Part shown: positions 1-46,886 of the stretch, in pieces | How positions within the stretch are numbered: the stretch's first letter is position 1 | Layout: the number at the start of each line of letters is the position of its first letter | Source: Bernardetia sp. | Lineage (GTDB): Bacteria; Bacteroidota; Bacteroidia; Cytophagales; Bernardetiaceae | Assembly (NCBI RefSeq): GCF_020630935.1 | Contig: NZ_JAHDIG010000037.1 | Span: 1 to 46,886 of the forward strand | Direction of reading: 5' to 3' | Length of the DNA: 46,886 nucleotides | Translations under genes and position numbers: made by a program | The notes under the pieces: model-generated | Database searches by the model: none | Told to the model about the DNA's origin: nothing | Seen by the model: only the letters and a program-made list of their open reading frames with translations

Positions 1-55
1 ACCCGCGACCCCATGCGTGACAGGCATGTATTCTAACCAACTGAACTACCAAACC
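1..55 (-). tRNA. tRNA-Asp (anticodon GTC), 5' part only
   Basis: On the minus strand the sequence starts with the acceptor strand GGTTTGG, followed by a D arm, an anticodon stem CATGC/GCATG enclosing the loop CTGTCAC, and a variable region GGGTC leading into the T stem GCGGG. The anticodon is GTC, which reads Asp codons. The T loop, the 3' acceptor strand and any CCA lie beyond the window start, so the gene is cut by the window edge and not broken. A canonical promoter lies about 130 nt upstream. Confidence 0.93.
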
Positions 56-187
56 GTTTGAGTTTTGTTATTCAGAACATTTATTTGATTTTATAAACTT
101 TCATCTTAATTAAAAAGTTCACTTTAAATCAATATAATTTATCTTGAGATTTCAAATAACACTCCGTTCTTTTCCCGAAGTGCGATG

Positions 188-219
188 CAAAGGTAAGACA
201 GTATTTTTTATTTTACAAA
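188..219 (-). promoter_or_regulatory. Bacteroidota-type promoter for tRNA-Asp
   Basis: Read on the minus strand, TTTG (216-219) is followed after exactly 20 nt by TACCTTTG (188-195). This matches the -33 TTTG and -7 TAnnTTTG elements known for the primary sigma factor of this phylum. The next gene downstream is tRNA-Asp, so the primary transcript would carry a leader of roughly 125 nt removed by RNase P. No ORF fits in the leader. Confidence 0.65.
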
Positions 220-309
220 CTATTTGTGAAAAAAAATGTCTTTTTTTGAGAATTTATTTTGCTGCGAATGTTTGTTTGTTGATTATCAATAAGTTATGGT
301 TTTGTTTGA

Positions 310-1197
310 TTATATTGCTTTTAGGCTCATATCTAAACTTTTGTATGAGTGTGTGAGTGCGCCTACTGAAATAGCATCTACTCCTGTTTTTGAAACTCCT
401 TCTATGGTTTCTAAGGTTATGCCTCCAGAGGCTTCAGTTGTTATGGATTTAGATGATGTTTTGTTAAAATCTTGTATTATGCTGACTGCTTCCTTCATCT
501 TTTCATTTGTCATGTTATCCAGCATAATTACGTCTATTGGTGTTGTTTGTTTGCTAACTTCTAAGACTTGTTTTACTTCTTCTATATTTCTTGTTTCGAT
601 TTCTATTTTTAAGTCTTTATTTTTTTCTTTACAATAGCTTTGTGCAGCTTGTATCGCATTAGAAATTCCTCCTGCGTAGTCAACGTGGTTGTCTTTGAGC
701 ATTATCATGTCGAAAAGACCGTATCTATGGTTTGTTCCCCCACCAATTTTGACTGCCCATTTTTCTGTGATTCTTGAATTAGGAGTAGTTTTTCTTGTAT
801 CTAAAATCTTTGTATCTGTTCCTTTTACAACTTCTACAAACTGGCTTGTAAGTGTTGCAATTCCACTCATACGTTGCATGCAATTAAGAACTAGCCTTTC
901 TGCTGTGAGGATAGACTGTGCATTTCCTTCTACGATGAAACCAATATCTCCTTTTTTGACTTTCTCTCCATCATTTATGAAAATATCCAATTTTAAATCT
1001 TTATCTACTTTAGCAAAAATCAGTTTGGCTAGTTCTACCCCAGCTAGAATACCATCGTCTTTTATGAGCAGATGAGCTTTCTTTTGAGCATTTTTAGGAA
1101 CTGATGATAATGTAGAGTGGTCGCCATCAGCAATATCTTCTTTGAGAGCGAGCGTAATAAATTGGTCTAAGGCTTCGGAGGTAAGGTAATTGTACAC
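310..1197 (-). CDS. nadC: Nicotinate-nucleotide pyrophosphorylase (carboxylating), quinolinate phosphoribosyltransferase
   Basis: NadC converts quinolinate and PRPP to nicotinate mononucleotide, CO2 and pyrophosphate in de novo NAD synthesis. It is a soluble dimer or hexamer. The 295-residue product has the usual family length. The segment DTRKTTPNSRITEKWAVKIGG, followed by NHRYGLFDMIMLKDNH, is the signature substrate-binding region with the Arg, Lys and His residues that grip quinolinate and PRPP. The C-terminal barrel strand motifs DVIMLDNM and EASGGI, which bind phosphate, are also present. The start at 1197 gives a complete N-terminal domain. No nadA or nadB is adjacent, so the gene stands alone, with its own likely promoter at 1249-1280. 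A terminator is not evident. The family assignment is secure. Confidence 0.96.
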   Translation of the reverse strand: MYNYLTSEALDQFITLALKEDIADGDHSTLSSVPKNAQKKAHLLIKDDGILAGVELAKLIFAKVDKDLKLDIFINDGEKVKKGDIGFIVEGNAQSILTAERLVLNCMQRMSGIATLTSQFVEVVKGTDTKILDTRKTTPNSRITEKWAVKIGGGTNHRYGLFDMIMLKDNHVDYAGGISNAIQAAQSYCKEKNKDLKIEIETRNIEEVKQVLEVSKQTTPIDVIMLDNMTNEKMKEAVSIIQDFNKTSSKSITTEASGGITLETIEGVSKTGVDAISVGALTHSYKSLDMSLKAI

Positions 1198-1248
1198 TAC
1201 TTGAATTGGTTTAGAAAGATAAAAAATATGGTTCGTGTTTATTTAACA

Positions 1249-1280
1249 CAAAGTAAGTGAATTTTACTGATATTTGCAAT
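1249..1280 (-). promoter_or_regulatory. Probable nadC promoter
   Basis: On the minus strand ATTG (1277-1280) is separated by 20 nt from TTACTTTG (1249-1256). The latter matches TAnnTTTG at seven of eight positions. Spacing and position, about 50 nt before the nadC start, fit. The -33 element overlaps the edge of the hairpin that ends the upstream gene. Confidence 0.4.
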
Positions 1281-1305
1281 TTTGAGATTGTTGTTAGTCT
1301 CAAAA
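1280..1305 (-). terminator. Hairpin overlapping the stop of the 1300-2175 gene
   Basis: TTTTGAGA (1280-1287) and TCTCAAAA (1298-1305) form an 8-bp stem with a 10-nt loop. The stop codon of the upstream minus-strand gene (1300-1302) lies inside the stem. The following U-run is poor, so this is a weak terminator call. Confidence 0.4.
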
Positions 1306-2175
1306 ATCAAGTTCTCTTTCCAAAACAACAGAGTCTTGTTCTAATTTATCGTTTCTGAAATAGAAGACACTTCTCCATTTTTCATCTTTTTTGATTTCTG
1401 AAAATGGGATTTGGTATTCTTGAACCAGAAAGTAATTTGCTTGTTCTCCACAATAACGACAACCATTATATCCACTTTCAAGAATCAGAAATTTATCATA
1501 ATTGGAAGTAAAATTATATGTTTGGGGAATAAAATCTTGACCAATGTAGTTTACTAAGTCTATTGAAATTGTATCTCCTGCTTTTACGATTTGTTTAGAA
1601 GGAATATACATTATTTGGTATGAAGAGAAGCATATACAAAAGCCACTCATTCTGCTTTTTAGAATATCTTTGTAGTGAATAGATAACTCTAACAACAAAC
1701 TCCATTCGAAAAAAGTCAATTTATCCTTCTCAAAGATTTCATTCAAATCGTATGGTATGCTATGATGTATATTGCCCTTAAGTTTTAGAGAATCATCAGC
1801 ATTTGTTACTTTAAAAAAAATAAAACGTATTTTATTTTTATTCCTAGCCCAGTTTTTTCCTAATGGGTCATTTAAAACAATTGAATCTAAAGCATAGAGA
1901 GTTTTTGCTGTTTCAATATTGTGTCTGTCCCGTTTATGAATTTTTTTTAAAAGAGTGAAAGAGTATGGTTCATTAAAATCTCTAGAATCTACAATATAAC
2001 TGTCCATATACGCATTGAGATTTTTCGAAATATCAAGTTGTAGGTTAATATATTTTAAGGCGTATTCATTTTTTAGTTTTTTATACTGATTTATTTTAAA
2101 ATGCTCAACTACAATAAAATACAGTCCTACACAGAAGAGCAGAGCTAGTATGCTATTTATGATATTATTTTTCAT
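1300..2175 (-). CDS. Membrane-anchored protein of unknown function (possible GldM-like N-terminal fold)
   Basis: I do not recognise this 291-residue protein. The start chosen at 2175 overlaps the end of the preceding gene by 11 nt and places one strongly hydrophobic segment at about residues 4-22. The longer reading from 2223 has no reason to be used. After the anchor the protein is largely helical and charged, then has a segment KQIVKAGDTISIDLVNY and a Cys-x-x-Cys (GCRYCGEQ) near residue 240. A single N-terminal membrane anchor, helical region and then a GDTI-containing strand recall the periplasmic part of GldM/PorM of the type IX secretion motor, but this is a weak resemblance judged by eye. 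It is translationally coupled to the 2165-3082 gene, which has the same layout. Confidence 0.6.
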   Translation of the reverse strand: MKNNIINSILALLFCVGLYFIVVEHFKINQYKKLKNEYALKYINLQLDISKNLNAYMDSYIVDSRDFNEPYSFTLLKKIHKRDRHNIETAKTLYALDSIVLNDPLGKNWARNKNKIRFIFFKVTNADDSLKLKGNIHHSIPYDLNEIFEKDKLTFFEWSLLLELSIHYKDILKSRMSGFCICFSSYQIMYIPSKQIVKAGDTISIDLVNYIGQDFIPQTYNFTSNYDKFLILESGYNGCRYCGEQANYFLVQEYQIPFSEIKKDEKWRSVFYFRNDKLEQDSVVLERELDF

Positions 2176-3082
2176 CCGAATTTTGATTAGGTATAACCTT
2201 AAAAGGAATTGAAAGACCTTCATGTTCTGCTTCTATTTCTTTAGCTTCTTTTGCTAAAGGAATAGGGTAAATAATAGTATCTCCAGCCTCATAGAAAGTA
2301 TAAAGCAACTTAGGGTTACTGAATGGATCATAGATAGAATCTTGAAACTTAAAATCTTTAGGAACTAGTCCCATTCTATTTTTTTTACCGTAATCAGAAT
2401 AATACTTGGTATCAGACGGAAACCAATATGCTTTTATGAGCATGCTTTGGTTTTCATAATTTGGAATTAGAGTAGAGTATCCCTCAAAATTATTGGAAGA
2501 ATAAGAGGTAGGAAATTGTTTTCTGCTTTGTTCAAATATAGAATCTATTATCTGTATTATTTCACTTCTCTGCTGAACTAAATCGAACCAAATAGATTCA
2601 TCATCTGTTTCCTCCCAATCTACTTTATGATAGCCTGTTTTTTCTATGCTTGGATGGTTAGTGACATTTTGAAAGTGTTTTTCTATGTTTGATAAGAGTT
2701 CTTTTCTATGTTCATTGTTGTATTTAAATTTTGTATCATATCTTTTTGAGTAGAAAAATTCATTTTCAAATTCATTAATGTATTTCAAGTAAAGGATGTA
2801 TTCTTCAGGAACGTTTTTATAAAAATCTTCTTTGAGAGTTGATTTGGGATAATGACGCATAAATCCAATGGAGTCAAGCCAACTTGATTTTACCCTTCGA
2901 AGAAACTTTTCATTATTGTCTTGTTTTATGATTCTACTTTTTTCGTGGAAATCAATAATAATAGCTTGCGTTTCCTCAACCAACTCTTGATTTTCCTTTT
3001 TCTGCCAAAAATAAAAACTCCACACTCCTACAGCCAAAAAAGCCAGTAGAAGTGTGTATTTGTTGAAATATTGTTTTTTCAT
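2165..3082 (-). CDS. Membrane-anchored protein of unknown function, paired with the next gene
   Basis: This 305-residue product has an N-terminal hydrophobic segment at about residues 9-26 (YTLLLAFLAVGVWSFYFW). A long charged, helical region follows to about residue 180, rich in Glu, Lys and aromatic residues. The C-terminal part contains YEAGDTIIYPIPLA. The next gene starts inside its last codons, so the two are likely co-translated and may form a complex anchored in the inner membrane and facing the periplasm. The similar plan suggests they are distant paralogues. I cannot assign a function. A relation to the GldM/PorM N-terminal domain is possible but unproven. Start: ATG at 3082, no competing downstream start that keeps the whole anchor. 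Confidence 0.6.
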   Translation of the reverse strand: MKKQYFNKYTLLLAFLAVGVWSFYFWQKKENQELVEETQAIIIDFHEKSRIIKQDNNEKFLRRVKSSWLDSIGFMRHYPKSTLKEDFYKNVPEEYILYLKYINEFENEFFYSKRYDTKFKYNNEHRKELLSNIEKHFQNVTNHPSIEKTGYHKVDWEETDDESIWFDLVQQRSEIIQIIDSIFEQSRKQFPTSYSSNNFEGYSTLIPNYENQSMLIKAYWFPSDTKYYSDYGKKNRMGLVPKDFKFQDSIYDPFSNPKLLYTFYEAGDTIIYPIPLAKEAKEIEAEHEGLSIPFKVIPNQNSDEK

Positions 3083-3134
3083 AGGCAGAAGGTAGTGAAA
3101 ATTAGCCTATTTTTTATCGTTTGATTGTTTTTGT

Positions 3135-4046
3135 TTAGCTATACAAATCATCCACAGCTTTTTGAGCGTCTGTGAAATCAAAATCAAATCCTGCTTTTAC
3201 AATTTTGTCTTCGCTTGCTTTTATACTTCTTAAAACAGATTCTGCTTGTTGCCCTAAGAGTAAATACATAGCTGGCTCTGGGACATTTGGTAAAAATAAA
3301 GGTTTGTCTAATGTATTGGCAATAATGCGTGTTAGTTCGGCATTGGTAACAGGGTTTGGAGCGACAGCATTATAAACCCCACTCATATTTTCATCTTCAA
3401 TCGCTTTTATGAAAATTCTGCAAAGGTCGTCTATATGAATCCAAGAAACAACTTGATTTCCGTCTCCCAACGCTGCACCAGCCCACGCTTTGACAGGTTT
3501 TGCCATTTCTACAAGTGCGCCACCTTTATCACTCAAAACAATTCCGATGCGAATAATCGACGAGCGAATATTTGAAGGGACTTCTGCATGTGCATTTTCC
3601 CATTCTAAACAAACTTGTGCTAAAAAATCGCTGCCTGCTGGGCTTTCCTCGTGTTTGAGTGTAGTTTGGTCACTTTGCTCAATTCCATAATAACCAATGG
3701 CAGAAGCTCCAATGTATGTTTTGACGTTATGGTCAAGCACAGTTAGTTTTTCTACTAAAAGTGCTGTGGAGAGTGTTCGACTTTCTAAGATTTTTTCTTT
3801 TTGAGAATCTATCCAAGCTTTATCCATAATTCCTGTTCCTGCTAAATGAATTACAACATCAGCGTTGCGAATAGCTTCTTCTTCCATTTCTCCTGCTTCT
3901 ACATCCCATTCATACACTGTAACGCCTGGGATATGACTGCCAGAACGGCTAAGGTGCATTACTTCATAGTTTCCACTTGCTAATAAAAGTTCTGTAAGAC
4001 GAGTTCCGACAAGTCCAGAACCTCCTGTAATTAATATTTTTTTCAT
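3135..4046 (-). CDS. TIGR01777-family NAD(P)-dependent epimerase (SDR39U1/YfcH type)
   Basis: The protein opens with MKKILITGGSGLVGTRL, a Rossmann GxxGxxG nucleotide-binding motif, which supports starting at 4046 instead of the upstream ATG at 4064. The product is then 303 residues, typical for this family. Internal motifs ADVVIHLAG and GASAIGYYG (with the catalytic-type Tyr) mark an extended short-chain dehydrogenase. The DUF1731-like C-terminal region (QQAESVLRSIKASEDKIVKAGFDF) ends the protein, as in bacterial YfcH and human SDR39U1. The physiological substrate of this family is not established. It is a single gene with no clear operon partners, downstream of the divergent region that holds the ATP synthase promoter. 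Confidence 0.9.
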   Translation of the reverse strand: MKKILITGGSGLVGTRLTELLLASGNYEVMHLSRSGSHIPGVTVYEWDVEAGEMEEEAIRNADVVIHLAGTGIMDKAWIDSQKEKILESRTLSTALLVEKLTVLDHNVKTYIGASAIGYYGIEQSDQTTLKHEESPAGSDFLAQVCLEWENAHAEVPSNIRSSIIRIGIVLSDKGGALVEMAKPVKAWAGAALGDGNQVVSWIHIDDLCRIFIKAIEDENMSGVYNAVAPNPVTNAELTRIIANTLDKPLFLPNVPEPAMYLLLGQQAESVLRSIKASEDKIVKAGFDFDFTDAQKAVDDLYS

Positions 4047-4186
4047 AAAAGTAAAACGATTCAAAAAATGTAGTTATAAAAAAATGAGTTTTATGTCTAT
4101 TTGAACTGAGAAACTAAAAAAACGTTTCAGATTTTCAGACAAAGTAGGTAACAGTAGCAATTCGTTAAAAATACTTTATATTTTTG

Positions 4187-4218
4187 TTTGCTTTTAAATA
4201 GGATAGTCCGTACTTTTG
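4187..4218 (+). promoter_or_regulatory. Promoter of the ATP synthase operon
   Basis: TTTG at 4187-4190 is followed after 20 nt by TACTTTTG at 4211-4218, an exact match to the Bacteroidota -33/-7 consensus. Transcription would begin near 4224 and give a leader of about 45 nt before the GTG start at 4270. Confidence 0.7.
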
Positions 4219-4269
4219 CACCAAAATAAGGATATGCCTTATTGAATTTCATCTAATAGATTCAAGAAA

Positions 4270-4695
4270 GTGTCAGAAAACGGATTGTCTAATTCTACAA
4301 AGGAAAAAATAACTCGCCAATACCATCTTAAGTTTGGTGGATTTGCGCTCGTAATGCTTCTTTGTATGTTGGCGTATCAGTTTTTTACTCCTCAATATTA
4401 TCTACCTCAAGTGTGGAAGATTTATATTGGAATTACACTTCTATATTGGATTACAGGACTGCTCACATTGCGTTTTTTAGGGACAGAAAATTTTGGATAT
4501 GCCATGATGGTTTCTAAAATGGTCAGAATGCTTGTAAGTGCTGCTAGTTTGCTCGCTTATATGATGATTAGTGGAGATTCGATTACTCAATCTCAATTAA
4601 TTGTTCTCGCTTTTGTGATGCTTTTTCTATATTTTGGTTATTTATTATTTGAAATTCGTGCATTGTTGCCTAACTTGCAGCGCAATTCAGAATAA
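4270..4695 (+). CDS. AtpI-like small membrane protein at the head of the ATP synthase operon
   Basis: The 141-residue product has four hydrophobic segments (about residues 23-42, 50-68, 84-101 and 110-128) and a short charged N-terminus. It lies directly upstream of atpB on the same strand and behind the operon promoter. This is the place where many bacteria have AtpI, a protein proposed to help assemble the c-ring or supply Mg2+. The sequence itself is too divergent for me to assign it to AtpI with certainty, so the role comes from position and topology. The start codon appears to be GTG with AAGAAAG just before it; the next internal Met codons would remove the first membrane segment. Confidence 0.7.
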   Translation: MSENGLSNSTKEKITRQYHLKFGGFALVMLLCMLAYQFFTPQYYLPQVWKIYIGITLLYWITGLLTLRFLGTENFGYAMMVSKMVRMLVSAASLLAYMMISGDSITQSQLIVLAFVMLFLYFGYLLFEIRALLPNLQRNSE

Positions 4696-4776
4696 TAGAA
4701 CTGAATCTGCAAAAAGTTTAGTTAGAAAAGAAATTATTTTCAGCGTAAATTATAAATTACACTAATACAGAATCAA

Positions 4777-5919
4777 GTGAAGAACATTATTTTACCTTCT
4801 GTCCAGTTTTCAAAAATTGCTTTCTTGAGCATTTTACTTTCTGTTTTTACTTTCTCTGCTTTTGCACAAGAAAAAACAAACACAGAAATAGAGCATGTAA
4901 AAGAAGATGGAGAGTTTAAAATCACAGAGATGATAAACCACCACATTCTTGACGCTCACGAATGGCATTTTTACACTAATATAGGAGAAGATGGTGCAGA
5001 ACATCACGTATCTCTTCCTCTTCCAATTATAGTTTATACAAATGGGCAACTTGATGTATTTTTATCTAGTGAATTTCATCACGCTCCAGTAAAGAAAATT
5101 GTTTCTGCTAACGACAAAACAGCACACGATACAGAACTTCCTGTTGTAACAAAGGGAAGTAACAATTATATCTTAGAACACGAACACGTAAAAGTGGTAG
5201 ATGCTCAAGGCAATATCTTAGAAGATGTACACCCATTAGACTTATCTATCACAAAAAATGTAGCTTCAATGATGATTGCTGCATTATTACTTCTCATTAT
5301 CGGATTTACAATTGCTGGTTCTTACAAAAAACGTGAAGGACAAGCTCCAAAAGGTATTCAATCGTTCTTTGAACCAATTATTGTTTATCTTCGTGATGAC
5401 CTTGCTATTCCAAACATTGGAGAGCATAAATACAAAAAATATTTCCCTTACTTATTGACCTTGTTTTTCTTTATTTGGTTCAATAACCTTTTAGGCTTAC
5501 TTCCAACAGGTGCAAATACTTCTGGAAACATTGCCTTTACAATGACATTAGCAGCTCTTACGCTTCTTATTACAAATATTTCTGGAAACAAACATTATTG
5601 GAAACACATTTTTGCAATGCCAGGTGTGCCGATTCCACTTTTGTTAATCATGATTCCAGTAGAACTTATTGGTATCTTTACAAAGCCAATCGCTCTTATG
5701 ATTCGTTTGTTTGCTAACATTACAGCAGGACACACTATCATTTTAGCACTTATCGGAATTATATTCATATTCAAAAACTATATTTTGGGTGTGCCTATCG
5801 TTCCTTTCGTATTCTTAATGATGTGTTTGGAGTTATTTGTTGCTCTTTTGCAGGCTTATATCTTTACACTTCTTACAGCTCTCTTTATCGGACAAGCTGT
5901 GGCAGACGACCATCACTAA
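4777..5919 (+). CDS. atpB: F0F1 ATP synthase subunit a
   Basis: Subunit a forms the proton half-channels next to the c-ring in the inner membrane. The protein is 380 residues, longer than E. coli AtpB, because of an N-terminal signal peptide (residues 1-30, ending SAFAQ) and a His-rich periplasmic region of about 140 residues, which is usual in Bacteroidota. The membrane domain follows, with several transmembrane helices. The essential arginine lies in ALMIRLFANITAGH (Arg310). The start is a GTG at 4777, needed for the signal peptide. It is followed by a 304-nt spacer before atpE. The call is firm. Confidence 0.96.
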   Translation: MKNIILPSVQFSKIAFLSILLSVFTFSAFAQEKTNTEIEHVKEDGEFKITEMINHHILDAHEWHFYTNIGEDGAEHHVSLPLPIIVYTNGQLDVFLSSEFHHAPVKKIVSANDKTAHDTELPVVTKGSNNYILEHEHVKVVDAQGNILEDVHPLDLSITKNVASMMIAALLLLIIGFTIAGSYKKREGQAPKGIQSFFEPIIVYLRDDLAIPNIGEHKYKKYFPYLLTLFFFIWFNNLLGLLPTGANTSGNIAFTMTLAALTLLITNISGNKHYWKHIFAMPGVPIPLLLIMIPVELIGIFTKPIALMIRLFANITAGHTIILALIGIIFIFKNYILGVPIVPFVFLMMCLELFVALLQAYIFTLLTALFIGQAVADDHH

Positions 5920-6490
<571 letters not shown>

Positions 6491-6498
6491 GATATATA

Positions 6499-6537
6499 AA
6501 ATAGAGCAGTAACAAATTAGTTGTTACTGCTCTATTT
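6499..6537 (+). terminator. Perfect 17-bp hairpin between atpE and atpF
   Basis: The arms 6499-6515 and 6521-6537 are exactly complementary around a 5-nt loop (ATTAG). The right arm ends CTATTT and is followed by ATT, so the U-run is short. It may be a partial terminator or a 3' stabilising structure that lets subunit c be made in excess over subunit b. No promoter was seen between it and atpF, so full termination would silence the rest of the operon up to the putative promoter before atpA. Confidence 0.7.
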
Positions 6538-6654
6538 ATTAACTGCAACTCAACCCTATAAAAAGAAATTTATTACAACTATTTTATTGCTTGTGTCTTT
6601 ACAGGTAATACACCAAAAAGAATTTAATTTAAGAACTCATATATATTTATCATT

Positions 6655-7164
6655 ATGCTTCTCCAACTCAATCCACTTATTACGCCTAATGTTGGTCTTA
6701 TTTTTTGGACAGGACTAATCTTTATCTTGCTCGTTTTGGTATTAGGTAAGTTTGTTTGGCCTACTATCACAAAAGCACTTTCAGACCGTGAGCGTTCTAT
6801 CGAAGAGGCTCTAAAAGCTGCCGAAGCTGCACGTATGGCAAAGGCTGATTTAGAAGGCGAGATTGAAAAAATCCGTCAAGAAGGACGTGTTGAGCGTGAG
6901 CAAATGATGAAAGAAACACGCCAAACAGCAGCTAAATTAGAAGAAGAAGCTCGTGAAAAAGCAACTGCTGAATACAATCGTATTTTGGAAGATGCAAAGC
7001 GTGAAATTGATACGCAAAAGAAAAATGCTATGGCTGATGTTAAAAATCAAGTAGCAAAACTTTCTTTAGAAATTGCAGAGAAATTAGTAAAAGAGCAGTT
7101 AGCTAACGAAGCTACTCAAAAACAACTTGTAGAAAATTATTTGAAAGACGTTCAAGTTAATTGA
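6655..7164 (+). CDS. atpF: F0F1 ATP synthase subunit b
   Basis: Subunit b is the peripheral stalk that ties F1 to F0. The 169-residue protein has one N-terminal membrane helix (about residues 13-32) followed by a long charged coiled coil with many Glu, Lys and Ala residues, including EEALKAAEAARMAKADLEGE, and a C-terminal region that binds delta. Length and layout are typical. It lies between atpE and atpH in the standard order. The spacer to atpH holds A/T-rich oligomer repeats. Confidence 0.96.
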   Translation: MLLQLNPLITPNVGLIFWTGLIFILLVLVLGKFVWPTITKALSDRERSIEEALKAAEAARMAKADLEGEIEKIRQEGRVEREQMMKETRQTAAKLEEEAREKATAEYNRILEDAKREIDTQKKNAMADVKNQVAKLSLEIAEKLVKEQLANEATQKQLVENYLKDVQVN

Positions 7165-7273
7165 TAATTGACAGTTGAAAATTAACAATGAAATTCATTT
7201 ATATAATTCTTCAACTAAAGCTAATCTAGCTAATTTTCAATTATTCATTTTCAATTATTAATTAAAAAGTATT

Positions 7274-7810
7274 ATGTCAGATATTCGTGTTGCTTCTCGT
7301 TATGCCAAATCGGTATTTAGTTTGGCTGATGAACACTCTATTTTAGAAGAAGTCCATAACGATATGGTAGCTATCAAAGATACCGTTGAAGGAAGTAGAG
7401 AGTTAGAACTTTTGCTCAAAAGTCCGATTATCAATTCTTCTAAGAAACTATCTATTCTAAATTCTCTTTTTGGAAATAGCAACGATTTGACAAAGAAATT
7501 CTTTACGCTTGTTGTTAAAAAGGGACGTGAAGCAGAACTTTTTGAAACAGCAAAGCAATTCCACCTACTTTACAATTCTAAGAAAGGAATTGAAATGGCA
7601 GAAGTGGTTACTCCTTTTGAATTGACTGAAGAGCTTCGTGCTTCATTTAAGCAAAAAGTAAAGCAGCTTTCTGGAAAAGACAGTGTAGAACTTAAAGAAA
7701 AAGTAGATAAAAGTCTTATTGGAGGTTTTATCTTAAATATTGAAGGCAAACAGATTGATGATTCTGTTAGGACACGTCTTCAAAAGCTAGAGCAAACTTT
7801 AGTAAAATAA
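7274..7810 (+). CDS. atpH: F0F1 ATP synthase subunit delta
   Basis: The 178-residue product matches OSCP/delta in length and order of features. It has an N-terminal helical domain beginning IRVASRYAKSVFSLADEH, and a C-terminal region with ELKEKVDKSLIGGFILNIEGKQIDDSVRTRLQKL, which includes the conserved GG motif for binding subunit b. Delta caps the alpha3beta3 head and joins it to the stalk. It sits between atpF and atpA as expected. Confidence 0.95.
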   Translation: MSDIRVASRYAKSVFSLADEHSILEEVHNDMVAIKDTVEGSRELELLLKSPIINSSKKLSILNSLFGNSNDLTKKFFTLVVKKGREAELFETAKQFHLLYNSKKGIEMAEVVTPFELTEELRASFKQKVKQLSGKDSVELKEKVDKSLIGGFILNIEGKQIDDSVRTRLQKLEQTLVK

Positions 7811-7894
7811 AAAAAATCAGAATCCTCAACGACGGTTTTAATCTCGTTGACGGTTATATAAAAGACGAAAGGACATTTTTTTATAGAAATTTTG

Positions 7895-7902
7895 TACCTT
7901 TG
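7895..7902 (+). promoter_or_regulatory. Possible internal promoter (-7 box) before atpA
   Basis: TACCTTTG at 7895-7902, followed by CAC, fits the -7 consensus TAnnTTTG and lies about 50 nt before the atpA start. No clear TTTG is found 19-20 nt upstream, so support is partial. A small stem (TCAACGA 7826-7832 with TCGTTGA 7844-7850) precedes it. Confidence 0.4.
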
Positions 7903-7951
7903 CACTTGATAAAAAATAAAATTCAATCGTAACTGTTAAACTCACGAATAA

Positions 7952-9544
7952 ATGGTCAGACCTGATGAAGTTTCAGCAATTTTAAGAGAACAACTCTCTA
8001 ACGCTAAAACAGACGCTCAACTAGAAGAAGTAGGAACTGTACTTCAAGTAGGTGATGGTGTTGCTCGTATCTACGGACTTACAAACGCTCGTGCTGGCGA
8101 GCTTATCGAATTCAATAATGGCTTGACTGGAATGGTCTTGAACCTTGAAGAAGATAATGTAGGTGCTGTACTCTTTGGAGATTATACTAACGTAGGTGAA
8201 GGCGATTCTGTTAAATCTACTGGACGTATTGCATCACTCAAAGTAGGTGATGGTATGGTAGGACGTGTTGTAGACACGCTTGGAAATCCTATTGATGGTA
8301 AAGGAGCTATCGAAGGAGAACTCTACGAAATGCCATTAGAGCGTAAAGCACCAGGTGTAATTTATCGTGAGCCTGTAACTGAGCCTCTTCAAACAGGTAT
8401 CAAGGCGATTGATGCGATGATTCCAATTGGTCGTGGTCAGCGTGAGCTTATCATTGGCGACCGTCAGACAGGTAAAACTGCTGTGGCAATTGATGCTATC
8501 ATCAACCAAAAAGAATTTTATGACAAAGGAGAGCCAGTTTTCTGTATCTATGTAGCTATCGGACAGAAAGCCTCTACTGTGGCTGGTATCGTAGCTTCAT
8601 TAGAGCGTTATGGTGCTATGGCTTATACAGTTGTTGTTTCGGCTTCTGCATCTGACCCTGCTCCAATGCAATTCTTTGCTCCATTTGCTGGTGCTGCAAT
8701 CGGAGAATATTTCCGTGATACAGGTCGTCCTGCATTGGTAGTTTATGATGACCTTTCTAAGCAAGCAGTTGCTTATCGTGAAGTTTCTCTTCTTCTTCGT
8801 CGTCCTCCAGGGCGTGAGGCATATCCAGGTGATGTATTCTATCTTCACTCTCGTTTGTTGGAGCGTGCTGCAAAAGTTATCAATGACGATAGCATTGCAC
8901 AAGATATGAATGACCTTCCAGAGTCTTTGAAAAAAGCAGGTGTCGTAAGAGGTGGTGGTTCACTTACAGCTCTTCCAATTATTGAAACACAAGCAGGTGA
9001 CGTTTCAGCTTATATTCCAACCAACGTAATTTCGATTACAGACGGTCAGATATTCTTGGAAACTAACTTATTTAACTCTGGTGTACGTCCAGCAATTAAC
9101 GTAGGTATTTCTGTATCTCGTGTAGGTGGTTCGGCTCAGATTAAGTCAATGAAGAAAGTTTCTGGTACATTGAAACTAGACCAAGCACAATTTAGAGAAT
9201 TAGAAGCCTTTGCAAAATTTGGTTCTGACCTTGATGCAGCTACTAAGCTCGTTATTGAGCGTGGACGTAGAAATACGGAAATGTTGAAGCAAAAGCAGTT
9301 CTCTCCAGTAGAAGTTGAGAAGCAAGTTGCTATTATCTATGCTACTACTAATGGTATTACTGATAATGTTCCTACTGAAAAAATGAAAGAGTACGAGCAA
9401 AGTTACTTGAGCATTTTGGAGCAGAATCACAGAAAAACATTAGACGAGCTTCGTGCAGGAAAATATACTCCAGAGCAAACTGATGTTCTTGCAAAAGTTG
9501 CTAAAGAAGTTGCTAAAACATATAATATTACTGCAAAAGCATAA
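7952..9544 (+). CDS. atpA: F0F1 ATP synthase subunit alpha
   Basis: The 530-residue alpha subunit forms the non-catalytic nucleotide sites of the F1 head. The Walker A motif GDRQTGKT is at residues 169-176, the Walker B region reads [17 protein letters not shown], and the family signature [17 protein letters not shown] is present. The N-terminal helix that contacts delta ([14 protein letters not shown]) supports the start at 7952. The length is slightly above the E. coli value of 513, as usual in Bacteroidota. The partner beta subunit (atpD) is not in this window. Confidence 0.98.
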
Positions 9545-9713
9545 TTTAGTTAATTGATAATTAACAATTTTATAATTGAAAATAAAAAATATGCTTGCTG
9601 ATATTGTAAAAAATATCAGCAGCATCTTTATATATAATTGACGATTGAAATCCACTAATTTATTCATTATCCATTTTCAATTGTCCATTTATTAAAAGCC
9701 TTCAAAACATACT

Positions 9714-10640
9714 ATGCCAAATTTAAAAGAAGTTCGTGGAAGGATTGTATCTGTAAAATCTACGCAACAGATTACAAAAGCAATGAAAATGGTAGCTGCT
9801 GCAAAGTTGCGCCGAGCTCAAAACCGTATGTTGCAAATGCGTCCTTATGCTCAAAAATTGAGTCAGATTTTGCAAAATGTAACAGCTTCTCTTGTTGGAG
9901 ATGATTTTGAAAGCAAGTATAGCGAAGTACGTCCAGAAGAAAAAATCTTGATTGTTGCAATTACTTCTGATAAAGGACTTTGTGGAGCATTCAATACCTA
10001 TATTCTTCGTGCTGTTCAGAATTTACTTACTCGTACATATAGCCGTCAGAACTCTTTAGGAAACGTAACCATTATGCCTATCGGCAAGCGTGCTTTAGAC
10101 CATTTTAGCCGTCGTAATGCAAAAATGGTAAAAGATTATGCTGGTATTTTCTCTACAAAAGAGCTTTCTTTTGACGATGTGCGTAAGGCAGCAGAATATG
10201 CAATGGAGCATTTTGTAGAAGGAAATTATGATAAAGTAGTTATTGTTTATAATGAATTTAAAAACGTTGCTACTCAGATTGTAAGAACAGAACAGTTTTT
10301 GCCAATCACTCCTCCTACTGAAAACGAAACTTCTACTAAGCCTTCTCTTGATAAGAAAGAAGAGTTTAACAAAAGCGTAGATTACGTATTTGAGCCAGAT
10401 AAGAAAGAAATTTTGGCAGATCTTATTCCACAATCTTTGAAAACACAGTTTTATAGCAAAATTTTGGAATCAAACGCTGCTGAACAAGGCGCACGTATGA
10501 CAGCTATGGACAAAGCAACTGAAAATGCAGGTGAGCTTTTGAAAGAATTGAAACTAAGTTATAACCGTGCTAGACAAGCTAACATTACTAAAGAGATTTT
10601 GGAAATCGTTGGTGGAGCAGAAGCATTAGAGCAAGGTTAG
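9714..10640 (+). CDS. atpG: F0F1 ATP synthase subunit gamma
   Basis: Gamma is the central rotor shaft. The N-terminal helix MPNLKEVRGRIVSVKSTQQITKAMKMVAAAKLRRAQ and the C-terminal helix ending ASRARQANITKEILEIVGG-type sequence (here YNRARQANITKEILEIVGGAEAL) are the paired coiled-coil ends of the family, with ITSDKGLCGAFN in the globular domain. The protein is 308 residues, about 20 longer than E. coli gamma. The extra length maps to a charged loop near residues 200-222, a region where Bacteroidota gammas commonly carry insertions. The gene ends the operon, with a strong terminator 50 nt later. Confidence 0.97.
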   Translation: MPNLKEVRGRIVSVKSTQQITKAMKMVAAAKLRRAQNRMLQMRPYAQKLSQILQNVTASLVGDDFESKYSEVRPEEKILIVAITSDKGLCGAFNTYILRAVQNLLTRTYSRQNSLGNVTIMPIGKRALDHFSRRNAKMVKDYAGIFSTKELSFDDVRKAAEYAMEHFVEGNYDKVVIVYNEFKNVATQIVRTEQFLPITPPTENETSTKPSLDKKEEFNKSVDYVFEPDKKEILADLIPQSLKTQFYSKILESNAAEQGARMTAMDKATENAGELLKELKLSYNRARQANITKEILEIVGGAEALEQG

Positions 10641-10687
10641 TCTTTTTAGTGATTAATTGTAAGCAATTAATTATTAGTTAAATACAG

Positions 10688-10728
10688 AAAAACCGTTTGA
10701 AATTTATAATATTTCAAACGGTTTTTTT
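10688..10728 (+). terminator. Terminator of the ATP synthase operon
   Basis: AACCGTTTGAAAT (10691-10703) pairs perfectly with ATTTCAAACGGTT (10711-10723) around a 7-nt loop, and the stem is extended by A/T pairs and followed by a T-run. This is a classical intrinsic terminator. Confidence 0.9.
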
Positions 10729-10758
10729 ATTTTTAAAATAAAACTTTAGCTTTCAGTT

Positions 10759-11028
10759 ATGAATTATATAGACAAGGTTTTACAAGACATAGCAGAGTTT
10801 GTTATTCTGTTCTCTTTAGGGTATAACTTTAATGAACTTTTATCTGATACTCTTAATGAAGTAAGTATTTTCGACAATTTGTTCTTAGTTATATCTGTTA
10901 TATTTTTTATTCTAATGGTAGGAGTAATTGCTTATATGGGTATTAGGAAAAGAAATAGAAGAAAATTATACTATATTCTCGTCACACTTTTAATAACAGG
11001 CGTTTGTATCTATACTGCTATTAAGTAG
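10759..11028 (+). CDS. N-terminal fragment of the interrupted membrane protein
   Basis: This 89-codon ORF encodes a membrane protein with hydrophobic stretches at about residues 12-24, 42-61 and 71-87. Its stop codon TAG is supplied by the first bases of the inserted element, since the native frame continues past the element. It might still be made as a truncated product. It follows the atpG terminator on the same strand and has no recognised family. Confidence 0.6.
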   Translation: MNYIDKVLQDIAEFVILFSLGYNFNELLSDTLNEVSIFDNLFLVISVIFFILMVGVIAYMGIRKRNRRKLYYILVTLLITGVCIYTAIK

Positions 11029-11172
11029 TTGAGTAGTACAATTTAGTTTATAAAGACTATTGTCAAGATCTGTTTTTTTCTTCGAAAAGACCCTTGACAA
11101 AGTTAAAATTCAACTTTTTATAAAATTGCACTAGCTTTTGAAAATAACAAAATTATACCAGTTAACTACTTA
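11022..11172. mobile_element. MITE-like palindromic element (147 bp) flanked by TA, copy 1
   Basis: The element 11024-11170 begins AGTAGTTGAGTAGTACAATT. The reverse complement of its right end begins AGTAGTTAACTGGTATAATT, so 17 of the first 21 positions agree as terminal inverted repeats. TA is present on both sides (11022-11023 and 11171-11172). Inside, TTGTCAAG (11060-11067) pairs with CTTGACAA (11093-11100) and TTTTC pairs with GAAAA at the centre, so the whole element can fold into a hairpin. It has no ORF. A TA duplication is characteristic of the IS630/Tc1-mariner superfamily, whose transposase would have to act from elsewhere. A second copy begins at 46834. Confidence 0.82.
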
Positions 11173-11213
11173 ATTATTCAAAGATTAAAAAAGTTGATAA
11201 CTCGCCTGTTGTT

Positions 11214-11501
11214 ATGAAGTTTTCTCATGTTAGTAGTGGGTTCAATCTATGCTTAGAGCTAAGACAAGACAGCACATATTTATTCACACAAAATAACTCT
11301 ATAGAGATTTATAGAGGAAGATACTCAAAACAGGACAGTATCATAAAATTAGACAGAACTAAAATAGGTAGTATAATTGAATCTAATGTCCTATTAATCA
11401 GAAAAGGACAAGGAGACAAAGCCATACTTTATCAAGTTGATGAAGATGATAATCAGTATAGAATTATTAAAAAAGCTTTTCCATTTATACTTGTAAAATA
11501 A
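11214..11501 (+). CDS. C-terminal fragment of the interrupted membrane protein
   Basis: This 95-codon ORF encodes a soluble, beta-rich domain with the sequence SSGFNLCLELRQDSTYLF and ends KKAFPFILVK. Its ATG at 11214 is probably an internal Met of the original gene, because the frame stays open back to 11166 inside the element. It has no promoter or ribosome site that I can see, so expression is doubtful. It converges with the rhlE gene, whose stop is 5 nt away. Confidence 0.5.
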   Translation: MKFSHVSSGFNLCLELRQDSTYLFTQNNSIEIYRGRYSKQDSIIKLDRTKIGSIIESNVLLIRKGQGDKAILYQVDEDDNQYRIIKKAFPFILVK

Positions 11502-11505
11502 AATC

Positions 11506-12822
11506 TCATCTTTTCTTCTTAGGTTTTCTGTTTGATGAACTTCTATTTTTTTTCTTGTCTTTATTTTTAGGGTCTTGATAGCGTTTTTTGTGGTGGAACG
11601 CTCCTTTGTAGTTAGGGTCTTCTCGCTGTCTGATAAAGTCTAATGCACGAAGAAGTTTCTGATTTTCCTCAAAAGGCGTTTGTGTAATATCTACGACTGT
11701 CGGAATGCGTTCTTGTGGAATTTTTTTTCCAATTAGTTTTTCAATTTTTCTAAGGTGATGAACATCTAAAACGTTGGCAAACGTAATGGCAATTCCTTCT
11801 TTCTCTGCTCGTCCTGTACGTCCAATTCTGTGTACATAATCGTCGTATTGTTTCGGAACTTCAAAATTAATAACGTGACTTACATCACTCACATCTAATC
11901 CTCTTGCAGCCACATCTGTTGCCACCAAAATACGGATATTCTCTTTTTTAAAATCATCAAAAGCATTGCTTCGTGCATTTTGGTCTTTATTGCTATGGAT
12001 TACACGTACACTCTCATCTACTTTTCTTGTCAGAAATTTATACACATTATTAGCTACTTCTTTTGTACGAGTAAAGACAATCACTTTATGAAAGCTCTCT
12101 TTGTCTTCCAAAAGGTGTTCTAAAAGATTGATTTTGGTTCGGAAATTAGGAACTTCATAATATCTTTGTTCTACTGTTTCGGCAGTAACAGCAACTGGAG
12201 AGATATTTATTTCTTCTGGAAACTCTAAAAAGTCTTCTGTTAGTTTGACGACTTTCTCTGGCATTGTCGCTGAAAAAAGAGCATTTTGGCGTTTTTTACT
12301 AGAAATAATTTCCAACAAACGATTAATTTGTGGCTGAAAACCCATATCCAAAATACGGTCTGCCTCATCCATTATCATCGTCTTAATTTTTCTTAGATTC
12401 AGTTCATTTCTCTGATAAATATCTAAAAGCCTTCCTGGAGTAGCGATAATCAAATCCATCCCTTCCCTTACTTGCTCCAACTGCCTTTTTATGCTTCCAC
12501 TTCCTCCATATAATGCTACGGCACGCAAATCTGTATATTTACTAAGCATTTCGAAGTGTTCGTAAATCTGCATGACAAGCTCACGAGTAGGGGCAAGAAT
12601 TAAGGCACGAGGCTCATTTCCTTGTGCATATTTGAGTTTCATCAAGAGAGGCAACATAAAAGCAGCCGTTTTTCCTGTTCCTGTCTGTGCTACGCCAATA
12701 ACATCATGTCCAGCCAAAAGCAAAGGAATTGCCTTTTCTTGAATCGGACTAGGTTTTTCATACCCTGCTTCTTCAATGGCGTTGAGGAGTTGTCTGTTTA
12801 ATTTAAAATCTTCGAAAGTCAT
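11506..12822 (-). CDS. rhlE: DEAD-box ATP-dependent RNA helicase, RhlE type
   Basis: The 438-residue protein has all helicase motifs in order: the Q motif (FKLNRQLLNAIEEAGYEKPSPIQ), Walker A AQTGTGKT at 45-52, PTRELV, TPGR, DEAD at 152-155, SAT at 184-186, and in the second RecA domain ARGLDV and HRIGRTGR. The C-terminus after about residue 400 is a short basic tail rich in Lys and Arg that binds RNA non-specifically. RhlE proteins remodel RNA during ribosome assembly and mRNA turnover, often in the cold. Bacteroidota carry several paralogues, so the gene symbol is a class label. Confidence 0.93.
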   Translation of the reverse strand: MTFEDFKLNRQLLNAIEEAGYEKPSPIQEKAIPLLLAGHDVIGVAQTGTGKTAAFMLPLLMKLKYAQGNEPRALILAPTRELVMQIYEHFEMLSKYTDLRAVALYGGSGSIKRQLEQVREGMDLIIATPGRLLDIYQRNELNLRKIKTMIMDEADRILDMGFQPQINRLLEIISSKKRQNALFSATMPEKVVKLTEDFLEFPEEINISPVAVTAETVEQRYYEVPNFRTKINLLEHLLEDKESFHKVIVFTRTKEVANNVYKFLTRKVDESVRVIHSNKDQNARSNAFDDFKKENIRILVATDVAARGLDVSDVSHVINFEVPKQYDDYVHRIGRTGRAEKEGIAITFANVLDVHHLRKIEKLIGKKIPQERIPTVVDITQTPFEENQKLLRALDFIRQREDPNYKGAFHHKKRYQDPKNKDKKKNRSSSNRKPKKKR

Positions 12823-12827
12823 TCTTT

Positions 12828-12964
12828 AATCAGTTAGTAGTTACCAGTAATCAGTAACCAGTTTTTTCAATTTCTTTTTTATTTATCTCTTACTGTCAAA
12901 GGCAATCCTTTACCCTATATTTATCGTTCATAATTAATTTATCACTAACCATTAACTATTTATA
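12828..12964. repeat. Spacer of A/T-rich oligomer repeats upstream of rhlE
   Basis: This spacer contains AATCAGTAACCAGTTTTTT (12849-12867), identical to 5921-5939 after atpB, preceded by the related GTAGTTACCAGTAATCAG. Further on it carries TAATTAATTTATCACTAACC and TAACTATTTATAATTAACTA-like strings. It has no ORF. Confidence 0.55.
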
Positions 12965-12965
12965 A

Positions 12966-14249
12966 TTAACTAAACATTGGATTTGATTCCCAAAATCTAT
13001 AATTATCAGTTTCTTCAAATACTTTTGTTAATAATCTTTTTTCTACTTCTGTAAATTCTACATCTCTACGGCTCATCATTCTTTCGGCTGTTTTGAAAAG
13101 TGCATCAATGTGTGTGGTTACAAATTTGGTTTGATGGTTTCCATTGCCCCATGCAAATGACGGGATAAACTTAGGAGGAAAACCTTCTCCAAAAACATTT
13201 GCTCCTGTTCCTACAACAGTCGCTGTATTGAACATCGTACAGATTCCAGATTTGCTATGGTCACCCATCAGAAGTCCACAAAATTGAAGCTCTGTTTTTT
13301 CATAATTTTCTTCTGAGTAATTCCAAATTCTGACTGTTCCATAGTTGTTTTTTAGGTTAGAACAGTTGGTAGCTGCGCCTAAATTACACCATTCTCCAAT
13401 AACGGCATTTCCTAAGAAACCGTCGTGTCCTTTATTAGAATATCCAAAAAATACACAGTTGCTGACCTCTCCACCTACTTTGCAAAACTTTCCAATGGTG
13501 GTGTCACCTCTCATATTTGAATTTGTATTGATAACTGAACCTTCACCAAGCGCAAACGAGCCACGAATAATTGCACCTTCCTCAACACTTGCATTTTTTC
13601 CAATATAAATCGCTCCTTTTTCTGCATTCAAAACAGCACATTTTATGCTTGCTCCTTCTTCTATAAAAATGCGTTCTTCATTATATAAAACAGTATTTTT
13701 ATCTGTAACAATTTGGCTTGTGCGTCCTGTAGTAATTAAATCAAAGTCTTTTTCAATTTCTTGTTTGTTGTTTCTGAAAATATCCCACGTTCTTTGTAAG
13801 TATTGAATATTTATTTTTTCGGTACTTTGTTTTGCCACTTTTAGAGCGTAGTCATAAAATTTTTCTACGTCTTTAAACTGCTCTTTTGTCTTGAAAGCAA
13901 TGAGCTGAGTTCCTTCTGCATTATCTGAGAAAATAGCTGTTTCTGACTGAAGAGTATCTATTTTTTGAAAAAAATCTAGTGTTGGTAAGGTAGCTCCATT
14001 GATGTATAGGTTCTCGTCTCCTCCAAATGAAATTGGAAACTTCTCTTGTAAGTAGCTTTGCGTTAGAAATGAAAATGTATGATTTGGAGTATCTGAATGA
14101 CCTGTATTTTTAAGATACTGATTGAAATAAGTTTCAAATTTTTCTTTAATTGTCAGAATACCGACACGCAAGTCAGCTACAGGACGAGTAAATGTAAAAG
14201 GTAGTAAGTGAGTTCGGAGTGAAGCAGAATCAAAAAAAATGATATTCAT
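12966..14249 (-). CDS. GlmU-like UDP-GlcNAc pyrophosphorylase / GlcN-1-P acetyltransferase (TIGR03991 type)
   Basis: The N-terminus MNIIFFDSASLRTHLLPFTFTRPVADLRVGILTI and the later RTWDIFRNN region characterise the Bacteroidota alternative GlmU family. The C-terminal half is a left-handed beta helix made of hexapeptide repeats, for instance IYIGKNASVEEGAIIRGSFALGEG and VIGEWCNLGAATNCSNLKNNYG, the last being the usual acetyltransferase active-site neighbourhood. The family is thought to make UDP-N-acetylglucosamine for peptidoglycan and other envelope polymers in place of canonical GlmU. Length of 427 residues is normal. The N-terminal domain lacks the usual LxxGxGTRM motif, so activity of that half is inferred from the family only. 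Confidence 0.88.
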   Translation of the reverse strand: MNIIFFDSASLRTHLLPFTFTRPVADLRVGILTIKEKFETYFNQYLKNTGHSDTPNHTFSFLTQSYLQEKFPISFGGDENLYINGATLPTLDFFQKIDTLQSETAIFSDNAEGTQLIAFKTKEQFKDVEKFYDYALKVAKQSTEKINIQYLQRTWDIFRNNKQEIEKDFDLITTGRTSQIVTDKNTVLYNEERIFIEEGASIKCAVLNAEKGAIYIGKNASVEEGAIIRGSFALGEGSVINTNSNMRGDTTIGKFCKVGGEVSNCVFFGYSNKGHDGFLGNAVIGEWCNLGAATNCSNLKNNYGTVRIWNYSEENYEKTELQFCGLLMGDHSKSGICTMFNTATVVGTGANVFGEGFPPKFIPSFAWGNGNHQTKFVTTHIDALFKTAERMMSRRDVEFTEVEKRLLTKVFEETDNYRFWESNPMFS

Positions 14250-14340
14250 AGCAAATGAAAAATGACGTGTAAATTTTATTATGCTACAAATTTACAGAAA
14301 AGTGGTATAGAAAAATGTTTTTTTTGAAAATTGATGTTTA

Positions 14341-15081
14341 TCATTTTCTCAAATCTACAATCCAAGCAGAGGGAACGTAACTTTCTACAATAAAACTACA
14401 TAGATTTGTCCACCTTGAAGCATTTATAGTAATCCAAGCATCGCAAGAAGCTACAACGTGGTTTTCTTTTTCGCTTAATTCCACGATGGATTTATCAGCT
14501 TGTTTTTCCAAAACTACTTTCCAATTCCATTGTTTTTCTTCTGCCAACTCTTCTATTATTTTCTTTAGCCTACCACTATTTGAAATCGGAGCATCTAAAA
14601 TCCATATTATATCATTTATCTCTAATTCTTCAATGACTTTTCCTATAAGTTCTAAGGCTGGCAAAGTTTCTTCTACCTTTCGGTAAGTAGAGTGGATACT
14701 GGCAATGTCACGCAAGCAGTCATCCAAACCAATAAAAAGAGGTGCGCCCGAAAGTGCACACTCTGTTGTGATAAGTAAGTTATAACCATCAATAACCAAA
14801 GTAGAGTTTAGCTTTTTAAAATCATCATCAATACTAATCTCTTTATCTTTTCTTAATCTTAAACTTTGTTCATCCGAACTTGCCGATTGAATGGCTTTTC
14901 TCTGACGGTCGGTAAGATAAAATTTATCTCCTACCAGTTTTAGAGATGCTTTTGGAGAATACTCTTTAGAAAGCAGCCACGACAAATCAGAAACAGCTTG
15001 CTGAAGATTTTCTATATGTTTTGTAGCAAAAGCAGCATGGTCTTTTGGATTTGCTCCTCTGTGTTTTTGAGAATGAGGCAT
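14341..15081 (-). CDS. DUF434 domain protein
   Basis: The first 65 residues (RGANPKDHAAFATKHIENLQ, then LSWLLSKEYSPKASLKLVGDKFYLTDRQRKAI) match the DUF434 pattern. The rest contains NSTLVIDGYNLLITTECALSGAPLF and IIWILDAPISNSGRLKKIIEEL, with acidic residues following hydrophobic strands, which resembles a PIN or nuclease-like fold (the region often called DUF5616). The 246-residue protein is soluble. Function is unknown; a nuclease-like role is only an inference from the acidic strand ends. It is transcribed with the same orientation as the GlmU-like gene after a 91-nt gap. Confidence 0.82.
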   Translation of the reverse strand: MPHSQKHRGANPKDHAAFATKHIENLQQAVSDLSWLLSKEYSPKASLKLVGDKFYLTDRQRKAIQSASSDEQSLRLRKDKEISIDDDFKKLNSTLVIDGYNLLITTECALSGAPLFIGLDDCLRDIASIHSTYRKVEETLPALELIGKVIEELEINDIIWILDAPISNSGRLKKIIEELAEEKQWNWKVVLEKQADKSIVELSEKENHVVASCDAWITINASRWTNLCSFIVESYVPSAWIVDLRK

Positions 15082-15197
15082 AGATTCAATGATTAGTTTG
15101 TAATGATTAACTACTAATTGGAATTACATAATTTTCTAATGAAATAACTATTTTAGCATTTCACTTACAACTTATAATTTAACCACTAATCACTAAA

Positions 15198-16313
15198 CTA
15201 TGGTTCAAATGTCCATAAGATGCTTTCTACTTCACGAATGTAATCACGCTTTTTGTGTGTAGGAGCATAAATAAAACCTTCAATGTAGTAGAGTCTGTTT
15301 TTAGTCTCATCTACAATCAAATATCCTAAGAAAGGACCTCCAGAAGTATTTGAAGTAAGTTTCCAAAGCGCACGAATTTCTATAGCATAGCTTCCTTTGA
15401 AATTAATTTCCTGTGAAAAATAAGGAATTACATCTGTTTGGTCTGTCATATACGAACCTCTATCTGGGTCTTTCATGTAGGCTTCGCCAAGCTCTCTTCG
15501 CCACGCCAAAACGCTATCAGCACTCAGCTGTTTTTGTGAGGTATAAGGTTTATAGGCTACAAAAACATTTCGGTCTCGTCCGTTTGCATTGTCTATCATT
15601 CTTAGAAATACAAAACCTGAATCCTGCTCATTTATATCTTTAGCCTCTTGATAGCCTTGTGGAATACTTATTTTGAAACCGTGTTCTTTTTGGTAACGTT
15701 CCATTCTACCTGTCTGTTCTCCACCTCTAAAAGCGACTAAATAAGAGCGACGACGTTCGGTTTTATAGAAAATTTCTCTTAATTTTTCTTCATTTGCTTG
15801 TAGGTGTTTGATAAGCTGCTCATCATCTTTTCCTATCAAATAAACCACTTGCTGATTTTTAGCATTTACATCTTTTTTTACAATAAGATAAGGTGTTGTA
15901 TCGGCTGCAATTCTATCTAGGCTTTCTTTTGAGAATTTTTTACGTAAAATATCACTATCTATTGTTTTGCTTTCCAATGACAAAATCACAAAAATAGAAT
16001 GGTATTCTTCTAGCAAATCATTGACTTTTTTGGGAGCAGCGTGGTAGAGCTTGAAAATAGGTTCTGCTGGTTGTGGAAATCCAGGCATAGGAGCCATATA
16101 GAGTTCACGAACAGCAGCTCCTAAATCGCCTTCCCATTTACTAGAATCCATTTGGAGTAAAATTTCACCACGTCCACCCTTCGAAGGAGGAAGAAAATCT
16201 CTGTATGAGAAGGTTTTTTCTGCATCTTTTTCGCCAGAACAAGACGAGAGAGAAGTTATGGTAATTGAGAGAAAGAAGAAAAAAGTAAGTTTGAAGATGG
16301 TCTGAAATTTCAT
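15198..16313 (-). CDS. DUF4837 family lipoprotein
   Basis: A signal peptide with a run of Phe and Leu is followed by a lipobox ending at Cys25 (SLSSCSGEK), so the protein is lipidated in the envelope. The mature part has the DUF4837 hallmarks LPPSKGGRGEILLQMDSSKWEG near the start and SGGPFLGYLIVDETKNRLYYIEGFIYAP near the end. Length of 371 residues is normal for the family, which is limited to Bacteroidota and has no known function. The preceding spacer carries A/T-rich oligomers; no terminator was seen after the stop. Confidence 0.9.
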   Translation of the reverse strand: MKFQTIFKLTFFFFLSITITSLSSCSGEKDAEKTFSYRDFLPPSKGGRGEILLQMDSSKWEGDLGAAVRELYMAPMPGFPQPAEPIFKLYHAAPKKVNDLLEEYHSIFVILSLESKTIDSDILRKKFSKESLDRIAADTTPYLIVKKDVNAKNQQVVYLIGKDDEQLIKHLQANEEKLREIFYKTERRRSYLVAFRGGEQTGRMERYQKEHGFKISIPQGYQEAKDINEQDSGFVFLRMIDNANGRDRNVFVAYKPYTSQKQLSADSVLAWRRELGEAYMKDPDRGSYMTDQTDVIPYFSQEINFKGSYAIEIRALWKLTSNTSGGPFLGYLIVDETKNRLYYIEGFIYAPTHKKRDYIREVESILWTFEP

Positions 16314-16547
16314 TGAAAATATTGAATTGATTTTTGTTTCCTTTATTTAACCTACTAAGGTGCATACTTAAAACACTATTGTAACACGAAAGTAACGAAA
16401 ATATAGTGAGTTTTCAGACAAATTAACATTGAAATTGAATTAGAGTTTATGAGTCCTTGCTTTTGCTAAAGTGATTTGATTTTATTAGAACAGAAAAAAT
16501 ATTAGTTTTATGAAAATTAATCATACCAAACAAAATTTTTAATAGCT

Positions 16548-16898
16548 ATGGAAAATACAGATTTCGAAAATAAAATAAAGCCATTTTTTTGGACAGACCA
16601 CGAAACAAGTGCATCAGTTTGTTTGACTGTAGGAGAATACAAAACAGAAATTTTTGAGACACGAGCTGATGAAGGATTTGAAGGTGGTGGCTACGATTGG
16701 GCTTCGTTGGCACGAGTATTTTTAGAAGAAAAGCAACCTGAGTGGACAGAAGTTATACGTTTTGACCCTGAGGGGAGTATGTATTGTGCCTACTCCTCTG
16801 ATAAAGAAGCTCTAAAAGAGTTTAGTTTGAAGTTTAAAGAAGCCTGTGAAAATGAAAAACTCATACAGGATTTGTTTTCAAGAGCAGAGTTAGATTAG
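16548..16898 (+). CDS. Imm51-like immunity protein (orphan)
   Basis: The 116-residue acidic protein matches the Imm51 immunity family by its pattern SVCLTVGEYKTEIFETRADEGFEGGGYDWASLARVFLEE, then RFDPEGSMYCAYSSDKEALKEFSLKFKEAC. Such proteins neutralise polymorphic toxins delivered by neighbouring cells. No toxin, Rhs or secretion gene is adjacent; the neighbours are a DUF4837 lipoprotein and ruvX, so it is either an orphan immunity gene or one recruited for another role. It converges with ruvX across a hairpin terminator. The family call is from memory of the motif, not a search. Confidence 0.75.
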   Translation: MENTDFENKIKPFFWTDHETSASVCLTVGEYKTEIFETRADEGFEGGGYDWASLARVFLEEKQPEWTEVIRFDPEGSMYCAYSSDKEALKEFSLKFKEACENEKLIQDLFSRAELD

Positions 16899-16925
16899 TA
16901 CTCATCTAAACGTATCACAATAGTC

Positions 16926-16960
16926 TTAGGGAAAGTATTAAGACTAAGTGCTTTCCCTAA
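16926..16960. terminator. Bidirectional terminator between the Imm51 gene and ruvX
   Basis: TTAGGGAAAG (16926-16935) pairs perfectly with CTTTCCCTAA (16951-16960) around a 15-nt loop. It lies between two convergent stops and can serve both genes. Confidence 0.6.
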
Positions 16961-16967
16961 AATTCAT

Positions 16968-17387
16968 TTAATAGCTTTGTGTTCTCTCCATATAGGTCTG
17001 TAAAATCAAAACGGCACTTATTTTATCTACATTAGCTTTATTACGACGATTTTTTTTACTCATTCCTCCACTAATCATTGCATCTAAGGCAAGCGAAGAA
17101 GTAAAACGTTCGTCTTCCAAAGAAATAGGAATGTCTGGGAAAATGGTTTCTAATTTCTTTTGAAATTTTTCTACGGCTGCTGCATTGCTAGAAGGTGAGT
17201 TGTCTAGTCTTTTAGGCATTCCCAATACAAAAATTTCTACATTTTCTTTTTCTACATACTCCTTTAAATAATCTAACACCTCATTTTCAGCTACTGTTTC
17301 TAGTGCTGTTGCAATAATTTTATCATTGTCTGAAACGGCGAGTCCTACTCGTTTTTGCCCATAATCAATGGCTAATAATCTTCCCAT
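16968..17387 (-). CDS. ruvX: Putative pre-16S rRNA nuclease / Holliday junction resolvase (YqgF family)
   Basis: The 139-residue protein has the RNase H-like fold signature: DYGQKRVGLAVSD near the N-terminus with catalytic Asp8, a middle strand VEIFVLGMPKRLDNS, and LEDERFTS with the acidic catalytic residues. Length is typical. Family members process the 5' end of 16S rRNA in E. coli and were earlier annotated as resolvases. The start at 17387 places the first catalytic strand correctly. TATTTTTG on the minus strand (17437-17444) could be a -7 box, but no -33 element was found. Confidence 0.93.
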   Translation of the reverse strand: MGRLLAIDYGQKRVGLAVSDNDKIIATALETVAENEVLDYLKEYVEKENVEIFVLGMPKRLDNSPSSNAAAVEKFQKKLETIFPDIPISLEDERFTSSLALDAMISGGMSKKNRRNKANVDKISAVLILQTYMERTQSY

Positions 17388-17539
17388 AGTTTTATAACTT
17401 TATTTTTTTTATTGTAAAATACAAATCTATTTTTTGCAAAAATACATCGAAAAGAATGCTTTTCTTGGTTAGAGTTCTGATTTTATTCCTTAAATTTCAT
17501 TTTAGTTCATCAAAACTACTAATCAAACCCCTTTAGATT

Positions 17540-18064
17540 ATGAAATCATTGTTTTTAAAATCACTCATAGTTGCTGTTCCTTTGTCTTTCTATGCCTGTG
17601 GAACACCAACAACTGAAAATACATCAGCAGATACAGAAATTCAGCAAGTAGTCAATGCAGAAGCCAATACTGAGCAAGAAAATTTAGATTATGCTGAAAA
17701 ACAAGAAGCTACCAATCAAGCAATCGAACTTTATAGACTTCAAAAAGAAGGTTTGTATGAAAATACATTAGCATTGGTAGATAAAGAAAATTATCCCAAC
17801 TTCTCAGATAAAGAGTGGCTTGCTCTCTTGAAAAAAGAGGAAGAATCTAAGGGAGCTATTGAAAAATATGCTGTGCAGACAGTAGAATTAGAAACTCTAG
17901 CTGATGGAACGAAAGCAGTACAACTTACTGTAGATGTAACTCGTAATGGCAAGAAATACAAAGAAGAAGTAGAGCTAATAAAAATGGATAACCAAACATC
18001 TTATCTTTTAAAAGAAATTGAGTTTGAAAGCGAACAAGCAGCAACAGAAGAAGATGACGACTAA
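17540..18064 (+). CDS. Lipoprotein of unknown function
   Basis: The N-terminus is a signal peptide with a lipobox ending at Cys20 (PLSFYACGTPT), so the protein is probably lipidated. The 174-residue product is highly charged, rich in Glu, Lys and Thr, with a low-complexity linker after the Cys and an acidic tail EQAATEEDDD. The middle has a small folded segment (KEWLALLKKEEESKGAIEKYAVQTVELETLADGTKAVQLTVDVTRNGKKYKEEVELIK) resembling a DUF4878-like beta hairpin plan, though I cannot assign it. It is monocistronic, with its own terminator. Confidence 0.75.
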   Translation: MKSLFLKSLIVAVPLSFYACGTPTTENTSADTEIQQVVNAEANTEQENLDYAEKQEATNQAIELYRLQKEGLYENTLALVDKENYPNFSDKEWLALLKKEEESKGAIEKYAVQTVELETLADGTKAVQLTVDVTRNGKKYKEEVELIKMDNQTSYLLKEIEFESEQAATEEDDD

Positions 18065-18080
18065 AAGTATTCTTTATTCA

Positions 18081-18122
18081 AAAAAATCCGTGTTTGTTAA
18101 TGTCTAAACACGGATTTTTCTT
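18081..18122 (+). terminator. Terminator after the 17540-18064 lipoprotein gene
   Basis: AAAAAATCCGTGTTT (18081-18095) pairs with AAACACGGATTTTT (18106-18119) around a loop of about 10 nt, followed by a T-rich run. It separates the lipoprotein gene from kdsC, which starts 30 nt later. Confidence 0.85.
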
Positions 18123-18152
18123 TTAATCTACTTTAAAAAATATCAAATAAAA

Positions 18153-18686
18153 ATGGATAATTCTCTAAAACAAAAAATACAAAATATTAAAATCATTCTC
18201 ACTGATATAGATGGTGTAATGACAGATGGAAAAATTATTTATGATGACAATTTTTTAGAATACAAGCACTTCAATGTAAAAGATGGTTTTATCATTAAGC
18301 CTCTTCAAAAGTTAGGTTTTAAGGTGGGAGCAATTACTGGCAGAACCTCCGAAGTAGTTAAGAAAAGGTTAGAAGAACTTAATTTTGATTTTCATTATCA
18401 CGGAAAAGGAGGTAAAAATGCTAAACTAACAACATTTCAGACTATTTTAAAGGACAACATAGTAAACCCTGAAAATATAGCCTATATCGGGGATGATTGG
18501 ATAGACTTACCTATCTTGATGCGCTGTGGACTGAGTGCTGCTCCCAAAGATGCTATGAGTGAAGTAGTCAAGAGGGTAGATTACATCACAGAAAGAAAAG
18601 GAGGAGAAGGTGCATTTAGGGAGTTTGCAGAGCTTATTTTAGATGGACAGGACAAACTAGACGATTTGATTAAGGAATATTTGTAA
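18153..18686 (+). CDS. kdsC: 3-deoxy-D-manno-octulosonate 8-phosphate phosphatase (KdsC-type HAD)
   Basis: KdsC removes the phosphate from KDO 8-phosphate in the pathway to the inner core sugar of lipopolysaccharide. The protein is a compact HAD phosphatase with no cap domain: motif I is DIDGVMTDG with the nucleophile Asp18 and the general acid Asp20, motif II is ITGRTS, the Lys motif is in GGKNAKL, and motif III is IGDDWIDLP. The last segment GGEGAFREFAELIL is the C-terminal tail that enters the neighbouring active site in the tetramer. Length of 177 residues is right. No other KDO gene is next to it. Confidence 0.92.
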   Translation: MDNSLKQKIQNIKIILTDIDGVMTDGKIIYDDNFLEYKHFNVKDGFIIKPLQKLGFKVGAITGRTSEVVKKRLEELNFDFHYHGKGGKNAKLTTFQTILKDNIVNPENIAYIGDDWIDLPILMRCGLSAAPKDAMSEVVKRVDYITERKGGEGAFREFAELILDGQDKLDDLIKEYL

Positions 18687-18853
18687 TTTCTTATCATTTT
18701 ATCAAAATATCTTAAATCACTCAAAAACAATTAGTTTATCTGTAATTATATTTCTGATTGAGATACTAAACAAGTAAATTTAGTAAAAGCATTTTTTTAC
18801 TCTGCTTTCAGATAAAAATAAAATTGCCTCATCAGATTTTACCAGCAAACGGA

Positions 18854-21800
18854 ATGAAATATAAACACTACTTACTACTTACTTTATTATTATTATTTGT
18901 CTCTCCTACTTTTGCACAAGAGGGAACACCTCCAATGGAAGTTTTTAATCCATCCGACTACAATGGAGCTCCTGATATTCGTGCAGTCATGCAGAGTAAA
19001 AGAGGTTTTTTATATGTAAGCTCTACTGATGGAAGTATTTTGGAATACGATGGAGTATCTTGGAATAAAATTCCTGTGCCTTGTCAGTATGTCAATACTA
19101 TAAAAGAAGATAAAAATGGAAATATTTTCTTTGTAGATATGTTTTTAACTTGTGCATCTTATCTACGTCCAAATACTAAAACAGGAGCTTGGGAAGTGAT
19201 GCCAATAAATTTTAATTTACCAGATTCTATTAGACAAAGTGGACGAGTACAAATTAGACTACACCAAGCTAACGAAGAAATATATTTTATACTTACAAGT
19301 TCTACTCCTAATATATTTGATGGAATCAGTCAAGTTTATAAGTTTGAAAATGGCGAGCTACAACCACAAAAATTTGAACTGCCTAGTCAAAAACGTATAT
19401 TCATAACTCCACAAAGAATTTTTCAATCACAAGAAGAAGGAAAAATTACGGTTTATGACTTTGAGGGTATACAAACAGATTCTATTACCATTACTATTAC
19501 TTCACAACAAGGACCTTATCAAATTGAAGAGCTTGGGAAGGATAAATTTTTAATTCTAACAGTCTTTGATAATCTTTGGGTATATGATATAAAAACAAAA
19601 GAAACCAAACCACTGCTTTCCCCTAATGAAGCACAAATAATTAGTACTGCACAAGCCCTTAACTTTCACCAGCTCAACAATGGAAATATTGCTGTTGGAA
19701 CAGTAAGAAAGGGACTGTTTATTCTTAATAAAGAAGGAAAAATAATCAAAAATATATCTACTGCTGAGGGTTTGAATGATGATATTGTAATGGTAACTAC
19801 ACAAGACCAGCAAAATCAACTTTGGGCAGGACTTTACAATGGCATTAATAAAATAGACATCAATGCACCCATTAGTGTTTGGACAAAACGAGAAGGAGTT
19901 TTGGGAAGTACGACTGATAATATTATTAAATTTCAAAACACCTACTTTGCTGCCACAATAAGCAATTTATTATATTTAGATGAAAAAGATAATCTTTGGA
20001 AGCCTGTTGAAGGCACTAATATAGAAAATCATATTGCTGGAATACTAACCCTAGAAGATGATAAAAAGCATTTATTTGTTGGAAATATCAATGGGGTGTA
20101 TGAAATTGTGAGAAACGATACAGGAGGTTGGAAAGTAAAATACATTCTTCAAGCAGGGACTCAATTTAGAATTAGAGGGGTAGCAAATCATATATCCCAA
20201 CCTAATAAGATATATGTTTGGACATTATTTGGAGGTATTGGATATATCAATTATGAGGAAAACCAAACACAGATACAGCCTATAGAATCATTAAAAGAAA
20301 CACAAATAATAGGAGGTGTTACAAGCATAATACAGGGAGATATTTGGTCTGTAACAAGAGAAAGAAGACGTCCTTTTAAAATAGATTTACCTACTGAAGA
20401 AGTAACTATTTTACCTTATGATAGTAGTTATGTAGGTTACTATGATGGAGAATTTTTATTATATAATGGTAGCCTTGACTCTACATTCAAGTTAGACTCA
20501 GAGTATAAAAAAACATATTATCCAGAGCTAAGTCAAGTTATATCTCCATATAGTGATGAAAATTTGATTATGGCAAGAGATAGCTTAGGTTCTATTTGGC
20601 TTTTTAAAGCGCAAGAGTTTTTTGTAAGAGTGTTTCGTAAAACAGAGAAGGGCTACCAAAGAGATAATTTTTTAGAGCAGTCTCTAGGCAAATATGTTGT
20701 AAGAGGCATTTACTCAGACCCAGATGACAAAAATATAGTGTGGGTAAGCACAAGTGTAGGTGTTTTGAGAGCTGATATGTCAAAATCAGAAATTACGAGT
20801 GCTAGTCAAGAAAATTTCAATACCTATATTCGTCAAATCAAAATTGGAAAAGATTCTGTTATCTTTGATGGTAATTTTGTTCAAACTCAAAAATTGGATA
20901 ATGATTCAACATTAAATATCGTCTTAGCAAATCAGCCTAAAGAAGACTTACTTTCTCTGACTTTTGATAATAATGCGATTGCTTTTAACGTCGCTTCACC
21001 ATTTTTTATTGAGGAAAAGCAAATACAGTTTGCTTATTTCTTAGAAGGCTTAGATGAAAAATGGTCAGAATGGACAAGCCTAAACGTCAAAGAATACAAC
21101 AATCTCAAAGAAGGAAAATACACTTTCAAAGTAAAAGCTAAAAACTATTTAGGGCAAGAAAGTACAGAAGCTACTTATCAGTTTGAGGTATTACCACCTT
21201 GGCACAGAACCACACTTGCATTCGTATTATATTTTGTTTTCGGTGCAGGAATTATTTTTGGCTCTACACGTCTTTACACGCATCGCCTAAGAAAGCAAAA
21301 TGAACACTTGGAAAATATGGTTCGTGAGCGTACCGACCAAATAATGCAAGTAAATACTGAACTTCAACAACAAAATGAAGAAATTGTACAGCAAAGAGAC
21401 CAGTTAGATACTAAAAATCAGCAAATTGAGGAGCAGAATAAAAATATTGTTTCTAGTATCAATTATGCAAAGCGCATTCAGACAGCCCTTTTACCAATGG
21501 AAGAGCGTGTAAAACAGCAAATTCCAAAGCATTTTATTTTTTATCAACCTCGTGATATTGTCAGTGGCGATTTTTACTGGATAGAAAAAGTAGAAGATAA
21601 AATTATCATTGCAGTAGCTGATTGTACAGGACATGGAGTTCCAGGGGCATTTATGTCTATGCTAGGAAGTAGTGGACTTTCAGACGCTGTTTTTCAGCAA
21701 AAACTCACTTCTCCAGAACTTATACTAACACATTTACACAATTATATTTTTTCAGCTCTAAAACAAAGCAAATCCGACAACCGAGACGGAATGGACATTG

Positions 21801-22192
21801 CCATCGTTGTTTGGAACAAAGCTCAAAATCAACTTCATTATGCAGGAGCAATGAATCCACTTTATTTTATTCAAAATGAAGAACTACAAACTATCAAAGC
21901 AGATAAAATCCCAGTAGGTGGAACTGTTTCAAGGGAGCGAATTTATACTCCTCATACTATCAATCTCACTACTGAAACAACTATTTATCTTGCTTCGGAT
22001 GGTTATCAAGACCAGTTTGGTGGAAAAGATAGTAGAAAGTTTATGACAAAGCGTTTTAGAGAGCTTCTTTTAGAAATTTCTCATTTGCCAATGCCAGAAC
22101 AGGAAAAACGAATGGCAGATGTTTTTGAAAGGTGGAAAGGTAGTCATAAACAAATAGATGATGTTTTGGTAATGGGAATGAAGTTGAGCTAA
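18854..22192 (+). CDS. Two-component-type beta-propeller sensor with SpoIIE serine phosphatase output
   Basis: The start at ATG 18854 gives a clean signal peptide (MKYKHYLLLTLLLLFVSPTFAQ); an upstream TTG is less likely. The 1112-residue protein has a periplasmic region of about 700 residues with repeating propeller blades such as GFLYVSSTDGSILEYDG and QLWAGLYNGINKID, then a Y_Y_Y-like immunoglobulin domain (FAYFLEGLDEKWSEWTSLN), one membrane helix near residues 786-806, a coiled coil to about 870, and a PP2C/SpoIIE domain to the end with SGDFYWIE, ADCTGHGVPGAFMS and QIDDVLVMG. SpoIIE domains dephosphorylate anti-anti-sigma factors or other proteins on Ser/Thr. The ligand and target are unknown. 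No sigma-regulating partner is adjacent. Confidence 0.9.
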   Translation: MKYKHYLLLTLLLLFVSPTFAQEGTPPMEVFNPSDYNGAPDIRAVMQSKRGFLYVSSTDGSILEYDGVSWNKIPVPCQYVNTIKEDKNGNIFFVDMFLTCASYLRPNTKTGAWEVMPINFNLPDSIRQSGRVQIRLHQANEEIYFILTSSTPNIFDGISQVYKFENGELQPQKFELPSQKRIFITPQRIFQSQEEGKITVYDFEGIQTDSITITITSQQGPYQIEELGKDKFLILTVFDNLWVYDIKTKETKPLLSPNEAQIISTAQALNFHQLNNGNIAVGTVRKGLFILNKEGKIIKNISTAEGLNDDIVMVTTQDQQNQLWAGLYNGINKIDINAPISVWTKREGVLGSTTDNIIKFQNTYFAATISNLLYLDEKDNLWKPVEGTNIENHIAGILTLEDDKKHLFVGNINGVYEIVRNDTGGWKVKYILQAGTQFRIRGVANHISQPNKIYVWTLFGGIGYINYEENQTQIQPIESLKETQIIGGVTSIIQGDIWSVTRERRRPFKIDLPTEEVTILPYDSSYVGYYDGEFLLYNGSLDSTFKLDSEYKKTYYPELSQVISPYSDENLIMARDSLGSIWLFKAQEFFVRVFRKTEKGYQRDNFLEQSLGKYVVRGIYSDPDDKNIVWVSTSVGVLRADMSKSEITSASQENFNTYIRQIKIGKDSVIFDGNFVQTQKLDNDSTLNIVLANQPKEDLLSLTFDNNAIAFNVASPFFIEEKQIQFAYFLEGLDEKWSEWTSLNVKEYNNLKEGKYTFKVKAKNYLGQESTEATYQFEVLPPWHRTTLAFVLYFVFGAGIIFGSTRLYTHRLRKQNEHLENMVRERTDQIMQVNTELQQQNEEIVQQRDQLDTKNQQIEEQNKNIVSSINYAKRIQTALLPMEERVKQQIPKHFIFYQPRDIVSGDFYWIEKVEDKIIIAVADCTGHGVPGAFMSMLGSSGLSDAVFQQKLTSPELILTHLHNYIFSALKQSKSDNRDGMDIAIVVWNKAQNQLHYAGAMNPLYFIQNEELQTIKADKIPVGGTVSRERIYTPHTINLTTETTIYLASDGYQDQFGGKDSRKFMTKRFRELLLEISHLPMPEQEKRMADVFERWKGSHKQIDDVLVMGMKLS

Positions 22193-22572
22193 CTTTTTAT
22201 ATATTTTAGTTTTTTTTGAAGCAACTCAAAACCAACTTTGCGTGTCTCTGTTAATAGAAAGAGTACAATCAAGTTATGTAGGCTTCACAGCATGTTTATG
22301 TTTTTTAGTGAAAAACGATTAAAAGGTACAGCTCATATTTTAAACTCCTTAAAAATCAAGCTGTTTGCTTCGTTTTTTTAGTGAAAAAATTGTATCTTCG
22401 TTGTGAAGTTTATTTGAACAAATACGTGTTATAATTTATTATACATTCATAGCAAAACTTTGTTCAAGTTTGCTCAATAACTACCAAAATATACAGACAA
22501 TCCACCAACTTACAAGACAAAGACATACTATTATTTATCTTTTCTTGTAATAAAAAAATAGCTAGTGTTTTT
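22193..22572. other. 380-nt spacer before the cytochrome oxidase gene
   Basis: No gene is visible. The 15-mer TTTTTTAGTGAAAAA occurs twice, at 22301-22315 and 22374-22388, 73 nt apart, and can form a small hairpin. TATCTTCG at 22393-22400 is seven of eight to a -7 box, but without a good -33 element at normal spacing. The remainder is A/T-rich sequence. Confidence 0.5.
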
Positions 22573-23205
22573 ATGCAACAGCAAGAAAAAACCAATATAA
22601 GAGAGAAAAAAACTACTCTTGAAAAGATGGAGCAACAACACCCTTACGTCATGATGATGTATTTGGGAGTGATGGGAATCTTTATGGCATTTACACTTTT
22701 GATGCTACTCTTTTTCAATGAATCACTGATAAAATCAGTTACACATCCAATTCAGTTTCCTTATGCCTTTTTTATCAGTACGGTAGCTATTGTAAGCAGT
22801 AGTTTTTTCTTGGAAAAAGCACGTCAAGAGTTTTATAAAGACAATTTTAAAAAATTAAGGAATAATTTATTAACTGTATTCGGATTAGGTATTGTTTTTC
22901 TTTCTCTACAAATTATTGGAGGATACGAACTTCACCAAAACAAAATCTATTTGGAAGGAAAAACAGCTGGTTCTTATCTCTATATCATCTCTGCTTTTCA
23001 CATGATACACCTAATGGGAGGACTTATTTATACAGCCTATCTTACCAATCAGTACACAGACACAGCTGATGATGCTGTTCAGGTTCTCATTACAGTTACT
23101 AATCCTTATGAAAAAGTAAAGCTACAACTCCTTACTATCTATTGGCACTTTATGGATATTCTTTGGGTAGGCATTTTTATAGGGTTTCTAATAGCTTTGT
23201 TTTAA
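22573..23205 (+). CDS. Cytochrome c oxidase subunit III family protein
   Basis: The 210-residue membrane protein has five hydrophobic segments and the subunit III hallmarks FFISTVAIVSSSFFLEKAR, GSYLYIISAFHMIHLMGGLIYT, and near the C-terminus YWHFMDILWVGIF, which is the conserved Trp-His-Phe-x-Asp motif. Subunit III is a non-catalytic part of haem-copper oxidase that stabilises subunit I. Length agrees with the five-helix form common in Bacteroidota. No subunit I or II is nearby, so it is a stand-alone extra copy or the complex is encoded elsewhere. It is followed by a good terminator. Confidence 0.9.
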   Translation: MQQQEKTNIREKKTTLEKMEQQHPYVMMMYLGVMGIFMAFTLLMLLFFNESLIKSVTHPIQFPYAFFISTVAIVSSSFFLEKARQEFYKDNFKKLRNNLLTVFGLGIVFLSLQIIGGYELHQNKIYLEGKTAGSYLYIISAFHMIHLMGGLIYTAYLTNQYTDTADDAVQVLITVTNPYEKVKLQLLTIYWHFMDILWVGIFIGFLIALF

Positions 23206-23228
23206 GCAAAAAACAGCTTTCAATCTAT

Positions 23229-23268
23229 TAAAAAGCCATTCTCTTTTGGGGGAATGGCTTTTTAATTT
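23229..23268 (+). terminator. Terminator after the subunit III gene
   Basis: AAAAAGCCATTC (23230-23241) pairs with GAATGGCTTTTT (23252-23263) around a 10-nt loop, followed by AATTTTT. A strong intrinsic terminator form. Confidence 0.85.
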
Positions 23269-23344
23269 TTGTCCATGAATATAAAATTGGCGAACTTTGT
23301 TCTTCTATTTATTATCTATTTCAATTATTATCTATTAAAATATT

Positions 23345-24253
23345 ATGCAAGTCAATACTGCCAAATTTTTAGAGAGTAACCCTTCTGTAAAGACTTGTCC
23401 GTCGCCTCATCTTCCCGAATATGCTTTTATTGGACGTTCCAACGTAGGTAAGTCATCGCTTATCAATGCCATGACGAATCATGGCAATCTTGCCAAAACC
23501 TCATCTACTCCAGGAAAGACACAACTTATAAATCATTTTCTTATAAATGAAAGTTGGTATTTGGTAGATTTACCTGGTTATGGCTGGGCTAGAGTGAGTA
23601 AGTCGCAACGCAGAGATTTTGAAGGCTTGATTACAGAATATTTGGCAGAGCGAGAAAACTTGGTAATAACGTTTGTTTTGGTAGATATAAGGCACGAACC
23701 ACAACCAATAGATTTACAGTTTTTAGAATGGTTGGGAGAAAATCAGATTCCATTTGCTATCATTTTTACTAAATCTGATAAACTCAACAATAGTAAAATC
23801 GTGGCATCTTTAGAACGTTACGAAATGGTTTTGAAATCGGGTTGGGAAGCCCTACCACCTCATTTTATTACTTCTTCTGTGAAAAATGAAGGAACAGAAG
23901 ATATTTTGAACTATATAGAGAAATATAATAAGGCTTTAAAAGAAAAATTTGCCAAAATCCAGCCTATAAAGGTAGATAAAACAGTTTTAGAAGAGGTAAA
24001 AGAACAAACAGAAGAACAGCAAAACACTACAGAGGTAGAAAAAATAGAAACGAAGAAAAAGTCAAACGAAAAAAATCAGACAAAGGAAGTTGCCATTTCA
24101 ATAATACCATCTTCATCTACAAAGAAGAAAAAAGCAACAAAATCTAAACACACTGTACCATTTCCCAACTCAAAAACAGAATTTAAAAAAAGAGGTAAAA
24201 AAACATCTTCGCAGACAAATTCTAAAAGAAAAACACAGCGACCTAAGAAGTAA
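23345..24253 (+). CDS. engB: Ribosome biogenesis GTPase EngB/YsxC with a basic C-terminal extension
   Basis: EngB helps assemble the 50S subunit. The GTPase motifs are all present: G1 GRSNVGKSS at 30-38, the conserved T of G2 in SSTPGKTQ, G3 DLPG at 75-78, and G4 TKSD at 142-145. The core, which ends near residue 200, is the normal size. It is followed by about 100 extra residues, low in complexity and rich in Lys, Glu, Thr and Ser, ending KTQRPKK. The tail is not part of the usual family; it could bind RNA. The next gene also ends in a similar lysine-rich tail. Confidence 0.94.
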   Translation: MQVNTAKFLESNPSVKTCPSPHLPEYAFIGRSNVGKSSLINAMTNHGNLAKTSSTPGKTQLINHFLINESWYLVDLPGYGWARVSKSQRRDFEGLITEYLAERENLVITFVLVDIRHEPQPIDLQFLEWLGENQIPFAIIFTKSDKLNNSKIVASLERYEMVLKSGWEALPPHFITSSVKNEGTEDILNYIEKYNKALKEKFAKIQPIKVDKTVLEEVKEQTEEQQNTTEVEKIETKKKSNEKNQTKEVAISIIPSSSTKKKKATKSKHTVPFPNSKTEFKKRGKKTSSQTNSKRKTQRPKK

Positions 24254-24478
24254 CACAAAACGAAATCAGAAAATTATTTTATTTTTATTATTTTTGCGCT
24301 CTTGTGTTGTGTACAAGAAAACGCTATCTTTTTTATTTTAAACAAAATTTTAGACAACAAAAAGCGTTTATTTATAGGCTAAATTTTTATAGTACCTATT
24401 TTTTATATTGATAAAAAAGTAGAAATCTATATTAACCAAATTTTCAATTTTCAATTTTCAATTGTTCATTAATTATAT

Positions 24479-25195
24479 ATGAAACTTAAAGAAGTAGCCG
24501 TTATTTCGGGCAAACCAGGACTTTATCAAATTCTCAAACCTACTCGTAACGGAGTAATCATTGAAGCTATTGGAGGAGGTCGCTCCAAAATTATGGCAGA
24601 TGCAAGTCATCGTATTTCTATTTTGAAAGAAATTTCTATCTACACAACTACTGAAGAAGGTTCTGTGCCTTTGCAAGATGTGTTTCATAAGATATATGAC
24701 AAATATGCGCTCAACTTAGATGTAAAAACATCAGACAACAAAGCACTTAAAGGGCTTCTGAATGATATTTTGCCAGAATGGGACAAAGACCGTGTTTATA
24801 CTTCTGACATTAAAAAGCTCGTAATGTGGTATAATATTTTGGCAGAACATGCTCCAGAACTTATAGACCCAGCTCAAAAAGAAGAGGACGAAGAAGATGA
24901 AAAAGCTGTTGTAGAACAAAGAGAGGAAAGCCAAGACAAGCTAGAGGAAAATCCAGAAGAGCCAGTTACTATCTCTAAAATGGAAGCAAAGCCAAAAGAT
25001 AAGAAGAAGGCAAAAAAGGTAGAAGAGAAAGTAGATGCTATGGTAGAAGCTGAAACAACAGCCAAAGATAGCAAGGAAAAAAAGCCAAAGAAAACAACAA
25101 AAAAAGCTACAAAAGCAAAGACCGAAGAAAAAGCTCCAGCAAAAACTAAGAAAACAACTACAAAAACATCTAAAGCTAAAAAAGAAGAGAAATAA
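24479..25195 (+). CDS. DUF5606 domain protein with histone-like lysine-rich tail
   Basis: The first 140 residues form the DUF5606 domain, seen here as KEVAVISGKPGLYQILKPTRNGVIIEAIGGGRSKI and later SDIKKLVMWYNILAEHAPELI. The remaining 95 residues are low complexity: an acidic part with many Glu and Asp, then repeats such as KKTTKKATKAK and KTKKTTTKTSK that recall histone H1-like tails. The function is unknown; nucleic acid binding by the tail is an inference from composition. The spacer before it (24254-24478) contains TATTTTTG (24289-24296) as a possible -7 box and TTTTCAATTTTCAATTTTCA-like repeats just before the start. Confidence 0.85.
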   Translation: MKLKEVAVISGKPGLYQILKPTRNGVIIEAIGGGRSKIMADASHRISILKEISIYTTTEEGSVPLQDVFHKIYDKYALNLDVKTSDNKALKGLLNDILPEWDKDRVYTSDIKKLVMWYNILAEHAPELIDPAQKEEDEEDEKAVVEQREESQDKLEENPEEPVTISKMEAKPKDKKKAKKVEEKVDAMVEAETTAKDSKEKKPKKTTKKATKAKTEEKAPAKTKKTTTKTSKAKKEEK

Positions 25196-25511
25196 ATTTT
25201 TATTTTTATAGATTTTTTGTATAACTCAAAAATAAATCTTAACTTTGCAGTTCGTTAAAAAGCGGGTGGACAACAAAATTTAGGCTTTAATTTATACTTT
25301 TGCGATAAAAATGAAAGTGCTGAATTTAGAAAAAATAATTCTTATTTCTTAAAAAAGATTGGTTTTTTATTAAATAGTTTTGTTCTGCCTCTATTAAATA
25401 GATATATCTAATTGTTTTAAAGAATCAATTATTTTAATCTTCTATTTATTATCTAAATTCTAATACTTCAGTATTTATTTAAATTATAATCTAAATTTTA
25501 AGTTTAATCTT
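25196..25511. other. infA upstream region with promoter and long leader
   Basis: Apart from the promoter at 25216-25247, this 316-nt stretch holds a second -7-like box TACTTTTG at 25295-25302 without a clear -33, a 13-codon ORF at 25311 of doubtful meaning, and A/T-rich sequence. The leader of infA would be 210-260 nt, long enough for a regulatory RNA, but I see no convincing structure. Confidence 0.5.
25216..25247 (+). promoter_or_regulatory. Promoter of the infA-rplQ operon
   Basis: TTTG at 25216-25219 and TAACTTTG at 25240-25247 are separated by 20 nt, the canonical Bacteroidota arrangement. It starts just after the DUF5606 gene and is the only full match before infA. Confidence 0.7.
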
Positions 25512-25730
25512 ATGGCTAAACAAGATAGCATCGAACAAGACGGAACAGTATCAGAAGCATTATCAAATGCAATGTTTCGTGTTGAACTTCAAAACGGACA
25601 CGAAGTAACAGCTCATATCTCTGGAAAAATGCGTATGAACTATATCAAAATTCTTCCAGGAGATAAAGTAAAGTTGGAAATGTCTCCGTATGATTTAACA
25701 AAAGCCCGTATCGTATATCGCTACAAATAA
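25512..25730 (+). CDS. infA: Translation initiation factor IF-1
   Basis: IF-1 binds the A site of the 30S subunit during initiation. The 72-residue product is full length and shows the S1-like OB fold sequence, with the near-invariant [32 protein letters not shown] and the end [11 protein letters not shown]. It is the first gene of the ribosomal operon here. Confidence 0.97.
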
Positions 25731-25831
25731 AATGTAGGTCGTTTTTAGTTTTGTAAATTAATTGTTGCTGATTAAAACAAAAACTAGAGGCGATGTTCTT
25801 TTTTCTTTATATATAAATAAACTTTTCAACT

Positions 25832-25948
25832 ATGAAAGTTAGAGCTTCCGTAAAAAAGCGTAGTGCAGATTGTAAAATCGTACGTCGCAATGGAAAAGTT
25901 TACGTTATCAACAAGAAAAACCCTCGCTTTAAGCAGCGTCAAGGTTAA
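25832..25948 (+). CDS. rpmJ: 50S ribosomal protein L36
   Basis: This small ORF of 38 codons lies between infA and rpsM. The product begins [20 protein letters not shown] and ends [10 protein letters not shown], which is the L36 pattern. Of the zinc-ribbon cysteines only Cys14 is kept, so this is the metal-free type. Start ATG at 25832. Confidence 0.97.
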
Positions 25949-26053
25949 TTTTGTTTTTTTTGGAATAGATAGATTGAAATAAAAAAGTTTATTTCAAAAA
26001 TTTCGTAACCTTTTTATATTAATTTAATCATCACTTAGAATTATTCAGCTAAT

Positions 26054-26422
26054 ATGGCAAGGATTCAAGGTGTCGATATTCCAGATAATAAGCGTGGAGT
26101 CATCAGTTTGACATACATCTTTGGTATTGGAAATACTCGTGCAGCAGAGATTTTGGATGCAGCAGGAGTTGATCACAGCAAAAAAGCTAAAGATTGGTCA
26201 GACGATGAAGCAAAAGCTATTCGTGAATATATCGGCGAAAACTTCAAAGTAGAAGGTGAACTAAAATCCGAAATACAACTTAACATCAAGCGTTTGATGG
26301 ACATCGGTTGTTATCGTGGTTTGCGCCATCGTAAAGGACTTCCTGTAAGAGGACAGCGTACTCAAACAAATGCACGTACTCGTAAAGGAAAACCAAAAAC
26401 AGTGGCAAACAAAAAGAAATAA
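26054..26422 (+). CDS. rpsM: 30S ribosomal protein S13
   Basis: S13 lies in the head of the small subunit and contacts tRNA and the large subunit. The 122-residue protein contains the typical [26 protein letters not shown] start and the C-terminal [28 protein letters not shown] helix-basic tail. It stands in the standard order after rpmJ. Confidence 0.98.
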
Positions 26423-26507
26423 TAACTCTTATTTTAAGAAAAAGTCTAGTGGAGAAAATTATATCTTTAGTGATATATTTTCAGAAGCAGCTTAAAAGTA
26501 AAAACTT

Positions 26508-26900
26508 ATGGCACAAAAGCGTAAAGACAAAGCCAAAAAACGAGTAGTGAAAGTTGGTGCAGTAGGGCAAGCCCACATCAAAGCATCTTTCAACAACGTT
26601 ATTATTTCTATGACTAACGAAGCAGGTCAAGTTATCACTTGGGCAACAGCAGGTAAAATGGGCTTTAGAGGTTCTAAAAAGAACACTCCTTATGCAGCTC
26701 AAACTGCAGCTCGTGATTGCGCTCAAAAAGCGTATGACTTGGGTCTTCGTAAAGTAGAAGTATTTGTCAAAGGACCAGGTTCTGGTCGTGAGGCAGCTAT
26801 TCGTACAATTCATAGTGTAGGTATTGATATTACAGCTATCAAAGATGTAACTCCTCTTCCTCACAATGGTTGTCGTCCTCCAAAACGTCGTAGAGTATAA
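26508..26900 (+). CDS. rpsK: 30S ribosomal protein S11
   Basis: S11 is part of the platform of the small subunit. The 130-residue product shows [44 protein letters not shown] and the C-terminal [18 protein letters not shown]. Length and order are normal. A long non-coding stretch follows it before rpsD. Confidence 0.98.
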
Positions 26901-27378
26901 TTGTAATTGTCATTACACTTTTACAAGTGTTAGATAATTTCATTGAGCTTTACACAGAGGAAAGGCTAAAAAAAATAGATAGTGTACTCTATCTCGCTTC
27001 TACTAGCTCTAGCGTAAAAAGAGTTAGATAGTGAGTTGAAACGATAGGTGATATTCTCCCTTGTTGCGTGCTTTTAGGATATATGTAATAATAAATCAAA
27101 ATGGCTCGGCAACTCTTATTTTTTTGAATACGGATTAGTTAAAGACCTTCTCTAATCGTCTGTGTTCTAAGAGATTTAATTAAGTTTGACAGTAATTATC
27201 ATTCTTAATTTTAACAATCAAAAAAATAAGTAACGTAGAGAAGGAAAAGAATACCCCGTTTAGCTTACGACTGTAAGAACCGATAAATTTTTGTACTTAT
27301 TACTCTAAATTTATCTACTATGGTTTTTACTTTTAGAATTTATTTTTAATTTTCGTAAAAACGAAAAATACAAACAGT
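26901..27378 (+). other. 478-nt structured spacer between rpsK and rpsD (candidate leader RNA)
   Basis: Such a gap is unusual inside this operon. Hairpins visible by eye are ACACTT/AAGTGT (26915-26930), AGATAG with CTATCT at about 26977-26994 that can also pair with a second AGATAG near 27025, GATTAG (27133-27138) with CTAATC (27152-27157), CTTAC/GTAAG around GACT near 27264-27277 extended by flanking pairs, and TTTTCGT/ACGAAAA (27350-27367) just before the rpsD start. S4 is known to repress its own operon in other bacteria, so autoregulation is plausible but not shown. Only an 8-codon ORF (27101) is present. Confidence 0.55.
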
Positions 27379-27981
27379 ATGGCACGTTATACAGGACCTA
27401 CGGCAAAAATTGCAAGACGTTTCGGAGAAGCTATCTTCGGACCAAGCAAAGCCCTTAAGAAAAAAGCTTATCCGCCGGGTCAGCACGGAAAAGGTCGTCG
27501 TCGTAAAGTATCAGATTATGCAGTTCAGCTTATGGAAAAGCAGAAGGCAAAACATACTTACGGTGTACTTGAGCGTCAGTTTTCGAACGTATTTAAGCAC
27601 GCAGTAAGAGCGCAAGGCTCAACAGGCGAAAACCTTTTAAAATTCTTAGAAACACGTTTGGATAATGTAGTGTATCGTTTAGGAATTGCTCCTACTCGTA
27701 GAGCTGCTCGTCAGCTTGTTTCTCACAAGCACATTACCGTAAACGGAGAAATTGTAAATATTGCTTCTTACTCATTGCGCCCTGGCGATATCGTTGGCGT
27801 TCGTGAGAAATCAAAATCTTTGCAAGTAATTACTGATAGCTTGAGTGGACGAGTAAATCGTTACTCTTGGTTGGAGTGGGACAATGCAGAGCTTCAAGGC
27901 AAATTTATGATGCTTCCAGAGCGTGAGGAAATTCCAGAGAACATTCAAGAACGTTTAATCGTTGAATTGTACTCTAAATAA
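27379..27981 (+). CDS. rpsD: 30S ribosomal protein S4
   Basis: S4 starts assembly of the 30S body and in E. coli also represses its own operon. The 200-residue protein has the motif [10 protein letters not shown] near the start, the S4 RNA-binding domain ([35 protein letters not shown]) and ends with LIVELYSK. It lacks the zinc cysteines of some S4 proteins. It is preceded by the long spacer described above. Confidence 0.98.
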
Positions 27982-28115
27982 TCCTAGCTTATATATTCTA
28001 TTCGCTTAGGATATATTTAGTACAGTTGAAAAACTGTTTCCTACCTAATTTATTTTAGGACACAAATAGGTTATCAATTCTTTAAAAAAACACTTCAAAA
28101 TATACAGTAAGTTCT

Positions 28116-29108
28116 ATGGCAGTATTAGCATTTCAAATGCCCGACAAAGTGGTAATGGAGAAAGCCGATGATTTTCACGGTATTTTCGAATTCAAACCAT
28201 TAGAACCCGGTTATGGTGTAACTGTTGGTAATGCACTTCGTCGTGTATTACTTTCTTCTTTAGAAGGATATGCAATCATCGGTATCAAAATGGGTTCAGT
28301 TTTACATGAGTTTTCTACCGTTGAAGGCGTTGTAGAAGATGTAAGCGAAATCATTTTGAACTTAAAGATGTTGCGTCTTAAAAAAGTAGTAGAAGACGAA
28401 TCTAGCCAGAAAATAAGCATTCAGCTTTCTGGAAAGTCAGAGCTAACAGGAAAAGATATTGCAGATGCTACTAGCGAATTTGAGGTATTGAATCCAGAAT
28501 TGGTAATCTGTCACATGGACGAATCAGTAGAACTTGAACTTGAACTTTTCTTAGACAAAGGACGTGGATACGTTCCTGCTGAGGAAAATCGTCAAGCAGA
28601 AAATTCTTCTAGCTACATTCCAATAGATGCTATCTATACACCTATCAAAAATGTAACATATAGCATCGAAAATACTCGTGTTGAGCAAAAAACAGATTAT
28701 GAGAAACTCATAATTGATATTCAGACGGATGGTTCTATCCACCCAGAAGATGCTCTTAAAAGTGCAGCTCACTTACTTATGCGTCATTTGGCTCTTATTT
28801 CAGACCAAAACATTACGCTTGATTATTTGGAGACACAACAAGAGGAGGAAGTAGATGAAGAGTTTGTAAGAATGCGTAAGCAACTCAAAACAGCTCTTTC
28901 AGAAATGGATTTGTCTGTTCGTGCTTACAACTGTCTTAAAGCAGCAAACATTCGTACACTTGGCGACCTTGTAAGTTTGGAAATTTCTGATATGATGAAA
29001 TTCCGTAATTTTGGTAAGAAATCACTTACTGAATTGGAACAACTTGTATCTGATTTGGGACTTACTTTTGGTTTAGACATAAGCAAATACAAATTAGACG
29101 AAGACTAA
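28116..29108 (+). CDS. rpoA: DNA-directed RNA polymerase subunit alpha
   Basis: Alpha dimerises to start RNA polymerase assembly. The N-terminal domain shows [25 protein letters not shown] and [24 protein letters not shown]. The C-terminal domain at about residues 268-318 ([46 protein letters not shown]) would contact DNA and activators. Length of 330 residues is normal. It lies between rpsD and rplQ in the standard order. Confidence 0.98.
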
Positions 29109-29239
29109 TCTTTTTTCTAAGCTGTATTAGAATATTATTTAAAGCTCTGTTCTATTACTGGTACTTAATACAGAACTCTAGGCAAGGTTTGATTTTATAG
29201 TTTTTCTTTAACTCAAAACTTGTCCAAACTTATACGAAA

Positions 29240-29770
29240 ATGAGACACGGAAAAAAATTCAATCATTTAGGGCGTACATCGTCTCACCGTAAGGCGATGC
29301 TCTCTAATATGGCTGCTTCTCTCATATTACACAAACGTATTCAAACAACTACTGCTAAAGCGAAAGCATTACGCAAATATGTAGAACCTTTGATTACTCG
29401 TGCGAAGGGTGGAACTCAAAACGACCAACGTGTTGTTTTCTCTTACCTTCAAAATAAAGAAGCTACCAAAGAGCTTTTCAATGAAGTAGCTCGTAAAGTG
29501 GGTGAGCGTCCAGGTGGATACACACGCATTATCAAACTTAGTTTGCCTCGTTTGGGTGATAACGCTGATGTTTGTTTTATCGAACTTGTAGATTACAACG
29601 AACTTATGCTACAAGACAAAGCAAGCTCTAGTGGACGTACTCGTCGTGGTCGTCGTAAGAAGAAAAAATCTTCTGAGGACACTGCACAAACAGCAACTGC
29701 TGAGGCTACAAGCGAAGAAAAAGTAGAAGAAAAGAAAGCTGACAACGCTGATTCAAGCGAAGAAGAATAA
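29240..29770 (+). CDS. rplQ: 50S ribosomal protein L17 with a C-terminal extension
   Basis: The L17 core ([37 protein letters not shown] to [29 protein letters not shown]) is about 125 residues. The remaining 50 residues are low complexity, first basic ([14 protein letters not shown]), then rich in Glu, Thr and Ala. Similar tails occur in many Bacteroidota L17 proteins. It closes the operon, with a terminator just downstream. Confidence 0.97.
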
Positions 29771-29798
29771 TCAGTATTTCATTTTTTCAAAATATATA

Positions 29799-29834
29799 AA
29801 CCAACTTTCTAAATCTTTAGAGAGTTGGTTTTTT
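29799..29834. terminator. Terminator of the ribosomal operon, shared with the convergent gene
   Basis: AACCAACTTTCTAAA pairs with TTTAGAGAGTTGGTT across a 2-nt loop (29799-29830), with one G-U pair, and is followed by TTTTTT. It lies between convergent stops, so it can serve both strands. Confidence 0.9.
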
Positions 29835-29840
29835 GCTTTT

Positions 29841-30452
29841 CTAAAATCTATACGTAAACTGTAAATGATTAGGAGCAAGAGCTAATGAAACAGGAATGTC
29901 ATATAGACGGTCAGACTGTCTTTTACTCAATAAATATGTGCTTGCATCAAACAATAATAAGAAACCTCCCTGCACAATCAAAGATTTTCCATAACCTAGA
30001 AATTGATTCGTAGTTTTTATATCTGTTCTGGTTTTGGCTCGTTCTCTCAAATACAAACCTGTCATTATGTATCCTACATCAATGCCTGCATTGAATAGAA
30101 GAACTTTTTGTGTAGAATGATAGGCTTTGAGCGTTTGAGAATAATTCAAAGCTGTATTCCGTTTGCCAAATAAAAGCCCTCCTCCTGCCAGTGCAAAATT
30201 TATAGTATTCCAATAAATATTAGACTGATAGAAGTATTTAGCTTCTCCATTTTTTACACCACCTAGCAGTACTGCTCCATTGTAGGTAAAGTTAGCCACT
30301 GACCAGCCTCCCAAAACGTACATAGACTTTTTTTCGAATGCAAGACGGTTTTTGTTGATTTCTTTTAAATCAATTTTATCAGATTGGGCAAAAACAGCAG
30401 ATGAAAAGCCTAAGAAGGAAAAAAGTAAGACAAGAGAGAGAAAATTTTTCAT
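29841..30452 (-). CDS. Secreted/membrane protein, DUF6992-like
   Basis: Starting at ATG 30452 the protein has a good signal peptide (MKNFLSLVLLFSFLGFSSAVFAQ); the longer reading from 30479 adds residues ahead of it. The mature 180 residues alternate hydrophobic segments with short polar loops (YVLGGWSVANFTYNGAVLLGG, KYFYQSNIYWNTINFALAGGGLLFG, GYIMTGLYLRERA), consistent with several membrane helices and with the DUF6992 pattern as I remember it. Function is unknown. It converges with rplQ. Confidence 0.7.
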   Translation of the reverse strand: MKNFLSLVLLFSFLGFSSAVFAQSDKIDLKEINKNRLAFEKKSMYVLGGWSVANFTYNGAVLLGGVKNGEAKYFYQSNIYWNTINFALAGGGLLFGKRNTALNYSQTLKAYHSTQKVLLFNAGIDVGYIMTGLYLRERAKTRTDIKTTNQFLGYGKSLIVQGGFLLLFDASTYLLSKRQSDRLYDIPVSLALAPNHLQFTYRF

Positions 30453-30700
30453 AAAAAGGTAGTTTAAAAAGTTACACAATTTGTTTGTGTTGCCTTCTCT
30501 AACTTTTGGGTGCTGATTTTGGTTTTAGTTTTATGAAAAAGATAATTTTTACTCTACTTAAGAAAGCTACCTTTTAAAGAATTTAAGAAAAAAATAGTGC
30601 AAAAAGTGGTATCTTTACAGACTGTATAATGTATCAAACCATTGATAATCAACTGTTTTTAAAGAAAAATACCAGCGATTCCAAATAAAAAATATATCTT

Positions 30701-33700
30701 ATGAATTTTCATAATTTAAAATATACATCCAAGCTTATCCAATATTCTACCCTTGTTTTATTATTGTTCTCTATCATTCCAATAACTTCTGCTCAAAACT
30801 CGGTGCTTGCAGATGGACAAATTTTGAAGCTAAAAATAGAACAAAATGGTATTCATAAAATTACTTTTCAAGCCCTCCAAGAAGCAGGTTTAAATCCTTC
30901 TACTATCAATCCAAATAATATTCAACTTTTTGGAAACGGTGGTGGAATGTTGCCACAAGCAAATGCAGTTGATAGAATTTCAGACCTAAGGGAAAATGCT
31001 ATTTTTTTAGAACTTGGAGGAGATGGCACATTCAATCAAGGAGACTATATTTTGTTTTATGCCCAAGCAGCAGACAGTTATCAATACGATGAGCAAAGTA
31101 ATGATGCACTAAAATTTAGTTTTGAAAAAAATCTGTATGATGATTTTAATTATTACTATTTGAAAGTGGGAAACCAAGCAGGAAAGCGAATCCAAACAGC
31201 TGAAAGTTTGAATGGAGGAACAAAAATTACTACCTACGATGAAATAGCTCATCACGAACTAGACGAAGTAAACATTATTGGCGATTTGAGAAACTCTGGT
31301 GGTGGAGGTTCGGGCAGGATGTGGTTTGGAGAGCGTTTTGATTTTGTAACTGAAGCAACTATCAATTTTGAGGGAGAAGGTTTGGTTACTTCTCGTCCTG
31401 TGTTATTGCGTGCTTCTGCGATGGCGTATTCTTCTCGTCCGAGTGAATACACAGTTTCAATAGCTGGACAAAATATTGGCACTCTTCCGATTGCTGCTTC
31501 TATAATTTCTACTTATTCTAAAAAAGGAGATATTACTACTTCTACTTTCCAATCGAATATTAGCTCTTCGTCTAGCACACTTCCTGTAACAGTTGCTTAC
31601 AACAAGACAGATAACACAGCTTTCGGACATTTAGATTATTTGACTTTATCCTATACAAGAAATTTATCTTTTTATAAACAGAATACACATTTTCGTTCTG
31701 TAGCTTCTATTCAAAATGAAGTGAGTAGTTTTGAGTTTTCTCAACAACCTGCTTCTATGCGTGTTTGGAATATTACAGATGTATTTGCTATTCAAGAAAT
31801 TCCACAAAATACATCCAATCTAAATGCTTTTACAGTTCGAACAGGTAATACACTAAATGAACTAATAGCCTTTGACACAAATACAGACTTACCTGTACCT
31901 TTGGAAATTACGCCTTTAGCGAATCAAAATTTGCATGCGCTGCCTACTCCAGATTTTGTCATCGTAACGCATACTGATTTTATAGATGCTGCTCAAAAAT
32001 TGGCAGCCTTCCATAATGAAAATGATAATTTGGAAGTTTTGGTAGTAACTGTTGACCAGATTTGGAATGAATTTTCATCTGGAAAGCAAGATATTTCTGC
32101 TATTCGTGACTTCGTTCGTTTTTTATATAAAAATGATAGTGATAAGTTGCGTTATTTGCTGCTTTTTGGAGATACAAGCTACGATTATAAAGATAGAATT
32201 TCATCAAATAATAATTTTGTACCTGTTTATCAATCTAGGGAATCCTTAGAACCTGTCGAAACATTTTCATCAGAAGACTTTTTTGGTCTTTTAGAAGATA
32301 ATGAGGGAATTTGGGGAGAAGAAACAAATACTCAAACAGAAGATTTAGATATTGGAATTGGTCGTATTCCTGTCAGAAGTGCTACACAAGCGAGCCAAGT
32401 AGTAGATAAAATTATAGGTTATTCTCTTCCTCAAACATTGGGAAAGTGGCGAAATAAAGTAGTTTTTGTAGCAGACGATGGAGACAATAATATTCACATG
32501 AGAGATTCTGAAGAGATGATAGAAATTATTGAAAGCTATAAAGGTTATCAAGCAGAAAAACTATACATTGATGCTTTTCCTCAAATTTCTACTTCGAATG
32601 GAAAATTTTCTTTCAAAGTACGTGAAAAGCTAAGTCAGAATGTAAATGAAGGTTCTTTGATTGTAAATTATATGGGACACGGTTCGGAGTCTAGTTTAGC
32701 AACAGAAGCTGTGGTAGATTTGGCTTCTATTTCTAATTGGAAAAATTTAGATAATTTGCCTTTATTTGTTACGGCAACCTGTGAGTTTGGACGTTACGAC
32801 AATCCAGATGTTATTTCTGCTGGAGAGCGTCTCATGACAAATGAAGACGGAGGAGGAATTGCGCTCGTAACCACTACACGCCCTGTAACAGCTTCAACAA
32901 ATTTTGTGTTGGCAAAAGCATTTTATAGTAATGTTTTTAAACGTTTACCCAACGGAGAAATGCCTCGTTTGGGAGATATTATTAGAAAGACAAAAAATGA
33001 AAGTCTTGCAAAACTCAATCGAAATTTTACGCTTTTGGGCGACCCAGCTTTGCGCCTAAATTATCCAAAAGAAGAAGCTGTCATTACCGAGGTAAAGGCA
33101 AATGGAACAGTAACAGAATCTATAAAAGCACTAGATAAAGTTACATTGACAGGCGAAATTGTAAATAACAACACTTTAAGTGCAGATTTTACAGGAATTT
33201 TAGATGTAGTAATTTATGATAAACCAGCCGAGCTTAGAACGTATGGCGATGAGTCAAGACCGATGTTTTACAATGCTTGGCAAAATGTTTTGTACAAAGG
33301 AAAGGCTACAATCAATCAAGGAAAATTTGAAATTACCTTTGTAGTTTCTAAAGACATAAATTACAATTTAGCAGCAGGAAGAGTAACTATGTATGCACAG
33401 CACGAAACCCAAAACAGAGATGCTAATGGTTTTTATGGGATTCAGATTGGAGCAAGCAACAATAATGCTCCCACAGACAACACACCACCAACGGCGCAAA
33501 TTTGGATAGAAGACAAGACTTTTGTTTCTGGTGCGAAAGTTCCTTCAAATACAGTTTTGTTGGCAGAAGTGAGTGATGAAAGTGGAATTAATTTGAGTGG
33601 ATATGGTGTGGGAAGAGAAATAACGGCTGTTGTGGATGGAGAAGCCTCTCAAACGTTTATTCTGAATGACTATTTTACTTACGACGAAGGAAGTTATACG

Positions 33701-34138
33701 AAAGGAACAATTACTTTTCCGTTAGAAGATTTGAGTGTAGGACAACACACACTTTCTTTTACTGTTTGGGACAACTACTCTAATCCTACTACGATTGAAG
33801 TTGATTTTTATGTAGAAAACAAACCTATTGAACTCACTGAAATTACACCTTATCCAAATCCTTTTTGGAGCAGCGTAAATTTTGATGTTACACATACACG
33901 CAAAGGCGATGATATTGAGGTAGTGATGGTTGTTTATGATGTTGTGGGGAGAGCAGTTAGAACAATTCGTCAGAACTTTATAGATAATCAAGGGAGTTTT
34001 TCAACGCTTTCTTGGAATGGTAGAGGCAACGAAGGCGAACATGTCAAAAATGGAATGTATATCTGTAAAATTTATATTCGTTCGCTGCAAGATGGTGCTG
34101 TTGGAACAAATACGGTAAAGGTGGTTTTGAATAGGTAA
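30701..34138 (+). CDS. porU: Type IX secretion system sortase PorU (C25 cysteine protease)
   Basis: PorU is the outer-membrane sortase that cuts the C-terminal signal from proteins exported by the type IX system and attaches them to lipopolysaccharide. The 1145-residue protein has an N-terminal signal peptide, a gingipain-type C25 domain with catalytic His660 in MGHGSE and Cys694 in TATCEFGRYDN, an immunoglobulin-like region, and a C-terminal FlgD-like domain (TPYPNPF, then VVMVVYDVVGRAVRTI and WNGRGNEGEHVKNGMYICKI). Length is normal. porV, usually a neighbour, is not adjacent here. The call is well supported by motifs. Confidence 0.93.
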   Translation: MNFHNLKYTSKLIQYSTLVLLLFSIIPITSAQNSVLADGQILKLKIEQNGIHKITFQALQEAGLNPSTINPNNIQLFGNGGGMLPQANAVDRISDLRENAIFLELGGDGTFNQGDYILFYAQAADSYQYDEQSNDALKFSFEKNLYDDFNYYYLKVGNQAGKRIQTAESLNGGTKITTYDEIAHHELDEVNIIGDLRNSGGGGSGRMWFGERFDFVTEATINFEGEGLVTSRPVLLRASAMAYSSRPSEYTVSIAGQNIGTLPIAASIISTYSKKGDITTSTFQSNISSSSSTLPVTVAYNKTDNTAFGHLDYLTLSYTRNLSFYKQNTHFRSVASIQNEVSSFEFSQQPASMRVWNITDVFAIQEIPQNTSNLNAFTVRTGNTLNELIAFDTNTDLPVPLEITPLANQNLHALPTPDFVIVTHTDFIDAAQKLAAFHNENDNLEVLVVTVDQIWNEFSSGKQDISAIRDFVRFLYKNDSDKLRYLLLFGDTSYDYKDRISSNNNFVPVYQSRESLEPVETFSSEDFFGLLEDNEGIWGEETNTQTEDLDIGIGRIPVRSATQASQVVDKIIGYSLPQTLGKWRNKVVFVADDGDNNIHMRDSEEMIEIIESYKGYQAEKLYIDAFPQISTSNGKFSFKVREKLSQNVNEGSLIVNYMGHGSESSLATEAVVDLASISNWKNLDNLPLFVTATCEFGRYDNPDVISAGERLMTNEDGGGIALVTTTRPVTASTNFVLAKAFYSNVFKRLPNGEMPRLGDIIRKTKNESLAKLNRNFTLLGDPALRLNYPKEEAVITEVKANGTVTESIKALDKVTLTGEIVNNNTLSADFTGILDVVIYDKPAELRTYGDESRPMFYNAWQNVLYKGKATINQGKFEITFVVSKDINYNLAAGRVTMYAQHETQNRDANGFYGIQIGASNNNAPTDNTPPTAQIWIEDKTFVSGAKVPSNTVLLAEVSDESGINLSGYGVGREITAVVDGEASQTFILNDYFTYDEGSYTKGTITFPLEDLSVGQHTLSFTVWDNYSNPTTIEVDFYVENKPIELTEITPYPNPFWSSVNFDVTHTRKGDDIEVVMVVYDVVGRAVRTIRQNFIDNQGSFSTLSWNGRGNEGEHVKNGMYICKIYIRSLQDGAVGTNTVKVVLNR

Positions 34139-34144
34139 AAACAC

Positions 34145-34177
34145 AAAAAGACTCTTACAAAATGTAAGAGCCTTTTT
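34145..34177 (+). terminator. porU terminator
   Basis: AAAAAGACTCTTAC pairs with GTAAGAGCCTTTTT around AAAAT, with one internal A-C mismatch, and the right arm ends in a T-run. It starts 7 nt after the porU stop. Confidence 0.85.
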
Positions 34178-34219
34178 CTATTCAATCAGGAAAACAATGA
34201 ATCTTTAATGTCTTGTAAT

Positions 34220-34267
34220 ATAATAATGATGGATATAATCTCTCCTTGAGCTATCCATCATTATTAT
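34220..34267. repeat. Perfect 16-bp inverted repeat downstream of porU
   Basis: ATAATAATGATGGATA (34220-34235) is exactly complementary to TATCCATCATTATTAT (34252-34267) around a 16-nt loop. It lies between two terminators and carries no T-run, so it is not a standard terminator. It could be a REP-like element or a factor-binding site. Confidence 0.6.
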
Positions 34268-34365
34268 TTATATCTTATCAACAGTACAAATATACTAATT
34301 GTTTAATTTATTTTCAAAAAAGATACACAGAAATATATGCGTTTTTTAAAGCCAGTGTAAATAAA

Positions 34366-34399
34366 AATAAGACCTCTTGAATAATCAAGAGGTCTTATT
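34366..34399. terminator. Bidirectional terminator between porU and the next gene
   Basis: AATAAGACCTCTTGA (34366-34380) pairs perfectly with TCAAGAGGTCTTATT (34385-34399) over a 4-nt loop (ATAA), with A/T runs on both sides. It ends the minus-strand gene at 34451. Confidence 0.85.
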
Positions 34400-34450
34400 T
34401 ATTTTTTGAAACTGTTTATTGTTTAAGATTAATTTATAAGATATACACAT

Positions 34451-35137
34451 TTAGAATCTTCCTAATTTCACAGAAAACTGAAATGTAAATCCTTCTAAAT
34501 CATTTTTTTCAGTTCCTAAAAGTTTGACATCATCTGTAAAGCGATAGCTTCCTCCCATTGAAACACGTAAAATCTTTGTCAAGTTCATCTCTACCATAGC
34601 ACTTGGTTCAAGCACAAAGAAAATTTCGTCATCTAGCAAATCATCTTCGTGGTTGGTGTATGCTCTTTCATATTTCCAATCTTTTACATAACCTACCCAA
34701 CCTGCACCAATGGTAGTCGGAAAAGTAACATGAATAGGCAAACGAGAACCAATAACAGGCTCTAAGGTAATCCCTCCATAACCCATCAATAAACGTGCTT
34801 TTTGATTTTCTATTAAATCAGTAGAAATTGTTTTCTGTACGGTTGGCGCAAGTCCTTGTCCCATAAATCCAATATTCATAATTCCATTGATATTCCAACC
34901 TACTCTGCCTCCTGTGAGGATGGCTGGCTCTCCAACAAGACGAGTAGCTTTTGTATCCCAAGCCATAAAAAAGCCACTGCGTTGTGTAGAGTTTTTACCA
35001 AAAATCGTTTTTGGTTCAGTGGTGTTTATTTCTTTGTGGTTTTTATCAGTAGTTTCTGAAATATCATCTTGTGAGAAAGCAGAAAAAGAAATAAGAAAAA
35101 ATAAAATGAAAAAAGTGATGGTTTTAGAATGTGTCAT
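34451..35137 (-). CDS. Secreted outer-membrane beta-barrel-like protein, unknown function
   Basis: The 228-residue protein has a signal peptide ending near SFSAFSQ. The mature part contains alternating strands such as GGRVGWNINGIMNIGFMGQG, LMGYGGITLEPVIGSR and ILRVSMGGSYRF, and ends with GFTFQFSVKLGRF. A final aromatic residue, here Phe228, is typical of outer-membrane barrels assembled by the BAM complex. The polar linker after the signal peptide is low in complexity. I do not recognise a named family. It converges with porU and is followed by its own promoter-less spacer. Confidence 0.75.
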   Translation of the reverse strand: MTHSKTITFFILFFLISFSAFSQDDISETTDKNHKEINTTEPKTIFGKNSTQRSGFFMAWDTKATRLVGEPAILTGGRVGWNINGIMNIGFMGQGLAPTVQKTISTDLIENQKARLLMGYGGITLEPVIGSRLPIHVTFPTTIGAGWVGYVKDWKYERAYTNHEDDLLDDEIFFVLEPSAMVEMNLTKILRVSMGGSYRFTDDVKLLGTEKNDLEGFTFQFSVKLGRF

Positions 35138-35409
35138 AGTTTGAAATAGTTAAATTTGTAGAGGATTGGACACAAGATAAAAAGTTGTTGAAAACATCAA
35201 CTAACAGTATTTTTCCCTGTTCTGTGACTCACAGAATAGCAAATATCTGTTCATGTCCAGCACTCTATTAAATTTGATGATAAATAAATTTTGTGATTTG
35301 ATTTGCAACTATGACGAAGAAATAAAAGCTCTTCCCCTATTTTTACTGTAAAGAAAACTTGAATTTGATTTTTTTTAACATTATTGATTTCTAAGAATTA
35401 TCCTAGATT

Positions 35410-36462
35410 ATGTCTGATACCCCAAAAATATCTCGCCGTCTTCCTGCCGAATGGGAAGAACAATCGTTTGTTCAGCTAACTTTTCCTCACGCAGCTTCTG
35501 ATTGGAAAGATGATTTAGAACTTGTTATTCCTGTTTTTGTAGAAATTATCGCTCAAATCACACGTTTTGAGAAGGTTTTGTTGGTGTGTCAAGATAAGGC
35601 TGAAACAGAAAAGCATTTTAAAAATTTAGATAAGACACAGTTAGACCGAATTACTTTTGCAGAGATAGATTCAAACGATACTTGGGCAAGAGACCACGGC
35701 GCAATAACAGTTTTTGAAAATGACGAAGAAAAGACAGAAAAAATCCATTTAGATTTTACATTCAACGGCTGGGGAAATAAATTTGAAGCAGGAAAAGACA
35801 ACAAGATTACTCAAAATTTAAAAAATAAAAACTATTTGAAAGGCAAAGTTGAGGTGGTTGATTTTGTTTTAGAAGGTGGTTCAATAGAATCTGATGGAAA
35901 AGGAACTATCCTAACCACCTCTGAATGTCTGCTTTCAAAAGAGCGTAATCCTAGTTTTTCAAGAGAAGAAATAGAAGAAAAGGTAAAAGGGTATTTTGGA
36001 GCAAAACATATTTTATGGTTGGAAAATGGCGCATTGGAAGGAGATGATACGGATGCACATATTGATACATTGGCTCGCTTGTGTCCTAATAATACGATTT
36101 GTTACGTTGCTCCTCCAGCAGACAAGACAGATTCTCATTATGAATCGTTGAAAAAAATGGAAGAGGAACTACAAAATCTAAAAACTATAGATAACAATTC
36201 CTATAAACTCATCCCTTTACCTTTTGCACCTGCTGCCTATCACGAAGAGGATAACCGACGTTTGCCTGCTACGTATGCCAATTTTTTGATTATCAATAAT
36301 GCTGTTTTAGTCCCAACCTATCAAAATGAAAAGTTAGATGATTTGGCTCTTTCTCAAATCCAAAAAGTATTTCCAAACCGAGAAATTATTGGTATCAACT
36401 GCCTTCCTATTATCCGTCAGCACGGCTCTCTGCATTGTCTTACGATGCAATTTCCGAAATAA
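35410..36462 (+). CDS. Agmatine deiminase family protein (peptidyl-arginine deiminase type)
   Basis: The 350-residue protein shows the guanidino-modifying enzyme signatures: RLPAEWEEQSFVQLTFPH at the N-terminus, NDTWARDHGAI, DFTFNGWGNKF, then the GDDTDAHID motif with catalytic His and Asp, and GSLHCLTMQ with the nucleophilic Cys at residue 343. Enzymes of the family convert agmatine to N-carbamoylputrescine and ammonia in putrescine synthesis, or act on related guanidines. Substrate is not certain: this lineage has several family members. No aguB-like amidase is adjacent, so a pathway role is only suggested. Confidence 0.9.
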   Translation: MSDTPKISRRLPAEWEEQSFVQLTFPHAASDWKDDLELVIPVFVEIIAQITRFEKVLLVCQDKAETEKHFKNLDKTQLDRITFAEIDSNDTWARDHGAITVFENDEEKTEKIHLDFTFNGWGNKFEAGKDNKITQNLKNKNYLKGKVEVVDFVLEGGSIESDGKGTILTTSECLLSKERNPSFSREEIEEKVKGYFGAKHILWLENGALEGDDTDAHIDTLARLCPNNTICYVAPPADKTDSHYESLKKMEEELQNLKTIDNNSYKLIPLPFAPAAYHEEDNRRLPATYANFLIINNAVLVPTYQNEKLDDLALSQIQKVFPNREIIGINCLPIIRQHGSLHCLTMQFPK

Positions 36463-36478
36463 GCCAGTAGTTTTAAAA

Positions 36479-36510
36479 AAAAGACTTCTACAATAAAATA
36501 GAAGTCTTTT
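36479..36510. terminator. Bidirectional terminator after the deiminase gene
   Basis: AAAAGACTTCTA (36479-36490) pairs with TAGAAGTCTTTT (36499-36510) around an 8-nt A/T-rich loop, flanked by A and T runs, between convergent stops. Confidence 0.85.
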
Positions 36511-36538
36511 TAGCTTTGTACTAACTTTAAGATGATGT

Positions 36539-37111
36539 TTACATCTTTTTTAATGTCAGTTTAAACTCTCCAGAAGCATCTTTTCCGTCATCTGTACTGC
36601 CCGAAAAACTTCCTGTGGCTGTTCCTTTTTCTTCGTCTAGTTCTGTAATAGTTACTGTTCCTTTTGCCAGCGATGCGCCCATAGAACCAGAGGTAGTCGT
36701 AAGGGAAATACTTACATTTGCAGAGCGTTCGTCTGCACTACCAATAGGAAACTCTCCAGAAGTGCCTCCCTTTAAATCAATGCTAATATTATTTTCTGTA
36801 TTTCCTGCCATAATGTAGGTTACGCCGTTGTCTTTGTCCATAGAAAGACCGTTGTCTGCAAGGTTGGTCTTTACACTAGATTTTGCATCTCCTAAAGAGA
36901 CATTGAAAAAACCACCTTCCTTGTTGGCATCTTCAGGAGAAAACTCAACAGTTGTTTCTGTACTCGTATTTTCTGTGGTAGAAGAAGTTGTACTTTCTAC
37001 GGCTGTTAGGGAGTCTGCATCTGTTTGAGTAGTTTCTTTAGTAGAAGAGTTACAGGAAAAAAGACAAATTAATAGTGTGCAAGCAAGACTATTTAAAAAT
37101 GAAAAACGCAT
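36539..37111 (-). CDS. Lipoprotein of unknown function
   Basis: A signal peptide with lipobox ending at Cys20 (LLICLFSCNSS) is followed by a 40-residue Thr/Ser/Glu-rich linker and a folded C-terminal part, about residues 60-190, that is glycine-rich and beta-like (ISIDLKGGTSGEFPIGSADERSANVSISLTT, then TVTITELDEEKGTATGSFSGS). This pattern resembles Bacteroidota lipoproteins of the DUF6252 type, but I cannot confirm the family. It is probably lipidated and faces the periplasm or outside. It is the last gene before icd in the same direction, with a terminator between them. Confidence 0.7.
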   Translation of the reverse strand: MRFSFLNSLACTLLICLFSCNSSTKETTQTDADSLTAVESTTSSTTENTSTETTVEFSPEDANKEGGFFNVSLGDAKSSVKTNLADNGLSMDKDNGVTYIMAGNTENNISIDLKGGTSGEFPIGSADERSANVSISLTTTSGSMGASLAKGTVTITELDEEKGTATGSFSGSTDDGKDASGEFKLTLKKM

Positions 37112-37213
37112 AAAACTTAGTAATTAGTGATTAATGATAAGTGATTAACGAATACAACTATTCCAAATCACGATAATTCAGTATTCTTTTGAGAGAAAAA
37201 AGCCTTAACAAAA

Positions 37214-37250
37214 TAGCGATACATTTTATGAATTAAAAAATGTATCGCTA
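37214..37250 (-). terminator. Terminator of icd
   Basis: TAGCGATACATTTT (37214-37227) is the perfect reverse complement of AAAATGTATCGCTA (37237-37250) with a 9-nt loop. It lies 80 nt after the icd stop on the minus strand and before the lipoprotein gene start. Confidence 0.7.
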
Positions 37251-37328
37251 TAAAGTTACAGAAATTGTCTCAAAATTGAGAATTGAAAATCTTGAATTTA
37301 ATTTCTGAATAAAAAATAGTGTATGAGA

Positions 37329-38594
37329 TTACATATTTTTGATGATTTCTTCACCAAAGCCAGAACAAGAAACAAGTGTTGCTCCTTCCATCAGTCTTTC
37401 AAAATCATAAGTAACTCTTTTAGATTCAATCGCTCCTTCTAGTCCTTTAGTTATAAGGTCAGCAGCTTCTTGCCATCCCATATATTCAAACATCATCACA
37501 CCAGAAAGAATTACAGAAGACGGATTTACTTTGTCTAAACCAGCATATTTTGGAGCTGTTCCGTGAGTTGCTTCAAAGATAGCAGCACCTTCTACATAGT
37601 TGATATTTGCCCCAGGAGCAATACCAATACCACCAACAATGGCAGCCAACGCATCAGAAATGTAGTCGCCATTGAGGTTGAGAGTTGCTACTACTGAATA
37701 TTCAGCAGGACGAAGCAAAATTTGTTGTAAGAAAGCATCAGCAATAGAGTCTTTTATCAATATTTTTCCACTATCTAAGGCAGCTTTTTGTTCTGCATTG
37801 GCAGCATCTGTTCCTTTTGCTTCTGCTGTACGGTCATACTGTTGCCACGTATATACTTTATCTCTAAATTCCTGTTCTGCAAGTTCGTATCCCCAGTTTT
37901 TGAATGCTCCTTCTGTAAATTTCATAATATTTCCTTTATGAACAAGTGTTACTGAAGGAAGATTTTGAGCGATTGCGTATTTGATAGCAGCACGAACAAG
38001 ACGTTTTGTACCTTCTTCTGATACTGGCTTAATTCCGATAGATGAAGTTTCAGGAAAACGGATTTTGCTTACCTTCATTTCCTCTTTCAAGAATTTTTTT
38101 ACTTTATCTGCTTCTGCTGTTCCTGCCATATATTCAATTCCTGCATAAATATCTTCTGTGTTTTCACGGAAAATAACCATATTGGTACGTTCTGGATGTT
38201 TTACTGGAGAAGGAACACCATTGAAATAACGTACAGGTCGCAAACAAGCATACAAGTCTAATTCTTGACGAAGAGCTACATTGAGCGAACGAATACCACC
38301 ACCAACAGGAGTAGTGAGAGGACCTTTGATACCTACTAAATATTTTTTAAATGCCTCTAGGGTTTCAGAAGGAAGCCAATTTCCTGTTTCATTGAATGCC
38401 TTTTCGCCAGCCAACACTTCTTTCCAGTTTATTTTTCTTTCTCCACCGTATGCTTTCTCCACAGCAGCATCAAAGACAGCTTGAGAGGCTTTCCAAATAT
38501 CAGGACCAATGCCATCGCCTTCAATAAAAGGAAGTGTGGGAGTGTTGGGTACATTTAGATTGCCGTTTTCGATGGTAATGATATTTTCACTCAT
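37329..38594 (-). CDS. icd: Isocitrate dehydrogenase, NADP-dependent
   Basis: Icd oxidatively decarboxylates isocitrate to 2-oxoglutarate in the citric acid cycle. I take the start at ATG 38594 ([11 protein letters not shown]), giving 421 residues like E. coli Icd; the upstream reading frame to 38741 has no family resemblance. The substrate motif is [23 protein letters not shown], with the phosphorylatable Ser103. The coenzyme motif [15 protein letters not shown] and the later YDFER keep the Lys, Tyr and Arg that select NADP in the E. coli enzyme. The gene has a canonical promoter and its own terminator, so it is monocistronic. Confidence 0.96.
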
Positions 38595-38680
38595 ATGAAG
38601 TAAATTCTGTTTTTTTATAAATAATTGTATGAAATAAGTCTTTAGATAGGAATTTCTTAAAGAAAAGAAGTAATTTTTTG

Positions 38681-38712
38681 CAAAGATACATAAAGCATCA
38701 ACTATCTGCAAA
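38681..38712 (-). promoter_or_regulatory. icd promoter
   Basis: On the minus strand TTTG (38709-38712) and TATCTTTG (38681-38688) are separated by 20 nt, an exact match to the Bacteroidota consensus. A start near 38675 would give a leader of about 80 nt. Confidence 0.7.
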
Positions 38713-38777
38713 GGCAATAAAGTCAATTCCTTTGCAGTCAATAGAATAAATAGAGAAAGTTGGTAAATTGGTATATA

Positions 38778-39527
38778 TTATTCTTCTAATAACTTGTTGT
38801 TGAGAAGTTCCTGAGAAAGAGCTTTTTTATAATGATTAGTTTCTCTACTTTTTACAAGTGATTTGAAGTGGCGTTCTCCGTGCATATCTGTACCTAAGAA
38901 ACTTACTAATTCTTCATCAATCAGATATTCAGCAATTTTTTTCGAAGGGCGAGAGTAATAACCAGACAAAGAGTTTATGTTTATTTGAAATAAAACACCT
39001 TTTGAATGTAGCTTATGAAGCTGTTCGTTATAGTTTTCAAAAAGATATACATAACGCTCTGGGTGTGCCAAAACAGGAGTATATCCCAAAGATTGTAACA
39101 TAAAGATTACATTCTCTGTATGAGGTGAAGCATTCATATAAGATGTTTCAAAAAGAACATATTTTTCTTTCCCAAAACATAGAAGCTCTTCAGCATTGTC
39201 TATGCGTTCTACAAAAGATTCATCTAAATAGTATTCTGCTGCAGCTCCCAGTTCTATATCTAGTCCTAGCTGATTGATGATGTCTGTGAGCTGGTCTAGT
39301 TTACCAAGTATTATTTCAGGAGTATTTCTGTAAAAATCACCCATAATATGAGGTGTGCAGATGAGTTTTTTGTACCCTAATTCTATTAACTCTTTTATAA
39401 GGGCAATAGATTCGTCAAAAGACTTACAACCATCATCTATTCCAGGTAAAAGATGTGAGTGCATATCCACTGTAATTGGTAGCACATTGCCGTACGATTT
39501 TGCTTTTCTTCTAAATAATGAAATCAT
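38778..39527 (-). CDS. Tyrosine-protein phosphatase of the CpsB/YwqE (PHP) family
   Basis: The 249-residue protein has the PHP metal motif VDMHSHLLPGIDDG near residue 20, then LICTPHIM, AHPERY and LGTDMHGE, which together bind three metal ions. CpsB/YwqE enzymes remove phosphate from tyrosine kinases that control capsule and exopolysaccharide length. Its start is 1 nt after the stop of the kinase gene, so the two are translationally coupled, and the kinase carries a tail of tyrosines that is the likely target. The pairing supports the functional call well. Confidence 0.92.
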   Translation of the reverse strand: MISLFRRKAKSYGNVLPITVDMHSHLLPGIDDGCKSFDESIALIKELIELGYKKLICTPHIMGDFYRNTPEIILGKLDQLTDIINQLGLDIELGAAAEYYLDESFVERIDNAEELLCFGKEKYVLFETSYMNASPHTENVIFMLQSLGYTPVLAHPERYVYLFENYNEQLHKLHSKGVLFQININSLSGYYSRPSKKIAEYLIDEELVSFLGTDMHGERHFKSLVKSRETNHYKKALSQELLNNKLLEE

Positions 39528-39528
39528 T

Positions 39529-42012
39529 TTATTTTCTGCTTAATTTTCGTTTTGTTTTTTTCCACCATTTTTTCACTCTCTCATTGAAAGGAATAGTCTC
39601 ATCTTCATCATCGTAATATCCATACCCATACCCATATCCATACCCATATCCATACCCATATCCGTACCCATATCCTGCGGTACTTTTGGTTGCTGCATTG
39701 AGTATAATAGATAATTTTTTAAAGTTTTGTACTTGATAAAGACGATTTATACCTCTGACATAAGAACGATGAGAATATTCTGTACGTACTACATAAATAG
39801 GTAAGTCAGAAAGACGCATTGCTATAATACCATCTGTAACAAGTCCAACAGGAGGCATATCGAATATGATAACATCGTAACGTTGTTTTAGCTCTTGGAG
39901 TAGTTCCTTAAATCTATCACTCATAATAAGTTCAGATGGGTTTGGAGGTTGAGCTCCTGCCGTAATGAAATCAAAATTAGGAATATCACTATGGTTGATA
40001 GCCTCATCGATAGATGTTTTTCCTATCAATAATGTACTCATTCCTCTAGTATTTTCCACTCCAAATGCCAAGTGTACTTTTGGTTTACGAAGGTCTAGGT
40101 CTAATAAGACTACCTTAGTTTGTGATAGAGCAATAATTCCACCTAAATTGACAGCAATAAAAGTTTTTCCTTCTCCACTTGTTGTTGAAGTAACAGAAAT
40201 CACAGAATCGTGGGAAATATTACCCATAAAATCTAGATTTGTACGTACCGAACGGAATGATTCACTGATGGCAGATTTAGGTTCTCTATGAATAACCAGT
40301 TGTGAATAGTCCATTTGTTTTTTATACTTAGGAATCATTCCCAAAATTGGAACAGAAGATAGTTTTTCAAGCTCTGCCAATGAGTCCACTTTGTTTTGTC
40401 GGATATAATTCAAACCTATTAGTAGAACAGAAAGAGCAAGCCAAACTGCTAAACCATAAATGTAGAACATTTGAGGTTCTGGATAAATAGGAGTAGTGCT
40501 TGGAATAGCTTTGGCAAGGCGTTGATAGTTGGTTACTGTTCCTGCCATTGTGATATTTGTCTCTATTGATGTTCCTAGTAAAATACTATAATTATTTTGA
40601 TAGGAATCTTGATAGCGCATCATTTTTTTGAGTTCTAAATCTATAGCGTTAGCTGAGGAAGGAATAGAACTTTGTAGTTTATATATATTGATAGCAATTT
40701 CGCTAAGTTTTTCGTAAAGAATACGTTGGTTTAGAGTGATTGTTTTTTCTATTTCTTTCTTGAGTAACTCTATTTTTCTTTCTTTTTGCTGATAGGCTGC
40801 TGTTTTTTTAGTAACTCTTTCAAGCATAAGTTTCTTTTCTTTTACTTCATCATATACTTCTTCTAGCTTATTTTTTAAGTCAGAGCTTTTTAGTATTGAA
40901 GAGTAAGTAAGAGCTACAAGTAATGTAGAGTCGTTTTCTAAGAGTGTAGAAATTTCTCTATATAGTTTTACCTCATTGTCCATCTCTAACTTTTCTTCTT
41001 GTAGAGCTTTAATATCGTCTAATATATTTTGTATAAGAGCTTGGTATTCATTGGGGTCTTGATTAGCAATACCATTTTCTTGTCTATAATCGTCTATTCT
41101 CTTTTCAACCTTTTCTAGGCTATCTTGTACAATCTTAACTTGTTCTTCTAGGTAATTGATGGTTTGTTTATATACCTTATTTTTATTTTCTAGTGTTTTT
41201 TCAAAATATATATCTACTGCTTTATTAGTAATAATCGCAGCTTTATAAGGGTTGTTATCTGTAAATGATACTTGTATAGTATAAGCCTTTGGATTTAATA
41301 CATTTGCTGTAAGAGAAGAAGCAATATAGTTTATTTGATACTCATAACTGTTTAAAGTAAAAAAATAGTTATCATTAGGAGACCTTAACCTATCAAAAGT
41401 ATTGGTGGGAGAAACAATAAGCGTAAAGTATTGATTTTTAACACGTGTATTGAACTTATATATTTTGCTAAAGCTTTCTCCAGTTTGTGTTTCGTATGTC
41501 AAGACAAATTCTTCTTCATCTATAATCTGTACACTCAACGGACGATTATAAAATGAGTTATCATAAACCTCATACTGTGTAACTTCAAAAGGACTGTCTT
41601 GAAAACGCTCAAAGTAATTGAACCACCAACGACCTTTTACAAAGTAACTGACATCTAAATCTAGGGCATCCACTACCTCTTCATACACTGAGCGAGATAA
41701 AATGAGTTCTATTTCTCCAACTAAAAAGTTGGTTGTGTTCTCATCACTTGCAAAAATACCTTTACCTAGAAGTTCAGATGTTCCCTTCATCTCTAATTTT
41801 AATGTAGAAGATGATTTATAAACACGCTTAGTATAACGCAATACAATCCAAGAAACTCCTATACTAATAAATAAAAGTAAGATAATATACACTAGATTTT
41901 TTCTAAAAACTCTAATGAGTTTGGAGACATCAAAATCGGCTAAAAAATTATCTTCTTCAGCTTCTGCTGCTTGTGCTGGGTTGATAAATGGATTTTCTTC
42001 GAAGTCGCTCAT
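39529..42012 (-). CDS. Wzc-like polysaccharide co-polymerase and tyrosine autokinase with Gly-Tyr tail
   Basis: The 827-residue protein has a Wzz/chain-length domain between two membrane helices (about residues 40-58 and 510-530), with a long coiled coil between them. A cytoplasmic BY-kinase domain follows, with Walker A TSGEGKT near residue 610, LLDLDLRKP, and DVIIFDMPPVG. The C-terminus carries ten Gly-Tyr dipeptides plus one Tyr (about residues 779-800), then an acidic and basic end. BY-kinases phosphorylate tyrosine clusters of this kind, which modulate polysaccharide chain length. Its neighbours, an exporter and a phosphatase, complete the control set. Confidence 0.93.
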   Translation of the reverse strand: MSDFEENPFINPAQAAEAEEDNFLADFDVSKLIRVFRKNLVYIILLLFISIGVSWIVLRYTKRVYKSSSTLKLEMKGTSELLGKGIFASDENTTNFLVGEIELILSRSVYEEVVDALDLDVSYFVKGRWWFNYFERFQDSPFEVTQYEVYDNSFYNRPLSVQIIDEEEFVLTYETQTGESFSKIYKFNTRVKNQYFTLIVSPTNTFDRLRSPNDNYFFTLNSYEYQINYIASSLTANVLNPKAYTIQVSFTDNNPYKAAIITNKAVDIYFEKTLENKNKVYKQTINYLEEQVKIVQDSLEKVEKRIDDYRQENGIANQDPNEYQALIQNILDDIKALQEEKLEMDNEVKLYREISTLLENDSTLLVALTYSSILKSSDLKNKLEEVYDEVKEKKLMLERVTKKTAAYQQKERKIELLKKEIEKTITLNQRILYEKLSEIAINIYKLQSSIPSSANAIDLELKKMMRYQDSYQNNYSILLGTSIETNITMAGTVTNYQRLAKAIPSTTPIYPEPQMFYIYGLAVWLALSVLLIGLNYIRQNKVDSLAELEKLSSVPILGMIPKYKKQMDYSQLVIHREPKSAISESFRSVRTNLDFMGNISHDSVISVTSTTSGEGKTFIAVNLGGIIALSQTKVVLLDLDLRKPKVHLAFGVENTRGMSTLLIGKTSIDEAINHSDIPNFDFITAGAQPPNPSELIMSDRFKELLQELKQRYDVIIFDMPPVGLVTDGIIAMRLSDLPIYVVRTEYSHRSYVRGINRLYQVQNFKKLSIILNAATKSTAGYGYGYGYGYGYGYGYGYGYYDDEDETIPFNERVKKWWKKTKRKLSRK
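39616..39675 (-). repeat. Tandem Gly-Tyr codon repeat in the kinase tail
   Basis: Ten 6-bp units encode Gly-Tyr. On the plus strand the units are ATATCC, ATACCC and one GTACCC, so synonymous changes give a partial 12-bp period. This short tandem array may lengthen or shorten in whole units without changing the frame. Confidence 0.85.
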
Positions 42013-42076
42013 CTATATTTTTAAATAGGATAATAATACTTTCAATTCTTTTATATTACTAAATTATAATACTATG

Positions 42077-42979
42077 TTAAGGATTATTAAATCTATCTTG
42101 TAATAAAAGTACTGTCAGAATAAGAGTTACAGAGCTTCCAATGGCAGAAGCTACTTGTGCAAAGTCTGCTAAAAACTCTGAGCCTATTCTACGACGAGGT
42201 TCTATATAGACAACGTCGTTGGGTTGAATAATCAATTCTGCATTTTTCAACCCTTGCCATGTACTTAAGTCAATATTTTTCATCACAGGATTGCCTGTAC
42301 TGGCGTTGCGAATGAGGCGTATCTTATTTGCTCTCGTATTATTATCAAAATCGCCAGCTAATGTAAGCACTTCTAATAGAGTCATATTTTCATTGGTAAG
42401 AGTAATGATTTTGTTACCCATTGCTCCCATTACCATTACTCGTTTATTGATATACCTAGTAATAACATAAGGTTCTTCATAAAACGTGCTAAATTTTTTT
42501 GCTAACAGACTATCAGCTTGATAGAGTGTAAGTCCAGCTAAATTTACTTTTCCTACCATAGGAAGTACAGCAACACCTGTTTCTTGTACCAAATATCTAC
42601 GTAGAAACCCATCCATCCTGTTACCAGCAAGACCTATGTTGCTGCTCATATCTGTAGGAATACCAGAAATGTCTGATTCAAATTGGTTTTGATTACGAGA
42701 AATTTGTCCTGCTCCTTCTGTTACTTCTTCACCAAATTCGCCTGTAGGGTCAATCATAATTTCACCATCGTTAGTGAACACTTGAATGGTAATGTAGTCG
42801 AAGGGAGCTAAACGATAATTTTGTTCTGCTTCTGCTGTTACTTTGTCGAAAGCTGTGTTATCAAAATCTTCTCCTGTGCGAAAAAGAATATTGTTTTGAT
42901 ATCCTGCACAGGAAAATAAAGAAGAGAGAAGAAAAAGTGAACAAATAAACTTTATATAAAAAAGAAACGTATTTTTCAT
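42077..42979 (-). CDS. Polysaccharide export outer-membrane lipoprotein (Wza type)
   Basis: From ATG 42979 the 300-residue protein has a signal peptide with lipobox ending at Cys24 (LSSLFSCAGYQ); the upstream start at 43054 adds no useful sequence. It contains the export domain (NYRLAPFDYITIQVFTNDGE), then the beta-grasp SLBB domain (KRVMVMGAMGNKIITLTNENMTLLEVLTLAGDF) and ends with a hydrophobic segment (ASAIGSSVTLILTVLLL). Wza proteins form the outer-membrane pore for capsule or exopolysaccharide. It is about 65 nt upstream of the kinase gene and probably heads the operon. Confidence 0.9.
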   Translation of the reverse strand: MKNTFLFYIKFICSLFLLSSLFSCAGYQNNILFRTGEDFDNTAFDKVTAEAEQNYRLAPFDYITIQVFTNDGEIMIDPTGEFGEEVTEGAGQISRNQNQFESDISGIPTDMSSNIGLAGNRMDGFLRRYLVQETGVAVLPMVGKVNLAGLTLYQADSLLAKKFSTFYEEPYVITRYINKRVMVMGAMGNKIITLTNENMTLLEVLTLAGDFDNNTRANKIRLIRNASTGNPVMKNIDLSTWQGLKNAELIIQPNDVVYIEPRRRIGSEFLADFAQVASAIGSSVTLILTVLLLQDRFNNP

Positions 42980-43279
42980 CAAATGATAGAGCAGTCTATT
43001 ATAGCAAATAGTTAGTAATATTTTAATCAAAACACAAAAATACATTCTTTTCATGGACTTTGATGAATTAGAAAATATATTTGTGAATTTTAAATAGATG
43101 GAGATAATAATTTATCCTTTAAAGTGAGTGTAAATTTGGATTTTGCTAAATAAATTAGCATTTTTGTAAGGTAGTTGAAAATATTCTACTACTGCATCTG
43201 ATTTTTTAAAAAAATAAGCATCTTTGTAGCTTATTTGATGTAAATAAGATAAAGGTAAAATATAGAAATTTATATAAAT

Positions 43280-45205
43280 ATGGCTCAAAATACTTCTTCT
43301 GGAAATTCTACCTATAATGAAGATAGCATACGCTCACTAGACTGGCGTGAACACATACGATTACGTCCAGGTATGTATATTGGAAAGCTAGGAGATGGTT
43401 CGGCGCAAGATGATGGAATTTATGTACTGGTAAAAGAAGTTGTCGATAACTGTATCGATGAGTTTGTGATGGGACATGGAAAGCGCATCGAAATCAAAAT
43501 AGAAGACCATAGAGTCTCTGTGCGTGATTATGGACGTGGTATTCCTCTCGGAAAAGTTATCGATTGTGTTTCCAAAATTAATACAGGAGCAAAATACGAT
43601 TCAGAAGCCTTTAAAAAATCTGTAGGTTTGAATGGTGTTGGTACGAAAGCTGTCAATGCACTTTCTACCCATTTTAGTATTAAATCTGTCCGTGACGGAC
43701 AGGCAAAATTAGCTGAGTTTGATAAAGGAGTTTTGAAAAACGATGTTCCTATTCAAGACGAAAATGCAAAAAACGGAACTTACGTAGTTTTTGAACCAGA
43801 CAATTCTATTTTCAAGAATTACCGTTTTATTCCAGAATATTTGGAAGAACAGATTTGGAATTATGCTTTCTTAAATGCTGGTCTGACAATAAACTACAAT
43901 GGTAGAAATTACCACTCTGATAAAGGGCTTTACGACCTTTTGATGAGAAAAGTAAATGAAGAATCGCTCCGTTATCCAATTATTCATTTAAAAGGAGAAG
44001 ATATTGAAGTTGCTTTTAGTCATACCAACGATTATGGAGAAGATTATTATTCTTTCGTAAACGGACAGTATACCACACAAGGGGGAACACACTTGGCAGC
44101 TTTCAGAGAGGCGATTGTCAAGACGATTCGTGATTTCTATGGTAAAAACTTTGATGCTGCCGATATTCGTCAGTCTATTGCTGGTGCGATTGCTATTAAA
44201 GTTCAAGAACCAGTTTTTGAATCACAAACTAAAACGAAATTAGGTTCTCAAAATATTTCTCCTGATTCAAATTCAGCAAGTGTACGCCATTTTGTAAATG
44301 ATTTTTTACGTAGAGAATTAGATAACTTTTTACATAAAAATTCGGATGTAGCAGATGCAATTTTGAAGCGTATTTTGCAGTCGGAAAGAGAGCGCAAAGA
44401 AATTTCTGGTATCAAAAAAATTGCGAACGAAAGAGCAAAAAAAGCAAGTCTGCACAACAAAAAATTGCGTGACTGTCGTGTTCATTTCGATGATAAAAAA
44501 GGAGACGAGGAAATAAAAAGACAAACAACTATTTTCATTACGGAGGGAGATTCTGCAAGTGGAAGTCTGACAAAAGCTAGAGACGTACAGACACAAGCTG
44601 TTTTTTCACTTCGTGGAAAGCCTCTAAACTGTTTTAGTCAGACGAAAAAAGTAGTTTATGAAAATGAAGAATTTAACCTGCTTTTTCATGCCCTAAATAT
44701 TGAAGACGGATTAGAAGGGTTGCGATTCAATAGAATTGTTTTGGCGACAGATGCTGATGTAGATGGAATGCATATTCGTCTTTTGATGATGACTTTCTTC
44801 TTACATTTCTTTCCAGATTTAGTAAAAAAAGGACATTTACATATTTTGGAAACGCCTTTGTTTAGAGTTAGAAATAAGAAAGAGACAATTTATTGTTATT
44901 CGGAAGAAGAAAAACTATCTGCTATGCAAAAGTTAGGTAAACAAGCCGAAATTACACGCTTCAAAGGACTGGGAGAAATTTCACCAGATGAGTTTGGACA
45001 ATTCATTGATGAAAACATGAAACTTCAACCTGTTATTTTGAATAAATCTACTTCTATTTCTGATTTACTTACCTATTATATGGGTAAAAATACAAGAGAA
45101 AGGCAAGAGTTTATTATTGATAACTTGAAAGTAGAGAAGGATGAAGCTGATGATGATAATGAGAATAAGGAAGTTGTAACACAAGATAACTTAGAAATGG
45201 CTTAA
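43280..45205 (+). CDS. parE: DNA topoisomerase IV subunit B
   Basis: ParE drives decatenation with ParC, using ATP. The 641-residue protein opens with [17 protein letters not shown], then the GHKL motifs EVVDNCIDE and [21 protein letters not shown], and a TOPRIM domain with [11 protein letters not shown] and [10 protein letters not shown]. The [14 protein letters not shown] loop differs from the PLNV of typical GyrB and, with the length, supports the topoisomerase IV assignment in this phylum. parC is not in this window; it often follows in other genomes, but here an unrelated lipoprotein gene is next. The acidic end is low complexity. Confidence 0.93.
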
Positions 45206-45354
45206 AATAATTTTATGCTAAAAGTTAATTAGTAATATTTAATCTTCTTAAAGGTCAATGATATGCTATTTTTATATAGCTTTGTTGTACTTTAAGAAGA
45301 TTTTTTGTTTAAAATTTAATCAATGAAAATGAAATTATCTAATCTAATTTTAAA

Positions 45355-45849
45355 ATGTTTGTGTATCAGCATGTTGTCTATTTTTTTTTCTCTTGTTCAA
45401 AAAATGAAGTGGAAAAAGCACACGAAAAAACTCTTTTTTTAGATTGTGATGAAGGAATGACAAGTCAAATTGATACAGTCAAAGAATATATCATAGGAAA
45501 ATACGATTGGGTTTATACTTTTCATCGTACAAGACTAAGCTCGGGTTACTCTACACCAGAAAGTAGTAATACGACTTTATCTTATATTTTCAAAGATGAT
45601 ACAAAGGTAGAACAATACGTAAACGATGTTTTGAGTAAAATATATGAATATGAAATTAAGCCAGAGATAGTATTTTTAGACAATGGAGAAACTAGAGAAG
45701 AAGGGGCTAAAATTTATTTGTATGAAAGACAGGGGCAAGATAGAAAGCTAAAAAATGTCATGTTCAGCTCTATTTGTAATGATTCTGCTACGTTTATCAT
45801 TATCGATAGTCAAACAATTATGATGCAGTTTGGTAGAAAGAGTATGTAG
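45355..45849 (+). CDS. Probable lipoprotein, signal peptide out of frame because of a poly-T tract
   Basis: The open frame from 45355 starts MFVYQHVVYFFFSCSKNEVE and gives 164 residues. A better start exists at ATG 45323, which encodes MKMKLSNLILKCLCISMLSIFF in another frame. Adding one T to the nine-T run at 45381-45389 joins that start to FFFSCSKNE, a proper lipobox, and restores a 175-residue lipoprotein. The gene is thus frameshifted at present, whether by mutation, by sequencing error or by reversible slippage. The mature part has no family that I recognise; it is charged, with LFLDCDEGM and SYIFKDDTKVEQYVNDVLSKI. Confidence 0.6.
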   Translation: MFVYQHVVYFFFSCSKNEVEKAHEKTLFLDCDEGMTSQIDTVKEYIIGKYDWVYTFHRTRLSSGYSTPESSNTTLSYIFKDDTKVEQYVNDVLSKIYEYEIKPEIVFLDNGETREEGAKIYLYERQGQDRKLKNVMFSSICNDSATFIIIDSQTIMMQFGRKSM

Positions 45850-45877
45850 AAAATAAATTCTAAGCCAAATGCTCATT

Positions 45878-45908
45878 TTTGATTAAATATAAATTCATTT
45901 TATCTTTG
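45878..45908 (+). promoter_or_regulatory. Promoter of the crotonase gene
   Basis: TTTG (45878-45881) and TATCTTTG (45901-45908) are separated by 19 nt, a good match to the Bacteroidota consensus. The crotonase ATG is 44 nt downstream. Confidence 0.65.
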
Positions 45909-45951
45909 ATTTTTCAAGTTTAACGCATCAAAAATAACACAACACTCAAAA

Positions 45952-46722
45952 ATGTACACTAAATACGAAGTCAAAAACCGAGTAGCTTTTATTACACTTA
46001 ATCGTCCAGAAAAACGAAATGCTTTTAGTGACCAGTTAGTAGAAGAATTAAAAGATAGTTTTTCAAAAGCTGAAAATGATAAAGATGTAAAAGTTGTGGT
46101 TTTGAAGGCAGAGGGAGATGTTTTTTGTGCAGGCGCAGATTTAGGATATTTACAGACTCTTCAAACTAACTCTTATCAAGAAAATTTGGGTGATTCGTCT
46201 TCTTTGAAAGATTTGTACGAACAGATTTATATGCTCTCTAAGCCAACTGTTGCACAAGTACAAGGACATGCACTTGCTGGGGGATGTGGTTTGGTTTCGG
46301 TGTGTGATTTTGTTTTTTCTGTTCCTAGAGCAAAATATGGTTATACAGAAGTAAAGATTGGTTTTGTTCCTGCGATTGTGATGTACTTCTTGATTCGCAA
46401 AATTGGAGAAGCTCGTGCTAGACATTTACTCATTTCTGGGGATCTTATCAAAGCCGAAAAAGCAGAACAGTATGGTATCGTTACTGAAATTGTAGAAGCA
46501 GAAGAGTTAGAACAAACTGTTTTAGGTTTCTGTCAGAATCTTTGTGAGACTAACTCTGAAGAGGCGATGGCTCTTACCAAGCAAGCTATTTTAGATGTAC
46601 AAGAAAAGACCATTCCAGATGCGCTTCGCTACGCTGCCGAGCTTAATGCCAAAGCAAGAATGACCGAAGATTGCAAAAAGGGAATTGGAGCATTTTTAAA
46701 TAAAGAGAAAATTAGTTGGTAG
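45952..46722 (+). CDS. Enoyl-CoA hydratase/isomerase family protein
   Basis: The 256-residue protein is a crotonase by LNRPEKRNAFS, the oxyanion-hole segments GDVFCAGADLGYL and HALAGGCGLVSVCDFVFSV, and YTEVKIGFVPAIVMYFL. The last motif in a classical hydratase has two catalytic Glu residues; here one aligned position reads GHALAGGCGL with Gly/Cys, so a hydratase role is doubtful and an isomerase or methylglutaconyl-CoA hydratase-like role is possible. It is monocistronic with its own promoter and terminator. Substrate unknown. Confidence 0.9.
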   Translation: MYTKYEVKNRVAFITLNRPEKRNAFSDQLVEELKDSFSKAENDKDVKVVVLKAEGDVFCAGADLGYLQTLQTNSYQENLGDSSSLKDLYEQIYMLSKPTVAQVQGHALAGGCGLVSVCDFVFSVPRAKYGYTEVKIGFVPAIVMYFLIRKIGEARARHLLISGDLIKAEKAEQYGIVTEIVEAEELEQTVLGFCQNLCETNSEEAMALTKQAILDVQEKTIPDALRYAAELNAKARMTEDCKKGIGAFLNKEKISW

Positions 46723-46755
46723 AAACCTCCTATTTTTAGAATTTGGACAAAAACA

Positions 46756-46790
46756 AAAAGGAATTTGATAGCAACTATCAAATTCCTTTT
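46756..46790 (+). terminator. Terminator after the crotonase gene
   Basis: AAAAGGAATTTGATAG (46756-46771) pairs with CTATCAAATTCCTTTT (46775-46790) around CAA, followed by TTATTTG. Perfect 16-bp stem. Confidence 0.9.
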
Positions 46791-46831
46791 TTATTTGTAG
46801 TAGAGATAAGAGCATGTTTTATCCCTACAAG

Positions 46832-46886
46832 TAAGTAGTTGAGTAGTACAATTTAGTTTATAAAAACTATTGTCAAGGTCTGTTTT
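46832..46886. mobile_element. MITE-like element, copy 2 (left end only, window edge)
   Basis: The last 53 nt (46834-46886) match the left end of the element at 11024-11076 with two differences (G/A and A/G), and are preceded by TA at 46832-46833, like copy 1. The rest lies outside the window. It lies in the spacer after the crotonase terminator, so it disrupts no visible gene. Confidence 0.85.

What the first reader, a model, noticed from the sequence alone, without database searches (positions are those of the whole stretch)
10759..11501. Gene cut by a 147-bp palindromic MITE; precise excision restores the frame
Seen directly: 11024-11170 is flanked by TA on both sides, its ends are imperfect inverted repeats (17 of 21), and deleting 149 nt (element plus one TA) joins ORFs 10759-11028 and 11214-11501 into one 197-codon frame with no stop. 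The element itself supplies the stop of the first ORF. A TA duplication is the established mark of IS630/Tc1-mariner transposition. The inference is that this is a recent non-autonomous insertion into a membrane protein gene of unknown function.
Basis: partly seen in the sequence, partly recalled or inferred. Interest (0 to 1): 0.75.

Follow-up and report, generated by a model that had tools for sequence, protein, structure and literature searches.

The report
IS630-type MITE splits a gene
A short, non-coding jumping DNA element of a well-known kind, present in more than twenty copies in this bacterium, has landed inside a small membrane-protein gene and cut it in two; related species carry the gene uncut, so this is a clear but ordinary case of gene breakage by a mobile element.

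Summary
Window 11024-11170 is a 147-bp element with imperfect inverted ends (17 of 21) and TA on each side. Its own genome holds at least 21 full-length copies (18 at 96-100% identity, this one included; 3 at 79-80%) plus partial ones; 20 of 21 have TA on both sides. Two same-genus genomes carry the gene uninterrupted behind atpG; G003 shows the empty site with a single TA. The element has stops in all six frames. Its ends match those of an IS630-type insertion sequence at 21-23 of 27 bases (chance best mean 16.6, maximum 19). That IS is seen only as a decayed DDE_3 element in same-genus G001 and as ten copies of a 5' end in the own genome; no intact partner was found. So this is a recent non-autonomous IS630/Tc1-mariner-type MITE insertion. 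'Precise excision' is a reconstruction, not an observed event. By a crude test 2 of 21 copies, this one among them, lie inside an open frame, against 796 of 1230 random nearby TA sites. New member of a known kind.

The parts
11024..11170 (+). MITE, 147 bp, non-coding (stops in all six frames), imperfect terminal inverted repeats
11022..11023 (.). TA, left copy of target-site duplication
   Evidence: 20 of 21 genome copies have TA on both sides
11171..11172 (.). TA, right copy of target-site duplication
11024..11044 (+). left terminal inverted repeat (AGTAGTTGAGTAGTACAATTT)
   Evidence: 17 of 21 to the right end; consensus left end, TA included, 21-22 of 27 to IS630-type ends
11150..11170 (-). 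right terminal inverted repeat
   Evidence: consensus right end, TA included, 22-23 of 27 to IS630-type ends
10759..11028 (+). 5' half of the interrupted gene (hydrophobic stretches, read by eye); its stop TAG lies in the MITE
11173..11501 (+). 3' half of the interrupted gene (the ATG-started frame inside it is 11214-11501)
9714..10640 (+). atpG (ATP synthase gamma), upstream neighbour also in G003, G005 and G006
   Evidence: PF00231 at E 1.1e-99
46832..46886 (+). start of a second copy of the MITE (its TA at 46832-46833), cut by the end of the contig

Best explanation
A non-autonomous IS630/Tc1-mariner-type MITE transposed into a TA dinucleotide (context ATTAAT) of a 197-codon gene behind atpG. 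Transposition duplicated the TA and brought in a TAG as the first whole codon inside the element, so the gene is split and most likely inactive. The MITE has no coding capacity. It is inferred to be moved by the transposase of an IS630-type insertion sequence with matching 27-bp ends, which is (or recently was) multicopy in the same genome. SHOWN: element, TA duplication, copy family, empty site in a relative, uninterrupted homologues, matching ends on IS630-type remnants. INFERRED: cross-mobilisation by that IS; loss of gene function; recency (3 differences from the family consensus in 147 positions, and no other stop in the 197-codon frame). NOT SHOWN: excision; an intact partner IS.
For:: 34 matches in the own genome, 21 full length. 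TA on both sides in 20 of 21; 18 young copies 95.2-100% identical pairwise (mean 98.7%); this copy has 3 differences from their consensus; uninterrupted orthologues in G003 and G006 behind atpG; G003 empty site with one TA. G005 is open across the junction too but has a separate frame break upstream; a profile of the whole protein matches 10 of 291 genomes (own included); outside the genus, weak single-frame matches across the junction in G008, G061 and G223; the end pattern hits 60 times in the own genome, reversed-pattern control 0; ends at 21-23 of 27 to a DDE_3 group in G001; chance best match for the MITE right end in random 3-kb sequence mean 16.6, maximum 19 (300 trials).
Against: One of 21 copies (L018) has TG instead of TA on one side. 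The two ends match each other in only 16-17 of 21. No intact autonomous IS with these ends was found: the G001 element has stops in its transposase and I could not place its 3' end, the G001 3' end compared comes from a deletion derivative (L033), and in the own genome only 5' ends and an N-terminal fragment without a Pfam match at E 0.001 were seen (63% identical over 71 residues to the G001 frame). The only DDE_3 gene found in the own genome (C137) belongs to another IS630 group, 15 of 27 to the MITE right end and 11 of 27 to the left. In the six other genomes of the genus the end pattern scores 15 hits against 5 for the control, so some of those are chance. G272 and G021 match only the second half. 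The gene was not found in G001, G002 and G004.
Confidence: 0.95

Rival explanations
1. The two ORFs are two separate genes and the 147-bp sequence is ordinary intergenic DNA or a regulatory repeat between them.
For: Each ORF has its own possible start codon; the sequence folds better than most shuffles; two weak distant matches cover only the second half (G272, G021).
Against: Single uninterrupted orthologues in G003 and G006 cover both halves; the empty site is seen at DNA level; the same 147 bp occurs at 17 other places at 96-99% and a 146-bp relative at 3 more.
Confidence: 0.01
2. The repeat is a different kind of small element (REP/BIME-like palindrome, CRISPR-like unit, structured RNA) and not an IS630-type MITE.
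For: Palindromic inner hairpin.
Against: Defined ends, TA on both sides at 20 of 21 copies, and ends shared with a DDE_3 group; no Rfam family at gathering threshold in 10600-11600.
Confidence: 0.03
3. The insertion is real, but the split gene still works as two polypeptides, or the element drives the second half.
For: An ATG-started second ORF lies 43 bp after the MITE; one + strand promoter-like match lies inside the element (11082-11109), but the region's total (9) is not far above shuffles (mean 5.6, sd 2.0).
Against: The second half begins with ordinary mid-gene sequence and has no Pfam match at E 1; G005 shows a separate break of the same gene, and the gene was not found in 3 of the 6 other genomes of the genus, which points to a dispensable gene.
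Confidence: 0.05

Closest known systems
RUP (repeat unit of pneumococcus), proposed to be moved by IS630-Spn1
   Same: About 100-150 bp, stops in all six frames, TA at its target, ends similar to an IS630-family IS of the same genome, reported as intergenic repeats (PMC2229807, passages seen)
   Different: Different host phylum (Bacteroidota here) and size (107 bp against 147 bp); the copy studied here is intragenic; sequences were not compared here
IS630/Tc1-mariner family insertion sequences, e.g. ISY100 of Synechocystis
   Same: TA target and TA duplication; imperfect inverted ends (24 bp in ISY100); DDE transposase; 30 bp of each end is enough for transposition (PMC2170065, abstract and passages seen)
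   Different: Those encode their own transposase; the element here does not
Other bacterial MITEs with TA at their ends (Correia/NEMIS, ERIC)
   Same: Size class, inverted ends, TA at termini (table in PMC2229807, passages seen)
   Different: Other hosts; sequence comparison with them was not run

Membership tests
MITE (non-autonomous DNA transposon) | Short, no transposase ORF | tested here: met
   147 bp, stops in all six frames
MITE (non-autonomous DNA transposon) | Terminal inverted repeats | tested here: met
   17 of 21 in this copy, 16 of 21 in the consensus
MITE (non-autonomous DNA transposon) | Many near-identical copies at unrelated sites | tested here: met
   21 full copies with different flanks; 18 of them 95.2-100% alike pairwise
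MITE (non-autonomous DNA transposon) | Occupied site against empty site in a relative | tested here: met
   G003 empty site with a single TA; G006 also uninterrupted
IS630/Tc1-mariner group | TA target-site duplication | tested here: met
   20 of 21 copies TA on both sides
IS630/Tc1-mariner group | Ends shared with an element carrying an IS630-type DDE transposase | tested here: met
   G001 element, decayed, PF13358 at E 2.1e-13 on a 106-aa piece, ends of its group 21-23 of 27 to the MITE ends; related 5' end ten times in the own genome
IS630/Tc1-mariner group | Intact autonomous partner in the same genome | tested here: inconclusive
   Only 5' ends (nine at contig ends) and an N-terminal fragment were seen; interior and 3' end not found in the assembly
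IS630/Tc1-mariner group | Element actually moved by that transposase | not testable with these tools
   Needs a transposition assay

The most novel reading that the evidence does not exclude
The genus carries a still-active IS630-MITE system: several families of short elements with the same ends but different interiors (147 and 146 bp here; with both TAs counted, 150-151 bp in G003 and G004, 135-315 bp in G002, G005 and G006, and 525-671 bp deletion derivatives in G006 and G001), with a current burst in this genome that is now starting to break genes. The copy at 11024 would then be a reversible gene switch if precise excision occurs.
Probability: 0.07. Interest if true: 0.4.

Novelty: new member of a known kind. 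Interest (0 to 1): 0.17.

Why it matters
It documents an IS630-type MITE family in a bacterium of, most likely, the order Cytophagales (nearest named atpG matches) with a clean empty site in a relative, and it accounts for many breaks of this assembly: nine contig ends stop inside copies of the MITE and nine more inside an IS630-type end. It is a useful annotation and a convenient test case for MITE mobilisation, but no surprise to a specialist.

Tried and rejected
A genome-contig scan with the first half found no relative; relatives' whole genomes had to be used. Pfam gives no family above cut-off for the gene, in pieces or in the uninterrupted homologues. No match to the MITE in plasmid or phage records at E 1e-5. 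The MITE as DNA query over 59 genomes (own included) matched 6: own, G005 (E 1.4e-8, a decayed relative) and weakly G001, G010, G033, G058 (E 2e-4 to 8e-4; only G001 looks like a true end); at most 14 candidates per genome were scored, so misses are not firm. The only DDE_3 gene of the own genome (C137) was first taken as the partner because its end begins TAAGTAGCTAGC; over 27 bases it matches only 15, so it was set aside. A search for the 3' end of the better partner in the own genome gave 16 matches at E up to 1, the best (E 3.3e-4) not at the element's end. Searches failed on wrong reading frames of mine and were repeated correctly. Paper searches: MITE + IS630 + Bacteroidetes 0 papers; Cytophagales + miniature inverted-repeat 0 papers; miniature inverted-repeat + Bacteroidetes 13 papers, 12 listed, listing only seen, led by a Porphyromonas gingivalis MITE; listings only. 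Of a 2024 review of prokaryotic MITEs (PMC10969869) I saw passages; the word IS630 does not occur in its held text. An earlier count said 11 further contig ends; the checked number is nine, the window's own end included.

Full report
OBSERVATION. The first ORF ends at a TAG (11026-11028) that is the first whole codon inside a 147-bp element (11024-11170) with TA on each side; its ends agree in 17 of 21 positions. Leaving out the element and one TA gives a single 197-codon frame. [quoted passage not shown]

COPIES. In the window's own genome (4.75 Mb, 153 contigs) the 156-base query has 34 matches: 21 full length, 9 that touch a contig end, and 4 others that are partial (C29, whose contig length I did not see; C85; C110; and a 26-nt end at C20). 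Only 40 of 108 first-look candidates were scored, so this is a lower bound; the uncapped pattern search for the ends showed no further copy of the young family. Eighteen full copies, this one included, are 96-100% identical to it and three 79-80%. Among the 18, pairwise identity is 95.2-100%, mean 98.7%; this copy differs from their consensus at 3 of 147 positions. Twenty of the 21 have TA on both sides; the exception, L018, has TG on one side. The base before the left TA is T in 18 of 21 and the base after the right TA is A in 19 of 21, so TTAA-like targets are preferred. The window's last 55 bases are the start of another copy.

THE GENE AND THE EMPTY SITE. Searched piece by piece in 29 genomes (the own one and 28 relatives), each half matches in 4: the own genome and same-genus G003, G005 and G006. 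In G003 and G006 one open frame (227 and 223 codons) covers both halves, behind atpG as in the window. The rejoined window protein aligns end to end with both, 60% identical to G003. At DNA level G003 reads TGTCATTAATTATTCAAAGATT where the window reads TGCTATTA-element-TAATTATTCAAAGATT: an empty site with one TA. G005 is open across the junction but has its own frame break upstream, and the gene was not found in G001, G002 or G004, so it looks dispensable. A profile of the three proteins matched 10 of 291 genomes, the own one included (at most 11 candidates per genome scored). Outside the genus the matches are weak (best E 1.4e-7): single-frame and across the junction in G008, G061 and G223; one with a stop in G010; and, against the one-gene reading if they were close relatives, second half only in G272 and G021. 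No Pfam family above cut-off names the protein.

PARTNER TRANSPOSASE. DDE_3 (PF13358), the catalytic domain of IS630-type transposases, has one match in the own genome, on C137. The end of that element starts TAAGTAGCTAGC like the MITE but matches only 15 of 27 bases. A better partner came from a pattern for the ends (TAAGTARTT-N9-AATTTTGTT, one mismatch allowed): 60 hits in the own genome against 0 for the reversed pattern; in the six other genomes of the genus 15 against 5. Ten of the 60 are the 5' end of another element: nine stop at contig ends and one internal fragment (C50) carries the start of a frame 63% identical over 71 residues to the transposase frame of a G001 element. The fragment itself has no Pfam match. 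The G001 element is decayed, with stops in its transposase, but a 106-aa piece matches DDE_3 at E 2.1e-13, and its N-terminal frame has only sub-threshold helix-turn-helix matches. Ends of this group (own 5' end, G001 5' end, and the 3' end of a 671-bp G001 derivative) match the MITE ends at 21-23 of 27; for the MITE right end, random 3-kb sequence gives a best match of 16.6 on average and 19 at most in 300 trials. The interior of the own-genome element was not found, as expected for a collapsed repeat. Pairs of such ends with other interiors are seen in G001-G006, the second end matching 14-17 of 18 specified bases; some single hits are probably chance. A decayed relative of this very MITE is in G005 (L031).

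CONTEXT OF COPIES. As a crude test of gene interruption I measured, for each empty site, the open frame reaching at least 150 nt on both sides: 2 of 21 copies (this one and L004 at C35:21952), against 796 of 1230 random TA sites in the same flanks; at 90 nt, 4 of 21 against 941 of 1230. L002 has only 54 nt on its right side, so it could not score at 150. These are open frames, not gene calls. The family therefore seems to sit mostly outside genes, and the copy given here is one of the exceptions.

MECHANISM. TA duplication, inverted ends and absence of coding capacity fit cut-and-paste transposition by an IS630/Tc1-mariner transposase acting in trans. For ISY100, a bacterial member, the transposase alone suffices for excision and integration, the target is TA, and 30 bp of each end are enough (PMC2170065, abstract and passages); [quoted passage not shown]

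COMPARISON. The closest described case I saw is RUP of Streptococcus pneumoniae with IS630-Spn1 (PMC2229807, passages). This is the same kind of element in another phylum. Verdict: new member of a known kind, well supported, of low surprise.

Noticed in passing
window 46832-46886: The contig ends inside a second copy of the same MITE; nine contig ends of this assembly, this one included, stop about 50 nt inside copies.
   Followed up: partly
L213 (C50:33900-36503) and contig ends of C38, C50, C62, C63, C82, C88, C89, C119, C144: A second repeat with end TAAGTAATTATCTACTACAATTTTGTT, probably an IS630-type element, breaks nine more contig ends; its interior was not found in the assembly.
   Followed up: partly
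L041/L042 (G005:C287): The homologue in G005 is split by a separate frame break about 40 codons from its start; an independent loss or a sequencing error.
   Followed up: no
L004 (C35:21952-22107): Another MITE copy lies within an open frame (252 and 366 nt on its two sides), possibly a second broken gene.
   Followed up: partly
L008 (C20:16659-16834): A 26-nt end of one MITE copy abuts a full copy, the two sharing a single TA; perhaps a tandem insertion followed by a deletion.
   Followed up: no
L010 (C11:20160-20311): A copy ends four bases before an ATG that opens a long frame, so the MITE may now form its upstream region.
   Followed up: no
window 11506-12822 against L039, L040, L041: The downstream neighbour differs: a DEAD-box helicase (PF00270) on the - strand here, but a CrcB-like ORF (PF02537, tested on L039) in G003 and its look-alikes in G005 and G006.
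   Followed up: partly
L186 (G006:C24:30866) and L187 (G002:C1:4427254): Short elements with the same ends sit beside what looks by eye like the same flanking sequence in two species, suggesting an old shared insertion.
   Followed up: no
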